From Flavivirga aquatica (GTDB lineage Bacteria > Bacteroidota > Bacteroidia > Flavobacteriales > Flavobacteriaceae): a stretch of DNA of 64,000 nucleotides. The stretch is from the NCBI RefSeq assembly GCF_001747085.1, contig NZ_MDJD01000007.1, positions 558,001-622,000 on the forward strand, written 5' to 3'. Shown here in pieces: positions 1 to 64,000 of this stretch; positions within the stretch are counted from its first letter, which is position 1, and the number at the start of each line of letters is the position of its first letter. The notes under the pieces were generated by a model. That model was given only the letters and a program-made list of their open reading frames with translations, made no database searches and had not been told where the DNA came from. Made by a program: the position numbers and the translations under genes.

Positions 1-352
1 CAACCTACCTCAACCTAATTACACCATAAACACCTTAGTTTATTTACAAGAAAAATATCCAAAAAATGAATTTGCTTTAATTATGGGTGGGGATAATTTA
101 AAAGGGTTCCATAAATGGAAAAATTATGAACTCATTCTTGAAAACCATCATATTTACGTATATCCTAGAGTTTCAAAAAACAAAATAGAAACACAATTTG
201 AGGAGCACAAAAAAATACATACTATAGATGCCCCAATCATGGAATTATCTTCCACATTTATTCGTAAAAGCATTAAAACAGGAAAAAACGTTAAGCCTAT
301 GTTACCTCAAAATGTATGGGAGTATATAGATGAAATGAATTTTTACAAATAA
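1..352 (+). CDS. nadD: Nicotinate-nucleotide adenylyltransferase, 3' part
   Basis: This is the C-terminal part of NadD, which joins nicotinate mononucleotide and ATP to form deamido-NAD in cytoplasmic NAD synthesis. The frame is already open at base 2 and the 5' end lies outside the window. About 116 codons are visible. The signature stretch MGGDNLKGFHKWKNYE, the ISSTFIRK-like segment (here LSSTFIRKSIKTGK) and the ending VWEYIDEMNFYK are typical of bacterial NadD. The internal ATG at 83 is not the start, because the family sequence continues upstream of it (QPNYTINTLVYLQEKYP). A hairpin terminator follows at 399-427. Confidence 0.93.
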   Translation, partial: NLPQPNYTINTLVYLQEKYPKNEFALIMGGDNLKGFHKWKNYELILENHHIYVYPRVSKNKIETQFEEHKKIHTIDAPIMELSSTFIRKSIKTGKNVKPMLPQNVWEYIDEMNFYK

Positions 353-398
353 GTTTTTTTCAGCTTTAATACCAATTTAACTATAAAACACAATTAAA

Positions 399-427
399 AA
401 AAGCCAACTCTATTCAAGTTGGCTTTT
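399..427 (+). terminator. Hairpin terminator after nadD
   Basis: An 11-bp perfect stem (AAAAGCCAACT at 399-409, AGTTGGCTTTT at 417-427) encloses a 7-base loop. It lies 47 bases after the nadD stop codon and ends in a T-run, as expected for an intrinsic terminator. Confidence 0.75.
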
Positions 428-762
428 ATAGAACAGAATGAACTATTTAATTAAGTTCTAGTCTTGAGGGGATTTGAATTTCAAATAAACACTTCATAGT
501 AATATTGTTTATAAAACAATAACCTGGATTAAAATTCAACTTCTATATCTATTATTGGTTCACCTAGTTTCTTATTAAGAGCTCTTTATTTTTTTACCGC
601 TTGTAAAATGTAATCTTTAGATCTTTTTCCTTTTTCAAATATTTTAGTCCACGCATCTTTTAAATTCATTGTTATGTCTTTAATATAAAGGTTAATATTG
701 ATACCTACATATAAGACACCAAGACATTTAATACGTCACATTTCCTTTCAAAATTAATCAAA
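428..762. other. Intergenic stretch with one tiny possible ORF
   Basis: No gene of normal size is open here on either strand. The only item of note is a 27-codon minus-strand reading frame at 586-669, listed separately. A segment near 465-480 recalls the 3' half of a tRNA but cannot be completed into one. Confidence 0.5.
586..669 (-). CDS. Possible 27-residue lysine-rich small protein
   Basis: A minus-strand frame opens with ATG at 669 and closes with TAA at 586. It reads MNLKDAWTKIFEKGKRSKDY followed by ILQAVKK. The peptide has 9 lysines and could form one amphipathic helix. It lies downstream of the terminator hairpin of the neighbouring minus-strand lipoprotein gene, so it would need its own promoter. 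I do not recognise it. It could equally be a chance frame or the remnant of a longer gene. Confidence 0.2.
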   Translation of the reverse strand: MNLKDAWTKIFEKGKRSKDYILQAVKK

Positions 763-803
763 AAAAGAAACCGATTAAAACTTAACACTTTAAACGGTTT
801 CTT
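763..803 (-). terminator. Terminator of the minus-strand lipoprotein gene
   Basis: AAGAAACCG (765-773) pairs with CGGTTTCTT (795-803), and an inner TTAAA/TTTAA pair closes a 9-base loop. Read on the minus strand the stem is followed by a run of Ts, and it lies 80 bases after the stop codon at 883. Confidence 0.7.
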
Positions 804-882
804 AACTAAATAACCAACCAAAATTCTTAGTGTCATTTAACTTAATTAGTTAAACTAACCTCACTTTATTTTATTCTCTAGA

Positions 883-1818
883 TTAAACCCTAGTACGCTC
901 TCTTGGGTTATCTACTTTATTTTTTCTGTGCTTACGCTTTTTATTTCTTGAATTAGGTGCTTTTGCTTTTTTATCACCATTCTTTAAAAACTGTATATAC
1001 TCTCTTCCTATAAATCTATAAACTGTTTCAGAAGTTGGGTGATACAACTCTATCTCTCCATCATTAATAACGGTTAATTCAAAATGTTCATTGCTAAAAA
1101 AATCATAATCTAATGTTAAAATTTTTAAGTTCTCATTTCCATTTACATCGTTCACACCATAAACACCTGTATAATCCCATATTAAATTATTGATTACTGT
1201 CCCATTAACATCTTGTGAACTTCTAAATGTAGCATCATTACCTCCAGCTATAAATTGTAAATAGTTTTCATTATCAAATTCATTTATAGCACCAAATTCA
1301 CTAGTATATGTTTTTTCCCAAGCTTCATATTCCTGTAAGAAGTAATGTATATTATCATAAAACACAAAATCATAATCAAAATTACTACGCTGATACCCCT
1401 CTAAAAAATAAGACGTATCATTATTAGGATTATATAATTCAATAGTATTACTATCTATTTGAAAAACATCAAAAGTTTCAAAACCATCAATATCATGTTG
1501 AATATCCAAAACCATATCATAAACTTCATACTCACCAACATCAATACCAAAACCACCACCATTATCACCAATACCAACAATATTATTGTTTGCATGCAAT
1601 ACACCATTTCTAAACGATAAAGTAAATGCTCTTTGTAAAAACGCAGTTTCCCCAAAACCTTTAGTTGCATTAATATCTACATACCAAATCTCATTTGAAC
1701 CTAATAATTGATTTAACGAAATTGATGGTTCTTCATCTATATGATTCACTTCCGTATAACATGATGTAAATAATGTTGTTATTAATGTAAAGCTTAATAT
1801 TAATTTCAGAGTCTTCAT
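883..1818 (-). CDS. Conserved flavobacterial lipoprotein with basic tail
   Basis: Predicted 311-residue lipoprotein. The N-terminus MKTLKLILSFTLITTLFTSC has a charged start, a hydrophobic stretch and a lipobox ending in Cys20, so export and lipid attachment are likely. ATG at 1818 is preferred over the TTG two codons upstream because it gives a normal signal peptide. The mature part is rich in Asn, Asp, Phe and Tyr and contains two similar segments (…DSNTIELYNPNNDTSYFLEGYQR and …NDGEIELYHPTSETVYRFIGRE), suggesting an internal duplication of a beta-rich domain. The last 25 or so residues are strongly basic. From memory, homologues next to nadD are sometimes labelled as adenylyltransferases, but nothing in this sequence supports that. 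The function is unknown. Confidence 0.8.
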   Translation of the reverse strand: MKTLKLILSFTLITTLFTSCYTEVNHIDEEPSISLNQLLGSNEIWYVDINATKGFGETAFLQRAFTLSFRNGVLHANNNIVGIGDNGGGFGIDVGEYEVYDMVLDIQHDIDGFETFDVFQIDSNTIELYNPNNDTSYFLEGYQRSNFDYDFVFYDNIHYFLQEYEAWEKTYTSEFGAINEFDNENYLQFIAGGNDATFRSSQDVNGTVINNLIWDYTGVYGVNDVNGNENLKILTLDYDFFSNEHFELTVINDGEIELYHPTSETVYRFIGREYIQFLKNGDKKAKAPNSRNKKRKHRKNKVDNPRERTRV

Positions 1819-1919
1819 AATCAAATATTTTAGGGTTCGTTATTATTGAAGATTCAAAACACGTGCCAAAAAAGACATCATCAATATTTTGTTGATATAG
1901 CATTGATTAATATTTTATG

Positions 1920-1927
1920 TATTTTTG
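1920..1927 (+). promoter_or_regulatory. Possible -7 element for gpsA
   Basis: TATTTTTG matches the Bacteroidota -7 consensus TAnnTTTG and lies 23 bases before the chosen gpsA start at 1951. No well-spaced TTG -33 element is visible. In AT-rich DNA such a match can occur by chance. Confidence 0.4.
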
Positions 1928-1950
1928 AAGCATCAAATGTTTTAACATCT

Positions 1951-2952
1951 ATGGATAAACCTTTAAAATACGCGGTTTTTGGAGCAGGAAGTTGGGCTAC
2001 AGCTATTGTGAAAATGCTTTGTGAAAATTTAAATGAAGTTGGTTGGTACATGCGTAGCGTTTATACCAAAGAGCATTTACTTAAAGAACAGCACAACCCC
2101 AATTATTTAAGTTCTGTTGAGTTTCATTTAGAACAATTAAAATTAAGTAATGATATAAATGAAATTGCAGAATATGCAGATGTTTTAATTTTTGTAATTC
2201 CTTCTGCTTTCATTCATAGTGAGTTACAAAAATTAAATATTGATATCTCAAAAAAAACCATCGTATCTGCAGTTAAAGGCATTATGCCAGAAACAGGACT
2301 TCTAGTTGGAGAACATTTCCATGAAGTTTATAAGATCCCTTATGACAATATCGCGGTTATTGCTGGCCCTTGCCATGCAGAGGAAGTTGCTTTAGAGCGC
2401 TTATCGTATTTAACTATTTCATGTTCAGATACTGTAAAAGCAAATCATATTGCTAAAAATTTATCTAGCGATTATATAAAAACAAAAATTAGCGACGACA
2501 TTATTGGTGTTGAATATGCTGTAATGCTTAAAAATATTTATGCTATTGCTGCAGGTATTGCTCATGGCTTAGGCTATGGAGATAATTTCCAAAGCGTACT
2601 TATGAGTAATGCAATTCGAGAAATGAAACGTTTTATAAAAAAGATGCATAAAATGAAACGTAATATTAATAATTCGGCTTACTTGGGCGACTTATTAGTT
2701 ACGGGGTACTCTGTCTTTTCTAGAAACCGCATGTTTGGGAATATGATTGGTAAGGGCTACACTGTAAAATCTGCTCAAATGGAAATGAATATGGTTGCAG
2801 AGGGCTATTACGCTACTAAAAGCGCACATTTACTAAACGAAAAAAACAAAAAGAAAACACAACTTCCTATTATAAATGCGGTTTATGATATTTTATACGA
2901 AAATAAAAATCCTAAAAAAGTATTTAAAAAGTTAACGGACAAGTTAGATTAA
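1951..2952 (+). CDS. gpsA: NAD(P)-dependent glycerol-3-phosphate dehydrogenase
   Basis: Cytoplasmic GpsA, 333 residues, reduces dihydroxyacetone phosphate to sn-glycerol 3-phosphate for phospholipid synthesis. The nucleotide-binding loop GAGSWATA is at residues 11-18. The family segments AGPCHAEE, AVMLKNIYAIAAGIAHGLGYGDN and LGDLLVTGYS-FSRNRMFG follow in order and include the conserved catalytic lysine in the MLKN segment. The frame is open 35 codons further upstream to 1846, but that extension has no family similarity. The start at 1951 gives the usual length and fits the -7-like element at 1920-1927. It is transcribed divergently from the lipoprotein gene at 883-1818. Confidence 0.93.
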   Translation: MDKPLKYAVFGAGSWATAIVKMLCENLNEVGWYMRSVYTKEHLLKEQHNPNYLSSVEFHLEQLKLSNDINEIAEYADVLIFVIPSAFIHSELQKLNIDISKKTIVSAVKGIMPETGLLVGEHFHEVYKIPYDNIAVIAGPCHAEEVALERLSYLTISCSDTVKANHIAKNLSSDYIKTKISDDIIGVEYAVMLKNIYAIAAGIAHGLGYGDNFQSVLMSNAIREMKRFIKKMHKMKRNINNSAYLGDLLVTGYSVFSRNRMFGNMIGKGYTVKSAQMEMNMVAEGYYATKSAHLLNEKNKKKTQLPIINAVYDILYENKNPKKVFKKLTDKLD

Positions 2953-3072
2953 TAATTCTTGACTTATATAGGCCTTACAGTTTATCTCGAACGCAGCCAA
3001 AAGGCCTAAAACAAACTACGTGATAAACCCAAATCATCACATATTTATAAATTATAAAATAGAACTAAAATT

Positions 3073-3324
3073 ATGTTAGACAGGTTATTCTTAAAACACT
3101 TAACAAAAAAAGGCGTAATCGCATATTTCGTAGGCCAAGTTATATTTATGGCTATTTTAGCTTATTACCTTTTTGGAATAGCTGGCTACTCGATTGACCG
3201 CGGTGACGAAGGAAGAGATATACTTTTTATAGGATTGATTATTATAGTATTATTATGGGGAGGTATATGCCTTTTGTTATGGAAAAAACCAAAAACAGAT
3301 AAAAATACAGCTTACGTAAACTAA
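3073..3324 (+). CDS. Small two-helix membrane protein
   Basis: An 83-residue protein with two hydrophobic segments (about residues 14-38 and 49-70) separated by a short charged loop (DRGDEGRD), with a lysine-rich C-terminus. It is probably an inner-membrane protein with both ends in the cytoplasm. It lies 120 bases after gpsA in the same direction and could share its transcript. It ends before a strong symmetrical hairpin. I do not recognise a family. Confidence 0.65.
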   Translation: MLDRLFLKHLTKKGVIAYFVGQVIFMAILAYYLFGIAGYSIDRGDEGRDILFIGLIIIVLLWGGICLLLWKKPKTDKNTAYVN

Positions 3325-3385
3325 TCTATTTTAGTTTTATACCAAGAACTCATTTTCTGTTAAAACAAAAAGTCAAGATGTGTTA

Positions 3386-3430
3386 CAAATAAACTTCAAA
3401 ATGATTGATAATAAATTTGAAGTTTATTTG
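3386..3430. terminator. Bidirectional hairpin between converging genes
   Basis: A perfect 15-bp stem (CAAATAAACTTCAAA at 3386-3400, TTTGAAGTTTATTTG at 3416-3430) encloses a 15-base loop. It sits between the plus-strand membrane protein gene and the minus-strand gene at 3467-3862, and probably ends transcripts from both sides. Confidence 0.7.
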
Positions 3431-3466
3431 GTATAATTAAAAACCCCTTAACATTGCATAGGAGTA

Positions 3467-3862
3467 TTACTTCACCAAAATGCCTTTCACTGCCATTAAA
3501 GGTACGGGTTGCAAAGCTTTTAAATTAATAGTATTTTTTCTAAACAAATACGTTTTATCAAACATCTTACTCCCTTCAAAAAAAGAGACTTTAAAGGTAT
3601 TGTTTATTGCAAAAAGTTCTTCCTGCATCAACTCTATTTTAGCATAACTTTTTTTAGGAAGTTTATCTAATTTTTTTCTAAAAACAGATGTTGTTTTATT
3701 TTCAGAATAACCGCTAGTAACAATAAGCACCATATCTAAATCAACTTCTTTATCGTTAATAATATAGGCATTCCAATCTTGAGTTTTATAGATATCGTTA
3801 TACTCATTTACAACAGCAATGTAAACATCTTCTACTTTTGGAATATCTATATCTTTTTTCAT
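3467..3862 (-). CDS. Conserved Bacteroidota hypothetical protein
   Basis: A 131-residue soluble protein without signal peptide or membrane segment. It contains DWNAYIINDKEVDLDMVLIV, then SYAKIELMQEEL and a final hydrophobic, basic part ending MAVKGILVK. I recall a conserved Bacteroidota family with this pattern (IPxVxDVxIAxVxExN near the start and FxKNTINxKAxQ near the end), sometimes carrying an unjustified tRNA-synthetase label. Function unknown. It is a single gene closed by the shared hairpin at 3386-3430. A TATTTTTG element at 3879-3886 lies 16 bases upstream of the start. Confidence 0.75.
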   Translation of the reverse strand: MKKDIDIPKVEDVYIAVVNEYNDIYKTQDWNAYIINDKEVDLDMVLIVTSGYSENKTTSVFRKKLDKLPKKSYAKIELMQEELFAINNTFKVSFFEGSKMFDKTYLFRKNTINLKALQPVPLMAVKGILVK

Positions 3863-3878
3863 TTCATTTTATTTTACA

Positions 3879-3886
3879 CAAAAATA
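3879..3886 (-). promoter_or_regulatory. Possible -7 element for the gene at 3467-3862
   Basis: Read on the minus strand this is TATTTTTG, matching TAnnTTTG, 16 bases before the start codon. No -33 TTG is visible at a normal spacing. Confidence 0.35.
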
Positions 3887-3990
3887 AGAAGAACTTCTTT
3901 TTTAAACCACTTCGTTTATCACTAAATCCTGTAACATTCAGCCACTTTTTATTACATATATTATATATTAGCAAAAACTTACAACCAAAA

Positions 3991-4773
3991 ATGATTACAC
4001 GCCAACTCTTTTTCTTAGCCAGCCTTATTTCTTTATTTACTTTCTCATGTGTCGATGCGCCTTCTAAAGCACATACGGCAACTGCTGAAGAAGACATTCC
4101 AGATTGTAAAATTATGGTTATTCTTGGTGATGATAGAAGTGGCTCATCCGAGAGTATTCAAAAATTAAATAAGGAAGACTATGAAACCATAATAAATGTT
4201 ATTTCAGAAAATGGAAATGGTTATTTTGCCTCTACCATTATTGGTAATCCTGCTCCTGGATCTAAAGAAATTTTTCGAGTTAAAATAAGTGCTCAAAAAC
4301 CTTACAAAAACATATTAACATCGGACAACCCAACGCTTACAGAACAAGCTAAACAAAAAAAGGTGGATGAAAAAATCAAGCTTAAAAATGAAAAAATAGT
4401 AAAGAAGAATAAAAGTCGAATAAACACCTTTTTATCTCAAACCTTACAAAAAAACATTTTAGCTTACAAACCATACAAAAATAAGGACATTACAAATATA
4501 GACCTTGCTTTTGAACACATTAATAAGTTACTAAAAGAACCAGGTATTGACGACTATGATAAAATTATGGTTGTATTATTTACAGATGGTGTAAACGAAC
4601 CTGTACGTTCTGGTAAAATTCAAACTATTAAAAATGAATTAATGCTTCCCGATAATGCTGAGTTACATTTAGTAGGCTGGAAAGACACTTCTATTTTTGG
4701 AGGTATTGAAATTAATGAATTTGAAGGTAAAGAGGGCTTCTTTAGCTTTATTGAAGATTTTGAATGTTTATAA
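3991..4773 (+). CDS. VWA-like lipoprotein
   Basis: Predicted 260-residue lipoprotein. Signal MITRQLFFLASLISLFTFSC ends at a lipobox cysteine (Cys20). The frame is open further upstream to 3838, but only the start at 3991 places a signal peptide at the N-terminus. The mature part resembles a von Willebrand factor A fold: a first strand with a DDRSGSS motif (compare the DxSxS metal site), a lysine-rich helical insertion at about residues 110-145, and the later strand KIMVVLFTDGVNEP, like the VWA TDG loop. It lies 19 bases upstream of a four-helix membrane protein, probably in the same transcript. Its partner and ligand are unknown. The VWA assignment rests on motif pattern only. Confidence 0.65.
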   Translation: MITRQLFFLASLISLFTFSCVDAPSKAHTATAEEDIPDCKIMVILGDDRSGSSESIQKLNKEDYETIINVISENGNGYFASTIIGNPAPGSKEIFRVKISAQKPYKNILTSDNPTLTEQAKQKKVDEKIKLKNEKIVKKNKSRINTFLSQTLQKNILAYKPYKNKDITNIDLAFEHINKLLKEPGIDDYDKIMVVLFTDGVNEPVRSGKIQTIKNELMLPDNAELHLVGWKDTSIFGGIEINEFEGKEGFFSFIEDFECL

Positions 4774-4792
4774 AAAATAAATACACTAACCT

Positions 4793-5926
4793 ATGATTAT
4801 TAACTGGAACCAGCCTTCTTCAGACGAGTCTGAAAACCTATATACTATTTCCGATGAAGTTGCTTCACGAGCAAATTCTGCATCAAAACGCGCAAGAGAT
4901 ACTTTCGAAATTTTAAAACCTAACGAAGAAAAACTAAAGCAATGGGACAAAATAATGTCTAATGCTTATGTTGTTCCTTTTACTATTGCTTTTGTAGTTA
5001 TTTGTATTCTTGAGTACTATTTTAGTAGAGAAATATATAGAGATATTTTACCTCAAGCTCCGTGGGTTATAGGCGTAGGAATTATATTTATTTCCATAGT
5101 TATTGCCGAATTACTTGTGGGCATTTTAAGTTCTCACATAAGAAATAAACGCTTCTTCGAAGAAAAGAAAATTCCATCTAATAACTCAAAACCAGACTCA
5201 GATATTACAAAAGGTGTATTAAAACACGCTAAAGGTCAAGCTATTTTAGGGTTTATTCTTTTTAGTGCTATTGGAGCTGCTATATTTTACTTCTCTAAAG
5301 AACGTGTTGCTAGAGAACTTGCAGCAGGAATTCGCGAGTCTGCTTTTGGAATACAGGATATTCTTCCTGTATTATTTTATGTACTGGAAGTTCTTTCAGG
5401 TTTATTTGTGTTCTATTTATTTAAACGTTCTGTAGTAGCTATTTCTAATTGGAGGAACAGAAAAAAATATAGTAAAGAAGTTGAGTTTACCAGATTACAT
5501 ACTAGTGAATCTTGTAAATATTTTGATGATGCTGAAAAGAAAAATTATAATACATTTCTAGATGATGTTTCTAATAATATTCATTTAGGATTTTACAGAA
5601 ACAAGCATCAAAATACAAACCAACAGCATCAAAATTATGTTGAAGAGCCAGAAAAAATATCGCAACGTTTTAAAGCTCAATTTTTAAATTTAAATGATAA
5701 GCCACTAAAGCTTACTGTAGATGTTTTAACAGAATATAAATTTAAAGCCAGTAAAACTGCTGATGCTAATGGCATTATAGATTTAGAAATTAACTCATAC
5801 CCTGAAGATCAAATTAAACAATTTAGAATCACTTATTTTGATGAGAATAATGAGAAGAAAATTGAAGACATCTCAGGAAATTATTCTTTAGATAATGAAG
5901 CTATTTATGAAATTACCTTAAGCTAA
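4793..5926 (+). CDS. Four-helix membrane protein with C-terminal extracytoplasmic or cytoplasmic domain
   Basis: A 377-residue protein of unrecognised family. A polar N-terminal region of about 60 residues contains a probable helix (SRANSASKRARDTFEILK). Hydrophobic segments follow near residues 63-80, 90-113, 150-170 and 190-212, then a basic stretch (FKRSVVAISNWRNRKKYSKE). The last 90 residues look like a small beta domain (LNDKPLKLTVDVLTEYKF…), similar to carboxypeptidase-regulatory or Ig-like folds. It follows the VWA-like lipoprotein by 19 bases, so the two products may work together at the envelope. A long inverted repeat ends the pair at 5983-6023. Confidence 0.6.
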   Translation: MIINWNQPSSDESENLYTISDEVASRANSASKRARDTFEILKPNEEKLKQWDKIMSNAYVVPFTIAFVVICILEYYFSREIYRDILPQAPWVIGVGIIFISIVIAELLVGILSSHIRNKRFFEEKKIPSNNSKPDSDITKGVLKHAKGQAILGFILFSAIGAAIFYFSKERVARELAAGIRESAFGIQDILPVLFYVLEVLSGLFVFYLFKRSVVAISNWRNRKKYSKEVEFTRLHTSESCKYFDDAEKKNYNTFLDDVSNNIHLGFYRNKHQNTNQQHQNYVEEPEKISQRFKAQFLNLNDKPLKLTVDVLTEYKFKASKTADANGIIDLEINSYPEDQIKQFRITYFDENNEKKIEDISGNYSLDNEAIYEITLS

Positions 5927-5982
5927 AGACCAACTATTTTAGCACACTACACTTAATAAATTATATAAAGTCTCTCTAAAAT

Positions 5983-6023
5983 AAATTATTAATAAACGTA
6001 TTTATTGCGTTTATTAATAATTT
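5983..6023. terminator. Long hairpin between operon-like gene pair and next lipoprotein
   Basis: A perfect 16-bp inverted repeat (AAATTATTAATAAACG at 5983-5998, CGTTTATTAATAATTT at 6008-6023) encloses a 9-base loop. It lies 56 bases after the membrane-protein stop and 17 bases before the next start codon, so it could be a terminator, a leader structure or both. Confidence 0.55.
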
Positions 6024-6039
6024 CCCTTGAAATCTAAGT

Positions 6040-7319
6040 ATGAATAAAATAATCCCCATTCTGTTATTAACAGCTATAACTATTAGCTGTTCTACCAAAA
6101 ACAAAACTGATAATGAACTATTAGAAAAAGACAAAAAAGAACTAGTAGAAAATTTAGATTCCTATAAGGTATCCTCTTATAAATTTGGTAAAATTCTAAT
6201 TAGAGCATCTGCTGAAAAAGACACAATCTCATCTGAATTTGCATCTTTTAAATCCGATCTTGATAGAATTTTCAATAAAGCAGTAAAATACAATACAGAA
6301 AGCCTATCGGTATTAGACTATATTTCAATATATCGTGATTATAAAAGAATGGAAGATTTTATAATGAAAACCGATGAAGATATTTTCCCAACACTAGTTG
6401 ATGCTTTTAATGTGGCCTATGGAGATTCCATTAATAAGAGAAAAGAATATTTTACTGAAAAAAGAAAGAATATGTCCAAAATATTGAACATTCTGTTTTA
6501 AGTGCTATTGTTATTTTAAGTAAAGATTTAGGGAAAGAAGTATCTCTTTATGAATGTAGTAAAACAAAACCTGAATTACTTCCCGATTCGGAAATTAAAA
6601 CCTTACTACAGTACTTTAGAGGCTTCTTATTTTTTGAAAAAGGTCTATATTATTTATCTGAAGATGAAATTTCAAAAAATATCGACTGGCTAAACAAAAA
6701 TAAAGATATTGATTTACCATATACTCGGTTTATGTTTCGATGGAACAATCTAAACAACCAACAAACCCATTTAGGGTTTCACTCTTTAAATCATTTATTT
6801 AGAGGCTTCGACAGATTAATGATGGAAAGAGATATTGATGAAAAACGTGCCTTAGAAGATTTTGAAATATTTCTAAAAGATGCTAAAGAAATAGGATTAG
6901 ACAATGAAATTATTTGGTCGATTGAAACCTATCTGTATTTGAAAAACGAAGAAAATGAAAAAGCTGTTGCTTCTTTATCTAAATTAAAAACCAGCAAGTT
7001 ACTTTCTTCTAATGAAAAAGAGAAAATAGATGAATCTATTGAATATCTAAAAAACAGAAAATCTGGAAAAGTATTAAACGGCATTTACGATAAATATTTT
7101 TTAAGTAAAATCGCTACAAAATATATGTTTTCAATTCTATCTCAAGTAGACTGGAAAAAAGTACTAAAAGAACAAAATGTTCCTCATACAGAAGACATGT
7201 TTAAAACTATTGAAGTTCTTAAAGAATTTATTGAGAATTTGAATAAATATTCCAGTACAGACAATTTGAAGAAAACTGGAGAAAGCCTCTGGAATAAAGC
7301 AAAGGAATTAGTAGAGTAA
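6040..7319 (+). pseudogene. Frameshifted lipoprotein gene
   Basis: The first part (6040-6501) encodes a signal peptide with lipobox (MNKIIPILLLTAITISC) and a helical domain. It then stops at 6501 with ILNILF. The reading continues in the -1 frame without stops from 6459 to 7319 (…YVQNIEHSVLSAIVILSKDL… through FRWNNLNNQQTHLGFHSLNHLF to the C-terminus). The two frames overlap only at 6459-6501, around a run of six As at 6458-6463. Adding one A there gives a continuous helical protein of about 427 residues. This is either a true frameshift or a homopolymer error. The family is unknown. The C-terminal part alone has no good start upstream of the ATG at 6732. Confidence 0.75.
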
Positions 7320-7364
7320 TAATATATAAATTAAACGCTAGCTCTGCTTTATTTATAGGAGTAT

Positions 7365-7403
7365 AATGGCATTCTTACTTATTAATCGTAATAGAATGCC
7401 ATT
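7365..7403 (+). terminator. Hairpin after the frameshifted lipoprotein gene
   Basis: AATGGCATTCT (7365-7375) pairs with AGAATGCCATT (7393-7403), with a partly paired TAC/GTA inner segment. It lies 46 bases after the stop at 7319. The rest of the spacer up to 7639 is AT-rich and shows no gene. Confidence 0.6.
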
Positions 7404-7639
7404 CCATTATATGTTTATAAAACACCTTTTAAACTCGTTCACTTTTAATGAAGACTTGATATTTAAATATGCCATTTCATGTCTAATTTTTTTCTTAATC
7501 CATTTACAATAAGGCCAAATCGCAGGAACCAACGACTAGTTACTTATTCTTAGTTTTTGCATATTTAAAAGGTAAGATTTTACTTCTTATTTATTTTCTT
7601 TTTATTAAATTAGTTTATTTACACACAACCTAAACTAAA

Positions 7640-8638
7640 ATGAGTGAAAAAATAATAGTCTCTAGTATTAAAAAGATAACCTTATCTCTACTAGAAGTAT
7701 CCTTTAACCAAACTGAGGTTGAAAAAAAACTTAATGAAATTCATGCTCATTTTCAAGAACTCACTAAAATTACTGGATTCGATCATAAAATTGAGTATCT
7801 AGCTGCTGTTCCTTCGGCAAAAGGAAAAGCTTTAGGTTTAAATCATGCTGCGCAGTGCTTATTGGATTATAAAAGAACTGTAAAATTTTTAAAAGCCATT
7901 ATTTCTGCTATTCATGAAAAACAAAAAAATTACCCCAATGAAGTAATTCATATATTTTATGCTGGATGCGGTCCCTATGCCCCATTTATAACTTTAATAG
8001 CGCCTCTTTTCACTCCAAAAAATGTGCAGTTTACATTATTAGAAATAAATAAAGCTTCACTTGAATCTGCAAAAAAATTAATTCAAGCACTAGATTTAAT
8101 CAATTACATTCAAGACTATCATTTAGCAGATGCTGTCACCTTTAAAGTTCCTAATGCGAATAAATTTCACCTTCTTTTTAGTGAAACATTAGACGCTTTA
8201 TTATATCGAGAATGCTACGTTCCTATACTATATAATCTGCTTCCTCAATTTAATGAAGACATTACATTAATTCCAGAAAATGTACTATTAAACCTAACGT
8301 TGTTAACTCATTCTATAACAACTCCTGATTATAAAGAACATGATATAGGTCATATTTTAAATGTACGTGAAGCAGTGGCATTACACACTATTAATCAGCC
8401 TATTCCAACACATTTACAAAGTAAAACAATTGACTTAACAACACTAAATATGAACCGTTACAACCTTATGTTATTAGACACTCAGGTTCATGTGTATAAC
8501 GATATTTGGTTGTATAGAGATGAATCATCTTTAACACTACCTTTAGAAATGGTATTACAACAACCTTTTAATAATGATACTATTACTTTTTCTTATCAAA
8601 TGGAACCAGATATAGAGCTAACTTGCAAATTTGACTAA
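7640..8638 (+). CDS. SAM-dependent methyltransferase-like protein, possibly PRMT-like
   Basis: A 332-residue soluble protein. An N-terminal helical domain (residues 1-100) precedes a Rossmann-type glycine loop, FYAGCGPYAPF at about 106-116. An acidic residue ends the next strand (LLEINK, Glu135), as in class I methyltransferases. A SE-containing segment (FSETLDALLYRE, 180-191) and LIPENVLLNLTLL (210-222) recall the double-E loop and following beta domain of protein arginine methyltransferases. The C-terminal 110 residues look beta-rich. An AlkB-type dioxygenase gene follows 30 bases downstream in the same direction. The methyltransferase fold is likely; the substrate and the PRMT comparison are inference. 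Confidence 0.6.
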   Translation: MSEKIIVSSIKKITLSLLEVSFNQTEVEKKLNEIHAHFQELTKITGFDHKIEYLAAVPSAKGKALGLNHAAQCLLDYKRTVKFLKAIISAIHEKQKNYPNEVIHIFYAGCGPYAPFITLIAPLFTPKNVQFTLLEINKASLESAKKLIQALDLINYIQDYHLADAVTFKVPNANKFHLLFSETLDALLYRECYVPILYNLLPQFNEDITLIPENVLLNLTLLTHSITTPDYKEHDIGHILNVREAVALHTINQPIPTHLQSKTIDLTTLNMNRYNLMLLDTQVHVYNDIWLYRDESSLTLPLEMVLQQPFNNDTITFSYQMEPDIELTCKFD

Positions 8639-8668
8639 TAAAACTGGTAAATAAAATTAAGTTGATAT

Positions 8669-9256
8669 ATGAAATTACCTTTAGATTGCTCTGTGGAATA
8701 TATAGCTGATTTTTTAACTAAAAATGAAGCTGAAGCGCTTTATAACATCTTAATTAATGAATATGAAATACACAAAAACCAACTTGTTGTTACCGTAGAG
8801 AATAAAAGAATAATAACCGATAGTTTTAAGATATTATTTACTACAGAAAGGTTAATCAAACTAAATAGTCATCCAGAAAACATTCACGGAAAATCATTTG
8901 CATGGTCAGGAGCTATGGCTAATTTAAAAACACTCGTAGAAAAATATACAGGTAAAACCTTTGAACTTGCTATGTGCTTATATTATCCTAATGGAAATTA
9001 TTTTGCACCTTATCATTTTGATCAAGAAACCTCTGGATATAAAACTATTTTACCATCGATTAGCCTTGGTGAAGTTCGTCAATTTAGTTTCAAAAAAAAT
9101 GATAGTCAAGAAAGCTTTTCATTGGATTTAGCTCATGGAAGCTTATTAGTTATGAAAGACTATTCTCAAGAACGGTACACGCATAGTCTACTAAAAAATC
9201 CTGCACATAAAAATGGCAGGATCAATATCACTTTTCGAGAACCAGACTTTAAATAA
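8669..9256 (+). CDS. AlkB-type 2-oxoglutarate/Fe(II) dioxygenase
   Basis: A 195-residue protein with the complete AlkB-fold signature. YYPNGNYFAPYHFDQET supplies the first iron ligands (His116 and Asp118), THS supplies His172, and RINITFRE supplies the 2-oxoglutarate and substrate arginines (Arg184, Arg190). AlkB-family enzymes oxidatively remove methyl groups from nucleic acids or proteins, or hydroxylate small molecules. Length is close to ALKBH2-type proteins, but the nucleotide-recognition lid is not obvious. The gene lies directly after a methyltransferase-like gene, 30 bases apart, so the two may act on one substrate. It converges with the CapA-type gene, with 11 bases between the stop codons. 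Confidence 0.85.
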   Translation: MKLPLDCSVEYIADFLTKNEAEALYNILINEYEIHKNQLVVTVENKRIITDSFKILFTTERLIKLNSHPENIHGKSFAWSGAMANLKTLVEKYTGKTFELAMCLYYPNGNYFAPYHFDQETSGYKTILPSISLGEVRQFSFKKNDSQESFSLDLAHGSLLVMKDYSQERYTHSLLKNPAHKNGRINITFREPDFK

Positions 9257-9267
9257 TGTGATGTTAA

Positions 9268-10479
9268 TTAATGGTATTCGTCAATATTAACATTATGTTC
9301 TCCCAATAAGGTTCTGGCGTGCTTAACAAAACGCATCATCTTATCGTAGTCCTTAGTTTGTTTAAAGTACGTTGTATCTTTAGAAAATTTATTGGCAGGT
9401 AATACATAATATTCCTTTTTACCTTTAACAACAGGCTCATGAACCCAGGTTAAAAAATAATCGGCATCTTTAATTTTCACCTTTTTTGTTTCATTATCCT
9501 TTTCTAATAGAAGTTTAAACACAGCACCTCCATCTCTTGGAAATGTTCTTTGATGTGATACAAAATTACCCAAAGAATAAACCACCAAACTTTCGGTTGG
9601 GTTGTTATCGTCGGCTTTTTGCCACTCCATAGGTTGTAATACATGCGGATGCGCTCCAATAACGATATTAACACCTAAAGATTTAAAATAAGCGAACATT
9701 TCTTTTTGTGCCTTATTAGGTAAATCTTTATACTGGTAACCCCAATGTACAAAAGCTATAATTTCATCTGGTTTAGAAGTTGCATTAACGCTTTCTATAT
9801 CTGCTTTTATAGTTTCTTTATCTAGATAATTCACCACATTTGGAGGTGTTGGTTTTATCTCGTTAGTCCCATAAGTATAGTTTATAATGGCAATTTTAAA
9901 ATCATTCTTTTCAATGATATATGCTGGATTCTTTATTTTTTCTTCTGAATTAATAAAAGTTCCAGTATGACCTATTTGTAAAGAATCTAAAATTTCTATG
10001 GTACGCTCTACACCTTTTTTTCTTTTATCGCAAGAGTGATTATTCGCTGTTGTAAGCACATCTACGCCTGCTCTTTTTATAGCTGCTGCATAACTTGCTG
10101 GCGAGCTAAATTGTGGATAACCTGAATAAGGCTTTACTCCTAAGGTTACTTCTATATTTCCTAGAGTAACATCGGCATCACTTAATATCGGTTTTATTTT
10201 AGAAAAACAAGCATCATACTCGTATGTTTTTGTCTCTTTATTATAAGCTGCTTTAATTTGATCCATATGCCCCATAAAGTCTCCTATAAACAATAAGCTT
10301 AAGGTTTTTGGTTCTAAAACTTTCTCAGGTTCTGGAACAAATTTTGGAATAACAACAGGTATTTCCTCCTTTACAACTTGAGGTTCTACTGGTTTTTCTA
10401 CTTTACTTTCTTTAGGTGCTCCACAAGCAAGATAGGCTAATGCTATTATTACTAAAATTTTTACTGATCTTAACCTCAT
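9268..10479 (-). CDS. CapA-family (PGA_cap) lipoprotein
   Basis: A 403-residue member of the CapA/PgsA metallophosphatase-like family. MRLRSVKILVIIALAYLAC gives a signal peptide with lipobox Cys19, followed by a Lys/Glu/Pro/Val-rich linker to about residue 55. Family motifs follow in order: LLFIGDFMGH, LGNIEVTLG, TTANNHSCDKRKKGVERTIEILD, FVHWGYQY and VIGAHPHVLQPMEW. The Asp, Asn and His residues form the expected metal-binding set. Relatives include poly-gamma-glutamate capsule proteins, but no other capsule gene is near, so a general envelope role is safer. Confidence 0.88.
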   Translation of the reverse strand: MRLRSVKILVIIALAYLACGAPKESKVEKPVEPQVVKEEIPVVIPKFVPEPEKVLEPKTLSLLFIGDFMGHMDQIKAAYNKETKTYEYDACFSKIKPILSDADVTLGNIEVTLGVKPYSGYPQFSSPASYAAAIKRAGVDVLTTANNHSCDKRKKGVERTIEILDSLQIGHTGTFINSEEKIKNPAYIIEKNDFKIAIINYTYGTNEIKPTPPNVVNYLDKETIKADIESVNATSKPDEIIAFVHWGYQYKDLPNKAQKEMFAYFKSLGVNIVIGAHPHVLQPMEWQKADDNNPTESLVVYSLGNFVSHQRTFPRDGGAVFKLLLEKDNETKKVKIKDADYFLTWVHEPVVKGKKEYYVLPANKFSKDTTYFKQTKDYDKMMRFVKHARTLLGEHNVNIDEYH

Positions 10480-10656
10480 TGTATTTTGTTAAATTGAATT
10501 TTGGTATACTGGACTCATTTTAGTTTTTCTATTCGCTCTAGAGCGTACTTTTTCTTTAGGACAAATATCTATTTTTTACTTCTATAAAAAAGTTTAAATG
10601 AGTTCACTAATTTATAGAAAAAGTTTTTTAAACAGAAGTATTCATGTTATTAATAT

Positions 10657-10695
10657 AAAAGACCTCAAAAGCATTCAATGCCTTTGAGGTCTTTT
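10657..10695 (-). terminator. Terminator of pheS
   Basis: AAAAGACCTCAAA pairs with TTTGAGGTCTTTT, extended inside by GCATT/AATGC across one-base bulges. It lies 23 bases after the pheS stop codon and carries T-runs on both strands. Confidence 0.8.
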
Positions 10696-10718
10696 AAATT
10701 TATACTTTTTATTAAAGC

Positions 10719-11738
10719 TTATAATGCACTTTTAAATTGCTCTAAAAATCTAACATCGTTTTCACTTAATAAACGAATGTCTCCTATTTGATGTAGTAGC
10801 ATCGCTATACGATCTATACCTACACCAAAAGCAAAACCTGAATACTCTTTAGAGTCTATTTTACAATTTTCTAACACATTAGGGTCTACCATACCACAAC
10901 CTCCTATTTCTAACCAACCTGTTCCTTTGGTTATTTTATAATCGGTTTCTGTTTCTAAGCCCCAATACACATCAATCTCTGCACTTGGTTCTGTAAATGG
11001 AAAATATGATGGTCGTAAACGTATTTTAGATTTCCCAAACATTTCGGTTGTAAAATGTTGTAAAGTTTGCTTAAGATCTGCAAAACTAACGTCTTTATCT
11101 ATATATAATCCTTCTAATTGATGGAAAAAACAGTGAGAACGTGCTGATATTGCTTCGTTTCTATACACTCTACCTGGTGATATGGTACGAATAGGCGGTT
11201 GGTTATTTTCCATGTAACGTACTTGTACAGAACTTGTGTGCGTACGTAATAATATATCTGGATTGGTTTGTATAAAAAATGTATCCTGCATATCACGTGC
11301 TGGATGGTATTCTGGTAAGTTAAGCGCTGTAAAGTTATGCCAATCATCTTCTATTTCGGGACCTTCACTTACATTAAAACCTATACGTGAAAAGATATCT
11401 ATAATTTGATTTTTTACTATAGATATAGGGTGACGAGCTCCTATTTGAATAGGTGCTCCTGGGCGTGATAAATCACCATAAAGACCTTTTACCTCTTCTT
11501 TACTTTCTAGGTCTGCTTTTAAAGCGTTTACTTTTTCTTCAGCAGTTTTTTTAAGCTTATTTATAGTTTGACCAAATTCTTTTTTCTGGTCGCTTGCTAC
11601 ATTTTTAAATTCGGCAAAAAAGTCGTTTAACAATCCTTTTTTACCTAAATATTTAATACGGAATGCTTCTACTTCCTCTTTTGTTTGTGCTTTAAAGGTT
11701 TCGGCTTCTCCTATAAGTTCTTTTATCTTATCTATCAT
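10719..11738 (-). CDS. pheS: Phenylalanine-tRNA ligase alpha subunit
   Basis: A 339-residue class II aminoacyl-tRNA synthetase catalytic subunit, charging tRNA-Phe in the cytoplasm with PheT. An N-terminal coiled coil (about residues 1-90) precedes the catalytic domain. Visible signatures are GPEIEDDWHNFTALN with HPARDMQDTFF, motif 2 GRVYRNEAISARSHCFFHQLEG, and motif 3 GFAFGVGIDRIAML near the C-terminus. Length is normal for the family. pheT is not adjacent, as is common in Bacteroidota. The gene is monocistronic, with a -7-like element at 11761-11768 and a hairpin terminator at 10657-10695. Confidence 0.96.
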   Translation of the reverse strand: MIDKIKELIGEAETFKAQTKEEVEAFRIKYLGKKGLLNDFFAEFKNVASDQKKEFGQTINKLKKTAEEKVNALKADLESKEEVKGLYGDLSRPGAPIQIGARHPISIVKNQIIDIFSRIGFNVSEGPEIEDDWHNFTALNLPEYHPARDMQDTFFIQTNPDILLRTHTSSVQVRYMENNQPPIRTISPGRVYRNEAISARSHCFFHQLEGLYIDKDVSFADLKQTLQHFTTEMFGKSKIRLRPSYFPFTEPSAEIDVYWGLETETDYKITKGTGWLEIGGCGMVDPNVLENCKIDSKEYSGFAFGVGIDRIAMLLHQIGDIRLLSENDVRFLEQFKSAL

Positions 11739-11760
11739 GGCGTCATTTCAAAAATGAATG

Positions 11761-11768
11761 CAAATTTA
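11761..11768 (-). promoter_or_regulatory. Possible -7 element for pheS
   Basis: Read on the minus strand this is TAAATTTG, matching TAnnTTTG, 22 bases before the pheS start. The -33 region falls at the edge of the repeat-like element at 11784-11900. No TTG is visible at normal spacing. Confidence 0.4.
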
Positions 11769-11783
11769 ATCAATTTATCGAGA

Positions 11784-11900
11784 TTTGCGTTAAGGATAGA
11801 GGCATTGTTGGAGCTCCTCGCAGAGAGCGACTGCCGAAAGCCTGACCCAAGCGCCTTTACGAGGTTATTAAAAACCTTGTAAAAGGTGTGTAGTAACGCC
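11784..11900. repeat. Probable dispersed intergenic repeat of the GCGTTA-GGATAG type
   Basis: This segment is richer in G and C than its surroundings. It begins TTTGCGTTAAGGATAGAGGC, continues through CCGAAAGCCTGACCCAAGCGCC, and ends in an imperfect hairpin (CCTTTACGAGGTT at 11854-11866 with AACCTTGTAAAAGG at 11873-11886). From memory, flavobacterial genomes carry many intergenic copies of an element beginning TTTGCGTTAGnGATAG and containing AAAGCCCGACCC. This looks like a diverged copy. No second copy is present in this window, so the assignment is by recollection. The frame open across it is not a believable protein. Confidence 0.5.
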
Positions 11901-11906
11901 AAAAAA

Positions 11907-12263
11907 CTAATTAATATACTCTGTTTCTATAAAGTAATTTACAATAGCTTCTTTCATTAAAATACTTTGTTCTCCTGCTTTTAAATGTGGTAATGCTTCT
12001 AGAGTTTTGTAGTGTGGCCAACCATCCTTATCTACAAATTCTAACTCGTAATACCCATAGGGAGTAAGTAGTTTACATATAGCAATATGCATAAGATCTA
12101 ATTTTTGGTCTTTTTTAAAAGTTCTCTCTAATTGCCCTAGCTCTTGTACACCTATTAAATAGATAATGGCATCAAGATCTAAAGGATCTCCATCTGCAAA
12201 TTGATTGGATAGTTTTTCTACTACCAATTCCCAGCGTTCTTTTAATTGTTCGTCTCTGGACAT
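11907..12263 (-). CDS. Conserved Bacteroidota hypothetical protein
   Basis: A 118-residue soluble protein rich in Leu and Glu, mostly helical by composition. Distinctive pieces are RWELVVEKLSNQFADGDPLDLDAIIYLIGVQELG and YGYYELEFVDKDGWPHYK. I recall it as a conserved uncharacterised protein of Bacteroidota, often near housekeeping genes, without a known role. There is no signal peptide. A TAACTTTG element lies 33 bases upstream. Confidence 0.75.
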   Translation of the reverse strand: MSRDEQLKERWELVVEKLSNQFADGDPLDLDAIIYLIGVQELGQLERTFKKDQKLDLMHIAICKLLTPYGYYELEFVDKDGWPHYKTLEALPHLKAGEQSILMKEAIVNYFIETEYIN

Positions 12264-12296
12264 TTGTAAAATTAAAAAAGTTTAAAATTGAAAGTT

Positions 12297-12304
12297 CAAA
12301 GTTA
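12297..12304 (-). promoter_or_regulatory. Possible -7 element for the gene at 11907-12263
   Basis: The minus strand reads TAACTTTG, matching TAnnTTTG, 33 bases before the start codon. No clear -33 element is visible. Confidence 0.35.
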
Positions 12305-12431
12305 GTGAACCTCGTCGTTACTTTAGATAATCTGTTGTTTAAATTGGTATTATTGGTCTTTACCCTTATAATCTAATAGTGTAGTGGTCTATAATTTTTA
12401 AAAATTATATATTTACAAAAAGATTAGTTGC

Positions 12432-12947
12432 ATGGGTGTTATTGATATTGTTTTAGGGGCTTTAATTTTATTTGGACTTGTTCGCGGTTTTATGAAAGGG
12501 CTTTTTGTTGAAGTTGCATCTCTAGGAGCTTTGATTGCTGGTGTTTATGGCGCTATCCATTTTAGTAATTTTGCTGCCGATTTTTTGCAAACTAAAACCG
12601 AATGGAACGAAAAAACCATTAACATTACTGCCTTTGCTATAACTTTTGTTATTATTGTTTTAGCGATTGCTTTAGCGGGAAAAGCACTTACTAAATTAGC
12701 CGATTTTGCTGCCCTTGGAATTTTAAATAAAATTCTTGGCGGTGTTTTTGGAGCACTTAAAATTGGTCTTATTTTAAGTGTTATTTTAATTGTTTTTGAT
12801 AAACTTAATAACACCATTACTTTTGTTGATGAAGAAAACGTGGGGAATTCGATACTTTACAAACCTGTAAAATCTTTAGTTCCCATGATTTTTCCTGATA
12901 TTTTGGCTACTGAAGAAGACACTACTCCTGAAAATGAGGAGATATAA
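12432..12947 (+). CDS. CvpA family membrane protein
   Basis: A 171-residue inner-membrane protein with four hydrophobic helices (about residues 4-20, 28-47, 63-85 and 100-122). The start MGVIDIVLGALILFGLVRGFMKGLF matches the CvpA family (colicin V production), including the small-residue helix followed by a basic FMKG turn. The C-terminal 45 residues are acidic and soluble. CvpA proteins are linked to colicin V export and to envelope stress; the exact role in this organism is unknown. It ends 3 bases from the converging gene at 12951-13304. Confidence 0.85.
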   Translation: MGVIDIVLGALILFGLVRGFMKGLFVEVASLGALIAGVYGAIHFSNFAADFLQTKTEWNEKTINITAFAITFVIIVLAIALAGKALTKLADFAALGILNKILGGVFGALKIGLILSVILIVFDKLNNTITFVDEENVGNSILYKPVKSLVPMIFPDILATEEDTTPENEEI

Positions 12948-12950
12948 ATA

Positions 12951-13304
12951 CTATTTTTTATTTATTGTGAATTCTTCTAGTATTTTTGTTAAGCCTAATT
13001 GAAACAAAGTGCCTTTTATAAGGTCTTGCATGTCTTTTAGTTCTGTATGACTCATTGCAAAAGTTATTTGAGGATTTAGAGTTTCTAAGAATAATAACTC
13101 ACATGGATCACTACCTAAACTGCAACTTTCTACACATTTCTTTATATTATATGAAAACTGGATGAGCTCTTTTTGAGTTAGAAACAATCCTGTATTTCTA
13201 AAAACTAGTTGCGTTTTTTTTAAATCTTTAACGATACCTCTTTTCCATTGAAAAGCAATACCAAAATTATTATAATAAATGGTGTTAATATCATTCATGA
13301 TCAT
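12951..13304 (-). CDS. Conserved hypothetical protein with CxxxCSLGxDPC motif
   Basis: A 117-residue soluble protein. The central segment KKCVESCSLGSDPCELLFLETLNPQITFAMS carries three cysteines in a CxxxCx6C pattern. I recall related Bacteroidota proteins with this cysteine cluster, but not a function. The cysteines could bind a metal or form disulfides; this is inference. There is no signal peptide, so the protein is probably cytoplasmic. Nothing nearby suggests a role. It converges with cvpA and is followed upstream by about 1 kb without genes. Confidence 0.7.
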   Translation of the reverse strand: MIMNDINTIYYNNFGIAFQWKRGIVKDLKKTQLVFRNTGLFLTQKELIQFSYNIKKCVESCSLGSDPCELLFLETLNPQITFAMSHTELKDMQDLIKGTLFQLGLTKILEEFTINKK

Positions 13305-14355
13305 TAATTTAAAATTAAAGTATAGTCTATGTCATTAATACCTAATCTGGATTCGGAAAACATCCTTTATTGTATAATTAAAAGTCTTTTTAGTTCTTTT
13401 AGTTCTTGCCTTTTAAACATTAAAACCAAATTTTCTTACATACAAGGAATAGGGATTTTTCTTTCCACTTTTGCAGAGACATATTTATACTCCCAATAAT
13501 CCATTTCTATACTTAAAACATAGTTTCAAAATTGTTCAAGCTCTTTTTCGATTAAATTCCAGATAGATATTATTAAACTCTAAATGATATACGTAACATT
13601 GCTGACATATAGATAACTTTTTTCTTTAGATATTGTTTTTATAGTTGCGCACATATTTTTGAAAATTCCACACAGTGTTAATAATGATGGTAAAACTAGT
13701 AGTGTTATCATCCAACTCCTGAAGCCTTAAATCTATTCAATTTATTTTAAAATCAGCCAAGATTAATCCTATTGTTTAAAAAAAGGGCCATCAAACCTCT
13801 ATACTTATAACCATTATTGACAGAAAAGGTTTTTATAGAGTAAAAATATCTTCCTGAAATCCAAAGCGAGGAGGAGAATTCTCTATTCAAAAAATACACA
13901 AAAAAATGGAAAAATTCTTTCTGCACAAAATGGACATTATAGTCCCCGAAAAAGATCCAATAGTAAAGATAAAAAGAACGATTTATTGAAATAAAAAACT
14001 GAATACTACCTAATAATTAATGAACCTGAGCAATTATTTTAAAAGAAACGATCATGTGAATTTTTAGATAAGCTAATAATGATTCTGTTTTTTCTAAAAA
14101 AAGTATTGTAAATTAGAACTTAATTGTGAGTCTAAAGAAAAACATTAACTGGAACCAAATAAATGATAGACCTCTTTAATATTAAAACAGGAGCATATAT
14201 AAATAAATATCTCCCAGCAAGTTGACGAGGTATTAAGAGAAAAAAACATTTTTAGATTGATGAAAAACCTAAGGTTTTCAAACTTTCTTCTTTTACCCCG
14301 ATGCAAGCCTCAATAAATCCTTTAGATTAAAAAACTAGGTAAAAATGACAACATT
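13305..14355. other. Gene-poor 1-kb stretch
   Basis: No frame longer than about 30 codons with family-like content was found on either strand. A 27-codon plus-strand frame (13906-13989, MEKFFLHKMDIIVPEKDPIV…) and a short minus-strand frame beginning MDYWEYKYVSAKVERKIPIP near 13510 are present, but neither has recognisable similarity. Many in-frame stops and high AT content suggest decayed sequence. No terminal inverted repeats or transposase motifs were seen. Confidence 0.6.
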
Positions 14356-16224
14356 TTAAGTTTTGTGCTCATTTTTAATATTGTTTTTTATCCAACTTAA
14401 ACACTCTTTAAACTCTTTAAATATGTGTTCTTTAGGAATTAAGTCTGGAATAATATCAATACGCTCCATCATGTATTTAGGCTGATCTAGCAAACCAACA
14501 AACAGCACTTCTATGCTCTTTTTATTTAATTCTTGAAGCATATCTTCCATAGCATATAGTCCAGATTGATCCATATACTGCATACGTCCTAAGCGTATAA
14601 TAACCGTACTTGCTGTATCTGGTATTTGTGCTACTAATTGCTGAAAATCGCTGGTAGACCCAAAAAATAATGGTCCTTTAATATGTTTTATAAAGACTTC
14701 TTCTTTTAAACCTTCAGGGAAATTTATTTCATCTGCCCAAGCCTCTTCTTTTAAAGGTTTAACATCACTACGTTTTGCTGTTAAATCGCCTATTTTTTTC
14801 ATGAACATTAGGGATGCTATAACCAAACCAATACCTACTGCATAAATTAAATCCCAAAACGTTGATAATAAAAGTACAATGATCATAATTAAAACTTCCG
14901 AACTTAATTTTAAAGGTCCTAACTTCATATCCTTTGGCAAACTCGGTATCGCTTTTAAACCTTTATAATCCATAACTCCTATTCCTACTGTTATTAAAAT
15001 ACCAGCTAAAACTGCAGATGGTATTTTTGAGGCTACTGGACCTAAAACAAGTAACATTAGTAATAACAAAACACCTGCAATCATTCCAGATAATTTTGTT
15101 TTTCCTCCAGAATTAATATTTACAACTGTTCTAATGGTTGCGCCTGCTCCTGGAATCCCTCCAAAAACGGCTGCAATACTATTACCTATGCCTTGACCTA
15201 CTAATTCTTTATTAGGTTTATGTTTTGTTTTTGTCATATTATCTGCCACGACACTAGTCAACAAAGAATCTATAGCCCCTAGTAAAGCTAAAGTAAGTGC
15301 TGTAAAAACATATGGAGTTATACTATTGATTTTAAAATTAGTGAAGATTTCTAAATTAGGAATAGGTAATCCACTTGGAATTTCGTCAATAGGGATATAC
15401 TGTAACTTAAAACCATAAGCTATCCCAGACATGACTATTAAAGCCACTAAACTACTTGGTACTACTCTACTTATACGTTTAAACCCATAAATAATAAAGA
15501 CTGTACCTAAAGTTAAAAATAATTCTAACCAATTAATATTTTGCAAAGCTCTTGGTAAAGACTTTACAGCTCCTAAAGCTCCTGATGTCTCTTTTACTGC
15601 TAATGTTTTCGACTCTTCTAATATATCTACTTCCGTTATTTCTTCTGCTCTCTTTATTGTTTCTTTAAAATCTTCTAAAACAAGTATCCCTTCTTCTACT
15701 TCTTCTTCTAGAATACTTTTAAGAATAACATTTTCTGCCTTAGGTTTAAATGTATTTACAAACTCAATATCTTGGTTAGGGTAATATCCAACAGAAGGCG
15801 ATATTTGAGTTAATATTATAATAAGACCTATAGCTGTCATAAAACCAGATACTACTGGATAAGGAATATATCTAATGTACTTTCCTAAACCTAGTATTCC
15901 TAAACCAACTTGCATTAATCCTGCTAATAAAAACACTGTAAGAATTACTGGTAATGCTTTATTAACATCTCCATCGTTAGTAGCAATAATACCTGCTATA
16001 ACAATCATACTTACTGCTGTCATAGGCGCTGTTGGTCCAGATATTTGTGTATCTGTTCCTCCAAAAAGTGCAGCAAAAAAACTTATAAAAATAGCACCAT
16101 AAAGCCCTGCTGTAGGTCCTAACCCAGATGATACACCAAATGCTAAAGCTAATGGCAGAGCTACAATTCCTGCTGTTATACCTCCAAAGGCATCTCCTTT
16201 TATGTTTGAGAAAAGATTTTTCAT
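14356..16224 (-). CDS. SulP family anion transporter with STAS domain
   Basis: A 622-residue inner-membrane SLC26/SulP transporter. It has a multi-helix transport domain (about residues 8-470) and a C-terminal STAS domain (about 500-615, with IRLGRMQYMDQSGLYAMEDML). The family signature GPTAGLYGAIFISFFAALFGGTDTQISGPTAPM lies near the N-terminus. An unusual acidic insertion, rich in Glu (about residues 150-205), separates two membrane helices. SulP proteins carry sulfate, bicarbonate or other anions. The nearby carbonic anhydrase and second SulP favour bicarbonate, by inference. A terminator-like hairpin at 16271-16300 separates it from the DUF2490 gene, so it probably has its own promoter. 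Confidence 0.88.
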   Translation of the reverse strand: MKNLFSNIKGDAFGGITAGIVALPLALAFGVSSGLGPTAGLYGAIFISFFAALFGGTDTQISGPTAPMTAVSMIVIAGIIATNDGDVNKALPVILTVFLLAGLMQVGLGILGLGKYIRYIPYPVVSGFMTAIGLIIILTQISPSVGYYPNQDIEFVNTFKPKAENVILKSILEEEVEEGILVLEDFKETIKRAEEITEVDILEESKTLAVKETSGALGAVKSLPRALQNINWLELFLTLGTVFIIYGFKRISRVVPSSLVALIVMSGIAYGFKLQYIPIDEIPSGLPIPNLEIFTNFKINSITPYVFTALTLALLGAIDSLLTSVVADNMTKTKHKPNKELVGQGIGNSIAAVFGGIPGAGATIRTVVNINSGGKTKLSGMIAGVLLLLMLLVLGPVASKIPSAVLAGILITVGIGVMDYKGLKAIPSLPKDMKLGPLKLSSEVLIMIIVLLLSTFWDLIYAVGIGLVIASLMFMKKIGDLTAKRSDVKPLKEEAWADEINFPEGLKEEVFIKHIKGPLFFGSTSDFQQLVAQIPDTASTVIIRLGRMQYMDQSGLYAMEDMLQELNKKSIEVLFVGLLDQPKYMMERIDIIPDLIPKEHIFKEFKECLSWIKNNIKNEHKT

Positions 16225-16270
16225 TTTACATGTTTTTTAAAAGACCTAAGTTAACTTATATTAGATCAAA

Positions 16271-16300
16271 AAAAAAGCGAATACTTTAAGTATTCACTTT
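16271..16300 (-). terminator. Terminator after the carbonic anhydrase/DUF2490 transcript
   Basis: GAATACT and AGTATTC (within 16279-16295) form a short stem, flanked by AAAG and CTTT. On the minus strand it is followed by nine Ts. It lies 20 bases after the DUF2490 stop. Confidence 0.65.
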
Positions 16301-16320
16301 CAATCTATATTATTAAGGTT

Positions 16321-16983
16321 TTAAAATGTAACAAATGCGATCATATTTAATTGATCTCTGCTGGCTGTTTCAAAAAACTGATTCATGTACCCAAATTCAA
16401 ATCTTATATTTTTATTTAGATTATAACCAAGTCCTCCATAAACCCTATTTCTATCGAATATAGCTGTTTTACTATTTAAAAATATTTCATTGTAAGCAGA
16501 TAAGTAATATTTATTCTTTTCCTTATTGCTTAACGGTATTTTTAAGCCTAAAAAATACCTGAATCTTAACTTAAAATCATCTTCAACAAAACGTTGCTCA
16601 AATCTATAACGATGGCTTAATTTAACATTACCAACTTTTTGTCCTGAAATAAATTGTTGGAAAATTCTATGTTCGTTAACCGATACTTTATTATTAGTGG
16701 TTCCTGTATAATTTTCAGATTTAATATAACCGTAACCTAATAAAATATTACTTTTCTTTTCATTAAAAGTGTAACCTAAACCTGTCCTTAAAAGTAATTG
16801 TTCTAGATCTCCAATAGCATCATAATTCCTGTATTGCACCTCATTATGAACATTCCATTTTGAGTTTAGCTTTTTATTACCAATATATATTAACCAATTC
16901 CCCAAATTACTATCTTGACTTTGTACAAATATAGGTAGCATTAACGCGAATATTAATGCTACTATATTTACTTTCTTCTCCAT
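16321..16983 (-). CDS. DUF2490 family outer-membrane protein
   Basis: A 220-residue predicted beta-barrel protein. MEKKVNIVALIFALMLPIFVQSQ is a cleavable signal peptide; the ATG at 16983 is preferred to one five codons upstream because it places the signal correctly. The mature protein begins DSNLGNWLIYIGNKKLNSKWNVHNEVQYRNY, characteristic of DUF2490. It continues with alternating hydrophobic strands and ends in an aromatic residue (FVTF), as outer-membrane barrels do. It follows the carbonic anhydrase gene by 26 bases, so it is probably the last gene of the SulP/carbonic anhydrase operon and may be a porin for the same substrate. Confidence 0.8.
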   Translation of the reverse strand: MEKKVNIVALIFALMLPIFVQSQDSNLGNWLIYIGNKKLNSKWNVHNEVQYRNYDAIGDLEQLLLRTGLGYTFNEKKSNILLGYGYIKSENYTGTTNNKVSVNEHRIFQQFISGQKVGNVKLSHRYRFEQRFVEDDFKLRFRYFLGLKIPLSNKEKNKYYLSAYNEIFLNSKTAIFDRNRVYGGLGYNLNKNIRFEFGYMNQFFETASRDQLNMIAFVTF

Positions 16984-17009
16984 CTTTTTTTTCCCCATTA
17001 CTAAGGCGT

Positions 17010-17639
17010 TTATTCGTAAAATGCTACTGCTCCAGAATGAATATCGTACATGGCTCCAATAATTTTTATCTCTCCTTTATTTTGCATTTCTGCTAATACG
17101 CTACTCTCTTTCTTTATTCTATCTATAGTTAAAAGAACATTTTTTTCTGCAACATCGTTTACAAACTCTATATTTGATGAGTTCCTTAAATTTGGGTCTT
17201 CTGGAGTTACTACAGTCTTTACCGCCGGTTTAATTTTATCTAACATCGCTGTTAAGTTACCTAATTTAGCATCATCACAAGCACCTTTAACAGCACCACA
17301 ACTTGTATGTCCTAAAACTACAATAAGTTTTGTTCCTGCTAGTTTACACGCAAACTCCATGCTTCCTAAAATATCTTCATTCACAAAATTCCCTGCAATT
17401 CTCACACTAAAGATATCACCTAAACCTTGATCGAAAACTAACTCTGCCGATACTCTAGAATCTATACAACTTAAAATGGTTGCAAACGGAAATTGTCCTT
17501 CGCTAGTATCATTAACTTGTTCTAATAGGTTTCTATTTGCTTTTAAATTTTTCTGAAATCTAACATTTCCTTCTTTTAAATATTGTAATGACTTTTCTGG
17601 AGTCATTGTTGCTTGTGTTTCTCTTGTATGTGCTTTCAT
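17010..17639 (-). CDS. Beta-class carbonic anhydrase
   Basis: A 209-residue zinc enzyme interconverting carbon dioxide and bicarbonate. The zinc ligands and catalytic pair are all visible: Cys58 and Asp60-Arg62 in LSCIDSRV, and His111 with Cys114 in GHTSCGAVKGA. No signal peptide, so cytoplasmic. It lies 21 bases downstream of a SulP transporter gene, a common pairing for bicarbonate uptake, and upstream of the DUF2490 barrel. Length and motif order are normal. This gene, its SulP partner and the outer-membrane protein form one likely transcript. Confidence 0.94.
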   Translation of the reverse strand: MKAHTRETQATMTPEKSLQYLKEGNVRFQKNLKANRNLLEQVNDTSEGQFPFATILSCIDSRVSAELVFDQGLGDIFSVRIAGNFVNEDILGSMEFACKLAGTKLIVVLGHTSCGAVKGACDDAKLGNLTAMLDKIKPAVKTVVTPEDPNLRNSSNIEFVNDVAEKNVLLTIDRIKKESSVLAEMQNKGEIKIIGAMYDIHSGAVAFYE

Positions 17640-17660
17640 TTTTTACGTTTTTTTAATTAA

Positions 17661-19250
17661 TTATGCCGTTTTTGGGCGTAGTTTAAAAAACTCTATAAAA
17701 CTAGACGGGTTTTCAACCGTACCTCTTTCTGATACTAAATGAATATCAATATTTCTTTCTTTGGCTTTTAATGCAAAATCATCAAGAATTTCAATAATAT
17801 CATTATCTAAATATCTAGTTTTTCTAACATCCAATTCCAAATCGGTGTCTATTGGCAAACTATCTAATTCTTTTAAAATGGCTCCTTTATTAAAGAAAGT
17901 TACTTCTTCTGCTAAAGTCATTTTAATTTTATGCTTTCCATTACTCTTGTCTTCAATATGTAAAAAGTGTGAGTTTTGGTAACTTTTAATAAGAATTACG
18001 ACAATACCTACTACTAAACCTAAACCAATTCCCCAGAGTAAATCAATAAATACAATTCCTAGCACTGTAACCATAAAAGGAATCCATTGTTTCCAACCTA
18101 AACTAAACATTTTTTTGAATGTTGAGGGTTTAGCAAGTTTGTATCCTACTATAAACAATACGGCTGCCAATACAGACAAAGGAATCATATTTAATAATTT
18201 AGGAATTAAAATCACTGAAATTAATAAGAAAAATCCATGCATAATAGCCGATAATTTTGATACGCCTCCAGATTGTATATTCGCAGAACTTCTTACGATT
18301 ACTTGTGTAATAGGTAAACCTCCTATTAAACCAGAAAGTATATTTCCTGTTCCTTGAGCAAATAATTCTCTATTGGTGGGTGTCACGTTTTTGTGCGGGT
18401 CTAGTTTATCTGTTGCTTCAACACAAAGCAGTGTTTCAAGTGAAGCTACTAACGCTATCGTAAAACCAGTAACCCAAACTTCAGAATTACCTATAGCTTC
18501 AAAATTAGGAAAACTAAATTGACCTAAAAAACTATTAAAATTTTCTGGAACAGGAACAGACACAAGATTATCCTTGATAATATTAAATGTGCCATCTTTA
18601 GTTAAAATATAAAATATAATCCCTATTAATACTGCAACTAAAGGCCCTTGAACTAACTGGAATATTCTTCCTTTTTTTGATAAAACATTAGACCATAAAA
18701 TTAATATTCCTATTGCTACTAATGCAATAAAAGTGGATCCAATACTAATATTCCCGCTTAATAATGCATTTATCGCATTTAATAATCCTGAGATTGTATT
18801 TTCACCATCTAGTTGAAGAAAGGCAAAATCTCCTTGTGGATTTTTATCCATCCCAAAAAAATATGGAATCTCTTTTAAAATAATAATAATCCCTATTCCT
18901 GTTAGCATCCCTTTTATTACTGATGAAGGAAAATAGTAACCAATTATCCCCAACCTTAATGCACCGAACAATATTTGAATTATACCTCCAATTACTACAG
19001 CTACTAAAAATTTTTCGTAACCTAATGAATTTATAGAAACAAGAACAATAGCTGCTAATCCAGCTGCAGGACCACTCACTCCAATTTTAGACCCACTTAA
19101 GGCACCTACAACTACACCTCCAATAATTCCTGAAATTAAACCTGAAAAAAGTGGCGCACCACTTGCTAAAGCAATACCTAAACATAAAGGTAATGCGACA
19201 AAAAATACAACTATACTCGCTGGCAAGTCATTTTTAATTGTTTTAAACAT
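17661..19250 (-). CDS. SulP family transporter, probable bicarbonate importer
   Basis: A 529-residue inner-membrane SulP protein, shorter than the other copy (14356-16224). N-terminal KNDLPASIVVFFVALPLCLGIALASGAP and GSKIGVSGPAAGLAAIV match the family. A short STAS-like tail occupies about residues 430-525. Its position just ahead of a carbonic anhydrase strongly suggests a BicA-type sodium/bicarbonate role; this is inferred from context. The leader contains a perfect 7-bp inverted repeat (19271-19289) that may be an operator or RNA hairpin. Confidence 0.88.
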   Translation of the reverse strand: MFKTIKNDLPASIVVFFVALPLCLGIALASGAPLFSGLISGIIGGVVVGALSGSKIGVSGPAAGLAAIVLVSINSLGYEKFLVAVVIGGIIQILFGALRLGIIGYYFPSSVIKGMLTGIGIIIILKEIPYFFGMDKNPQGDFAFLQLDGENTISGLLNAINALLSGNISIGSTFIALVAIGILILWSNVLSKKGRIFQLVQGPLVAVLIGIIFYILTKDGTFNIIKDNLVSVPVPENFNSFLGQFSFPNFEAIGNSEVWVTGFTIALVASLETLLCVEATDKLDPHKNVTPTNRELFAQGTGNILSGLIGGLPITQVIVRSSANIQSGGVSKLSAIMHGFFLLISVILIPKLLNMIPLSVLAAVLFIVGYKLAKPSTFKKMFSLGWKQWIPFMVTVLGIVFIDLLWGIGLGLVVGIVVILIKSYQNSHFLHIEDKSNGKHKIKMTLAEEVTFFNKGAILKELDSLPIDTDLELDVRKTRYLDNDIIEILDDFALKAKERNIDIHLVSERGTVENPSSFIEFFKLRPKTA

Positions 19251-19269
19251 ATTATAATAAAGTTTTGGC

Positions 19270-19290
19270 CTTTGGTTAAATAAACCAAAA
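19270..19290. promoter_or_regulatory. Inverted repeat in the leader of the SulP/carbonic anhydrase operon
   Basis: TTTGGTT (19271-19277) and AACCAAA (19283-19289) are perfectly complementary around five bases. The element lies about 20 bases before the SulP start codon. It could be a regulator site or a translation-control hairpin. Confidence 0.4.
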
Positions 19291-19332
19291 GCAATTAAAA
19301 TAAATAAGGGGCTTTAATAATAAGCCAATAAA

Positions 19333-19638
19333 TTAAATATATAATATGTGTTCTGGTGGAGGAGAAATAAGATTTAAATGAGGTTTAGGGTAGTTTTTAA
19401 AAAAATACTCTAAAATGTTTTCTTCTTCCAAGGAATCAAAATCTGCTTCGCAATGAAAATCTTTAAAAACTAATATTTCTATATCCTTATTTTTTTCGTT
19501 TCCTTTTTCTTCTTCGTCAGAGGAATCATAAAAGAAAGATATATCAACAGAATCATCAACCATAACAATAATAGTAGGTGCTACTAAAAAAGCAACAAAT
19601 ATTAGTGATAAGATTAACGAAACTATGTTTTTTGTCAT
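19333..19638 (-). CDS. Small exported or membrane-anchored acidic protein
   Basis: A 101-residue protein. One hydrophobic segment at residues 5-27 (NIVSLILSLIFVAFLVAPTIIVMV) precedes a strongly acidic linker (DSSDEEEKGNEKNKD). The C-terminal region ends YPKPHLNLISPPPEHI, a pattern I associate with small flavobacterial proteins of unknown function. It is probably anchored in the inner membrane with the C-terminus outside. It has its own likely promoter (19661-19668) and sits between the bat operon and the bicarbonate locus without obvious ties to either. Confidence 0.65.
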   Translation of the reverse strand: MTKNIVSLILSLIFVAFLVAPTIIVMVDDSVDISFFYDSSDEEEKGNEKNKDIEILVFKDFHCEADFDSLEEENILEYFFKNYPKPHLNLISPPPEHILYI

Positions 19639-19660
19639 TAAATTCGAGATTTTAATAAAG

Positions 19661-19668
19661 CAAATATA
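19661..19668 (-). promoter_or_regulatory. Possible -7 element for the gene at 19333-19638
   Basis: The minus strand reads TATATTTG, matching TAnnTTTG, 22 bases before the start codon. It also lies just past the end of the bat operon. Confidence 0.4.
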
Positions 19669-19691
19669 CCATTTCTTTTGTTACAGAATAA

Positions 19692-20450
19692 TTAATAGTT
19701 GTTCAACAATTTAACATCTTTAGAAGAAACCCAACCTGTTTTCTCATCAGAAAGCTTTATTTTTTTCCAATTATTAACGTCGTCTATAACTTGAACTTTT
19801 GTTCCTTCATGAAGTCTAAAAGATTCTTCACTTCTTATATTTGGTTCACTTTTAACTTTACTTTCCTGAGCAAATATAATAGCAGGGTTATCCTTTTTAT
19901 CTATATTATATTTATGAAAAGCAAAGAATAAAGCAACAAACAATAGTAGTAATGATAGTGTACTACCAATAAATGCTAATCTTTTATTTAATGTTGAATA
20001 CACAAAATAATATGCTAAAAATAATATAACAAAACAGAAAACGAAACCAACAGCTACCTTTGCCCAAGCATCAAAAGACATCTTGTTTGAAATACTTTTT
20101 ATAATTTTCGAAAATCCTACTTCTGGAATCACATCAATATCATCAACAGTCATATTTCTAGCAAAAGCTATATTGTTTTTTATGTCGCTATCATTAGGAG
20201 CCAAATGCAACGCTTTCTCATAAAAATAAATACTTGGTGCTATGTTATTAAGTTTATAATGTGCATTTGCCAAATTAAAATATAAGTCGGCAGAATGTTT
20301 TCCTGTTTCTAAAATATTATCATATTTTTCTATAGCTTCAGCATATTTACCCTGGTTATATAATGCATTCGCTTTTTTAAATAAAATATCATTTTCTGCA
20401 AAAACACCAAAACTTAACAAAAATGATAGTATGTATATTACCTTTTTCAT
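19692..20450 (-). CDS. batE: BatE, TPR and SH3-like protein
   Basis: Last gene of the bat operon, 252 residues from the ATG at 20450, which lies one base after the batD stop; an upstream in-frame start would overlap batD. A signal peptide (MKKVIYILSFLLSFGVFA) precedes two to three TPR units (about residues 20-100, ANALYNQGKYAEAIEKYDNIL…). Two membrane helices follow (about 130-150 and 157-175), then a bacterial SH3-like domain (KSEPNIRSEESFRLHEGTKVQVIDDVNNWKKIKL…GWVSSKDV). Bat proteins are linked to aerotolerance and envelope integrity in Bacteroides and Leptospira. Confidence 0.85.
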   Translation of the reverse strand: MKKVIYILSFLLSFGVFAENDILFKKANALYNQGKYAEAIEKYDNILETGKHSADLYFNLANAHYKLNNIAPSIYFYEKALHLAPNDSDIKNNIAFARNMTVDDIDVIPEVGFSKIIKSISNKMSFDAWAKVAVGFVFCFVILFLAYYFVYSTLNKRLAFIGSTLSLLLLFVALFFAFHKYNIDKKDNPAIIFAQESKVKSEPNIRSEESFRLHEGTKVQVIDDVNNWKKIKLSDEKTGWVSSKDVKLLNNY

Positions 20451-20451
20451 C

Positions 20452-22224
20452 TTAACGTGCTTGTTTATCAATTAAAGAAATTGTTTTTGCTGCTTTATCA
20501 TAATCTTCTTGCATAGTCACAGTATCTATAGGCGTGTAACGTGCTAAATCACAATTTCCTACAATACTTATAAAACTTTTAATAACGGCAGTATCAACCT
20601 GTCTTTCTTCTAGTAGGTTATTGATTTTATCTTTACTTAAATCACTAGTTTCAATATGTAATTTCGCCTTTAAATAGTTATGCAATGCTTTCTCTAAAGC
20701 GATATAAAAATCTTCTTTTTTACCTAAAGATTTTTTTGCGCTACTTAAATATTTTCTTGCCAATTTATCTGCTTTTCGTATTCTATTTCCAGATACGTCT
20801 GCATCTCTAATAGCTTTTTTCTTTCTAACTAAAATAACTAAAGGAATTGCTAAAAAGGGCAAAAATAGTAAAGACCAAAACAAGCTACTTTTAAAAAAAT
20901 AACTCTGTTTTATATTAAAAAAACTTGTTTTTGTTTTTATAAAAGCGAATTGATCGTTATTAAAAACTACTGTTTGCTTGTTATTGTTTGAGGTTGTATT
21001 ATCTCCATTAGCACTTTTACTATTCGGTCCATTTAAAACATTAATCAATAACTCATCTGAAGATAATCGCTTATAGCTTTCTGTTTTTAAATCAAAATAT
21101 GAAAACGAAATACTTGGTATTGGATATTTGCCTTTATATTGAGGTACTACAGTATAACTATCTGAAATACTTCCTTGCATACCAGATAAATTGGTTTTCA
21201 CATTTTCCTTATGTTCAGGCTCATAAACCTCTAAAGAACTTGGTAATGATATTTTTGGTAGTTTAAACAGTTTTAAATTACCATTACCTTTTACTTCTAC
21301 TTTTAATTGTAAAGACTCTGATGCATCTAATTCTGTTTTAGATGATGCTACATCAAAACTAAAAATACCAACTGCACCTGTAAAATCAACTGGTTTACCT
21401 TTCTCTGGTAATGGTTTTACATTAATTGTTTTATTACCTGCAGATATCGTTTTATTAACTCTGGTCATTAAGAAGCTCCCAAAAATATCACGTCTGTTTG
21501 TTGGTACACGTAATGCTATATCTAAACTTAGTGGTTCTATATTTAATTTTCCTGTTTTTTGAGGATATAATACGGTTTTTCTTAAAACTAAATATCGATA
21601 TTCTTCTCCATTATAGGTACCATTTTGAACTTTTTGTCCTCTAGTATTTATGCTCTGACTCCAAAAATCATTATATCTTGGACTGTCTATTTCATTCCAA
21701 TTATCTACAGCTATTTTAGGAGAAACATACAGTTTATAAACGACAGTAATAGCTTCATTTAAATAAGGGTTACTTTTAGAAACTTCTGCAACTAAATGAA
21801 TGTTTTCTGAAGCTAAGTATTTTGGGTCGTTAGGATCTTTTGGAATATCTACCGCAGCTGTGACTTGAATTTTTTTGGGTTGCGTTTTATAAATTTCTCC
21901 CTTAATATTTATAGTAGCTTGAGAAATTGTAAAGTTCCCTCGTTTTTTTGGAGCTAAAAAATAACTATATGTTTTCTTATAAGATCTAACCCCGTTTATC
22001 CAAGAGTTACTAACAGATTGATTTGGACCTCCTACAACTGTAAAGTTTGCAAAATCTGGTGGATTAAAATTATCTCCGTCTTGATTCATATCAAAATCAA
22101 TACGTAAACGCTCATTTACTCCTAATTTTTGCTTACTTATTTTTGCCTCAAATTTTACTTGCGCTGATGTTATACTTGCTGTAAGTATGAATAGTAATAT
22201 GTATATGTATTTTATTAGTTTCAT
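20452..22224 (-). CDS. batD: BatD, oxygen-tolerance family protein
   Basis: A 590-residue envelope protein. MKLIKYIYILLFILTASITSA is a signal peptide, followed by several beta-sandwich units typical of BatD (VKFEAKISKQKLGVNERLRIDFDM…, with FTVVGGPNQSVS, RGNFTISQATINIKG and GNGNLKLFKLPKI). One membrane helix lies near residues 450-470, followed by a basic helical cytoplasmic tail. BatD probably mediates contacts between the VWA proteins BatA and BatB and the membrane. It is followed directly by batE. Confidence 0.9.
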   Translation of the reverse strand: MKLIKYIYILLFILTASITSAQVKFEAKISKQKLGVNERLRIDFDMNQDGDNFNPPDFANFTVVGGPNQSVSNSWINGVRSYKKTYSYFLAPKKRGNFTISQATINIKGEIYKTQPKKIQVTAAVDIPKDPNDPKYLASENIHLVAEVSKSNPYLNEAITVVYKLYVSPKIAVDNWNEIDSPRYNDFWSQSINTRGQKVQNGTYNGEEYRYLVLRKTVLYPQKTGKLNIEPLSLDIALRVPTNRRDIFGSFLMTRVNKTISAGNKTINVKPLPEKGKPVDFTGAVGIFSFDVASSKTELDASESLQLKVEVKGNGNLKLFKLPKISLPSSLEVYEPEHKENVKTNLSGMQGSISDSYTVVPQYKGKYPIPSISFSYFDLKTESYKRLSSDELLINVLNGPNSKSANGDNTTSNNNKQTVVFNNDQFAFIKTKTSFFNIKQSYFFKSSLFWSLLFLPFLAIPLVILVRKKKAIRDADVSGNRIRKADKLARKYLSSAKKSLGKKEDFYIALEKALHNYLKAKLHIETSDLSKDKINNLLEERQVDTAVIKSFISIVGNCDLARYTPIDTVTMQEDYDKAAKTISLIDKQAR

Positions 22225-22344
22225 AATAATTAATGAACAACGACTAATGATTTTTAGTATTTGATTTATTACTTTTCGATGTTTTAATGCTACTTCAAAA
22301 AATTGAATATTAATTGGTTGTTTCCATCTAAAGCTTTCTTCAAA

Positions 22345-23190
22345 CTACCAATCTTTTTCAGTTTTCACTTTTACGCCTTTTTGCTTTTCAGCATTCATTT
22401 TTTCTTGAACTTTCTGCTCTTGATTATTCATGGCTTCTAATAAACTCTTTATTTGTTGAGGAGATAGCTGCCCAGGTTGGGGCTTAGGTTGTTGTTTCTC
22501 TTTTTCATCTCCTTTACCTTTATCATCTTTTTTATCCTTAGGCTTATCTTTCTTATCATCTTCTTTTTTCTCTTCGTCTCCTTTATCCTTTTTGTCTTCT
22601 TTATCGTCTCCTTCCTTATTATCCTTTTCTTTGTCGTTGTTTTCTTTATCGTCTTTTTTATCTTTATTGTCTTTATTTTCGTCTTTCTTATCCTTGTCGT
22701 CCTTTTTATCGTCCTTATTTTGGTCTTGCTTTTTCTCTTCTTCTTTTTGCTTTTTCTTAGCTAAGGCTAAATTATAACGAGTCTCCTCATCTGTAGAATT
22801 ATTTCTTAGGGCATCTTTATAAGCTTCAATAGCTTCTTTATAATTCTTATTTTTCATTAAAGTATTTCCTATATTATGAAATGCTTTATGTTTTTCTTCT
22901 TTTGAAGTTGCACTTTTAGCTGCTTGTTGATGCCTATATAAGGCCGCTTCATAATTCTCTTTATTATAATACGAATTACCTAAATTATACATTCCAGCAA
23001 CACTATTAGGCTGTTTTGAAATTGCTTTTCTGTATTCCATTTCTGCAGAAACAAAATCATCTCCATTTATCAAAGTATTTGCTTTATACACATGATTATT
23101 TGCTTTTTTTAAAGCTAATAACTCTTCTTTTTCTTGTGCAAAAGAAAATGCTGATATACATACTAATATTAAAGCTACTAATTGTTTCAT
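22345..23190 (-). CDS. batC: BatC, TPR protein with Lys/Asp-rich tract
   Basis: A 281-residue exported protein. Signal MKQLVALILVCISAFSFA is followed by about three TPR units (residues 25-150, including AGMYNLGNSYYNKENYEAALY and YKEAIEAYKDALRNN). A roughly 90-residue low-complexity stretch of Lys, Asp, Glu and Asn (about 152-242) follows, then a helical C-terminus with QLSPQQIKSLLEAMNNQEQKVQEKM. The charged tract is encoded by repetitive A-rich codons, which also leave long open frames on the opposite strand; those are artefacts. Its place between batB and batD is standard. Confidence 0.88.
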   Translation of the reverse strand: MKQLVALILVCISAFSFAQEKEELLALKKANNHVYKANTLINGDDFVSAEMEYRKAISKQPNSVAGMYNLGNSYYNKENYEAALYRHQQAAKSATSKEEKHKAFHNIGNTLMKNKNYKEAIEAYKDALRNNSTDEETRYNLALAKKKQKEEEKKQDQNKDDKKDDKDKKDENKDNKDKKDDKENNDKEKDNKEGDDKEDKKDKGDEEKKEDDKKDKPKDKKDDKGKGDEKEKQQPKPQPGQLSPQQIKSLLEAMNNQEQKVQEKMNAEKQKGVKVKTEKDW

Positions 23191-23268
23191 TTTTATTTCT
23201 AATATAAAAAACCTAATGATTTTTATTCGTTAAAAAATTTATAAAATAATGGTCTTTTTATAGAAAAC

Positions 23269-24309
23269 TTAAAAGTTTTCATTGAATAGGTTTAACTTTT
23301 TCAACCATCCTGTTTTTCGGTCTAATAAAAATACATCTAAAAGCAAAAAGAAAATACCAAACCCTAAAAACCATTGGAATTGATCTTTAAAATCGGCAAA
23401 TTGTTTCGCTTCAAATTCCGTTTTATCCATTTTGTTTAAAATTTCACGAATCTTCTCTACAACATCATGCGTGTTTTTTCCATTTATATAAGCGCCATTG
23501 GCTTCTTCGGCAATACTTTTAAGGGTTTTTTCATTTAAACGCGTAATGACAGTTTCTCCTTGACGATCTTTTTTATAATTTAAGATAACCCCATTTCGTT
23601 TTTCTGGAATGGGACCTCCTTTTACATCTCCAACACCAATTGTAAAAATTCTAATGCCTTCTTTATTGGCTTCTTCGGCTACTAATGCAGCTTCTTCACT
23701 ATGATCTTCTCCATCCGAGATAATAATAAGCACACGGTTAGTTTGCTCTTCATCATCAAAATAAGTTTTCGCCAATTTGATAGCTTCATTAATAGCAGTT
23801 CCTTGAGATGATAGCATATCTGTATTCATGCCTTGCAAAAACATTTTTGCAGAAGCATAATCTGTTGTTATAGGTAATTGAGGAAATGCTTTGGCTGCAT
23901 AAGCAATTATACCAATACGATCACTTGCTAAATTATTTACTATTTGTGTTACTAATTGTTTCGATTTTTCTAATCGATTTGGAGCAATATCTTCTGCCAA
24001 CATACTTTTAGAAACATCTATTGCAAAAACAATATCGACACCTTCTCTTTTAACAGTCTCTAATTTTGTACCATTTTTAGGGTTTACTAATGCTATTACT
24101 AAACAAGCAAATGCTAAGCAAAACATTAATATTTTTAATACCGATTTAAAAACTGATTTGTTAGGGCTTAACCTATTTATCATTTCTTTATTTGCAAACT
24201 TCTTTTGGGTACTTCTTTTCCAAATTTGAAGCAACAGAAAGAACACTACTATCACTGGAATGATTAATAATGCCCAAAACCATATTTTTTCTTCTAATAA
24301 ATCAAACAT
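23269..24309 (-). CDS. batB: BatB, VWA-domain membrane protein
   Basis: A 346-residue inner-membrane protein. Two N-terminal helices (about residues 8-29 and 56-75) precede a VWA domain with an intact metal site, FAIDVSKSM (Asp98, Ser100, Ser102), and the later strand VLIISDGEDHSE. A final helix lies near the C-terminus (FQWFLGFGIFFLLLDVFLLD). It pairs with BatA in the aerotolerance complex. The gene is 26 bases downstream of batA and upstream of batC. Confidence 0.92.
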   Translation of the reverse strand: MFDLLEEKIWFWALLIIPVIVVFFLLLQIWKRSTQKKFANKEMINRLSPNKSVFKSVLKILMFCLAFACLVIALVNPKNGTKLETVKREGVDIVFAIDVSKSMLAEDIAPNRLEKSKQLVTQIVNNLASDRIGIIAYAAKAFPQLPITTDYASAKMFLQGMNTDMLSSQGTAINEAIKLAKTYFDDEEQTNRVLIIISDGEDHSEEAALVAEEANKEGIRIFTIGVGDVKGGPIPEKRNGVILNYKKDRQGETVITRLNEKTLKSIAEEANGAYINGKNTHDVVEKIREILNKMDKTEFEAKQFADFKDQFQWFLGFGIFFLLLDVFLLDRKTGWLKKLNLFNENF

Positions 24310-24335
24310 ATTTATTAATCTTCAATTATTAAATT

Positions 24336-25340
24336 TTATACAAAACTTCTAAAAATCGTAAAACGTAATAGCAATTCAACGCACAGCAATAACCCCGCTA
24401 AAATCACTAAAATTCGATACTTTTCTTCGTAATTATAAAACTTAAATTCTTCTACTTCTGTTTTTTCTAGTTTGTTAATCTCTTTATATATGTCTTCTAA
24501 CTTTTTATTATTAGTAGCTCTAAAATACTTCCCGCCTGTTACTTGTGCGATTTCTTTAAGTAATACTTCATCAATTTCTACTTGTACACGTCCATATTGA
24601 AAAGTACCGTTTGGTAATATACCAATAGGAGATAAAGCCATTCCATTAGTTCCTAAACCAATAGTGTATGTTTTTATACCATACTCAACCGCTAATTCAC
24701 TTGCTATTTTTGGATCTATAAAGCCAGAATTATTTACACCATCTGTTAATAAAATAATAACTTTACTAGTTGCTTTACTATCTTTTAATCTATTTACAGA
24801 AGTCGCTAAACCCATACCTATAGCAGTACCTCCTTCGATAATATTATTATACTTAATACTTCTTAAAGATCGTATTACTATAGATTTATCACTAGTAATA
24901 GGTGTTTTTGTATAGCTTTCTCCTGCATATTCGACTAAACCAATTCTATCATTTGGTCTTCCTTTTATAAATTCTGCTGCTACTTTTTTTAAGGCTTCTA
25001 ATCTATTTGGAGATAAGTCTTTTGCCAGCATACTTGCAGATACATCTATTGCCATAACAATATCTATACCTCTTGTTGTTTTTGTTTTTGTTGATACATC
25101 AACAGATTGGGGTCTAGCTATAGCTACAATTAATAAACCTAATGCTACTAAACGCAAAACAAATAATAAGTGTCTTAATTTAGGCAACCAAGAATTAGTA
25201 ATTTTAAACCCTTTTAAACTTGATATTTTTAGTTCTGCTGTTTGGCTTTTGTGTTTAAACACATACCAGACTATTGCTAACGGAAGTACTAGTAATAACC
25301 AAAAAAATTCTTTATTTAAAAATTGAATGCCATCAAACAT
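24336..25340 (-). CDS. batA: BatA, VWA-domain membrane protein
   Basis: A 334-residue inner-membrane protein. Helices at about 10-28 and 58-75 precede a VWA domain whose metal site is complete: AIDVSASM (Asp99, Ser101, Ser103) and ILLTDGVNNSG. A C-terminal helix lies near 308-326. The start codon overlaps the stop of the upstream BatD-like gene by one base (TAATG), indicating translational coupling. MoxR-type ATPases act with such VWA proteins. Confidence 0.93.
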   Translation of the reverse strand: MFDGIQFLNKEFFWLLLVLPLAIVWYVFKHKSQTAELKISSLKGFKITNSWLPKLRHLLFVLRLVALGLLIVAIARPQSVDVSTKTKTTRGIDIVMAIDVSASMLAKDLSPNRLEALKKVAAEFIKGRPNDRIGLVEYAGESYTKTPITSDKSIVIRSLRSIKYNNIIEGGTAIGMGLATSVNRLKDSKATSKVIILLTDGVNNSGFIDPKIASELAVEYGIKTYTIGLGTNGMALSPIGILPNGTFQYGRVQVEIDEVLLKEIAQVTGGKYFRATNNKKLEDIYKEINKLEKTEVEEFKFYNYEEKYRILVILAGLLLCVELLLRFTIFRSFV

Positions 25341-27025
25341 TATTCTTCATCATTTTTAAGTTCAACTGAATTTAAAATTCGCTCTGCCATTTGGTCTGCA
25401 TAAACATCATTTTTTTTCCATGAAATCAAGATTTGTTGCACCACATTTTCAGCTACAAACCCTAAAATAGTATAATTTCCTTTTTCAATTTTATCAGAAT
25501 TTGGAATAGGTATTTCTAAAGTTCCATATATTTTTAAACCTTCAGCTCCATTTGGTGTAACAAATTTATCACTCATTGTAATAATATTTTTAGCGCCAGC
25601 TTCTTCTAAAATTTTCAAACTACCATCTACAGCTTGTTGGGCTTCTAATTTATTTTCTCCTAAATTTTTAACCTTAGTTGTAGCTACTATAATATTAAGT
25701 TTACTTGCTAAAGTACCATAACCAAACTGGGTTAAGTCTATTTGTTGCGCTAATTGTTCTGGCAACTTAGGACTCATTCTTTTTAAAACCTCTGGTGTTG
25801 TAATTGTTATTGGAGGAATACCATAGGCACTAGTTACCCAATCTTCTCCTTCTAGAAGTTCTTTACTCTCATGACCAAAAATGGTATCTTTCACATAATT
25901 AAAACCGTATTTTATTGAAAAACCAGTAAATGTTGCTATTAACAAAAAGATACTTATAACTACGGTTATTATTATTTTATTTCGCTTCTTTTTACGCTCT
26001 TGTTCTTCTTTATATTTTTGATCTAAAAGTTTTTCCTCTTCAGTAGGTTCTGGCAAAGCTTCTTTTACTTGATCTATTTCAATATCAATAGTATTTCTAT
26101 CTAATTTTGCTAACTCTACATCTGGAGCAGATTTTGCAAACTTTACTAAATCTGCACGTTTTAAAATACTCTCTAATTTTTTAATATCTTCTTTACTTAA
26201 ATCTATTTGATTACCATCTTTAAGTAAATTAAGTCTATTAATAAGTTCATCTGTGGTACTTTCTAAAGCCCGGTCATAAACTTTCTCATCTAAGTATTTC
26301 CTAATAATTAATGTTAATTCGGAATAGTAATCTTTTAATTCTTCTTGCTCTAAATAATGACTTTCGTCTAATTTTTTTAATGCCAATTTAGCTCTATCAT
26401 AAGGAGGTAATAAAGCTATTTGCTCCTCTTCTGTTAAAGGTTTTTTTCTCCAAATAAACCAATATAATAAAAAGGCTACGGCTCCAATTATTAAAAATAT
26501 TAGCAGCATATATTTCCACCAATCGCTACCTGTTTTTTTAACTTCTACAATGGGTTTAATATCATAGAGCCCCTGTTTTGTAGTATCTACTATAATTTCA
26601 TTAACCTCAACTTTTAATGAGTCTGTAAAAAAGGTTTTATCTCCAATAATTATTTTTTGTCTTGGAATGGTATATGCTCCAGAATCGAATTGTGTTAAAC
26701 CATACCTTTTTATAAGGTTATACTTGTCATTATTTTTAGTAGTATCTATTTGATAAGATTCTATCATTTCTAGAGGCGCAAAGGTTTGTCCTTCTGGAAA
26801 AACAACTAAACTATTTGCATCTGCCTCTACTTGAATTTCGTACGTAATTTGCTCACCAATTTTAATAGAGTTAGTTTCTATTGATGACTTTACTTGTGCG
26901 AATGAGAAAAAAGAAAAAAGAAAAAAGAGAATAGACGGAAGACATAAGGCAGAAGACGGAAATCTAAATCTCTCTATATTCTTATGTTCTTTTTTTAATT
27001 TCTTATATCTAAAATCATTAATCAT
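25340..27025 (-). CDS. BatD-like/DUF4381-like membrane protein
   Basis: A 561-residue exported membrane protein in the bat operon, between the DUF58 gene and batA. A beta-sandwich domain (about 45-165, VKSSIETNSIKIGEQITYEIQV…) precedes a first helix (170-190), a long helical cytoplasmic part with LLPPYDRAKLALKKLDESHYL (DUF4381-like), a second helix near 349-371, and a C-terminal extracytoplasmic domain. The first 40 residues before the signal core (SILFFLFSFFSFAQ) are basic and encoded by repeat-like DNA. No other in-frame start gives a signal peptide, so the long N-terminus is kept with caution. Confidence 0.75.
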   Translation of the reverse strand: MINDFRYKKLKKEHKNIERFRFPSSALCLPSILFFLFSFFSFAQVKSSIETNSIKIGEQITYEIQVEADANSLVVFPEGQTFAPLEMIESYQIDTTKNNDKYNLIKRYGLTQFDSGAYTIPRQKIIIGDKTFFTDSLKVEVNEIIVDTTKQGLYDIKPIVEVKKTGSDWWKYMLLIFLIIGAVAFLLYWFIWRKKPLTEEEQIALLPPYDRAKLALKKLDESHYLEQEELKDYYSELTLIIRKYLDEKVYDRALESTTDELINRLNLLKDGNQIDLSKEDIKKLESILKRADLVKFAKSAPDVELAKLDRNTIDIEIDQVKEALPEPTEEEKLLDQKYKEEQERKKKRNKIIITVVISIFLLIATFTGFSIKYGFNYVKDTIFGHESKELLEGEDWVTSAYGIPPITITTPEVLKRMSPKLPEQLAQQIDLTQFGYGTLASKLNIIVATTKVKNLGENKLEAQQAVDGSLKILEEAGAKNIITMSDKFVTPNGAEGLKIYGTLEIPIPNSDKIEKGNYTILGFVAENVVQQILISWKKNDVYADQMAERILNSVELKNDEE

Positions 27026-27036
27026 AAATCTAAAAT
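26905..27036. repeat. Repeat-like DNA coding the N-terminus of the BatD-like protein
   Basis: The segment contains GAAAAAA units (26905-26929) and phrases such as GACGGAAGACATAAGGCAGAAGACGG and TCTAAAATCATTAATCATAAATCTAAAATCG. I recall similar strings as abundant flavobacterial intergenic repeats. Here the element overlaps the 5' end of a gene and its leader. No second copy is present in this window. Confidence 0.4.
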
Positions 27037-27040
27037 CGTT

Positions 27041-27907
27041 TTATCCTCTACGTTTAAAATAACCTAATAGTTTTTTTACATAACTTTCGCCTACCATACA
27101 ATCTATAGTTCCTGCTCCTGCCTTTTTAAAACTATCTTTATAATATTCTACTTTTTCATGATAGAATTTACCGTAATTAAGGCGTACTTTTTTCGAAGAT
27201 GTATTTACTAACATAAGCTCGCCTGTTTCTTCATCCTGCATTTGTACCATACCTAAATTGGGTATCTCTTCTTCTCGCTTATCATAAACTCGTATTCCTG
27301 TTACATCGTGCTTACCTGAAACAATTTTCATAGTTTGATGATAATCATCTGCTATAAAATCGGACAACACAAATACAATCGCTTTTTTCTTCATCACATT
27401 GGATAAAAACTTTAAAGCTTCAACCAAATTAGTTTGTTTACTTTCTGGCTCAAACTCTATTAACTCTCTAATAATACGCAGTACATGCGATCGTCCTTTT
27501 TTAGGAGGAATGAATAGTTCTACTTTATCTGAAAACAGAATAAGTCCTATTTTATCATTATTTTGAGTTGCTGAAAATGCTAGTGTTGCTGCAATTTCGG
27601 TAACTACTTCATTTTTGAACTGTTGTTCTGTACCAAATAATTCGGAACCAGAAATATCTACCATGAGCATCATAGTAAGTTCTCGTTCTTCTTCGAAAAC
27701 CTTAACATAAGGCTCGTTGTAACGTGCTGTAACGTTCCAGTCTATACTACGCACATCATCTCCAAATTGATACTGACGCACTTCACTAAAAGTCATACCA
27801 CGTCCTTTGAAAGTAGAATGGTATTCTCCTCCAAAAATATGATCAGACAACCGACGTGTCTTAATCTCTATTTTTCGTACTTTTTTTAGTAATTCTTTGG
27901 TATCCAA
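27041..27907 (-). CDS. DUF58 domain protein
   Basis: A 288-residue cytoplasmic DUF58 protein, a VWA-related fold typically encoded beside MoxR ATPases. The family signature GRGMTFSEVRQYQFGDDVRSIDWNVTAR lies at about residues 35-62. The strand MMLMVDISGSELFG carries a DxSGS metal-site-like motif. No membrane helix is present, unlike longer DUF58 proteins. It is the second gene of the bat operon, 78 bases after moxR. It probably links the ATPase to the membrane VWA proteins. Confidence 0.9.
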   Translation of the reverse strand: MDTKELLKKVRKIEIKTRRLSDHIFGGEYHSTFKGRGMTFSEVRQYQFGDDVRSIDWNVTARYNEPYVKVFEEERELTMMLMVDISGSELFGTEQQFKNEVVTEIAATLAFSATQNNDKIGLILFSDKVELFIPPKKGRSHVLRIIRELIEFEPESKQTNLVEALKFLSNVMKKKAIVFVLSDFIADDYHQTMKIVSGKHDVTGIRVYDKREEEIPNLGMVQMQDEETGELMLVNTSSKKVRLNYGKFYHEKVEYYKDSFKKAGAGTIDCMVGESYVKKLLGYFKRRG

Positions 27908-27985
27908 TTGTTGTTGAAATGTTGAATTATTAAATCGTTTAATCGTTTTCTGCTTAACCGAATAAACAGTTAAACATATAAACTA

Positions 27986-28990
27986 TTAAGGCACTTCTAT
28001 TTCGTTTACAATTTTATTTATAATATCTAGTGATGTTACATTTTCGGCTTCTGCTTCATATGTAATACCTATTCTATGACGTAATACATCGTAAACAATT
28101 GCGCGAACATCTTCTGGAATCACATAACCTCTACGCTTAATAAATGCATAACATTTTGCTGCGGTTGCTAAATTGATACTTCCACGTGGTGATGCTCCAA
28201 AAGAAATTAGCGGTTTTAAATCGGCAAGTTTATATTTTTCAGGATAACGTGTAGCGAATATAATATCAAGGATATACTTTTCTATTTTTTCATCCATGTA
28301 AACCTCCTTAACAGCCTTTTGAGCTTTTAATATTTGGTCTACAGAAACGACAGGATTTACTTTATCCCAAGAACCTTTAAGATTGGCTCTCATAATAAGT
28401 TGTTCCTCATCAATTTTCGGGTAGTCTATAACCGTTTTTAACATAAAACGGTCTACCTGCGCTTCTGGCAATGGGTAAGTTCCTTCTTGTTCTACAGGAT
28501 TTTGAGTTGCCATTACTAAAAACGGCTTATCTAATTTAAATGTTTCGTCACCAATTGTCACCTGCTTTTCTTGCATAGCCTCTAATAGAGCAGACTGCAC
28601 TTTTGCTGGCGCTCTATTAATCTCATCTGCCAAAACAAAGTTTGCGAAAATTGGCCCTTTTTTTATAGAGAAATCATTAACCTTCATATTGTAAATTAAT
28701 GTTCCTGTTACATCTGCTGGCAATAAATCTGGAGTAAACTGTATCCTGCTAAAACTACCATCTACAGCTTGTGATAATGTATTAATAGCTAATGTTTTTG
28801 CTAACCCGGGCACACCTTCTAGCAAAATATGCCCTTGCCCTAATAGACCTATAAGCAAACGTTCTACCATATGCTTTTGCCCAACGATGACTTTATTCAT
28901 CTCTAGCATCAGTAAATCAACAAAAGCACTTTCCTTTTCAATTTTCTCATTAATTGCCTTAATATCAATTGTACCTGTTTCTTCCATCAT
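27986..28990 (-). CDS. MoxR-family AAA+ ATPase
   Basis: A 334-residue AAA+ ATPase and first gene of the bat operon. The Walker A loop is GVPGLAKT at about residue 80, the Walker B region is VLADEINRAPAKVQSALLEAMQE, the sensor 1 region is FLVMATQNPVEQEGTYPLPEAQVDRFML, and a C-terminal lid domain with FGASPRGSINLA follows. MoxR proteins act as chaperone-like factors that mature or activate partner complexes through VWA proteins. The 470 bases upstream hold no gene and should contain the operon promoter, but I could not find a clear TAnnTTTG element there. Confidence 0.93.
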   Translation of the reverse strand: MMEETGTIDIKAINEKIEKESAFVDLLMLEMNKVIVGQKHMVERLLIGLLGQGHILLEGVPGLAKTLAINTLSQAVDGSFSRIQFTPDLLPADVTGTLIYNMKVNDFSIKKGPIFANFVLADEINRAPAKVQSALLEAMQEKQVTIGDETFKLDKPFLVMATQNPVEQEGTYPLPEAQVDRFMLKTVIDYPKIDEEQLIMRANLKGSWDKVNPVVSVDQILKAQKAVKEVYMDEKIEKYILDIIFATRYPEKYKLADLKPLISFGASPRGSINLATAAKCYAFIKRRGYVIPEDVRAIVYDVLRHRIGITYEAEAENVTSLDIINKIVNEIEVP

Positions 28991-29464
28991 TTTTTATTTA
29001 ATTAAAACCCCGAATATAACACCCTTATTCGAGCAATGCAAATTGTAAAAAATTTTATTCAAAAGCTGTTAAAGATTGGTTAAAAATATATACCAACCTC
29101 AACAAACATAGTATTTAACAAATATTTATTATAAGTTATTCTTAAATATTACCTTTTATCGTTTTCATGCTTCTTTAAAAGTACCTAAATATATTAAAAT
29201 GCAATATTTCAAAAGGATTTCCATGTTGAAAAAACAAAAGACATACCCATCAAATTAATTCATTAAAAATCACTTTTTTTTTAATCTTATAATCCTGATT
29301 TCTAATCTAAAACTACAAAAATCAACCTTTACTATTCAATAAACACACATCAATCACAATTTAAAATTATTAACATCATATTAAACCTGTTTTTAAGTAT
29401 TTTTATACTTGATTTGTAAAAACGCACAACTTTTAAAAACTATCAACATAACACTTTAATTACA
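28991..29464. other. Divergent intergenic region upstream of the bat operon and SDR gene
   Basis: No gene is visible. The sequence is very AT-rich. GCAAATTGTA near 29038-29047 reads on the minus strand as TACAATTTG, one base longer than the -7 consensus. TTGATTTG near 29410 is a one-mismatch candidate for the plus-strand SDR gene. Neither is convincing. Confidence 0.5.
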
Positions 29465-30226
29465 TTGAAAAAAACAAACAAAATAGCTTTAATCACTGGA
29501 GCAACAAGCGGAATAGGTGAAGCAGCTGCCTATGAATTCGCAAAACAAGGCATTAATTTAGTTTTATGCGGCAGAAGGCTAGAACGTTTAAATACTATAC
29601 AGAAAGCCTTAGAACAATTAGTTAATGTTCATATTTTAAACTTTGATATACGAGATAAAACAAAGACTTTTCAAGCTATAGAATCTCTTCCTGAGAAATT
29701 TAAAAAGATAGACATACTTATAAACAATGCTGGAAACGCCCATGGATTAGATTCTATAAACGAAGGTAATATTGATGACTGGGATGCTATGATGGACATA
29801 AATGTAAAAGGATTACTTTATGTAAGCAAAGCTATTATTCCGCAAATGACAGAGCACCAATCTGGACACATTATTAACATTGGTTCTTCAGCAGGAAAAG
29901 AAGTATACCCAAAAGGCAATGTGTATTGCGCCAGCAAGCATGCTGTTTTAGCAATTACAGAAGGCATGCGCTTAGATTTAAATCCATTTGGCATAAAAGT
30001 AGGTTCTATAAATCCTAGTTTGGTTGAAACCGAATTTTCTCAAGTTCGTTTTAAGGGTGATGCTATTGCAGACTCTGTTTATACAGGATTTAAAGCTTTA
30101 CAGGCTAGTGATATTGCCGAAATAATTTATTTTGCTGTATCAAGACCTCCTCATGTAAACATTGCCGATTTATTAGTATTCCCAACTGCACAGGCAAATA
30201 GCACCACTGTTAAAAAAGATTTTTAA
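29465..30226 (+). CDS. Short-chain dehydrogenase/reductase, YdfG-like
   Basis: A 253-residue NAD(P)-dependent oxidoreductase. It shows the cofactor loop TGATSGIG (residues 11-18), NNAG (87-90), and the active-site Ser141/142, Tyr154 and Lys158 in YCASK. The sequence resembles YdfG-type 3-hydroxy acid dehydrogenases, but the substrate is not certain. The only plausible start is TTG at 29465: the SDR fold begins immediately after it and there is no nearby in-frame ATG. The frameshifted HD gene follows 14 bases downstream. Confidence 0.88.
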   Translation: MKKTNKIALITGATSGIGEAAAYEFAKQGINLVLCGRRLERLNTIQKALEQLVNVHILNFDIRDKTKTFQAIESLPEKFKKIDILINNAGNAHGLDSINEGNIDDWDAMMDINVKGLLYVSKAIIPQMTEHQSGHIINIGSSAGKEVYPKGNVYCASKHAVLAITEGMRLDLNPFGIKVGSINPSLVETEFSQVRFKGDAIADSVYTGFKALQASDIAEIIYFAVSRPPHVNIADLLVFPTAQANSTTVKKDF

Positions 30227-30240
30227 AACGAATAAACACC

Positions 30241-30869
30241 ATGACTAATCACCTAAAAGAAACATGGCAACAATTAGCAATAAAATTTAGCTCAGACCAA
30301 TCTATCATCAATCAACTATGGGAAGAAATAGAAAAACAGTACACCCTTAAAATACGCCATTACCACAATCTATTACATCTAGCCAACATGTTCCGTCAAG
30401 CGGAAACCTTAAAAGAATCTATTGTAGATTATGACACTTTTTTATTAGCTATCTGGTATCATGACATCATCTATAAACCTAGTAAAAACAATAACGAAGA
30501 AAAAAGCGCACTTTTAGCCAAAAACAAACTTAAAACACTAAATGTTGAAGAAAAAGCATTAGAAACCATTCAAAATCTAATTATTTCCACACAAAAACAT
30601 GAAATAATCCTAACCAATAATAATGATAATGCGTATTTACTAGACATTGATTTATCTATCTTAGGAAGTAATTACGACACTTATAAAAATACACTAATAG
30701 CATAAGAAAAGAGTACGCTATATACCCAGATTTTATTTATAACAAAGGAAGAAAGAAGGTTTTACAACATTTTTTAGAACGAAAAACATTATATTTCACT
30801 GAGACTTATCAAACTAATTTTGAAGCACAGGCAAGAGAAAACATTTTAAAAGAAATAGAGTTATTATAA
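30241..30869 (+). pseudogene. Frameshifted HD-domain phosphohydrolase-like gene
   Basis: The first frame (30241-30705, 154 codons) carries an HD-type signature: RHYHNLLHL and AIWYHDIIY. It ends early at a TAA after KNTLIA. The -1 frame continues in family-like sequence (SIRKEYAIYPDFIYNKGRKK, then VLQHFLERKTLYFTE) to a TAA at 30867-30869. Adding one A to the five-A run just upstream of the stop restores YKKYTNSIRKEY and a product of about 209 residues. Relatives are predicted metal-dependent HD phosphohydrolases. The metal-binding half is intact, so partial activity is possible. This is either real decay or a homopolymer error. Confidence 0.8.
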
Positions 30870-30900
30870 AATAATATTCTTGTCTTAACAGGAAATTGCT

Positions 30901-32034
30901 ATGATTAATAAACGTTTACTTATAAAACACCTTTTAGCTCATAATGATGAGAATAGTTTTTATGACAAAAAACGAAAAATCGATATTGGTCAAAAAGAAG
31001 GTAAAGCCAAATTTTTAAAGCATATTTGCGCACTATCTAACAGTAACCCTAAAAACAACTCTTTTATAGTTATTGGTGTTGAAGATGAAGACAACAATAT
31101 TATTGGTGTAGATTTTTTTGATGATAGCAAAATACAAAATCTAATTAATGCTTATTTAACAAACCCTCCCATAGTACAGTATGAAAACATTCCATTTCCA
31201 CACTTGCCAGACGACAAAGTTGTTGGCTTAGTAACTATTAGACCTATTGACGAAATAACATCTTTAAGAAAGAATATTTGGAAGTATTACGGAGGCTCTG
31301 TATTTTTAAGAGATGGCAGTATAAGCATGCCAAAAGTTTTTGATATTGAAATAAAAGACGTTAATTCTAAAATTGTTGAAGCTATTGAAAATAATGCTCA
31401 AAACAATATAGAGCACACACTTAACGGCGTATTTGATTTCATGAACACTCGTAAAGACTACAATGCTCAATACAAAGTATTTAAAGAATATTTTGTAGTC
31501 TGTTGGGCTGGACAAAAAAAAGTAGTTAAAGATGAAATTTTCTTTTCCAGAGTAGATATTGAATTAATAAACGAGCAAGTTCGTTTATTCTTTTCTGCTT
31601 TAGACGAAGTCTCTATTTCTTTCGACAACAATAGTTTTAAAATTATTGAATATGTAAATCTAGGGCTTCAAGATTCTAACAAATATTATCCTTTAGAAGA
31701 AACCTTAATTAAGTTTGAAGATAATGCTAATTACAATATAGAAACCACTCTTTTATTTCAACCCCCTCAATTTGATAAAAAAGTACTGCATCATATTTAC
31801 AACACCAATAATGCTATTTTAGAAAAACTAAAAAAAGGAATACCTCTTACCAAAAGTGAGGAAACAGATTTAAAAAACTTACCTGCAACCTACTTAATAT
31901 GTTACCTTAATTTATTTCATGAAGCCATTTATAAACTTAATGAAGCTAAACCTTATTTAAAAAATTACGGCAAGCAATTATATGGTTTACATAAGGAAGC
32001 TTTAAGAATTTTAAGAAAAGTAAAGTACAGCTAA
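30901..32034 (+). CDS. AlbA_2 (Schlafen-type) domain protein
   Basis: A 377-residue soluble protein. The N-terminal 140 residues match the AlbA_2 domain: QKEGKAKFLKHICALSNS, then FIVIGVEDEDNNIIGVDFFD, followed by a proline-containing segment (NPPIVQYENIPFPH). AlbA_2 domains occur in putative transcription regulators and nucleic-acid-binding or defence-related proteins. The remaining 235 residues are not recognised. No winged-helix ATPase C-terminus of the usual AlbA_2 type is evident. It lies 31 bases after the frameshifted HD gene, on the same strand. Function is not predicted. Confidence 0.75.
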   Translation: MINKRLLIKHLLAHNDENSFYDKKRKIDIGQKEGKAKFLKHICALSNSNPKNNSFIVIGVEDEDNNIIGVDFFDDSKIQNLINAYLTNPPIVQYENIPFPHLPDDKVVGLVTIRPIDEITSLRKNIWKYYGGSVFLRDGSISMPKVFDIEIKDVNSKIVEAIENNAQNNIEHTLNGVFDFMNTRKDYNAQYKVFKEYFVVCWAGQKKVVKDEIFFSRVDIELINEQVRLFFSALDEVSISFDNNSFKIIEYVNLGLQDSNKYYPLEETLIKFEDNANYNIETTLLFQPPQFDKKVLHHIYNTNNAILEKLKKGIPLTKSEETDLKNLPATYLICYLNLFHEAIYKLNEAKPYLKNYGKQLYGLHKEALRILRKVKYS

Positions 32035-32269
32035 AACTTTTATTCTTATAAAAGAAGAATATTCAAGGCTATATTAATTCATAAAAGACCACAATATTCG
32101 ATTAAACACCTAATAGCTCTTAAAAAACAAGAACTACAGCAAATAATTAGGTATTTTATACAAAGAATTTTCAATAATTTAACAAAAATAATACATAGTT
32201 AAAAATCAAAACTTTTTTCTTAGCTGAAAAAATACTACATTAGCATTGCTATTAATCTTTTTAAGATAT
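32035..32269. other. AT-rich spacer after the AlbA_2 gene
   Basis: Nothing recognisable was found. The first clear elements downstream are the two hairpins at 32270-32322 and 32349-32388. Confidence 0.5.
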
Positions 32270-32322
32270 AAACCTTGTTTCTATTCAATTGCAAAATTGA
32301 TATTTGAGACAAGGTTTTTTAT
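32270..32322 (+). terminator. Two-level hairpin with T-run
   Basis: AAACCTTGTTTC pairs with GAGACAAGGTTT (one G-T pair), and an inner TCAATT/AATTGA stem has a GCAA tetraloop. It is followed by TTTTTT, a strong intrinsic terminator shape on the plus strand, 235 bases after the AlbA_2 stop. Confidence 0.7.
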
Positions 32323-32348
32323 TGAATACAAATGAGTTTCACATTCAA

Positions 32349-32388
32349 AATAAAAGCTCATTAAATCTAAGTTTAATGGGCTTTTATT
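32349..32388 (-). terminator. Terminator-like hairpin facing the decayed lipoprotein gene
   Basis: AATAAAAGCTCATTAAA (32349-32365) pairs over 17 bases with TTTAATGGGCTTTTATT (32372-32388), with one G-T pair and a 6-base loop. It lies 42 bases after the end of the minus-strand lipoprotein remnant. Confidence 0.65.
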
Positions 32389-32429
32389 ATTCTTAATATA
32401 TTAAATAAATAATCTAATAATTAAAAACT

Positions 32430-32908
32430 TTATTTAAAAACAAACATCGTACTAGTTTTTTCTATTGTCATTGCTGTTATTTCAGTATCTGCATCAGGAT
32501 TACCCGAAACAGAACCTGTAATAATACGAGAATCAACTCCATTAAGACCAACAACAATTAAGCATATTGAGCTGTTCCTTTTTCTAATAAATTATCAATA
32601 GTTACTCTGTATGTTCCATCTACTAAAACGATGCAAATTCTCCACTTTCAAACACACCTTCTCTTTCAGAAAACACAACCACCTCATTATCTATATTATA
32701 CACTAAAAAATCCAAATCTGCATCAGTTTATGGTTTGGTAAAACCATAAACAATCCAAAACAAATTTAATTGCAAGACCATCAGAATCTGTAATCATTTC
32801 TACACCTGAAGCTGATGAGCCAGCATCTCCTGAATCATCATCACTATTACAAGAGGTAAATACTAATGAAGCAAACAAAACAAAGACAACTCTTAAATAA
32901 AATTTAAT
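32430..32908 (-). pseudogene. Decayed lipoprotein gene
   Basis: A minus-strand lipoprotein reading is recognisable in pieces. It starts IKFYLRVVFVLFASLVFTSC (signal and lipobox) with NSDDDSGDAGSS, then a broken WIVYGFTKP segment, DADLDFLVYNIDNEVVVFSE, LVDGTYRVTIDNLLEKGTAQ, and VGLNGVDSRIITGSVSGNPD to a TAA at 32430-32432. At least three frame changes and one in-frame stop interrupt it, and the start codon position is ATT instead of ATG. The 5' end overlaps the stop of the DUF1501 gene. It was probably the last gene of the DUF1800-DUF1501 transcript. The amino-acid character of the pieces is well preserved, so the decay is recent or partly a sequencing effect. Confidence 0.75.
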
Positions 32909-34083
32909 TTATTAAACGTCTTATTTAAAACCTTCTCATCATTCACTTCTAACCATTTATTTAAAACTGTAGCATAGATTGTTCTAAAATCTATTTCAAA
33001 TTTTAAATCACCATTATCATCTAAATCACTTAAACTTGCCATATCATTATACAAACCTTGCTTCTTTAATTTATCTCCAATAATAAATACATTATTAGCT
33101 GTACCATGATCTGTACCTATATTTGCATTTTGCTTTACACGTCTTCCAAATTCAGAAAAAGTTAAAATTAAAGTGTCTTTAAACATATCATTCTCTTTTA
33201 AATCTTGAACAAAAGCCTCTATACCATTAGCATAAACTTCCAACAGTTTTTTTTGTTTATTTAACTGATTTACATGAGTATCAAACCCTCCTAAAGAACC
33301 ATAAAACACTTTTGTTTTTAAACCTGAATTAATAAATTGAGCCATTGTCTTTAACTGTTTCCCAAAAGCATTATTAGGATATTCTTTATTACTTGTAGCA
33401 GTTTTACTCGTTTCATAAATATACTTAGCCGAAGATTCTGCGGCGATCATAGATTTATACAAATACCCCAAGTTATGCTCACTTAAATGCGCATCGTTTT
33501 GATACTTATTAACATTCTTAAAATATGGATCTTTAGATAAATTATGTAATATTCTAGCATCTTGAGTTGCAATAGCATTCATGGTATCACCTTTCATAGC
33601 TAAGGACAAGCTTTCATCTATCTCAATAGCGTTATAAGGATGCGCTCCATAATTATCTAAATAACGACCTAACCACCCACTTTGCAAATACTTATCTGAA
33701 TCTGTAGCGGTTTGCCAAATATCCATAGATCTAAAATGTGACCTTACTGGATTTGGATACCCTACATTGTTTATAATAGATAAATTCCCATTATCATATA
33801 AACGTTTTAAAGGAAATAAGCTTTTATGCAAACCAACATCGTCTGTAAGTTTAAAAATTTGATTTTTAGGAATACTTAAAGAAGGGCGCTCTTTATAATA
33901 TAAATCATTCCTAAATGGAATAACAGTATTCAAACCATCGTTACCCCCAGACAACTGTATAATCACTAACCTTTTATAACCTAAACTACCAGTTGCTACT
34001 TCCTCAAAAGCTTTTACAAAGCTAGGAACAAAAAATAAACTACTAGCTAAAGACGACTGTTTTAAAAATTTTCTTCTGTCCAT
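32893..34083 (-). CDS. DUF1501 protein with twin-arginine signal
   Basis: A 396-residue exported protein. MDRRKFLKQSSLASSLFFVPSFVKA is a Tat-type signal. The DUF1501 core follows: VIIQLSGGNDGLNTVIP, HTTG-region equivalents, GSLGGFDTHVNQLNKQKKLL and FSEFGRRVKQNANIGTDHGTAN. The fold is sulfatase/alkaline-phosphatase-like; the enzymatic role is not established. The ATG at 34083 is preferred to a GTG nine bases upstream because it begins the Tat motif. It follows the DUF1800 gene by two bases, the usual pairing in Bacteroidota. Confidence 0.9.
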   Translation of the reverse strand: MDRRKFLKQSSLASSLFFVPSFVKAFEEVATGSLGYKRLVIIQLSGGNDGLNTVIPFRNDLYYKERPSLSIPKNQIFKLTDDVGLHKSLFPLKRLYDNGNLSIINNVGYPNPVRSHFRSMDIWQTATDSDKYLQSGWLGRYLDNYGAHPYNAIEIDESLSLAMKGDTMNAIATQDARILHNLSKDPYFKNVNKYQNDAHLSEHNLGYLYKSMIAAESSAKYIYETSKTATSNKEYPNNAFGKQLKTMAQFINSGLKTKVFYGSLGGFDTHVNQLNKQKKLLEVYANGIEAFVQDLKENDMFKDTLILTFSEFGRRVKQNANIGTDHGTANNVFIIGDKLKKQGLYNDMASLSDLDDNGDLKFEIDFRTIYATVLNKWLEVNDEKVLNKTFNKLNFI

Positions 34084-34085
34084 AA

Positions 34086-35471
34086 TTAACACATTTGATA
34101 TTCAGGTAATGACATAAGTTGTATACAATATTCACGTTTGGATACTTTCTTCAAGGAGTTTAAATATAAACTCGTACTTTCATTTATATCACAAAGTAAT
34201 AAGTGATTTTCTAAATCACTTATTTCAACACCTTTAAACATTCTATTAAAATATACCCAATTACTTTCTGTTTTAAACCTCTTACCCAACCCGTTTCTTA
34301 AGACTTCTTTTTTATTAGCTATAAACTCAGCATCAATTGATACTCCTTTTTCAACCTTAGAAATAAAAGCACTATTTAAAAGAATAGATGGTAATTTTAA
34401 TCTCAAAACTATGGTATTACTATCTATCCAGCTTTTCCCACCTTTCCAACCAGCTACATTAGGTGGGTTTAATAAAACTTGTCCTAATAATTTTTGAATA
34501 TATAGTAACTGCTTAGGTTTTTTAAAATCTACAGGAACTACTGTTTTTAAACCTACCAGAAATTCAATAGGTGATTTTATTTTTGTTCCTATATTATTCT
34601 CATCATAAAACCAATTGGATAGCAGCATAAAACGCATCAGTTTTTCTATATTATAATCCTCATAAAAAACATTTACCATGCCGTTTACATGACTTTCAAC
34701 AACAATATCGTTAACAAAATAGCAATAGATTTTTTCACAAATATATCTTGCACATTGCTTATTTTTAAGAATTATATCAATAATATCATCTCCAGTAAAA
34801 TGGCCTGTTTTTCCAAAAAATGTTTTTGTCCCTTCATCATGTTGATGTTTTTTAAAAACAAATTCGCCTTGCATATTATGACTATAACCCGTAAACGCTT
34901 TTGCGCTTTCTTTAATATCTTGTTCGGTATAATGACCTACTCCTAATGTAAACAACTCCATAAGCTCTCTAGCAAAATTCTCATTAGGCCTCTGCTTACG
35001 ATTTTGTTTTGTATTTAAGTATTTAGTCATTGCTGCTTCTTTAGAAATGGCAACAACAAAATCCTTAAAGTTCCCAAGAGCATGTGTTCGTAATGTATTA
35101 TGAAACTGCTGTGTAAATACAAAATTATTGTCTTCACAAACGAAATGATTAGCCCAAAACAGTGTCATTTTTTCTCGTAATAACGCTTCAGGTTTAGCAA
35201 GTCTATCTATCCAAGCCACATTCAATTCAATAGTCTTTTTTCTACTTAACTTTTGAATCTCCATAATGTTCTTTTTTACTTCCTCAAACGTGCCAACCAT
35301 TAAGTTTTCAATTTCCTTAGTATCTATTTTCAAAGGACTCATTTTTTTTGAAGTACCAATAAGATCATCAATAATCTGTCGCTTACTTTTTTTAGATAAC
35401 CTCTCAAGTTCTGCTGGTAAAATGCCAAAACCAATACGCCAATAAAGATGTTGAATATGTTTACGTTTCAT
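34086..35471 (-). CDS. DUF1800 family protein
   Basis: A 461-residue member of the DUF1800 family. Family segments include RIGFGILPAELERL near the start, LLREKMTLFWANHFV, NENFARELMELFTLGVGHYTEQDIKESAKAFTGY and PPNVAGWKGGKSWIDSNT. No clear signal peptide is present. DUF1800 proteins nearly always accompany DUF1501 and may form a secreted or envelope-bound pair. The function is unknown. It is the first gene of the transcript, upstream of DUF1501. Confidence 0.9.
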   Translation of the reverse strand: MKRKHIQHLYWRIGFGILPAELERLSKKSKRQIIDDLIGTSKKMSPLKIDTKEIENLMVGTFEEVKKNIMEIQKLSRKKTIELNVAWIDRLAKPEALLREKMTLFWANHFVCEDNNFVFTQQFHNTLRTHALGNFKDFVVAISKEAAMTKYLNTKQNRKQRPNENFARELMELFTLGVGHYTEQDIKESAKAFTGYSHNMQGEFVFKKHQHDEGTKTFFGKTGHFTGDDIIDIILKNKQCARYICEKIYCYFVNDIVVESHVNGMVNVFYEDYNIEKLMRFMLLSNWFYDENNIGTKIKSPIEFLVGLKTVVPVDFKKPKQLLYIQKLLGQVLLNPPNVAGWKGGKSWIDSNTIVLRLKLPSILLNSAFISKVEKGVSIDAEFIANKKEVLRNGLGKRFKTESNWVYFNRMFKGVEISDLENHLLLCDINESTSLYLNSLKKVSKREYCIQLMSLPEYQMC

Positions 35472-35630
35472 CTATTCTTTCTTATTTTATTGTTTACTCT
35501 GTAATCCTTTAGACTATCATTAAACAAAAAAGTTTAACTCTAAAACCCCAATTAACTAAATTTACCGCAATAAAACATTATCTTTTTTAAATTAAAACCA
35601 AATAATAACCAGTATTAATATAATAACATA

Positions 35631-35668
35631 AAAAACCGCTTCTCTAAAAAATATTAGAGAACAGTTTT
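35631..35668 (-). terminator. Terminator of the HhH protein gene
   Basis: TTCTCTAA (35640-35647) and TTAGAGAA (35654-35661) form a perfect inner stem, extended by an imperfect AAAACnG/CnGTTTT pairing. It lies 24 bases after the stop at 35692. Confidence 0.6.
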
Positions 35669-35691
35669 AATATCAATTTTTTAGAAAAGAA

Positions 35692-36192
35692 TTACTTCCC
35701 TCTGTCTAATTTATCTTGCCATTTTAACAATTCTTCCCATTTACCTTCGTAAGCTAATTGAGCTTGCTTAGACCATGTACCCGGTTTATGAATTTTAAAA
35801 CGATCACCTCCACTATCCAATACATTCTGGCATTTCTCAACAGAACATTCCGATAAGGCTTTCCATGTTTTCACATCATGATTATGAAACAACTCCTTTA
35901 TTTTTGGACCTATTCCCTCTACAATTGTTAAATCATTTTCTTTTATTTTTTTACCAAAAACAGCTTTAGCTGCATCTGCATTAAAAGCAATTAAAGGCAC
36001 ACTAGTACTTGCAGCTAAAGGTGATGTTAATGACGTTTTACTAGACTTACATGCTTCCAATTCTGCTTCAAGCCTTTCTATTTTAGCATAACAGTCATTA
36101 TGATTTCCGCTATTTAAAAGTTTACCTAATAGATATCCTAAAAACGCACAAATTACTCCTACTAATAATGGAATTAATATACACAAATTCAT
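35692..36192 (-). CDS. Membrane-anchored helix-hairpin-helix protein
   Basis: A 166-residue protein. An N-terminal helix (about residues 3-26) anchors it, followed by a short coiled coil (YAKIERLEAELEACK) and a Ser/Ala-rich linker. The C-terminal domain carries NDLTIVEGIGPKIKELFHNHDVKTWKAL, a helix-hairpin-helix motif resembling predicted nuclease-like HhH proteins, and ends with KIHKPGTWSKQAQLAYEGKW. It is close to an OmpA-domain gene, a frequent flavobacterial neighbourhood. DNA or cell-envelope binding is possible, but not shown by the sequence. Confidence 0.8.
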   Translation of the reverse strand: MNLCILIPLLVGVICAFLGYLLGKLLNSGNHNDCYAKIERLEAELEACKSSKTSLTSPLAASTSVPLIAFNADAAKAVFGKKIKENDLTIVEGIGPKIKELFHNHDVKTWKALSECSVEKCQNVLDSGGDRFKIHKPGTWSKQAQLAYEGKWEELLKWQDKLDRGK

Positions 36193-36215
36193 AATTTAAT
36201 ATTTTAAGTTATTAG

Positions 36216-37129
36216 TTAATTAATGGTTATGATTGTTCTTCTATTTTTTGTTTTCCCTGCTTCGGTATCGTTATCAGCAATAAACTCCGTTTGCCCTTTT
36301 AGATATCGCTTCAATATTATTTGATAAAATACCATTCCTAATTAAATAGCTTTTAACAAAATCCGCACGTTGTTGTCCTAAAACAATATTTGTTGCAGCA
36401 TCTCCTGTATTATCAGTATGTCCAACAACTTGAACTTTAACTCCCAGTTTATCTACGCAATGCGAAATATCTGTTATTTTTTGACGCTGCTCTGCGGTTA
36501 AATTTATAGCAGCTTGACCCGTTTTAAAATGAAATAACTAATGGGTCGGTTTTTAATTTACTACATGCTTCCTTTAAAGTATTCATAGCAGTAGTATTTG
36601 ATGCTCCTATAGTTAATATACTAAAATCTACTGGTCCAAATAATGTGTTATTTTCATCTGAATTAATCTCATCATTTAATTGCCCTTTAGTATCTATTTG
36701 TTTTGAAGAAATGCCCTGAGACACCAAATAGTTTTTTACAGCATTAGCTCTTGCTATTCCTAAATTTGGATAAGCTGAATTATTTAACTCATCGCCTTTA
36801 TAAAACCCTGATATATCAACTATTTTTAAAGGTTGCTCTAAAAGAAAATCTTTCAGTTTCAACACACTATTAGTAACACTTTCTGAAACTGGACCCAATA
36901 TTGAAAAATTTGATACTTTAAAATTAAAACTATCATTTTCATCAATACTAGCATCTGCAATTATAAATGCATTCCTTGTAGCTTTTTTAATTTCTGATAC
37001 TACTTTTTCTTTATCTTCATTTTCTTTGTACTCGGTTGATTCTTTATTACAACACAAAAAATAGTGCAAAATAGTACCAAGAATAATAGAAAATAGAATA
37101 CCTAAAAGATAGGATGTTTTTTTACTCAT
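36216..37129 (-). pseudogene. Frameshifted gene with two OmpA-like domains
   Basis: The intact part (36524-37129) encodes a membrane anchor (SYLLGILFSIILGTILHYF) and an OmpA-like domain (VDISGFYKGDELNNSAYPNL…GIARANAVKNYLVSQGI). It ends at a TAA after DPLVISF. In the next frame the sequence continues HFKTGQAAINLTAEQRQKI, VQVVGHTDNTGDAATNIVLG, QQRADFVKSYLIRNG: a second OmpA-like peptidoglycan-binding domain. Another shift near 36305 (an extra A in AAAAGGGC) leads to GQTEFIADNDTEAGKTKNRR and the natural TAA at 36216. Removing one T near 36535 and one A near 36305 gives a full product of about 304 residues. The C-terminal domain is lost unless these are sequencing errors. Confidence 0.82.
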
Positions 37130-37267
37130 TTGGTTTCAGTTTTTAATTATTTAAAAATTAGGTGTTTATAAATTTAACACTTAAACTCCTAAATAAGAAA
37201 CAGATACCTAAAAAAGTCACTATAAAATATTCTTGAAACAAAAAAATCTAAAAGGAAATAAATGTTT

Positions 37268-38809
37268 TTATAAATCAAATTTTATACCTTGAGCTAAAGG
37301 TAACTCGGTAGTATAATTTATGGTATTGGTTTGTCTACGCATATATACTTTCCATGCATCACTACCAGACTCTCTTCCTCCACCTGTTTCTTTTTCACCT
37401 CCAAAGGCACCACCAATTTCAGCTCCAGAAGTACCAATATTAACATTTGCAATACCACAATCACTTCCAGAAACCGATAGGAAACGTTCAGCTTCACGTA
37501 AATTATTAGTCATTATAGCAGAGCTTAAACCTTGAGCTACCTCATTTTGAATATCTATAGCGTTTTCAACATCACCTGTATATTTTAGCAAATACAAAAC
37601 GGGTGCAAAAGTTTCATGTTGTACAATTTTAAAATGAGATTTAGCCTCAGCAATAGCAGGTTTGACATAGCACCCACTTTCATAGCCTTCACCAGAAAGC
37701 ACGGCGCCTTCAACAATTATATTTCCGCCTTCTTCAATTACTTTTTCTAAAGCAGTTTCATACATTTTTACCGCATCTGTATCAATTAGTGGGCCTACAT
37801 GATTATTTTCATCTAAAGGATTACCTATTCGTAATTGCTTGTAAGCATCAGTTATAGCATTTTTTACTTGGTTGTATATAGAATCGTGAATAATTAACCT
37901 ACGTGTAGAAGTACAACGCTGTCCTGCAGTTCCAACAGCTCCAAAAACAGCTCCTATAACAGTCATTTTTATATCTGCATCTGGAGTTACAATAATAGCA
38001 TTATTACCTCCTAACTCTAATAACGATTTCCCTAAACGAGCCGCCACTTCTTGAGCAACTATTTTACCCATTCTTGTTGAACCTGTTGCCGAAATTAAAG
38101 GCACTCTAACATCTTTAGTTACAAACTCTCCAACCTTATAATCTCCATTTATTAAACAAGAAATACCTTCTGGCAAGTTATTTTCGGTAAAAACCTCTGC
38201 AGCTATATTTTGACAAGCTATACCGCAAATTGGTGTTTTTTCTGAAGGCTTCCAAATACATACATCGCCACAAATCCAAGCTAAAGCCGTATTCCACGCC
38301 CAAACAGCAACAGGAAAATTAAATGCCGAAATAATTCCAACTACACCAAGTGAATGATATTGCTCATACATACGATGCCCCGGTCTTTCCGAATGCATGG
38401 TTAATCCATGAAGCTGACGAGATAAGCCTACAGCAAAATCGCATATATCTATCATTTCTTGTACTTCTCCTAAACCTTCTTGGTAACTCTTCCCCATTTC
38501 ATAAGACACCAATTTCCCTAAAGCTTCCTTTTTTTCACGTAACTTTTCGCCAAATTGACGCACTATTTCACCACGTTGAGGTGCAGGCATTATTCGCCAT
38601 GCTTTAAATGCACTTGTAGCAGCATCCATTACTTTTTCATAATCTGCATGAGTTGTCGTTTCTACTTTACCTATTAATTGACCATCTACAGGCGAAAAAC
38701 TTTCAATAACATTTCCATTAGAAAAATTATTCAAACCTGTTGAAGTTCCTTTATTTATAGCTTTTACACCAAGAGTTTTAAGCGCTTTATCTATACCAAA
38801 ATCAGTCAT
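37268..38809 (-). CDS. amaB: ALDH7-type aldehyde dehydrogenase, probable L-piperidine-6-carboxylate dehydrogenase
   Basis: A 513-residue soluble NAD-dependent aldehyde dehydrogenase. The general base Glu lies in LLELGGNNA and the catalytic Cys in GTAGQRCTSTRR (about residues 265 and 299). The motif TSTRRLIIHDSIY and the ending MRRQTNTINYTTELPLAQGI match the antiquitin/AmaB subgroup, which oxidises alpha-aminoadipic semialdehyde in lysine breakdown. ATG at 38809 is preferred over GTG two codons upstream. No other lysine-degradation gene is near, so the exact substrate is inferred from family membership. Confidence 0.85.
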   Translation of the reverse strand: MTDFGIDKALKTLGVKAINKGTSTGLNNFSNGNVIESFSPVDGQLIGKVETTTHADYEKVMDAATSAFKAWRIMPAPQRGEIVRQFGEKLREKKEALGKLVSYEMGKSYQEGLGEVQEMIDICDFAVGLSRQLHGLTMHSERPGHRMYEQYHSLGVVGIISAFNFPVAVWAWNTALAWICGDVCIWKPSEKTPICGIACQNIAAEVFTENNLPEGISCLINGDYKVGEFVTKDVRVPLISATGSTRMGKIVAQEVAARLGKSLLELGGNNAIIVTPDADIKMTVIGAVFGAVGTAGQRCTSTRRLIIHDSIYNQVKNAITDAYKQLRIGNPLDENNHVGPLIDTDAVKMYETALEKVIEEGGNIIVEGAVLSGEGYESGCYVKPAIAEAKSHFKIVQHETFAPVLYLLKYTGDVENAIDIQNEVAQGLSSAIMTNNLREAERFLSVSGSDCGIANVNIGTSGAEIGGAFGGEKETGGGRESGSDAWKVYMRRQTNTINYTTELPLAQGIKFDL

Positions 38810-38942
38810 TATCACACCTTTAAATTATTGATTTATTAGTTATATCGTTTTTTTTACGAATATAGCAATAAAATTCAGTCATTCCATTAAAGTTTATCAT
38901 AACTAAAGTCCTTAAATTTAAAAGATTAAAACTCTAACCTTC

Positions 38943-39983
38943 ATGAAAAAATTTATTTACCTATGGTTTGCTTTAACCTTAATAACTTCATGTAAAAATG
39001 AAATAGAAACAAACACCCAAAACAAGCAAAAAGAATTTAAAAAAGCTGAATTTTCCATAATTATTCATGGAGGTGCTGGTAGCATTAATAAAAATAATAT
39101 GTCGAAAGAAAAAGAAGCTGAATACCATCAAAAACTAGAAGAAGCCATACGCATTGGTTACAACATTTTAAAAAATGGAGGCACTAGTTTAGATGCTGTA
39201 CAAAAAACAATTAACGTTTTAGAAAACTCTCCATTATTTAATGCAGGAAAAGGTGCTGTTTTCACACACGAAGGTATAAACGAGCACGATGCTTCCATAA
39301 TGGATGGAAAAACATTAAATGCAGGTGCTTCTGCAGGAACAAAAACCGTTAGAAACCCTATTAATTTAGCTCGAGCTGTAATGGATAATTCTCCTCACGT
39401 TATGCTTTCTGGTAATGGCGCTGAAACTTTTGCTAAAGAACAAAACCTAAAAATAGTAGACCCTAGTTACTTTTTTACTGAAAAAAAGATGAAAGCTCTA
39501 GAAAAAGTCAAAGCCTCTAAAAAAAACAAAATGGTTTCATTCTACGATCCAGAAATTAACGATTCTAAATTTGGAACAGTAGGTTGTGCTGCCCTTGATA
39601 AACATGGAAATTTAGCCGCAGGAACTTCTACAGGAGGCATGACAAACAAACGTTGGGGACGTATTGGAGATTCTCCTATTATTGGAGCAGGTACTTATGC
39701 CAATAATAATACATGTGCAGTTTCAAGCACAGGTTGGGGAGAATTTTTTATTAGAGGCATGGTAGCCCACGATATTTCTGCACTTATGGCATATAAAGAC
39801 TTCTCTTTAAAAGAAGCAGCTCATACAGTAATCCAAAAAAAATTAACTAAACTTGGTGGTAATGGAGGTATTATTGCAATTGATAAAAAAGGAAATATGG
39901 TTATGGAATTTAATACTCAAGGCATGTTTAGAGCTACAATGGATGATAAAGGCGCACTTTATATTGGCATGTTTAAAGATTAA
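38943..39983 (+). CDS. Isoaspartyl peptidase/L-asparaginase lipoprotein
   Basis: A 346-residue N-terminal-nucleophile hydrolase. The N-terminus MKKFIYLWFALTLITSCKN is a lipoprotein signal with Cys17, so it acts in the periplasm. HGGAGSI begins the alpha chain. The autocleavage site is DSKFGTVGCAALD, making Thr212 the nucleophile of the beta chain. GTSTGGMTNK and WGEFFIRGMVAHD supply substrate-binding residues. It removes beta-aspartyl residues from peptides and may hydrolyse asparagine. It stands alone, followed 170 bases later by the alpha-2-macroglobulin gene on the same strand. Confidence 0.92.
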   Translation: MKKFIYLWFALTLITSCKNEIETNTQNKQKEFKKAEFSIIIHGGAGSINKNNMSKEKEAEYHQKLEEAIRIGYNILKNGGTSLDAVQKTINVLENSPLFNAGKGAVFTHEGINEHDASIMDGKTLNAGASAGTKTVRNPINLARAVMDNSPHVMLSGNGAETFAKEQNLKIVDPSYFFTEKKMKALEKVKASKKNKMVSFYDPEINDSKFGTVGCAALDKHGNLAAGTSTGGMTNKRWGRIGDSPIIGAGTYANNNTCAVSSTGWGEFFIRGMVAHDISALMAYKDFSLKEAAHTVIQKKLTKLGGNGGIIAIDKKGNMVMEFNTQGMFRATMDDKGALYIGMFKD

Positions 39984-40152
39984 ATAATATTAGTTTCTAG
40001 CCAAATTGCATCGTAATTTCGCTTTAACATTAACTTTTTGAGTAATTTAACATAACTCTTAAACACAATACACAAAATTTAACCGTAACTTTCTAAACAA
40101 GAAACACCTAGATACTAATTTTAGCTTATCTAAATATTAAACCTACTAACCT

Positions 40153-43100
40153 ATGCCATTAAAAAAATACTTAAACTTATTACTTGTTCTTGCTATAACT
40201 CTAGCTATATCATGTAAAAAAAAAGTTGTAGAAACAGATAACTTATTCAAATTTAGAGACTACATTAGCTATACAACATCTGGAAGAACATCTATAGCAA
40301 GTCCTATTCAAATTAACCTAGCCACAGAAGTAGAAGACTGGGAAATGGGACAAGACATTACAAAAGAACTTTTAAGCATAAAACCCCATGTTGAAGGGAA
40401 ACTAACCGCTGGAAATAAACACACTTTAATTTTTACTCCAGACGAACACTTAGAACCCGACACAGAATACAGTGTTGTTGTAAAACTTGGCAACATATAC
40501 AATAATATACCTAATGGTTATAAAGACTATACATTTCAATTTAAAACCATTGCTCCAAACTTTAATGTTATAACAAACAATCTACAGTCTTATAGCAAAA
40601 AATGGCAGTATCTTGAAGGTACAATTAAATCTGCAGATATTATTTCGCTTAATAATGCTAAAACTCTAGTTGAAGCTACACAAAAAGGCAAAAAACTATC
40701 ATTAGTATTTAATGAAGCCTACAAACATGCTAAGGTTTTTGAATTTAAAATTGATAGTATTAATAGATTAATTGACGATAGTGATATTCTCATAACATGG
40801 AATGGCAAACCTATTAATGCAAATAATAAAGGTGAAAATAAAATTAATATTCCGGGAATAAATAATTTTACTATTGTTGAAACAGAAGTAATACAATCGC
40901 CAGAACAATACCTATCTATCAACTTTTCCGATCCCATAAAAAAACAACAAAATTTTGATGGATTAGTTACACTTCAAAAAGTTAAAAATCCAAAATATGT
41001 AGTTAATGGCAACGTATTAAAAGTATACCCCGGTAGTAAATTAGTTGGTAATATTCAAGTAGATATTTTTCAAGGCATAAAAAACACCTATGGCTTTAAA
41101 CTAAAAAAACCATTTTCTGAAACAATTGCTTTTGAAGATATAAAACCTCAAGTAAAACTAATTAGCAATGGTACTATTCTACCAAATTCTGAAGAACTAA
41201 AATTCAATTTTGAAGCTGTTAATTTAAGCGCTGTTGATGTTAGAGTTATTAAAATTTTTGAAGACAATGTACTACAGTTTTTACAAGACAACAACCTAAA
41301 CAGTACGAATAGATATGATATTAAAAAAGTTGGACGCCGAATAGCTAAGCAAACCATTCCATTGCAAACCAAGGCAGAAAACACAGGGAAATGGAAAGCA
41401 TACAGTATTGATTTATCTAAATTTTTCAAGGCAGATGCAGGCGCTATTTACCGCATAGAGTTGAGCTACGAAAAAAGCTATTCATTATACGATTGTAGCT
41501 CTAACGCTAAAGTTACAAGTAACGATGATGACGAGTATGATGACTACTACGAAGAAGATTATTATCAAGAAGACAATGCAGATATTTCTATTGAAGATCA
41601 AGAATTACGAGAAGAAGCCTATTGGGATAACCTTACCTACAGATACAAAAACTACGCATACAACTGGCGTGAAGAAAACAATCCTTGTCATGATGCTTAC
41701 TATGGCGAAAACAAAATAGTATCTCAAAATTTACTAGCTTCTAACCTTGGTGCCATTGTAAAAAGAGGCACAAGTAACTCATATTACTTTGCAGTTACCA
41801 ATATTCTAAATACCAATCCCGAAGCTAATGCTAAAGTTAAATTATATAATTTCCAACAACAAGAAATAGCAAACGCCACTACAGACAAAGACGGATTAAC
41901 CTTAGTCGATTTAGATAAACATGCCGCATTTGCTATAATATCTAAAGGAAAAAACACTACTTACATAAAACTTAACGACGGCAACTCTTTATCTCTAAGT
42001 AAATTTGATGTCTCAGGACACCGTTTACAACGAGGTATAAAAGGCTATATTTATGGAGAACGTGGTGTTTGGAGACCAGGAGACACTTTACATTTAACTT
42101 TCATATTAAATGACAAAGCTAACAAACTCCCTAAAGCACACCCTGTGAAAATGGAAATCACAGATCCTAATGGAAAATTAGTATACAAAAACGTTACAAG
42201 CAATAACCTTAACAACTTTTATAATTTTACTGTTACTACAGCTACCGAATACAAAACAGGAAATTATAACGCTAAAGTATCTGTTGGAGGCGCTACCTTT
42301 TATAAAGATTTAAAAATTGAAACAGTAAAGCCTAATCGTTTAAAAATTAAAGTAGATTTTGAAAACGATATTCTTACAAATACCAAACCTTTAAAAGGAA
42401 CGCTAGACGTAAAATGGCTTCACGGAGCGCTAGGTAAAAATTTAAAAGCAGAAATTAAAGCTAAGTTTAGCAGCTCTTACACCTCTTTTAAAAATTACAA
42501 AAATTATACATTTAATGACCCTACTCGTACTTTTCAAACAGAAGAAATTAATATTTTCGAAGGCTCTGTTAACGAGGAAGGTTTAGCAGACATAAATAAC
42601 AAATTAGCAGTTGGTAAAAATGCTCCTGGCATGTTAAATGTTCAGTTTCTTGTACGTGCTTTCGAAAACGGAGGTGATTTCTCTATGGATGCCTTTACTA
42701 AACAATACGCGCCCTACGAATCTTTCGTTGGTTTACGCTCACCTAAAGGAAATGCTTATGGTTCATTTTTTACAGATGAAAATCAGAATTTTGATATTGC
42801 GGTGGTTGATGCCAATGGAAAACCAGTAAAACGAAATAACCTAGAGGTAAAAGTTTATAAAATTGAATGGCGTTGGTGGTGGAATTCTTCTTACGATAAT
42901 TTATCTAGCTATGTTTCCAGTAGCTATCATAGGCCTTATACAATCTCTAAAATAAATACAGATGCTAATGGCAAGGCCAATTTCAATATAAAAATTCCAG
43001 ATAACGATAGAGGACGTTACCTTATTAGGATTGTTGATCCAATAAGTGGTCATGCCACTGGAAGAACAGCTTACTTTTATAAAAACTGGTGGCAAAAAGC

Positions 43101-45729
43101 CCCATCAAGCGATAAGGAAGCGGCAAAAATGCTAGTATTCTCTTCAGATAAAGACAAATATAATGTAGGCGAAACTGCTAAAATTACTTTTGCTTCTGGA
43201 AGTGAAGGTCGCGCATTAATAAGTATTGAAAATGGTACTGAAGTTTTAGATAATAGTTGGATAAAAACAACACAAGGTGAAACTGTCGTTGATATTCCAA
43301 TAACTTCTGAAATGGCACCAAATATATTTATTAACATTTCTCTTTTACAACCACATGCCATAACTACTAACAATTTACCAATAAGACTTTATGGTATCAT
43401 TCCTATAATGGTTGAAGACCCAAGCACTAAACTTCAACCAGAATTAAAAATGCCAGATGTACTGCGTCCAGAACAAACATTTGAAGTTAAAATTTCAGAA
43501 AAAAATAATAAAGCAATAACCTATACTATTGCTGTGGTTGAAGAAGGTTTATTAGACTTAACCCGTTTTAAAACTCCAAACGCATGGCATGAATTTTATA
43601 AACGTGAAGCTTTAGGCGTAAAAACATGGGATATTTTTGATGATGTTATTGGTGCATATTCAGGTAGTATTGATCAAGTATTCGCTATAGGAGGAGATGG
43701 AAGTGCTGCAAAAGGAAAAAACAAAAAAGCAAACCGTTTTAAGCCTGTTGTAACCTATTTAGGACCTTTTTCTTTAAAAGCAGGAAAAAGTAGTGTTCAT
43801 AAAATTAAATTACCAAATTATATTGGCTCGGTACGTACCATGGTAGTTGCCGGAGACAAAACAAATGAAGCTTATGGAAGCATCGATAAATCTGTAGAAG
43901 TCAAAAAACCGCTTATGGTTTTAGCAACGCTTCCGCGGAAATTAAGCCCTGGTGAAAAAGTAACACTTCCTGTTACCGTTTTTGCTATGGAGCCTAAAGT
44001 AAAAAACGTTACTATTAGCCTGAAGCTAAGCAACGGTATTTCTATTGTTGGAGATAGTAAAAAATACTTAAGCTTTGCAAGACCAGATGAGCAAATGGCT
44101 TATTTTGAATTAGATGTTAGCAAAGCAAAAGGCATTAGTACAGTTGAAGTGATTGCAACAGGAAATGGTGAAAAATCAAACTATAAAGTTGAGTTAGATG
44201 TTGTAAATCCAAATCCAATATCATCAAAAGTTATTGATAATACTTTAGAAGCTAACGCAAATCAAACTATAACATTTTCAACCTTTGGAGTTTCTGGAAC
44301 CAATACTGCAACAATTGAGTTTTCTACTTTGCCTCCTATGGATTTTTCACGCAGATTACAATATTTAATCCAGTATCCTCACGGCTGTGTAGAGCAAACA
44401 ACATCTAGCGTATTTCCGCAATTATTTTTAAATGATATTTTCGATTTAACTCACGATAAAAAAAAACAAATTCAAACCAATATTGAAAATGGTATTAAAC
44501 GCCTAGGACATTTTCAAAGACCTAACGGCGGAATGAGCTATTGGATTGGAGAACATTCAGCTAACGATTGGGGAACCAGTTATTCGGGTCATTTTATGAT
44601 TGAAGCCGAAAGGAAAGGTTTTGTATTACCACTCACCTTTAAAAGCAACTGGATTTCGTACCAAAAACAAGCAGCTAGAGATTGGAGACCAAGTTATAGG
44701 AGTTACAATTCTGACTTAGCTCAAGCTTATAGATTATATACATTAGCATTAGCAGGAAGTCCAGATTTAGCAAGCATGAATAGACTTAGAGAGTTTAGCG
44801 AAATTTCTAATGAAGCTAAATGGCGATTAGCAGCTGCTTATGCATTAGCAGGTCAAAAAGAAGCAAGCCTGCAAATTTCACAGTCTGCAAATATTGAATT
44901 TAAACCTGTTCGTTATAATTATTACACTTATGGGTCGGTAGATAGAAATCGTGCTATGGCTTTAGAAACCATGGTACTTACTAAAAATTCTAAAATGCGT
45001 GACCTTGCCAAATATATAGCAAAAGATTTATCTAGCACACGTTGGATGAGTACGCAAACTGCTGCATACAGTTTATTAGCCATGGCAAAAATGGTAAACG
45101 CTAATGGCGGAAAAGCTTTAAAATTAAATTATAGCATAAACGGAAAAACGGAAACTATAGACACCAAAAGTGCCGTCGCTCAACGCGAACTTAAAGTTCT
45201 AGATGGTAACAACCAACTTTCGTTTACAAATAACATAAGTAATATTGTATATGTACGTGTTTTAAATTCTGGAAAATTACCATTGGACCAAGAATTAGTA
45301 GAACAACGTGGTTTAAGCATTTCCATACAATACAAAGACCTAAAAGGCAACAGAATTAATGTTTCTAAATTACAACAAGGGCAAGATTTTGTAGCCACTG
45401 TAAGCGTTAGTAATTTAAAAAATGCTGCCGTTAAAGATGTAGCCTTAACACAAATTTTCCCATCAGGTTGGGAAATAGTCAATACTAGATTTACAGCTTT
45501 TGGAGATAGTACCTCAAGTCAAGCAAGGTTTACAGATATTAGAGATGATCGTGTTAATTTCTATTTCGATTTAAGTAAAAAAGGTTCTCATGGTACAAAA
45601 ACCTTTAATGTTATGTTGAACGCCTCTTATTTAGGAACTTATTATTTACCAGGTGTTCAAGCTGAAGCTATGTACGATAATAAGTACTTAGTTAGAACTA
45701 AAGGACAATGGGTAGAAGTTGAGAAGTAA
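40153..45729 (+). CDS. Alpha-2-macroglobulin lipoprotein with thioester motif
   Basis: A very large 1858-residue envelope protein. MPLKKYLNLLLVLAITLAISC is a lipoprotein signal (Cys21). Many macroglobulin beta-sandwich domains follow, including GIKGYIYGERGVWRPGDTLHLTF and EDPSTKLQPELKMPDVLRPEQ, then the terpenoid-like thioester domain with GCVEQTTSS. Cys1412 and Gln1415 can form the protease-trapping thioester. Bacterial alpha-2-macroglobulins guard the periplasm against foreign proteases, usually with PbpC, which is not encoded next to it here. An acidic Tyr/Asp/Glu-rich loop (about residues 455-480) interrupts the N-terminal half. A hairpin terminator follows at 45781-45815. Confidence 0.93.
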   Translation: MPLKKYLNLLLVLAITLAISCKKKVVETDNLFKFRDYISYTTSGRTSIASPIQINLATEVEDWEMGQDITKELLSIKPHVEGKLTAGNKHTLIFTPDEHLEPDTEYSVVVKLGNIYNNIPNGYKDYTFQFKTIAPNFNVITNNLQSYSKKWQYLEGTIKSADIISLNNAKTLVEATQKGKKLSLVFNEAYKHAKVFEFKIDSINRLIDDSDILITWNGKPINANNKGENKINIPGINNFTIVETEVIQSPEQYLSINFSDPIKKQQNFDGLVTLQKVKNPKYVVNGNVLKVYPGSKLVGNIQVDIFQGIKNTYGFKLKKPFSETIAFEDIKPQVKLISNGTILPNSEELKFNFEAVNLSAVDVRVIKIFEDNVLQFLQDNNLNSTNRYDIKKVGRRIAKQTIPLQTKAENTGKWKAYSIDLSKFFKADAGAIYRIELSYEKSYSLYDCSSNAKVTSNDDDEYDDYYEEDYYQEDNADISIEDQELREEAYWDNLTYRYKNYAYNWREENNPCHDAYYGENKIVSQNLLASNLGAIVKRGTSNSYYFAVTNILNTNPEANAKVKLYNFQQQEIANATTDKDGLTLVDLDKHAAFAIISKGKNTTYIKLNDGNSLSLSKFDVSGHRLQRGIKGYIYGERGVWRPGDTLHLTFILNDKANKLPKAHPVKMEITDPNGKLVYKNVTSNNLNNFYNFTVTTATEYKTGNYNAKVSVGGATFYKDLKIETVKPNRLKIKVDFENDILTNTKPLKGTLDVKWLHGALGKNLKAEIKAKFSSSYTSFKNYKNYTFNDPTRTFQTEEINIFEGSVNEEGLADINNKLAVGKNAPGMLNVQFLVRAFENGGDFSMDAFTKQYAPYESFVGLRSPKGNAYGSFFTDENQNFDIAVVDANGKPVKRNNLEVKVYKIEWRWWWNSSYDNLSSYVSSSYHRPYTISKINTDANGKANFNIKIPDNDRGRYLIRIVDPISGHATGRTAYFYKNWWQKAPSSDKEAAKMLVFSSDKDKYNVGETAKITFASGSEGRALISIENGTEVLDNSWIKTTQGETVVDIPITSEMAPNIFINISLLQPHAITTNNLPIRLYGIIPIMVEDPSTKLQPELKMPDVLRPEQTFEVKISEKNNKAITYTIAVVEEGLLDLTRFKTPNAWHEFYKREALGVKTWDIFDDVIGAYSGSIDQVFAIGGDGSAAKGKNKKANRFKPVVTYLGPFSLKAGKSSVHKIKLPNYIGSVRTMVVAGDKTNEAYGSIDKSVEVKKPLMVLATLPRKLSPGEKVTLPVTVFAMEPKVKNVTISLKLSNGISIVGDSKKYLSFARPDEQMAYFELDVSKAKGISTVEVIATGNGEKSNYKVELDVVNPNPISSKVIDNTLEANANQTITFSTFGVSGTNTATIEFSTLPPMDFSRRLQYLIQYPHGCVEQTTSSVFPQLFLNDIFDLTHDKKKQIQTNIENGIKRLGHFQRPNGGMSYWIGEHSANDWGTSYSGHFMIEAERKGFVLPLTFKSNWISYQKQAARDWRPSYRSYNSDLAQAYRLYTLALAGSPDLASMNRLREFSEISNEAKWRLAAAYALAGQKEASLQISQSANIEFKPVRYNYYTYGSVDRNRAMALETMVLTKNSKMRDLAKYIAKDLSSTRWMSTQTAAYSLLAMAKMVNANGGKALKLNYSINGKTETIDTKSAVAQRELKVLDGNNQLSFTNNISNIVYVRVLNSGKLPLDQELVEQRGLSISIQYKDLKGNRINVSKLQQGQDFVATVSVSNLKNAAVKDVALTQIFPSGWEIVNTRFTAFGDSTSSQARFTDIRDDRVNFYFDLSKKGSHGTKTFNVMLNASYLGTYYLPGVQAEAMYDNKYLVRTKGQWVEVEK

Positions 45730-45780
45730 CAATATTTTATATCTAACGTTAAATAAATAGTTACAATTAAGTATAATTTT

Positions 45781-45815
45781 AAATCTCAGAGCGTTTCAAC
45801 TCTCTGGGATTTTTA
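45781..45815 (+). terminator. Terminator of the alpha-2-macroglobulin gene
   Basis: AAATCTCAGAG pairs with CTCTGGGATTT (one G-T pair) around a 10-base loop and ends in TTTTT. It lies 51 bases after the stop codon. Confidence 0.75.
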
Positions 45816-46130
45816 CTTTATATGTTCTAATTTTAATGTTCTTTTATTTCTATACAAGAGTAGTTTACAAAAAAACGAAATAAAAATCTTCTGTAAAACA
45901 AGATCAATTCATTAAATAGCATTGATTTCTAATATCTCCTTAAGTTAAAATTGGTTGTATAATCTGCTATAGAATTAATGTCAGATTCAAAGATGTCCAA
46001 AAATAGGAAAAATACACAATTTTATACATAAGTTCTTTTAAATTAATTTCTACATGTTCCATAAATATATAGAAATAACAGACAAACGAATAGAGTTGGA
46101 TTAAGATTTTTTAGGAATCTAGAATTAATA
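45816..46130. other. Spacer without recognisable genes
   Basis: This stretch is AT-rich and has no family-like reading frame on either strand. In other genomes the pbpC partner of alpha-2-macroglobulin may lie here, but no trace of it was seen. Confidence 0.55.
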
Positions 46131-46178
46131 TAAAACCCCCAATTATAAATCAATAATTTAAATAGTGGTGGGGTTTTA
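46131..46178 (-). terminator. Terminator-like hairpin after the DUF4386 fragment
   Basis: TAAAACCCC (46131-46139) and GGGGTTTTA (46170-46178) are perfectly complementary around a 30-base AT-rich loop. It lies 37 bases after the minus-strand stop at 46216. Confidence 0.55.
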
Positions 46179-46215
46179 ACTCTATTCTTTATTATGCTTT
46201 CGTTTTTTCTAAATG

Positions 46216-46581
46216 TCATTCAAAAGTCTTAATTCTCGACCCTTTAATTAAAAGCCATAACATAAAAATTAATTCTCCCATTGTAAAAATAAATAAGAAT
46301 TGTGTATTTATTTCAGGAAAAAGAAATGTACTAAAATTATCAATCACCCAACTTAAACCAGCAATTAATAAAAAAACTCCAAAAAGTTTTGGGATGTAAG
46401 TTGCTTTATAAACTAAATAACCAAGAAGAATTAGATAAACTCCGAAAATTATTAGCCCAAAACTGCCTTCAATTCTAAAGGCTTTTATATGTAGCAATAT
46501 ACTATCATTTATTTGGCCAATTTCAGTATCCTTTAAATATTCTATGAACAGGGCAATAAATTCTTCCATCTCCAAGTTCAA
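46216..46581 (-). pseudogene. C-terminal fragment of a DUF4386-type membrane protein
   Basis: The reading shows three hydrophobic helices and the pieces EGSFGLIIFGVYLILLGYLV, YIPKLFGVFLLIAGLSWVID and GELIFMLWLLIKGSRIK, as in the C-terminal half of DUF4386 membrane proteins (normally about 230 residues with six helices). Only about 120 codons are present. The N-terminal half is missing, and the frame begins at a TTG or an ATG five codons in. The sequence directly upstream encodes an unrelated scrap in another frame (VPNSKWVTHDKDSQGEINIS…), so the fragment was probably joined to other DNA by deletion or recombination. Confidence 0.65.
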
Positions 46582-46646
46582 CCGAAATATTTATTTCTCC
46601 TTGTGAATCTTTATCGTGCGTTACCCATTTTGAATTCGGTACATTT

Positions 46647-47161
46647 TTAATTCATGTAATTGTTTACAGTTTCCCATTTAGGGTCTTGATTTATTTCATA
46701 TCCGAAACCTCTAATTAATCCTTCTTTATTTATTTGAGTTTGTAGCCATTGATGAACTTTTTCAGGGTCATCAAGATAAATGTAAACATCCAAAAAAGTG
46801 TCACTAAATAAATGTCCAACGTAATGAGCTGTTGTTATTTCTTTTATTTTTTTAAGAAGTTCATCTTCAAATCGGTTGGCAATAGGGATTTCTTCCGATT
46901 CTGGAAGTCCGTTTTCTTTACAATTTTCTAGTTTAAGTCCAATTGAAATACTTAAACACCAAGGGAATTTCGATTTCTTATCATAATTTTTATATGCCAT
47001 ATTAAACGAACCAACGACTGGATTTCCGTTTTCAAGTGTAGCTTCCAATATCGAAAATTTTTCTTCAGGAAATGTTTTGTCTGATGCCGAATTTTTATTT
47101 TGTCCGTATCCAAATAGTCATGTAAGAACCCCATTGTCAGTATTAAAATTTTGTGTTTCAT
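46647..47161 (-). pseudogene. Frameshifted DUF695-type secreted protein gene
   Basis: The longest clean piece (46647-47048, 133 codons) contains PWCLSISIGLKLENCKENGLP, FEDELLKKI and DVYIYLDDPEKVHQWL, then a second half with GFGYEINQDPKWETV, as in DUF695 proteins. Upstream in the same frame it continues GQNKNSASDKTFPEEKFSIL and reaches a stop near 47120. A different frame supplies a start at 47161 with MKHKILILTMGFL, a signal-peptide beginning. One base inserted at about 47115-47125 would join them into a secreted protein of about 171 residues. The role is unknown. Confidence 0.65.
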
Positions 47162-47324
47162 TGTTTTTTCTGCTCGTTACCAACAATGGAATAAACACAC
47201 CAATATATCTGTTTTTTTAATGGATGTAAACCAATATGGTATGCTAATTTAAAGCTTTTGAAAGATAGTTTCTGCATATATAAAAACATAGAAGAATTTA
47301 TTATAAATATTATTTTTAAAACAC

Positions 47325-47738
47325 CTATCCTTGAATCATGTCGTGTTTAGGCCATTTGCAAGCTATATAAAATATTATTAACAAAGCGATTATTTCTATT
47401 GTTGCGAAAAATATATATGAGATAGGAGGATTAGTAAGCCCTCCAAAGATGACATAAATAATAGAAATTGGAACAGCAATAAAATTGCATATTCTATTCC
47501 ATTTTCTGGATAATATTCTTGATAATAAAATTAAAATAATGGGTATTTCTAATAAAATAGAAAAGGTAAGTACTACTCCAGAGGTTAGTTCCTTACTAGC
47601 TTGTTCCAATAATTCTAGATACCCAGGTCTTAGCATACCCATAATATCGGCATATATCATATTAATAAGTACAAATATCCAAAGTGTTGATAATACTATT
47701 TTACTTTCAATAGGTAAATTTTTCTTTTCTGTTTTCAT
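47325..47738 (-). CDS. DUF6326 family membrane protein
   Basis: A 137-residue inner-membrane protein with four hydrophobic helices. The start MKTEKKNLPIESKIVLSTLWIFVLINMIYADIMGMLRPG matches DUF6326, including the conserved YADI turn between helix one and the next loop. The frame is open further upstream to 47804, but that part has no similarity, so the ATG at 47738 is chosen. It lies 66 bases after the AraC-type regulator gene on the same strand and may be regulated with it. The function is unknown. Confidence 0.75.
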   Translation of the reverse strand: MKTEKKNLPIESKIVLSTLWIFVLINMIYADIMGMLRPGYLELLEQASKELTSGVVLTFSILLEIPIILILLSRILSRKWNRICNFIAVPISIIYVIFGGLTNPPISYIFFATIEIIALLIIFYIACKWPKHDMIQG

Positions 47739-47804
47739 TATTATATTTTTTTGTAATACAAAAATGAGTTGATAAAAAAAACATGGCTTGATTAATAAAG
47801 TCAA

Positions 47805-48656
47805 TTACTTGACTGAAAAATTCATTCTATAAATAGTAGGGCTAACGCTATATTTTTTCTTAAAAGCTCTAGATAAATGCTCGGGGCTACTAAAACCACA
47901 CTCGTATCCAATATTACTAATAGAGTCTTGAGATACTTTTAATAGAGTAGCTACCTTTTCTATTTTTTTGTCTACGATGTAAGCATTAGGCGTTGTTTTA
48001 TAAACTTCTTTAAACCTTCGATTGAAGGTTGATATACTGCAATTAGTTACCATTGCTAAGTTTTCAATAGATGATGTTGTATTAATATGAGCATCTATTA
48101 ATTCTTTGAAAGTAAAGGTTCTTTCTGAAAAAAGGCTTTTTATAATTTGTTTAATATCCTCAGCATTTTCACTTTGAAGTAATAGAAGAATGATTTCTTT
48201 TAATTTCAGTTTTAAAATGTTTTCTGTTAAGGCTTCTTTATTTTTAAACAATTGTAAAACCCCATCAAAATAATGTTTTACAAAGCTTTTAGAAGCAGAC
48301 TGAACAACATATTGAGTTACAGGAGTTTCTAAATCCTCCCAAAGTTCAGGTTTAGTTCCTTGAAAAACTTGATGCAATAAATCTTTACCAAAGTGTACAA
48401 TTATTGAATCTATAATCCCTTTTGGTTGTTTAGAAATCATTGAGCCTGCAGTTAATCCGCAGAGCGAAAGAATGACTTGTTCTGGTTTTGCAACAATGTT
48501 TTCAGATTCAGATAACGGCTGTCCTTCTCCTTTTAAGATGTAAACAAAGCAAGCTTCATTTGGCAACGGAAGCGTTTCTTCCATAGGTGTTGTTAGACTT
48601 ATTTTTGTAAATAAAGGGCAGTCAAACAGGGTTATCGTTTCATGAGATTTTATCAT
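47805..48656 (-). CDS. AraC-family transcriptional regulator
   Basis: A 283-residue regulator. The N-terminal half resembles the cupin-like sensing domain of ExsA/AraC_N-type regulators (ETITLFDCPLFTKISLTT…). The C-terminal 100 residues form the two helix-turn-helix units of AraC: SSIENLAMVTNCSISTFNRRFKEVY and DSISNIGYECGFSSPEHLSRAFKKKYSVSPTIYR. It lies 25 bases after a serine hydrolase gene and upstream of the DUF6326 gene. It may control these neighbours; the signal is not known. Confidence 0.9.
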   Translation of the reverse strand: MIKSHETITLFDCPLFTKISLTTPMEETLPLPNEACFVYILKGEGQPLSESENIVAKPEQVILSLCGLTAGSMISKQPKGIIDSIIVHFGKDLLHQVFQGTKPELWEDLETPVTQYVVQSASKSFVKHYFDGVLQLFKNKEALTENILKLKLKEIILLLLQSENAEDIKQIIKSLFSERTFTFKELIDAHINTTSSIENLAMVTNCSISTFNRRFKEVYKTTPNAYIVDKKIEKVATLLKVSQDSISNIGYECGFSSPEHLSRAFKKKYSVSPTIYRMNFSVK

Positions 48657-48681
48657 TTTCAGCTAAATTAAAATATGTTTT

Positions 48682-50484
48682 TTAAGCCCATAACTTAAAA
48701 GGAATTAAGTTCCAATAGGCTAATATTATTGACCATTGAAGAATAAATAGAATTGCAATAACATCAATTTTTAATGGTTTATTCTTTCTTGCTTTAATCA
48801 ACCCAAAAATCATTGCTAAAGGGATTATTCCAGTAACTATAGTCAATAAAACATTTCCCATGGTCATATCACCTAAATTAAGGATGGACTGCGTTAAAAG
48901 AAAAGGTATTGGAATTAATAAACAAGCTATAGCACTAAATGGAACTGTTAGTATTTGATTTTTCTTAAATAATTTGTTTTGAATTAGAAGATAAAAACCT
49001 CGGCTTATTACCAATATGATGCCTACAAGGCCAAGTGTAAAACTAAACCATAGCATGCTTAAATAAAGAATACTTACTTTTTCATACGTTACTAAACCAT
49101 TACTAATAATTTGGTTTTTATTGTCTTCATATAAAACGTGAGAAGCTTTCACCTTATTTTTTACTTTAAACAAATTTTCACCTACAGGTAAAAGGTAGTA
49201 GCTTTTCTTTTGAAGTGACGCTATTTTTAGTTTATTATCAACGGCATCTACTTTTATGGAATTAAAAAGTAAATCAAAGTAAGCCGATACCTCAAATCGA
49301 ACAGGGTTTAGTCTGTAAAAACCATAATAATCTTCAATATTATTTGGTAAACTGTTTTGGATTTCTTGTTTTTTGGGCTTTTCAATTTTTAAATAATCAA
49401 TGAAAATTTTGTTGAATTTTTGATAGTTAGCTATTTCGCTATCCATATTAAAACTGATAAAAAAGGCCTTTTTCTCTTTTGGAAATACATGAAATGTTGC
49501 TCTATAGCCAATTATGTTTCCACTATGGTAATACCCCAAAACACCATGTCTGTCTGTGTGGTTAAATCCAAATTGATAACCTCCACTTAAACCATGTTTA
49601 TTAGCGTCTGTTGTTGTTGGTTCCCCCATTTGGTTTAATAGTTCTTTTTTTATGAATGGTTTTTCATTGATACTTCCATTACCCAATAAAAACTTAGCCA
49701 ATAAAGCCATATCATGTGCGGTTGTAGTAAACTGTCCCGCTGCTCTAATATGCATAGGTACATTTTCTTGAGTGCTTCCATCTTCAAAATGTCCCATAGC
49801 TAAACTTTCATCTGCATTTTCCGTAGTTTGAGAAGTAAATTGAAAAGTACTATGTTTCATTCCTAAGGGGGCTAAAAGGTTTTTATGTAAATAGCTTTCA
49901 TAGGATTCTCCTGTAATTTCCTCTATAATTATCCCTAAAATAGTGTATCCAATATTAGAGTAAGAAAATCGTGTGCCTGGTTTGGTTCGGACTTTTAATA
50001 CCGATATATCTTCAGAAACAATAGATTTTAGAGGTGTGGTTGAGGTTATTTTTGTGCTAAATATTTGCCATAATTTTGCGTCTTGTAATCCAGAAGTATG
50101 ATTTAGTAAATCCCTTACGGTAATGGGATTTGTTGTTGCCCAAGGATTATTCAACTGCAGATTAGGCACAATAGTATTTACGGGTGCATCAATAGTTAAC
50201 TTATTTTGACTAGATAATCGAAGAATACCTAATGCAATAAGTGTTTTTGTTATCGAGCCAACTTGTACTTTATCAGTACTACTCAGTTTTTCTTTAGAAA
50301 CAATATTTTTTAGACCTACTGCTCCAGTTGTAATTTCACCGTTTAAGACTGTAGACCATACTGCTCCAGTTAAACCTTGACTTATAAGTGTTTGTTCTAA
50401 TTCTTTTTCAAGAATTATATCTTGTTGCGCGTTTAACAAGAAATTTGAACATAAAATAAGAGCTAAAAAAAAATATTTAAACAT
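48682..50484 (-). CDS. Beta-lactamase-type serine hydrolase with membrane tail
   Basis: A 600-residue exported protein. Signal MFKYFFLALILCSNFLLNA precedes a class C beta-lactamase/D-peptidase-like domain. The nucleophile motif is GSITK (Ser77, Lys80) and the second motif is YSN (Tyr175-Asn177). HSGNIIGYRATF supplies the third (HxG) motif near residue 325. A middle domain of about 110 residues follows, and the C-terminus has four membrane helices (about 475-595), anchoring it. Substrates could be D-amino-acid peptides, esters or cell-wall material. It lies between a LytTR regulator and an AraC regulator on the same strand. Confidence 0.85.
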   Translation of the reverse strand: MFKYFFLALILCSNFLLNAQQDIILEKELEQTLISQGLTGAVWSTVLNGEITTGAVGLKNIVSKEKLSSTDKVQVGSITKTLIALGILRLSSQNKLTIDAPVNTIVPNLQLNNPWATTNPITVRDLLNHTSGLQDAKLWQIFSTKITSTTPLKSIVSEDISVLKVRTKPGTRFSYSNIGYTILGIIIEEITGESYESYLHKNLLAPLGMKHSTFQFTSQTTENADESLAMGHFEDGSTQENVPMHIRAAGQFTTTAHDMALLAKFLLGNGSINEKPFIKKELLNQMGEPTTTDANKHGLSGGYQFGFNHTDRHGVLGYYHSGNIIGYRATFHVFPKEKKAFFISFNMDSEIANYQKFNKIFIDYLKIEKPKKQEIQNSLPNNIEDYYGFYRLNPVRFEVSAYFDLLFNSIKVDAVDNKLKIASLQKKSYYLLPVGENLFKVKNKVKASHVLYEDNKNQIISNGLVTYEKVSILYLSMLWFSFTLGLVGIILVISRGFYLLIQNKLFKKNQILTVPFSAIACLLIPIPFLLTQSILNLGDMTMGNVLLTIVTGIIPLAMIFGLIKARKNKPLKIDVIAILFILQWSIILAYWNLIPFKLWA

Positions 50485-50577
50485 AATAACTTGTTTTGAA
50501 TGATGACGATTCTTTTTATTGTTTGTTACAAATTAGTAGTTTATTATGGATTTTTTACGTGCCTTTTTTTTATAAAA

Positions 50578-51288
50578 TCATGTCTTTTTTAACAATTCAA
50601 AAACACGTTGTTTGTAACTAATTCCTATGGGTATTTCAATATCATCAAGCTCAACATCTTGATTTGTAAAGGCTGTTATTTTTTTAGAATTAACAATATA
50701 AGAACGGTGTGTGCGAATGAAAAAAGGAGGAAGCATGTTTTCAAAAACACTTATTTTTTCTTTGGTAGTGATAGTTTCTTCATAAGTATGAATTCTAACA
50801 TAATCTTTTAAACTTTCAGCATATATAATATCATTAAATAAAACTCTATAATGTTTTTTATTCATATTTACCTGTAAATAATTAGGTATGTCTTCAGTAG
50901 ATTCTATACGTGATGATTGCGAATTTAGAGTTGAAACCGACTTAAAATATTTGTCTATAGCTTTAAAAAAACGATCAAACGGAATGGGTTTTAATAAATA
51001 ATCAAGCACTTCCAGTTCGTAACTTTCTAACGCATATTCTCTATAAGCTGTGGTTAAAATAACCTTAGGCGGATTGCTTAATGATTTTAAAAAATCTATA
51101 CCCGTAAGTGTTGGCATTTGAATGTCTAGAAAAAGCAAGTCTACATGTTTAACTTTTAAAATTTCAAAAGCTTCAAGCGCATTATGGCAAGTCGCTAAAA
51201 CTTCTAATTGTGGAATTTTAGAAACATAATTAGCAATTAAAGCACATGCTAAAGGTTTGTCATCAATTATTAGACATTGGGTTTTAAC
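50578..51288 (-). CDS. LytTR response regulator lacking a normal start codon
   Basis: The protein has a receiver domain and a C-terminal LytTR DNA-binding domain (HYRVLFNDIIYAESLKDYVRIHT…, FFIRTHRSYIVN). The full receiver, including the acidic pair CLIIDDKPLA, is open back to position 51288, where the expected start codon reads GTT directly overlapping the kinase stop TAG. No ATG, GTG or TTG precedes the acidic pair in this frame. The first usual start (TTG at 51138) would delete the first 50 residues and leave only the phosphoacceptor segment LLFLDIQMP. A single G-to-T change from an ancestral GTG would explain it. It partners the kinase at 51288-52367. Confidence 0.75.
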   Translation of the reverse strand, partial: VKTQCLIIDDKPLACALIANYVSKIPQLEVLATCHNALEAFEILKVKHVDLLFLDIQMPTLTGIDFLKSLSNPPKVILTTAYREYALESYELEVLDYLLKPIPFDRFFKAIDKYFKSVSTLNSQSSRIESTEDIPNYLQVNMNKKHYRVLFNDIIYAESLKDYVRIHTYEETITTKEKISVFENMLPPFFIRTHRSYIVNSKKITAFTNQDVELDDIEIPIGISYKQRVFELLKKT

Positions 51289-52367
51289 TAGCTTAAATCT
51301 ATATTAAGTTTTACAGTATAAGATATGTCTTCTTCATGTATTTCAAATTGAAATTTATCAGGATAAATTAATTTCAATTGCTTTTCAATATTTTTTTGCC
51401 CAATACCATCTCTATATTTAGTAATATCTTTTTGTACTAATTTAGATTTTGTATTAAACACATTAAAATTTAGTGTTTTATTTTGAACTTTAAAGTCTAT
51501 TTTAACAATCGTTTTATCAATGGTGTTACTAATACCGTGTTTAAAAGCATTTTCTATAATAGATATTAGAATTAAAGGCGCAATTTTAGTTTGAGGATTA
51601 TCAATATTTTTATTGAGTATTAATTCTAATCGTTCTCCATAACGAAGTTTTTCTAAATCAATATAATTCTGTATTAATTCTAATTCTTTTTCAATAGTAA
51701 CATGTTTATCGTTGCATTGATACAGCATATAATCTAGAATCTGGGAAAGTTTTAAAACCGTTTCTGGTGCTTTTTCTGATTTTTGAAGCGTTAATACATA
51801 TAGGTTATTTAAGGTGTTGAATAAAAAATGTGGATGAATTTGCGCTTTTAGAAAATTTAACTCAGCTAAAGACTTCTCTCTTTTGAGTTGCTCTATTTGG
51901 CTTATTTCAATAAATTTTTCTTTAATTAATTTTAAAGTGAAAAATATTAATGTAGGGAAGTACAAGCTCAGAAAATAGCTTGAATATAATTTTTTAATAT
52001 CCAATAAAATTTCAATAACTGGTTCTTGTTCAAACGTCCCTTTTCTTAAAAAGGGTTCTGCTATGTGTACTACTAAAACTCTATCTAAAACACAAAAAAC
52101 GTAGCTAGTAATTATTATAGAAACTATGAATAGAATATATTTTTTCTTATATAATAATTTGGGTACTTGGTAGTAGATAAAAGCATATGTGACCACAATT
52201 TTAGTACTCAACATAATTAATTTATGCAGAAACACCCCATCAAAATATCTAAAATCTGAATGGAGTCCTGAAACTTGAAGTAAATAAATGGTTAGCCAAA
52301 AAAGCACATGCTCTAGCCATCGTCGGTTTTGTACATAGTCTATAATATGTAAGAAATAGTCTTTCAT
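51288..52367 (-). CDS. LytS/YehU-type sensor histidine kinase
   Basis: A 359-residue inner-membrane kinase. The N-terminal half has four hydrophobic helices (about residues 20-38, 48-68, 78-97 and 130-148). The His_kinase domain begins with AQIHPHFLFNTLNNLY (His178 the likely phosphoacceptor). A C-terminal ATPase region follows with IISIENAFKHG-like sequence (LILISIIENAFKHGIS) and GIGQKNIEKQL. It works with the LytTR regulator, whose frame overlaps its stop codon by one base. The pair may sense envelope signals and control the serine hydrolase or the divergent hydrolase gene. Confidence 0.92.
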   Translation of the reverse strand: MKDYFLHIIDYVQNRRWLEHVLFWLTIYLLQVSGLHSDFRYFDGVFLHKLIMLSTKIVVTYAFIYYQVPKLLYKKKYILFIVSIIITSYVFCVLDRVLVVHIAEPFLRKGTFEQEPVIEILLDIKKLYSSYFLSLYFPTLIFFTLKLIKEKFIEISQIEQLKREKSLAELNFLKAQIHPHFLFNTLNNLYVLTLQKSEKAPETVLKLSQILDYMLYQCNDKHVTIEKELELIQNYIDLEKLRYGERLELILNKNIDNPQTKIAPLILISIIENAFKHGISNTIDKTIVKIDFKVQNKTLNFNVFNTKSKLVQKDITKYRDGIGQKNIEKQLKLIYPDKFQFEIHEEDISYTVKLNIDLS

Positions 52368-52575
52368 GTTTTAAAAATACACAGAATCATAACGAGATGT
52401 ATTAAATGTTGCCCAATCTGTATTAAAAACCCATGAACTTGATTTTTTTCAGGACGAATTAAACTTATCAAGCACTAACCCTTATCTGTATATAGCAACC
52501 TTGTATTGGTCTATAGCTTAAAATAAGCTATGTTTTTAAAATGATTTTTGAGGTATCAATCCGAAAATATAAAAA

Positions 52576-53550
52576 ATGAAAAAAAATGTTTTTCTAATAT
52601 CGACTACATTAATTTTAGTATGCTCTTGCTTTATTAATTTGTTTGCACAAAACAGTCCAATAGGGATCATGAAAATTATTGAAGGCTCTGGCTCTTTTCA
52701 AATAACTGGAGGTGCGGGTCATGAAAATGATACGATTACTGTTTATTACCATAAACCTAAAAATTTCACTCCAAAGTCTAAGGTTTTAATGATTATTCCA
52801 GGTTCTGGCAGGAACGGAGATAGTTATCGTGATTCTTGGATAAAAACATCTGAAAAACATAGTGTTTTAATTCTTTCTCCAGCTTACGCCAAAAAAGATT
52901 ATTCATATTTAGGGTATCATTTGGGAGGTATTGCTAAAGATAGAGATATTAAAAATGCTTTTACTTTTGTAAAAAATTCTAATCAAGTTATTATGGATGA
53001 AGAAAAAGCCATATTTGAATATAATGATGATGCAAGACAATGGATTTATCCTGATTTTGACCGTATTTTCAATCTTGTTAAAAATAGGGTTAAATCACAA
53101 CAAAAGAAATACGATATGTTTGGACATTCTGCTGGCGGGCAAATATTACATCGTTTTGTTTTAATGCACCCTAATTCTAAAGCAGACCGAATTTTAGCAT
53201 CAAATGCAGGTTCGTATACACTGCCAGACATGGAAACGAATTACCCATGCGGCATTAAAAACGTGAATCACTTAGACTTAAAAAAGGCATTTAAAAAACG
53301 TTTAGTACTGTTTTTAGGAGAATTGGATAACGCAAACGAAAATGGCGGCATACTCTTAAGGTCTATAACTACCGACAAACAGGGGTTACATAGATTAGCT
53401 AGAGGAAAATACTTTTATCAGTATGGTTTGAAAATTTCAAAAGACCATAAAAATAAATTCAATTGGACATTAAAGGTGATTCCTAATGTTGGTCATAACC
53501 AAAGAAAAATGGCTAAAGCAGCAGCTGTTTATCTTTATGAGAATGATTGA
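52576..53550 (+). CDS. Secreted alpha/beta hydrolase
   Basis: A 324-residue exported hydrolase. A signal peptide (MKKNVFLISTTLILVCSCFINLFA) precedes an alpha/beta-hydrolase fold. MIIPGSGRNGDSY is the oxyanion region, GHSAGG carries the nucleophile Ser185, LGELDNANENGG is a likely acid loop and VIPNVGHNQRKM supplies the His. It resembles poly(3-hydroxybutyrate) depolymerase-like or esterase families of Bacteroidota; the substrate is not known. It is transcribed away from the histidine kinase gene with 208 bases between them, so the kinase/regulator pair is a candidate for its control. Confidence 0.85.
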   Translation: MKKNVFLISTTLILVCSCFINLFAQNSPIGIMKIIEGSGSFQITGGAGHENDTITVYYHKPKNFTPKSKVLMIIPGSGRNGDSYRDSWIKTSEKHSVLILSPAYAKKDYSYLGYHLGGIAKDRDIKNAFTFVKNSNQVIMDEEKAIFEYNDDARQWIYPDFDRIFNLVKNRVKSQQKKYDMFGHSAGGQILHRFVLMHPNSKADRILASNAGSYTLPDMETNYPCGIKNVNHLDLKKAFKKRLVLFLGELDNANENGGILLRSITTDKQGLHRLARGKYFYQYGLKISKDHKNKFNWTLKVIPNVGHNQRKMAKAAAVYLYEND

Positions 53551-53627
53551 AAGGTGAAAGTTCTGAAGGAGATACCTTATTTGTTAGTTTACAAACTGTT
53601 AAAATGGGATTTCATACACCTAGTAGC

Positions 53628-54302
53628 TTAATGTTTTTCATTTTCAAGGATAGAAATAATTTTTTCATAATTATCAATCAGTTCTTGATTTTCAAAACCT
53701 TTAGCTTCTTCATGGCTTGCCTTAAACTGTTCTATAGTGTTTAATCCTTCAAAATTTCTTAGATTTACATTAGCATTATTCTTCAATAAAAAAGAGAATA
53801 TTTCAGGATTTGATGCGTATGTTAATGCAGTATACCCACTATTGCATTGTACGTTTATTTTTGCGCCTTTTTTAATCAAAAATTTAACTAAATCTAATTG
53901 ATTTCGGCTTGAAGCCATCATTAAGGTTGTCATTTCTCTATAACCTTTTTGATTTATGTCAACGCCTTTGTCAAGTAATATTTTGGCAATATTTGTAAGT
54001 CCATAAAAACTTGTTTTGAAGAATGCACTGCTGTTGTCTTCGTCCACTTTTGTTATGTCAGCATTTTTATTGATTAAATAAAGAGCAATATTTTCTTTCC
54101 CAGCTTGAATTGCTTTCATTAGTAAAGTTTGTTTCCACTCGCCTATACAATCAATATTTTCTCCATTCTTAATCATTTTTTTAACCAATTCTAAATCACC
54201 ATTGTTTATAGCAATTTGAATTTCTTCACTACATTTTTTTTGAGAGAATAAATTAAAAGGAAAAATCATAGTTGTAAGTAAAATTATAAATAGAATTTTC
54301 AT
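53628..54302 (-). CDS. Secreted ankyrin-repeat protein
   Basis: A 224-residue protein. MKILFIILLTTMIFPFNLFSQ is a signal peptide, which fixes the start at 54302 rather than the upstream open frame. About five ankyrin units follow, for example INNGDLELVKKMIKNGENID, GKENIALYLINKNADITKVDE and GYTALTYASNPEIFSFLLKNNANVN. The C-terminus is a charged helix. Exported ankyrin proteins are common in Bacteroidota; the partner is unknown. A second exported ankyrin protein lies in the iron locus at 60024-61511. Confidence 0.85.
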   Translation of the reverse strand: MKILFIILLTTMIFPFNLFSQKKCSEEIQIAINNGDLELVKKMIKNGENIDCIGEWKQTLLMKAIQAGKENIALYLINKNADITKVDEDNSSAFFKTSFYGLTNIAKILLDKGVDINQKGYREMTTLMMASSRNQLDLVKFLIKKGAKINVQCNSGYTALTYASNPEIFSFLLKNNANVNLRNFEGLNTIEQFKASHEEAKGFENQELIDNYEKIISILENEKH

Positions 54303-54398
54303 TTCTTCACAATTTAAATAATTTTTATAATTAACCAAAGGGCGTTTTAAATTTTAATGATGCCTATTTTTGTATACGTTGCTAGGTACGGTCTTAAT

Positions 54399-54551
54399 TT
54401 ATTTAGTTTTTGTATAAACTAAGTAATCTGTTATAAGCGCGTCATTCTTTTTTTTAAATTCTTTTTCATTTTTGTGCTGACCATTGTTTTTATGTTGACA
54501 AGAAATTAATGTTAAAATAAATGCAACGGCTAATTTTTCAAATTTGTTAAC
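54399..54551 (-). pseudogene. Small lipoprotein remnant without start codon
   Basis: The minus-strand frame reads VNKFEKLAVAFILTLISCQH, then NNGQHKNEKEFKKKNDALIT and DYLVYTKTK to a TAA at 54399. It shows a lipoprotein signal and lipobox, yet there is no ATG, GTG or TTG before it; the expected position is GTT. It lies 28 bases after the metallophosphoesterase stop. Either a rare start is used or the gene is dead. With only about 50 codons, its function cannot be inferred. Confidence 0.45.
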
Positions 54552-54579
54552 TAATAAATCCGTGTTCGGTTTTTATTAA

Positions 54580-55320
54580 TTACACGCGACCTGTTCTTAT
54601 CCATTTAGCCCAATCGTTTCTATTATTTTTTTCAGCAGCCCTAGCAGCAGCTTCAAAATCGTAGTCTACAGAAATTAATTCAACATTTATTTCATTGGTA
54701 TTAATTTTCAGTATAGCATATTTTGCATGTGGACTAAGACTTTCCATTTTATGTGGAATGGGCAAATCATCATTATAAGCTGGTAAACCAATGCTTCTAG
54801 GGTTTATAATAGTCTTATTTTTAGTTTTTACCATTCGCGCTAAATGACTATGCCCACAAACAACAATATTCTCTTTGATATTGGATAACGTAATTTCTAT
54901 CTCATCATTTGTTTGAACACCTACATAATCCGTATTAATTCTTTCTAATAGCGAAATGGAGTCATTTACAGGATTTCCGTGACAGCAATATATATTATTA
55001 TGTGTTAAGTCAAATGGTAATTCTTTTAACCAATTGATAGAATCATTACCTAAAGAACTTTTAACATATTCTAATGTTGATATGTTTGTGGTGTTATGAA
55101 CATTTTCAATAATAAACCTATCTTGATTTCCTGAGATACTTTTAGTGTTATTCTCTAATAATAACTCAAATGTTCCTTTTGGGTCTAAAGGCCCATAAAG
55201 GCTATCTCCAAGATTTAATACTGTGTCAATTTTTTTGGTTTCTATATCTCTTAAAACTTCTTTAAGAGCCCAAGAGTTTGCATGTATATCAGATATTATG
55301 GCTATTTTTTCTGTATTCAT
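54580..55320 (-). CDS. Metallophosphoesterase
   Basis: A 246-residue cytoplasmic calcineurin-type phosphoesterase. All metal motifs are present: DIHANSW (Asp11, His13), NLGDSLYGP (Asp39), SGNQDRF (Asn65), CCHGNP and CGHSHLAR. Similar proteins act on phosphodiesters, nucleotides or protein phosphates (YfcE- and PrpE-like families); this one is not assigned further. No signal peptide is present. The last residues (DWAKWIRTGRV) resemble the C-termini of bacterial YfcE-like proteins. The gene follows a TPR-tail remnant and stands alone. Confidence 0.9.
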   Translation of the reverse strand: MNTEKIAIISDIHANSWALKEVLRDIETKKIDTVLNLGDSLYGPLDPKGTFELLLENNTKSISGNQDRFIIENVHNTTNISTLEYVKSSLGNDSINWLKELPFDLTHNNIYCCHGNPVNDSISLLERINTDYVGVQTNDEIEITLSNIKENIVVCGHSHLARMVKTKNKTIINPRSIGLPAYNDDLPIPHKMESLSPHAKYAILKINTNEINVELISVDYDFEAAARAAEKNNRNDWAKWIRTGRV

Positions 55321-55331
55321 TTATGCCTATT

Positions 55332-55466
55332 TTATGATTTCAATTTTTTAATCATTGCTGTAGCATTAGTGTTTTTTTGGTTTAAATTAATAGCTTTTTT
55401 GATAAGCTTTAATGGCTTTGTTAATATAGCTTTTTTTTCTAATATATTTCTCTCATACAGGTACAT
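55332..55466 (-). pseudogene. TPR-protein C-terminal remnant
   Basis: A 44-codon minus-strand frame reads MYLYERNILEKKAILTKPLK, then LIKKAINLNQKNTNATAMIK and KLKS. The piece KAINLNQKNTNATAMIKKLK matches the final helix pair of TPR-containing proteins. There is no room for a full repeat domain, so this is probably the 3' end of a deleted gene. The rest of the spacer to 55692 shows nothing recognisable. Confidence 0.35.
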
Positions 55467-55692
55467 CCTTTGACATCCAATCCTTTAAATAAAATAATTT
55501 ATCACAATTGTAATATCACATATCTTTAAGTCAAAATCAATTGCATAAGCTGATATTTCATGGTTATGAGAATACCTTCCATTATAACCTCGGATAATAT
55601 TATATGTTAAATTATTTTTAATTGGGGTTAAGTGATTTTTGTAATATATAACCCAATTTCCTTGATGAACTTAATTAAGTTTACTAAAAAGC

Positions 55693-55721
55693 AAAAGTCT
55701 AACATTACCTGTTAGACTTTT
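55693..55721 (-). terminator. Terminator of the TonB receptor/HmuY transcript
   Basis: AAAAGTCTAACA (55693-55704) and TGTTAGACTTTT (55710-55721) form a perfect 12-bp stem with a TTACC loop, 26 bases after the HmuY-like stop codon. Confidence 0.8.
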
Positions 55722-55746
55722 AAACTTTGTTTTACCAAAATATTTT

Positions 55747-56835
55747 TTACTTCAATAAACTATAAACAAACTCAGGGTATCCACGTTCTCCGTCTGCGTT
55801 TGTTAAAGCTAAAAATTGTAATTTGTATAGATTACCATCGGTATCACTAATAATATAAAATACATTTGTTTTTAAAGAAGGTAAACTTCCTAGTCCTCCG
55901 CCATTTCTCCAACTACTTCCAATACTACGTTGGTCTGAAGTGAAATTAGATTCAATAACATCAGCTAACTTAAAATCGGCATAAGTTAATGTGTTATCAA
56001 CTTCAGTGTCTACCATATAAACTTTAGCATCTCCTTTTATATTGTTAACTACAAAATCTGAATATCCGTATGCACCAAAGCCTTCAATTTCATTAGTAAA
56101 AACAGTAAAATTCAAATCCCAAGCTTCTTTTTTAGGTTCAACATTTACGATGTCTTCTGTATCGAAACTAAAGAATGTGAAATTATAATCTGAATCTTTA
56201 GAAAAGGTAATTTCTTTGTGAGTTCTGTCGTCTAAATCGGCATATTGTAGTACATAGTCGTTTCCGTTTTTTAGAACTCTAATTTTTTTCCAACCTCTTG
56301 AGTTTCCTGAGATAGCCACACTTCCAGTAGATGGTGTTTCTGTTCCTACTTCAAAACCTAAGTTAACTAAATATACATTATTATTGGCTTCAGTATTTGA
56401 GATTTCGTCAATCGCAGTATTGGTAATTGTGCCATCTGGAGCATCTACAAAGGCTTTGTTTGCTTCATCAAAAGTACCAACAGCTACTTGGGGCTGTAAC
56501 TCTTGTATCTCTGTAGAAGTTGAATTTATAGCATCTATATCTGTTACAGAAAGTTTAGCTGCTGCCATATAAATGGAGCCGTTAATTACAACTCTAAAAT
56601 CTGTACCAGAATAAAAACCTAAATCCCATGTATCTCTTTGTATCGTAGTGGAAGTGTTGCTACTTAAATCAACATAAACTTGGTTTTGTTGGTTAGGACC
56701 TCCAACATTTGGAGATACAGATGCGCCTTCAATGACAACTTTAATAGGCTCTGTTGGTCCATCATCGTTGCTGCTACAACTAGCAAAAGCTAATGTTGCA
56801 GCACATAAAATAAAAGTGAATAATTTGTTTGTCAT
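55747..56835 (-). CDS. HmuY-family heme-binding lipoprotein
   Basis: A 362-residue outer-membrane lipoprotein. MTNKLFTFILCAATLAFASC is a lipobox signal (Cys20), followed by a Ser/Asp/Gly linker. The HmuY-type fold shows two WDLxF repeats: STTIQRDTWDLGFYSGTDFRVVIN and EAWDLNFTVFTNEI. HmuY proteins capture heme for the TonB receptor HmuR in Porphyromonas. This copy is longer and lies downstream of its receptor (12 bases apart), the reverse of the hmuYR order. The exact ligand here is inferred. Confidence 0.85.
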   Translation of the reverse strand: MTNKLFTFILCAATLAFASCSSNDDGPTEPIKVVIEGASVSPNVGGPNQQNQVYVDLSSNTSTTIQRDTWDLGFYSGTDFRVVINGSIYMAAAKLSVTDIDAINSTSTEIQELQPQVAVGTFDEANKAFVDAPDGTITNTAIDEISNTEANNNVYLVNLGFEVGTETPSTGSVAISGNSRGWKKIRVLKNGNDYVLQYADLDDRTHKEITFSKDSDYNFTFFSFDTEDIVNVEPKKEAWDLNFTVFTNEIEGFGAYGYSDFVVNNIKGDAKVYMVDTEVDNTLTYADFKLADVIESNFTSDQRSIGSSWRNGGGLGSLPSLKTNVFYIISDTDGNLYKLQFLALTNADGERGYPEFVYSLLK

Positions 56836-56847
56836 GGTAATTAATTT

Positions 56848-58980
56848 TTAAAATTTAAGATTATATAATAGTTTTAAGTAATACGAACGTCCGTAACCCA
56901 ATAAAAGCCCATTGTTATTGGGAGAGTGAATACCTCCGTTTGCTGAATTACTAACATTTACATTAGTAACATCTAGTAGATTTCTACCTCCAAGTGTGGC
57001 TTGAATTGTATTATTGAAAAAAGATTTTTTTATAGAGGCATCTAACCAACTATAGGCATCAGTTGTTGTTTTTGAAAACAAAGAGTTTCCGTTAACATCC
57101 GTACCAGTAGCAGTATAATTTTGTTGTTTGCCATTGTGTTTTAAAAGTATCGTTAATGCCGTTTGCCATTTTTTAATTTGATAGGTACTGCTTGCATTAA
57201 GTTGTATGGCGTAAAGAAAGTCATCTTCAGAGTTTACTTCATCATTAGCAATCTGTGAAATACCTTGTAGTGTTGCACCTAAATTAAACGTCCAATTATC
57301 TGTTTTTAAACTGTTTTCTGAGGTGATGCCCCATAGTTTATAGGCATCAATATTAATGTATTGAAATTGTAGAGGCGTATTGTTAACTATGGCTAAATCA
57401 ATCTTATCTTGAATATCGATATAGCTAACTTTAATGATATTCAATAATGAAATATCATTAATCCAACTCCGTTTTTTTAAGTTTACAAAAGCTGTAAAAC
57501 CACTCTCGGGATTTAAATTTTCATTGCCTTGTACATCATGATTGCTATCTACGAAATAATAATAAAGCTCTTCAAAATTTGGTGTTCGGTATGATGTACC
57601 TATGTTCCCCCGTAACTCAAAACCATTTTTCATTAAGTATCGTGCACTTATTGATGTCAGAAGTTTAGATTGAAATAGTGAATTGTATTCATAACGTAAA
57701 CCCGGACGCAATAAAAATTTATCAGAAAGATTTATTTCAGATGAACCAAATAGGGCATAATTATTTTGAGATTGTTCCTTGTCTTGTTGTGTAACATCAC
57801 CTGAAGCTTGTGTATCAAAGCCTTTTATTAAACGAGTTTCATAACCTAATTGAAAATTGTAAACGTCATTTTTAACCAGATTATTGATGCTCCCTTTTGA
57901 AAAAAATACGTTGCTTGATTGATAAACTTCATCAGTTTCGTTACTTTTTTCTTCAGTAATTATAAAATAATTGAATTCATTTAAACGGCGCTTTTGTTGT
58001 TGGTAAGACAATGAAACATCATAATTAGCACCAGAGTCTAATTTTCCATTTATGTTTAGATTGTTTACAAACCTATTCGTTGTAAAAATTCTATCTGTAG
58101 CAGAAGGGTTACTCGTTTGAGATTGGACATCTATATTAGCTCTAACCGCGGCATCGTAGTAATTTATAACTTCATTGAAATATTCAAATTTGTATAGCAG
58201 ATTAAAATTTTCTTTTCTATAACTTAATAATGCATTCGTGTTTATTTGCGTTTTTGGTAACCAATCATAACCTCTTAAACCGTCATTTTCAAAATAACTT
58301 TCTCCTTGTCTATCGTTGTAAAAACCAGCAAATTGGTTTCTATTAATACCAGCTCTTGCAAACCAATTTTTATTGACGTTATGACCAATGTTTAGACCCT
58401 GTATATGTCTACCTTCATCAAACCATGCATATTCATTACTTACTGTTTCCTCTTGTAAAAGCGTTTGAATTTTCCATGTACTATCAATCGTTTTTTTAGT
58501 AATTATATTAATAACACCAGAAACCGCATTAGCCCCATACTCTACCCCCATAGCACCTTCTACAATCTCAATACGCTCTACATTATCAAGATTTATTTGT
58601 GTTAAATCTATATTGTTTCCAAGTCCATTATCGCTTACTAAAGGAATATTATCTATTAAAATATTGAAGTACTGTGAGTCTAAACCAAAAAAAGATATCG
58701 TTGATTTACCAGTTTGCGCATTAGGAATAACCGTAAGATTTAAATTGAAATTTAATAGGTCTGCTAAATTATTAGCTGCTTGATTCTCGATTTGTTCTCT
58801 TTTAATAACAATAACATTGTGAACGGACTTCTTTATAGATTGTGGGTTATACTGACCAGTTACAATAACCTCATCTAAGTTATTAACCTTTACAGGATCT
58901 TGTTTTACTTCTTGAGAGAATATCAAGCTTGAAAAAAAAAGTGAAAAATAAATGCTTAAATATTTTTTATTTAGAACCAT
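56848..58980 (-). CDS. TonB-dependent receptor, heme/iron type
   Basis: A 710-residue outer-membrane receptor. A signal peptide (about residues 1-22) is followed by a TonB-box region (NLDEVIVTGQYNPQSIKKSVHN), a plug domain (LADLLNFNLNLTVIPNAQTG…, IEIVEGAMGVEYGANAVSGVINIITKK), and a 22-strand barrel ending in SYYLKLLYNLKF. It belongs with the HmuY-like lipoprotein 12 bases downstream. The short promoter region shared with the divergent DUF6607 gene contains the motif at 59023-59039. Confidence 0.92.
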   Translation of the reverse strand: MVLNKKYLSIYFSLFFSSLIFSQEVKQDPVKVNNLDEVIVTGQYNPQSIKKSVHNVIVIKREQIENQAANNLADLLNFNLNLTVIPNAQTGKSTISFFGLDSQYFNILIDNIPLVSDNGLGNNIDLTQINLDNVERIEIVEGAMGVEYGANAVSGVINIITKKTIDSTWKIQTLLQEETVSNEYAWFDEGRHIQGLNIGHNVNKNWFARAGINRNQFAGFYNDRQGESYFENDGLRGYDWLPKTQINTNALLSYRKENFNLLYKFEYFNEVINYYDAAVRANIDVQSQTSNPSATDRIFTTNRFVNNLNINGKLDSGANYDVSLSYQQQKRRLNEFNYFIITEEKSNETDEVYQSSNVFFSKGSINNLVKNDVYNFQLGYETRLIKGFDTQASGDVTQQDKEQSQNNYALFGSSEINLSDKFLLRPGLRYEYNSLFQSKLLTSISARYLMKNGFELRGNIGTSYRTPNFEELYYYFVDSNHDVQGNENLNPESGFTAFVNLKKRSWINDISLLNIIKVSYIDIQDKIDLAIVNNTPLQFQYINIDAYKLWGITSENSLKTDNWTFNLGATLQGISQIANDEVNSEDDFLYAIQLNASSTYQIKKWQTALTILLKHNGKQQNYTATGTDVNGNSLFSKTTTDAYSWLDASIKKSFFNNTIQATLGGRNLLDVTNVNVSNSANGGIHSPNNNGLLLGYGRSYYLKLLYNLKF

Positions 58981-58998
58981 TCTTAATTAAATTTGCAG

Positions 58999-59006
58999 CA
59001 AATATA
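58999..59006 (-). promoter_or_regulatory. Possible -7 element for the TonB receptor/HmuY operon
   Basis: The minus strand reads TATATTTG, matching TAnnTTTG, 18 bases before the start codon at 58980. The conserved motif at 59023-59039 lies 16 bases further upstream, roughly over the -33 region. Confidence 0.5.
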
Positions 59007-59022
59007 TATCTTATTTTAATTC

Positions 59023-59039
59023 AGTCTAAATAAGAATAA
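59023..59039. promoter_or_regulatory. Candidate iron-regulator site shared by both receptor operons
   Basis: AGTCTAAATAAGAATAA is nearly identical (16 of 17 bases) to the sequence at 62110-62126. TTATTT/AAATAA arms flank it in part (TTATTTTAATTCAGTCTAAATAA). It lies between the divergent TonB receptor and DUF6607 genes, where a shared repressor could act. Confidence 0.5.
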
Positions 59040-59084
59040 ATAAATTTTGAATATTTTTTGATCAATACAAATAAATAACTTAAA

Positions 59085-59990
59085 ATGAATCACTTAGCAA
59101 TTATTACTTTATTAGCATTAACGTTTTTAACACATGGAAATGCTCAAGGCAAGAAAAAGCAGGATGCCGAAGCCATTAAAAAAATGTGCGGCTGTTATGA
59201 GGTAACCTTCAATTTTGCAGAAACATTTAACTATAGCAAAGATTCACTTTACAAGCCTTCAAAAACTAAGATTGATAAAGGTTTAGAGTGGGCTCAATTG
59301 GTAGAAGATGATAAGAATAAAATATCTATTCAACACTTGTTACAAGTTGGAGACCCTTCAAAACCTCACATAATTAAACATTGGCGTCAAGATTGGTTAT
59401 TCCAGAATACAGATTTTTATATGTTTAATGGCGATAACACTTGGAACTACACTATAAAGCCAAAACAAGATGTTAAAGGACAGTGGACTCAAAAGGTATA
59501 TCAGGTAGATGATAGTCCGCGTTATGAAGGGTCTGCAACTTGGGTACACGTAGACGGAAAAAGTTATTGGGAGAATACTACTGATGCGCCTCTACCAAGA
59601 CGAGAGTATACTAAACGTAGCGATTATAATGTTACCGTTAGAGGCAATAGACATGAAATTACTGATTATGGTTGGGTGCATGACCAAAATAACTTAAAAG
59701 TAATTCGTGAAAGTGGAAAAGACGATGTGCTTTTAGCAAAAGAAAAAGGCTATAACACCTATGTAAAGGTTGATGATAGTAGATGTAAAGCTGCTCAAGA
59801 TTGGTGGCAAAAACATCAAGATAAATGGGCTTTGGTGAGAACCAAGTGGGGTGATGTTTACGGCAGAAATCACAATCTAGCCTTACATGCCAAAGTAGAT
59901 AATAAACAACTTTACAAATACTTGTTTTCTGAAGATTATACCAAAGCTGATGCTATTGATAAGGTTATAGAATTATTTGTCATCAAATAG
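59085..59990 (+). CDS. DUF6607 family secreted protein
   Basis: A 301-residue exported protein. Signal MNHLAIITLLALTFLTHGNA precedes a mature protein beginning KKKQDAEAIKKMCGCYEVTFNFAETF, characteristic of DUF6607. The remainder is rich in Trp, Tyr and charged residues and resembles a beta-rich periplasmic protein. It occurs repeatedly in iron- or heme-acquisition loci of Bacteroidota and Proteobacteria, as I recall, but its role is unknown. It is the first gene of the plus-strand set with ankyrin, DUF2271 and a second TonB receptor. Confidence 0.85.
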   Translation: MNHLAIITLLALTFLTHGNAQGKKKQDAEAIKKMCGCYEVTFNFAETFNYSKDSLYKPSKTKIDKGLEWAQLVEDDKNKISIQHLLQVGDPSKPHIIKHWRQDWLFQNTDFYMFNGDNTWNYTIKPKQDVKGQWTQKVYQVDDSPRYEGSATWVHVDGKSYWENTTDAPLPRREYTKRSDYNVTVRGNRHEITDYGWVHDQNNLKVIRESGKDDVLLAKEKGYNTYVKVDDSRCKAAQDWWQKHQDKWALVRTKWGDVYGRNHNLALHAKVDNKQLYKYLFSEDYTKADAIDKVIELFVIK

Positions 59991-60023
59991 CAAAAATCAA
60001 AGCTATCATTAATTTCATATAAA

Positions 60024-61511
60024 ATGAAAACTATAAAATCATTAATACTATTCCTTCTCTTTGTTAATATTTTGAAGGCGCAATCTAAAAATATCTTTTG
60101 GGAAAGATCTTTTTGGAAAACAAATCCAACTCTAGAAATTGTTGAACAAAAAATTATAGAAGGTAACAGTGCAACAGCATTAAATACTAATGGATTTGAT
60201 GCGATAGCGTATTCTATTTTAAATGGCACTTCAAATAAAATCATAGAGTATTTATTAACTAAATCAGATAACGAAGTCAATAAATTAACCCACGACAAAA
60301 GGACTTATGTGTTTTGGGCAGCATATAAAAATAATTTGGATTTAATGAAACACCTCATTGCTAAAGGTGCAAAAATGGATTTAAAAGATTCGCATCAGTT
60401 TTCAGTATTAACCTTTGCGGCGGCTGCAGGTGTAACCAACACAGCTGTTTACGATTTGTGCATACAAAACGGTATAGATGTTAAGACAGATAAAGATGAA
60501 CATGGAGCTAATGCATTATTACTAATAGCTCCCTATTTAGAAGACGAAACACTGATTGATTATTTTACATCCAAAGGCTTAAGTATTCATGATAAAGATG
60601 CTGATGGTAATAGTATCTTTAATTATGCAGCCCGAAAGGGTAATACAAATTTACTAAATCTACTTATAGAAAAAGGCGTTGCATACAAGTCCCTAAATAA
60701 ACAAGGAGGCAACGCCTTTATATTTGCAACTAAAGGTACTAGAAACCATTCAAATTCATTAGAAACCTATAAATACCTAGAAAAAATGGGTTTACAACCA
60801 AACATCATCACAGATAATGGATTTACACCATTACACGCTTTAGCTTATAAGAATACAGATATTGATATTTTTAACTACTTTATTGAAAAAGGTGGTGATG
60901 TAAACCAACCAGATATTAATGGGAATACCCCATTTATAAATGCCGCTTACAGAAATGATTTAAAAAGCGTTGAATATCTAGCATTACATACCAAGAACTT
61001 TAATATTCAGAATAAAAAGGGGATATCGCCTTTAATGAGAGCTCTACAAAGTAATAACAGTAAAGTGGTAGCTTTTTTATTAGAAAAGGGGGCAAATCCT
61101 CAAACTTTAGATGCTAGTGGAAATTCTCTAGTATATTATTTATTAAAATCATATACCCCTAAAAATTTAAAAGAATTTGAAGAAAAATTCAAGTTACTTC
61201 AGAATCATGAACTAGATTTTAAAGGGCTTCAATCTAAAGGTAATACTATTTGGCATCTTGCAGTAAAACAACATAGTATTGATTTATTAGAAAAATTAGA
61301 AACTCTTGAAGTTCCTGTTAATAAAAGGAATAATGAAGGCTACACACCATTACATTTAGCGGCTATGACAGCTAAAAACACAAGCGTTTTAAAACACCTA
61401 TTATCCGTTGGAGCTGATAAAACCATAAAAACAGATTTTGAAGAAACCGTGTACGATTTAGCTAGAGAAAACGAAATGTTAACACAAACGAATATTAACT
61501 TTTTAAGATAA
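60024..61511 (+). CDS. Secreted multi-ankyrin protein
   Basis: A 495-residue exported protein. MKTIKSLILFLLFVNILKAQ is a signal peptide, followed by about 12-13 ankyrin units across most of the length. Examples are YKNNLDLMKHLIAKGAKMDL, GNTNLLNLLIEKGVAY, NGFTPLHALAYKNTDIDIFN and NEGYTPLHLAAMTAKNTSVL. It sits between DUF6607 and DUF2271 genes with short gaps (33 and 3 bases), pointing to co-transcription. A scaffold or binding role in iron/heme handling outside the cytoplasm is possible, but only from context. Confidence 0.88.
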   Translation: MKTIKSLILFLLFVNILKAQSKNIFWERSFWKTNPTLEIVEQKIIEGNSATALNTNGFDAIAYSILNGTSNKIIEYLLTKSDNEVNKLTHDKRTYVFWAAYKNNLDLMKHLIAKGAKMDLKDSHQFSVLTFAAAAGVTNTAVYDLCIQNGIDVKTDKDEHGANALLLIAPYLEDETLIDYFTSKGLSIHDKDADGNSIFNYAARKGNTNLLNLLIEKGVAYKSLNKQGGNAFIFATKGTRNHSNSLETYKYLEKMGLQPNIITDNGFTPLHALAYKNTDIDIFNYFIEKGGDVNQPDINGNTPFINAAYRNDLKSVEYLALHTKNFNIQNKKGISPLMRALQSNNSKVVAFLLEKGANPQTLDASGNSLVYYLLKSYTPKNLKEFEEKFKLLQNHELDFKGLQSKGNTIWHLAVKQHSIDLLEKLETLEVPVNKRNNEGYTPLHLAAMTAKNTSVLKHLLSVGADKTIKTDFEETVYDLARENEMLTQTNINFLR

Positions 61512-61514
61512 GAG

Positions 61515-62018
61515 ATGAAAAATACCCAAGTTTTTAAAATAGTGTCTTTACTCGCCTTAGTGCTATTTACTTTATCAGGATTTGTAAATAAGTCTGCTGA
61601 TTCAGCAGCATACAAATGTATGATACAAATGACCAACTATTCAGGCGAAGGCGCCTATATTGTAATTTCATTATTAAACCCTGATGGAGATTATGAAAAA
61701 ACACTTTATGTTCAAGGTGATGACGATGAGTGGTATTCTGATATTACAGAATGGTGGCAATTTCATGGTAAGGTACGAACAGATATTGATGCCATTACGG
61801 GTGCAACCATAAGTGGTGGAGAACGTGCTATTTCAGTCATTCAAATTCCAAATAATAAAATAGATATGGGATATAAAATTCGTTTCGAATCGGCTGTTGA
61901 AGACCAAGAATATTACAAAAATGATGTAGAGTTTGAACTCACTTCAGAATCGATTAAAAGTAAAGTAGAAGGGCATGGTTTTATACGTTATGTACGCATG
62001 ATGCCCCAAGCTAAATAA
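61515..62018 (+). CDS. DUF2271 domain protein
   Basis: A 167-residue exported protein. A signal peptide (about residues 1-25) precedes the DUF2271 domain: MIQMTNYSGEGAYIVISLLNP, YSDITEWWQF and the marked DAITGATISGG segment. DUF2271 proteins occur with PepSY proteins and TonB receptors in iron-uptake loci. Here it follows the ankyrin gene by 3 bases. A weak hairpin with eight Ts follows immediately (62017-62044), so the next receptor has its own promoter. Confidence 0.87.
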   Translation: MKNTQVFKIVSLLALVLFTLSGFVNKSADSAAYKCMIQMTNYSGEGAYIVISLLNPDGDYEKTLYVQGDDDEWYSDITEWWQFHGKVRTDIDAITGATISGGERAISVIQIPNNKIDMGYKIRFESAVEDQEYYKNDVEFELTSESIKSKVEGHGFIRYVRMMPQAK

Positions 62019-62044
62019 AGGTTAATAGATAGCACCTTTTTTTT
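62017..62044 (+). terminator. Terminator after DUF2271
   Basis: AAAGGT (62017-62022) and ACCTTT (62034-62039) form a 6-bp stem around an 11-base loop. A run of eight Ts (62037-62044) follows. The stem is short but the T-tract is clear. Confidence 0.5.
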
Positions 62045-62109
62045 AGAATAATACAATTATAGCAATACTATAATAGTAATTTCTTTTTATAAGTATTTTA
62101 TTTATAATT

Positions 62110-62126
62110 AGTCTAAATAAAAATAA
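62110..62126 (+). promoter_or_regulatory. Second copy of the candidate iron-regulator motif
   Basis: AGTCTAAATAAAAATAA differs by one base from the sequence at 59023-59039. It lies five bases upstream of the -7-like TATTTTTG (62132-62139), so a bound repressor would cover the -33 region. Confidence 0.5.
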
Positions 62127-62131
62127 GAGGT

Positions 62132-62139
62132 TATTTTTG
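62132..62139 (+). promoter_or_regulatory. Possible -7 element for the second TonB receptor
   Basis: TATTTTTG matches TAnnTTTG and lies 21 bases before the ATG at 62161, a spacing like that upstream of gpsA. Confidence 0.5.
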
Positions 62140-62160
62140 TATCTAATTTTTTTAAAAACA

Positions 62161-64000
62161 TGAAGTTTTTCTATAAGACATTTTTTTTCATTTTAAGCAC
62201 GTCTTTATATGCGCAATCTGGTACAATTAAAGGAAACATTGCTTTTAAAGACGGCACACCTTTAGATTTAGCTTTGGTTTTTATTGAGACTATTTCAAAA
62301 CATGCTTACACTGATGAAAACGGAGATTTTACTCTTACCCAAATTCCATATGGACAGCATGTATTAAGTATAAAATACTTTGGTAAAACTATCGAAACTG
62401 TACCTGTTAATTTAAATGGTAAAGAAGCCCATATAATTTACAAACTAAGTTTTAATGCTTCTAATAAATTATCAGAAGTTGTTGTAAAAGGAAAAACAAA
62501 AGAAGCCAAAATAGAAACAAAAGGGTTTGCGGTAAACGCTATTAGTATGAAAAGGGCTTCCCTTCAATCTATACAAGCTAATGATGTTTTAGACCGGTCT
62601 TCAGGAGTAAGGATTCGACAAAATGGTGGTTTAGGTTCTCGTATACACTATAACATTAATGGACTTTCAGGTAACGCTATTCGTGTATTCATTAATGGAT
62701 CTCCAATAGAGTCATTTGGTCCCTCATTCTCACTAAATAGTATTCCAACAAATTTAATTAAACGCGTTGAAGTGTATAAAGGTGTTGTGTCAATTCATTT
62801 GGCAGGAGATGCCTTAGGAGGTGCTATAAATGTTGTTTTAAAGGAAGCGTTTGGTAAAAATAATGTAGATCTATCCTATTCTTTTGGGTCATTCAATACG
62901 CATCAAGCATCTATGTCGGGTAATTATTTTAATAAAAAAACAGGTTTTACGGTTTTAGGTTCTGGGTTTTATAACTATTCTGATAACAATTATAAAGTAT
63001 GGGGAAATCAAGTATATACTACTAATCCTACTACTGGCGACATTACCTATGTTACCGCCGAACGATTTCATGACACTTATATTTCAAAAGGTTTTAAGGT
63101 AGATGTAGGTTTTTCAAATAAAAAATGGGCAGATAAACTAATGTTAGGTGTAATCTATTCAGATTTAGATAAAGACATACAACATGGTGCAACATTAGAA
63201 TCGGTTTATGGAGAAAGAAAAGCATCTCAACAAACCAATTTAATTGGTATAACCTATAAAGATGAAAGTTTTTTATCTAATAATAAATTAAGTATTGATG
63301 CCTTTTCCTCATATTCCCATTTAAGAAGAAATATAACAGACATTAACCCATTTATTTATGATTGGGATGGTAAAAGAAAAGAACGTTTTGATGCTGATGG
63401 GAACTTTATAGGTTATTATGAATATGCTTCTGGAGCCGAAGCTGGAGCTCCAACATTACAGGAAAGTATTGAAAAAATTTATGTAGGTCGTATTACATCA
63501 AACTATGATATTAACAATAACAATACCATATCTACAAATATTTTACACACCAGATTTACGAGAGATAATGAAGACCCTTTAAGGCATGTAGATATTAGAA
63601 ACCTTGATGATACACGATTTTCTAACCGAAGTATCTTAGGTATAAATTATGAAATTAAAGCATTAGATAACAAATTAAAAACATCAATATTTTATAAATA
63701 CTTTAATCAAAACATTCGGATTATTGAATATAAACGAAATGATAATTCAACTGCAATAGAACTTAACGATGTAGATAGAACTGTAGATGCCAATGGATTT
63801 GGGTTTACTATCGCTTATCACTTATTACCAAAAGTGCTTATACAAGTATCAGGCGAAAACTCGTTTAGATTACCAGTAGCAAGAGAGTTGTTTGGAAACC
63901 TAGCCGAAAATCTTGAAGCTAATTTTAATTTAGAACCTGAAAAAAGTAAAAATCTTAATCTGGGTGCAACATTCGGAACATTTAATTTTGGAAAACATGA
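62161..64000 (+). CDS. TonB-dependent receptor with carboxypeptidase-like N-domain, 5' part
   Basis: At least 613 codons are open from ATG 62161 to the window end; the stop lies beyond. MKFFYKTFFFILSTSLYA is a signal peptide. An N-terminal carboxypeptidase-regulatory-like domain (GTIKGNIAFKDGTPLDLALVFIETI…, residues 20-100) precedes a TonB-box region (LSEVVVKGKTKEA), a plug domain (IQANDVLDRSSGVRIRQNGG…, IKRVEVYKGVVSIHLAGDALGGAIN) and the barrel. This layout is typical of Bacteroidota iron-siderophore or heme receptors. It is the second receptor of the locus. Confidence 0.9.

Follow-up and report, generated by a model that had tools for sequence, protein, structure and literature searches.

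As a local pair, the genes for a PRMT-like methyltransferase and an AlkB-type oxygenase are not conserved among orthologues; the two enzyme types are linked nevertheless. The pair is located in the window (the whole stretch of 64,000 nucleotides analysed, G000:C7:558001-622000), which belongs to a 4.64-Mb genome.

The two genes, read in the initial annotation as a methyltransferase followed 30 bases later by an AlkB dioxygenase, were borne out by the open reading frames (Table 1). The pair stands alone, since no Pfam match above the cut-off was obtained for its 5' neighbour (6732-7319) and its 3' neighbour (9268-10479) encodes a PGA_cap protein on the opposite strand. The 195-aa product of the 5' neighbour showed a weak match to CdiI_ImmP (E 0.016, under the cut-off), probably by chance. 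The terminator scan of the 7300-9400 region gave 0 sites, which says little as the mean for shuffled sequences was only 0.6.

Table 1. Features of the methyltransferase-AlkB gene pair (positions in the window)
Feature	Position	Strand	Remarks
PRMT-like class I methyltransferase gene	7640..8638	+	332 aa; founder of a family with 52 copies collected
DYKRTVKF, residues 76-83	7865..7888	+	aligns with PRMT7 just 5' of the SAM motif
YAGCGP, residues 107-112, SAM motif I equivalent	7958..7975	+	31-row alignment
ETLDALLYRE, residues 182-191, E-x8-E double-glutamate loop	8183..8212	+	aligned with the PRMT1 loop SEWMGYCLFYE
Intergenic gap, 30 bases	8639..8668	+	between the methyltransferase and AlkB genes
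AlkB-type 2-oxoglutarate oxygenase gene	8669..9256	+	195 aa; branch distinct from the ordinary flavobacterial AlkB
LYY, residues 104-106, NxY position	8978..8986	+	I or L first in 8/8 of the branch
HFD, residues 116-118, iron-binding HxD	9014..9022	+	alignment
H172, distal iron-binding histidine	9182..9184	+	alignment
RINITFR, residues 184-190, conserved arginines R184 and R190	9218..9238	+	alignment

The product of the first gene, METHYLTRANSFERASE (332 aa), remained as a single sequence under every Pfam, NCBIfam, PADLOC and PHROG threshold and matched none of the PDB sequences at E ≤ 1. The family that it represents is unnamed by any Pfam or NCBIfam model. A total of 52 copies was collected: 34 places in 27 genomes, from the 383 genomes of the taxonomic family, with 12 further genomes among 395 of the phylum, three named loci and three of four Pseudoalteromonas plasmid records also taken in. 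Named relatives came from Salegentibacter, Mesonia and Aequorivita, which suggests a flavobacterial host. The first 34 copies, with one truncated copy, L100 and L111 omitted, provided an alignment of 31 rows. The profile of these 31 relatives matched 11 PDB sequences at E ≤ 1, all of them arginine methyltransferases, with E-values of 0.0013 for PRMT7, from 0.028 for PRMT1, 0.25 for PRMT8 and 0.96 for a yeast enzyme. Only one match (0.0013) was below 0.01, so the similarity to PRMTs is marginal; a 19-sequence profile matched PRMT7 alone, at 0.04. In the search with PRMT family models, PF05185 (Pfam PRMT5) weakly matched two relatives out of 19 (E 9.4e-4 at best), the window protein not being among them, but no PRMT model in Pfam passed its cut-off for the window protein or the 10 relatives scanned, and none in NCBIfam did so for the window protein. 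In the Pfam scan of 10 relatives, class I methyltransferase models were matched by most, all under the cut-off, and 3 of the 10 were left without any match at E ≤ 0.1.

The PRMT-like features proposed in the initial annotation were supported by the PDB profile matches and by the double-glutamate loop, in which E182 and E191 were invariant in 31/31 rows. Y107, G109, G111 and P112 of the YAGxGP motif were invariant across the 31 rows, and so was P212, among other positions. The RT-containing helix preceding motif I was present, with R79 invariant and T80 and F83 kept in at least 90% of the rows. The N-terminal 100 residues had been described as unrecognised, which held for about residues 1-70 but not for about 74-97 (LLDYKRTVKF...), as these aligned with PRMT7. 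The family is like PRMT1, PRMT7, PRMT8 and yeast Hmt1 in the profile match over the SAM-binding half, in the double-glutamate spacing and in the upstream RT helix, and unlike them in being bacterial and in its marginal E-values. It also passes no family cut-off, and literal THW, expected in a loop of the C-terminal barrel, is absent from the window protein. The THW loop deviates in some PRMT types. These features point to a putative PRMT-like class I methyltransferase, a name preferred to PRMT in view of the absent literal THW and of the failure of every PRMT model to reach its cut-off. Methylation of proteins by PRMT-type enzymes is considered characteristic of eukaryotes. Structure models of the methyltransferase (four sequences, mean pLDDT 41.5) and of the AlkB alone (38.9) were unusable.

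The product of the second gene exceeded the cut-off of PF13532 (E 2.4e-21, 77.3 bits against 31.2) and matched ALKBH3 and ALKBH2 in the PDB, but it reached only 14.9 bits against the cut-off of 267 for the NCBIfam AlkB equivalog. The enzyme had been credited with all catalytic residues. This applied to the iron ligands and to both arginines (H116, D118, H172, R184 and R190 were kept in 8/8 members of its branch and in 26/26 ordinary AlkBs) but not to the Asn of NxY, which we take to be a 2-oxoglutarate contact. The position was occupied by N in 26/26 ordinary AlkBs and by I or L throughout the branch (Leu104 in the window); the alignment points to a changed active site. The lid-region pattern RKxAW[YF]G was found in 0/8 of the branch and in only 16/26 ordinary AlkBs, that of the window's own genome not being one of the 16.

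Phylogenetic analysis of 30 AlkBs placed the window protein with those of G110, G152 and G089 (support 100) and separated this group from the 26 ordinary AlkBs; the program warned that long branches meet. The profile of these four AlkBs detected the branch in 8/383 genomes at E ≤ 8.9e-80, with the next intact match at 1.7e-36; as G089 and G672 are of one genus, the eight genomes represent seven genera. The branch is like AlkB, ALKBH2 and ALKBH3 in passing the PF13532 cut-off and in its HxD...H and both arginines, and unlike them in the replaced NxY Asn, in the equivalog score and in its separate place in the tree. An ordinary AlkB, 32% identical to that of the pair, is also encoded in the window's genome, at C46. 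The branch has probably changed its substrate and left nucleic-acid repair.

Methyltransferases of 45% identity or more were defined as window-type, which gave 12 copies, i.e., the window's and 11 others. The initial annotation had made its proposal depend on the pair being kept by relatives; the neighbourhood search over 3 kb detected an AlkB gene beside 0/11 of these closest ones (the L031 flank being just 1.5-2 kb long), which speaks against it. Among the 52 copies, AlkB was located within 3 kb of three: the window's, L029 of G110 and L206 of G648. For AlkBs of the window subtype, on the other hand, a methyltransferase was present at most 1.4 kb away in 3/3 cases, one of them a decayed fragment. 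The AlkBs nearest to the window's were that of G110 (60% identity, 1.3 kb from the methyltransferase) and the G648 fragment (63% over 98 aa with one internal stop, 57 bases from the methyltransferase). The G110 and G648 methyltransferases were 57% identical to each other, the identity between those of G110 and the window was 24%, and the AlkB gene comes first in G110 and G648 and second in the window. Given two methyltransferase lineages and the swapped gene order, the association seems to have formed, or to have been re-formed, on two or more occasions. Because all three window-subtype AlkBs adjoin methyltransferases, in two lineages only 24% alike, a functional link between the AlkB type and the methyltransferase family is indicated. 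Of the writer-eraser or sequential pairing suggested earlier, this link survived, whereas the local pair in orthologues did not. The decayed G648 gene (L206:8033-8371, minus strand) lies upstream of the methyltransferase, and the genome keeps an intact branch AlkB elsewhere, on another contig.

The remaining branch AlkBs (35-42% identical to the window's) were not beside a methyltransferase. The methyltransferase was nevertheless detected in 5/8 AlkB-branch genomes versus 27/383 overall (P = 5.8e-5), or in 4/7 when the window's genome was left out (P = 5.2e-4). It was not found in the other three AlkB-branch genomes, e.g., G089, the same-genus G672 having one.

Other oxygenases were also observed near the methyltransferase. 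In G110, AlkB is followed in turn by an unassigned 344-aa gene, the methyltransferase and a PF05118 hydroxylase. Such a hydroxylase was located within 1.6 kb of 5/52 methyltransferase copies (L002, L029, L099, L111 and L196), a PF13640 oxygenase was nearby in L098 and a PhyH-like piece in L111, and most of the 52 copies had no oxygenase nearby. In the loci having one, the partner varies, yet it is always a 2-oxoglutarate oxygenase. The window's genome encodes an oxygenase of the PF05118 Asp/Asn beta-hydroxylase-like kind away from the pair (G000:C28:251371-251922, E 7.8e-11). Its close form, with a line of 57% identity or more drawn after the hits were known, was present in 8/199 genomes, among them 5/5 with the window-type methyltransferase, the window's own included (P = 2e-8), mostly unlinked to it. 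Matches at 29-43% were counted as other PF05118 proteins and came from some of the same genomes and from four others (G027, G089, G104 and G126).

Genes for tail-collar proteins (PF07484) were common, being found in 44 of 199 genomes (one per genus). They were present in all genomes of this set with the methyltransferase (13/13), the close-form hydroxylase (8/8) or the AlkB branch (4/4), and in 18/18 genomes of a chosen set. A collar gene was located within 3 kb of 27/52 methyltransferase copies (23/48 loci); as adjacent genes account for 7 of the 13 methyltransferase genomes, the 13/13 is not independent of this count. A collar gene was within this distance of none of the 12 window-type copies, which leaves co-occurrence as the collar link of this subtype (5/5 genomes, P = 4e-4). 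In the AlkB branch, collars adjoin the methyltransferase of G672 and G612, and the AlkB-collar link is weak (4/4, P = 2e-3 overall; 2/2, P = 0.09 at ≥3.3 Mb). Two collars are encoded in the window's genome (G000:C54:572660 and C7:138835). They are like the phage tail collar of the T4-type short tail fibre (E 6.7e-31 with PF07484 for a collar of the window's genome; the short tail fibre 1ocy was matched at 1.3e-3) and differ in being chromosomal, about 160-200 aa long and not beside the window pair.

Genome size was considered as the factor behind the collar link. Sizes were known for 181/199 genomes, and of the 134 with 3.0 Mb or more, 40 were collar-positive. Within these, collars were present in 13/13 genomes with the methyltransferase (P = 3e-8), 5/5 with the window type (P = 2e-3), 8/8 with the hydroxylase (P = 4e-5) and 4/4 with the AlkB branch (P = 7e-3). 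The explanation by size was rejected as these size-limited tests hold, save for the AlkB branch at ≥3.3 Mb. The C-terminal P-x-R of the collars was also considered, as a methylation site. It was kept in 52/54 collars from enzyme-genome loci and in 19/22 from 20 enzyme-free genomes (Fisher P = 0.022 with related sequences counted apart). The two exceptions in the first group end with Arg nonetheless and the three in the other do not. This candidate was dismissed, as the pattern is also kept in collars of enzyme-free genomes.

Several arrangements recurred around the collar genes. A cassette of collar genes, a gene like L025:8401-8958 and the methyltransferase was seen in L023, L025, L026, L027, L028, L030 and L199, and likewise in L200, L202, L205, L208, L210 and L211. 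The L025:8401-8958-like gene, which encodes a TAT signal and has a weak intradiol-dioxygenase-like match, was located within 3 kb of 16/40 copies that are not window-type. Formyltransferase-like genes, possibly for a further modifying enzyme, adjoin collars in L100, L137 and L160, and Peripla_BP_6-like proteins do so at L200:9750-10889 and L150:3066-4160. In L145, L146, L147, L149, L135, L138, L141 and L142, collars were accompanied by a small gene, a membrane protein, a histidine kinase and a response-regulator-like gene; the kinase assignment is backed by Pfam in L145 alone. Collars, several with an apparent signal peptide, were beside a gene read as putative translation initiation factor IF-2 in L134, L136, L143 and L148 and also in L152, L153 and L155. 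In a single locus, L022 (430-1433 and 12830-13087), four short alike ORFs with an MKKKS/MKKKN start and a GG motif look like natural-product precursor peptides; they are located within about 7 kb of a window-type methyltransferase.

Two other readings of the pair were dismissed. Phage origin was rejected because the methyltransferase had no match in 50,697 phage records and none of its 50 candidate stretches in viral contigs was confirmed, and AlkB matched just three phage records, at 28-31%, with none of nine viral-contig candidates confirmed. A defence system was rejected as no other defence gene was noticed adjacent; in PADLOC, AlkB matched CARF_2OG alone, by its oxygenase part (E 1.9e-9), and the methyltransferase matched nothing.

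The occurrence of both enzyme types in collar-carrying genomes hints at an undescribed protein-modification toolkit. The best reading, tentative and somewhat short of an even chance, is that one substrate, possibly the collar proteins, is first methylated and then oxidised. The divergent bacterial PRMT-like methyltransferase would methylate a nitrogen, most likely of arginine, the PRMT-like core being the sole reason for naming this residue. The AlkB-fold oxygenase, presumably without nucleic-acid activity, would then hydroxylate the same or a neighbouring residue, and both enzymes would act in the cytoplasm, successively, on one protein or peptide. Hydroxylation rather than demethylation is suggested for the AlkB, as hydroxylase-type oxygenases take its place elsewhere. 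The Asp/Asn-hydroxylase-like oxygenase encoded at C28 may be part of the same toolkit. The likeliest substrates would be the two collar-domain proteins of the genome, proposed because no common small-molecule pathway is evident and collars are the recurrent partner. No description of the methyltransferase/oxygenase/collar system was present among the literature matches listed, which is weak evidence of absence.

An unlikely reading, which nevertheless survives best among the alternatives, is that the enzymes tailor free amino acids or small peptide metabolites, e.g., into an N-methylated hydroxylated derivative of arginine or proline, and that collars merely share the same lifestyle or export machinery. 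PRMT-like enzymes that act on free arginine exist, such as SznE of streptozotocin, and in the SznE type a PRMT-like enzyme is likewise followed by an oxygenase. The G110 hydroxylase matched L-proline cis-4-hydroxylase (PDB 4p7w, E 3.9e-5), the hydroxylase weakly matched the NCBIfam nonproteinogenic amino acid hydroxylase TIGR04531, and formyltransferase, acetyltransferase and Peripla_BP_6 ligand-binding genes were present in collar neighbourhoods. However, on a reading of the ORF lists rather than a family-by-family scan, genes for NRPS, PKS, amino-acid ligases or transporters were not seen to recur next to the methyltransferase, and the recurrent neighbours were collar proteins.

It is improbable that the two enzymes act as writer and eraser, with the methyltransferase methylating arginine and AlkB removing the methyl group so that the mark is reversible. 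AlkB enzymes are N-demethylases, and the adjacency in 3/3 window-subtype cases would suit such a pair, but there was no AlkB within 3 kb of 49/52 methyltransferase copies, and other relatives pair with the PF05118, PF13640 and PhyH-like proteins described above. With partners from hydroxylase families, tailoring fits better than erasing.

Equally improbable is that the neighbours are unrelated, with AlkB as an extra enzyme for alkylation repair and a methyltransferase that acts independently. The absence of the pair in 11/11 close methyltransferase relatives would agree with this, as would the match of the window AlkB to PHROG 21963 'alkylated DNA repair' (2.1e-13) and the presence of an ordinary-kind AlkB in 161/199 genomes at E ≤ 0.001. 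Against this stand the rarity of the AlkB branch, the ordinary AlkB already encoded at C46 and the lost NxY Asn, and two of the three window-subtype AlkBs turned up beside a methyltransferase without being sought there. The least probable arrangement is reversible arginine methylation with a PRMT-like writer, an AlkB-fold demethylase and the hydroxylase as a third enzyme, tuning exported collar-like surface proteins.

Successive methylation and oxidation of one substrate, if true, would provide a testable case of multi-step bacterial protein modification, in which a methyltransferase family is tied to interchangeable oxygenases and to collars. It would also assign a role to the AlkB branch, whose default annotation is currently DNA repair.
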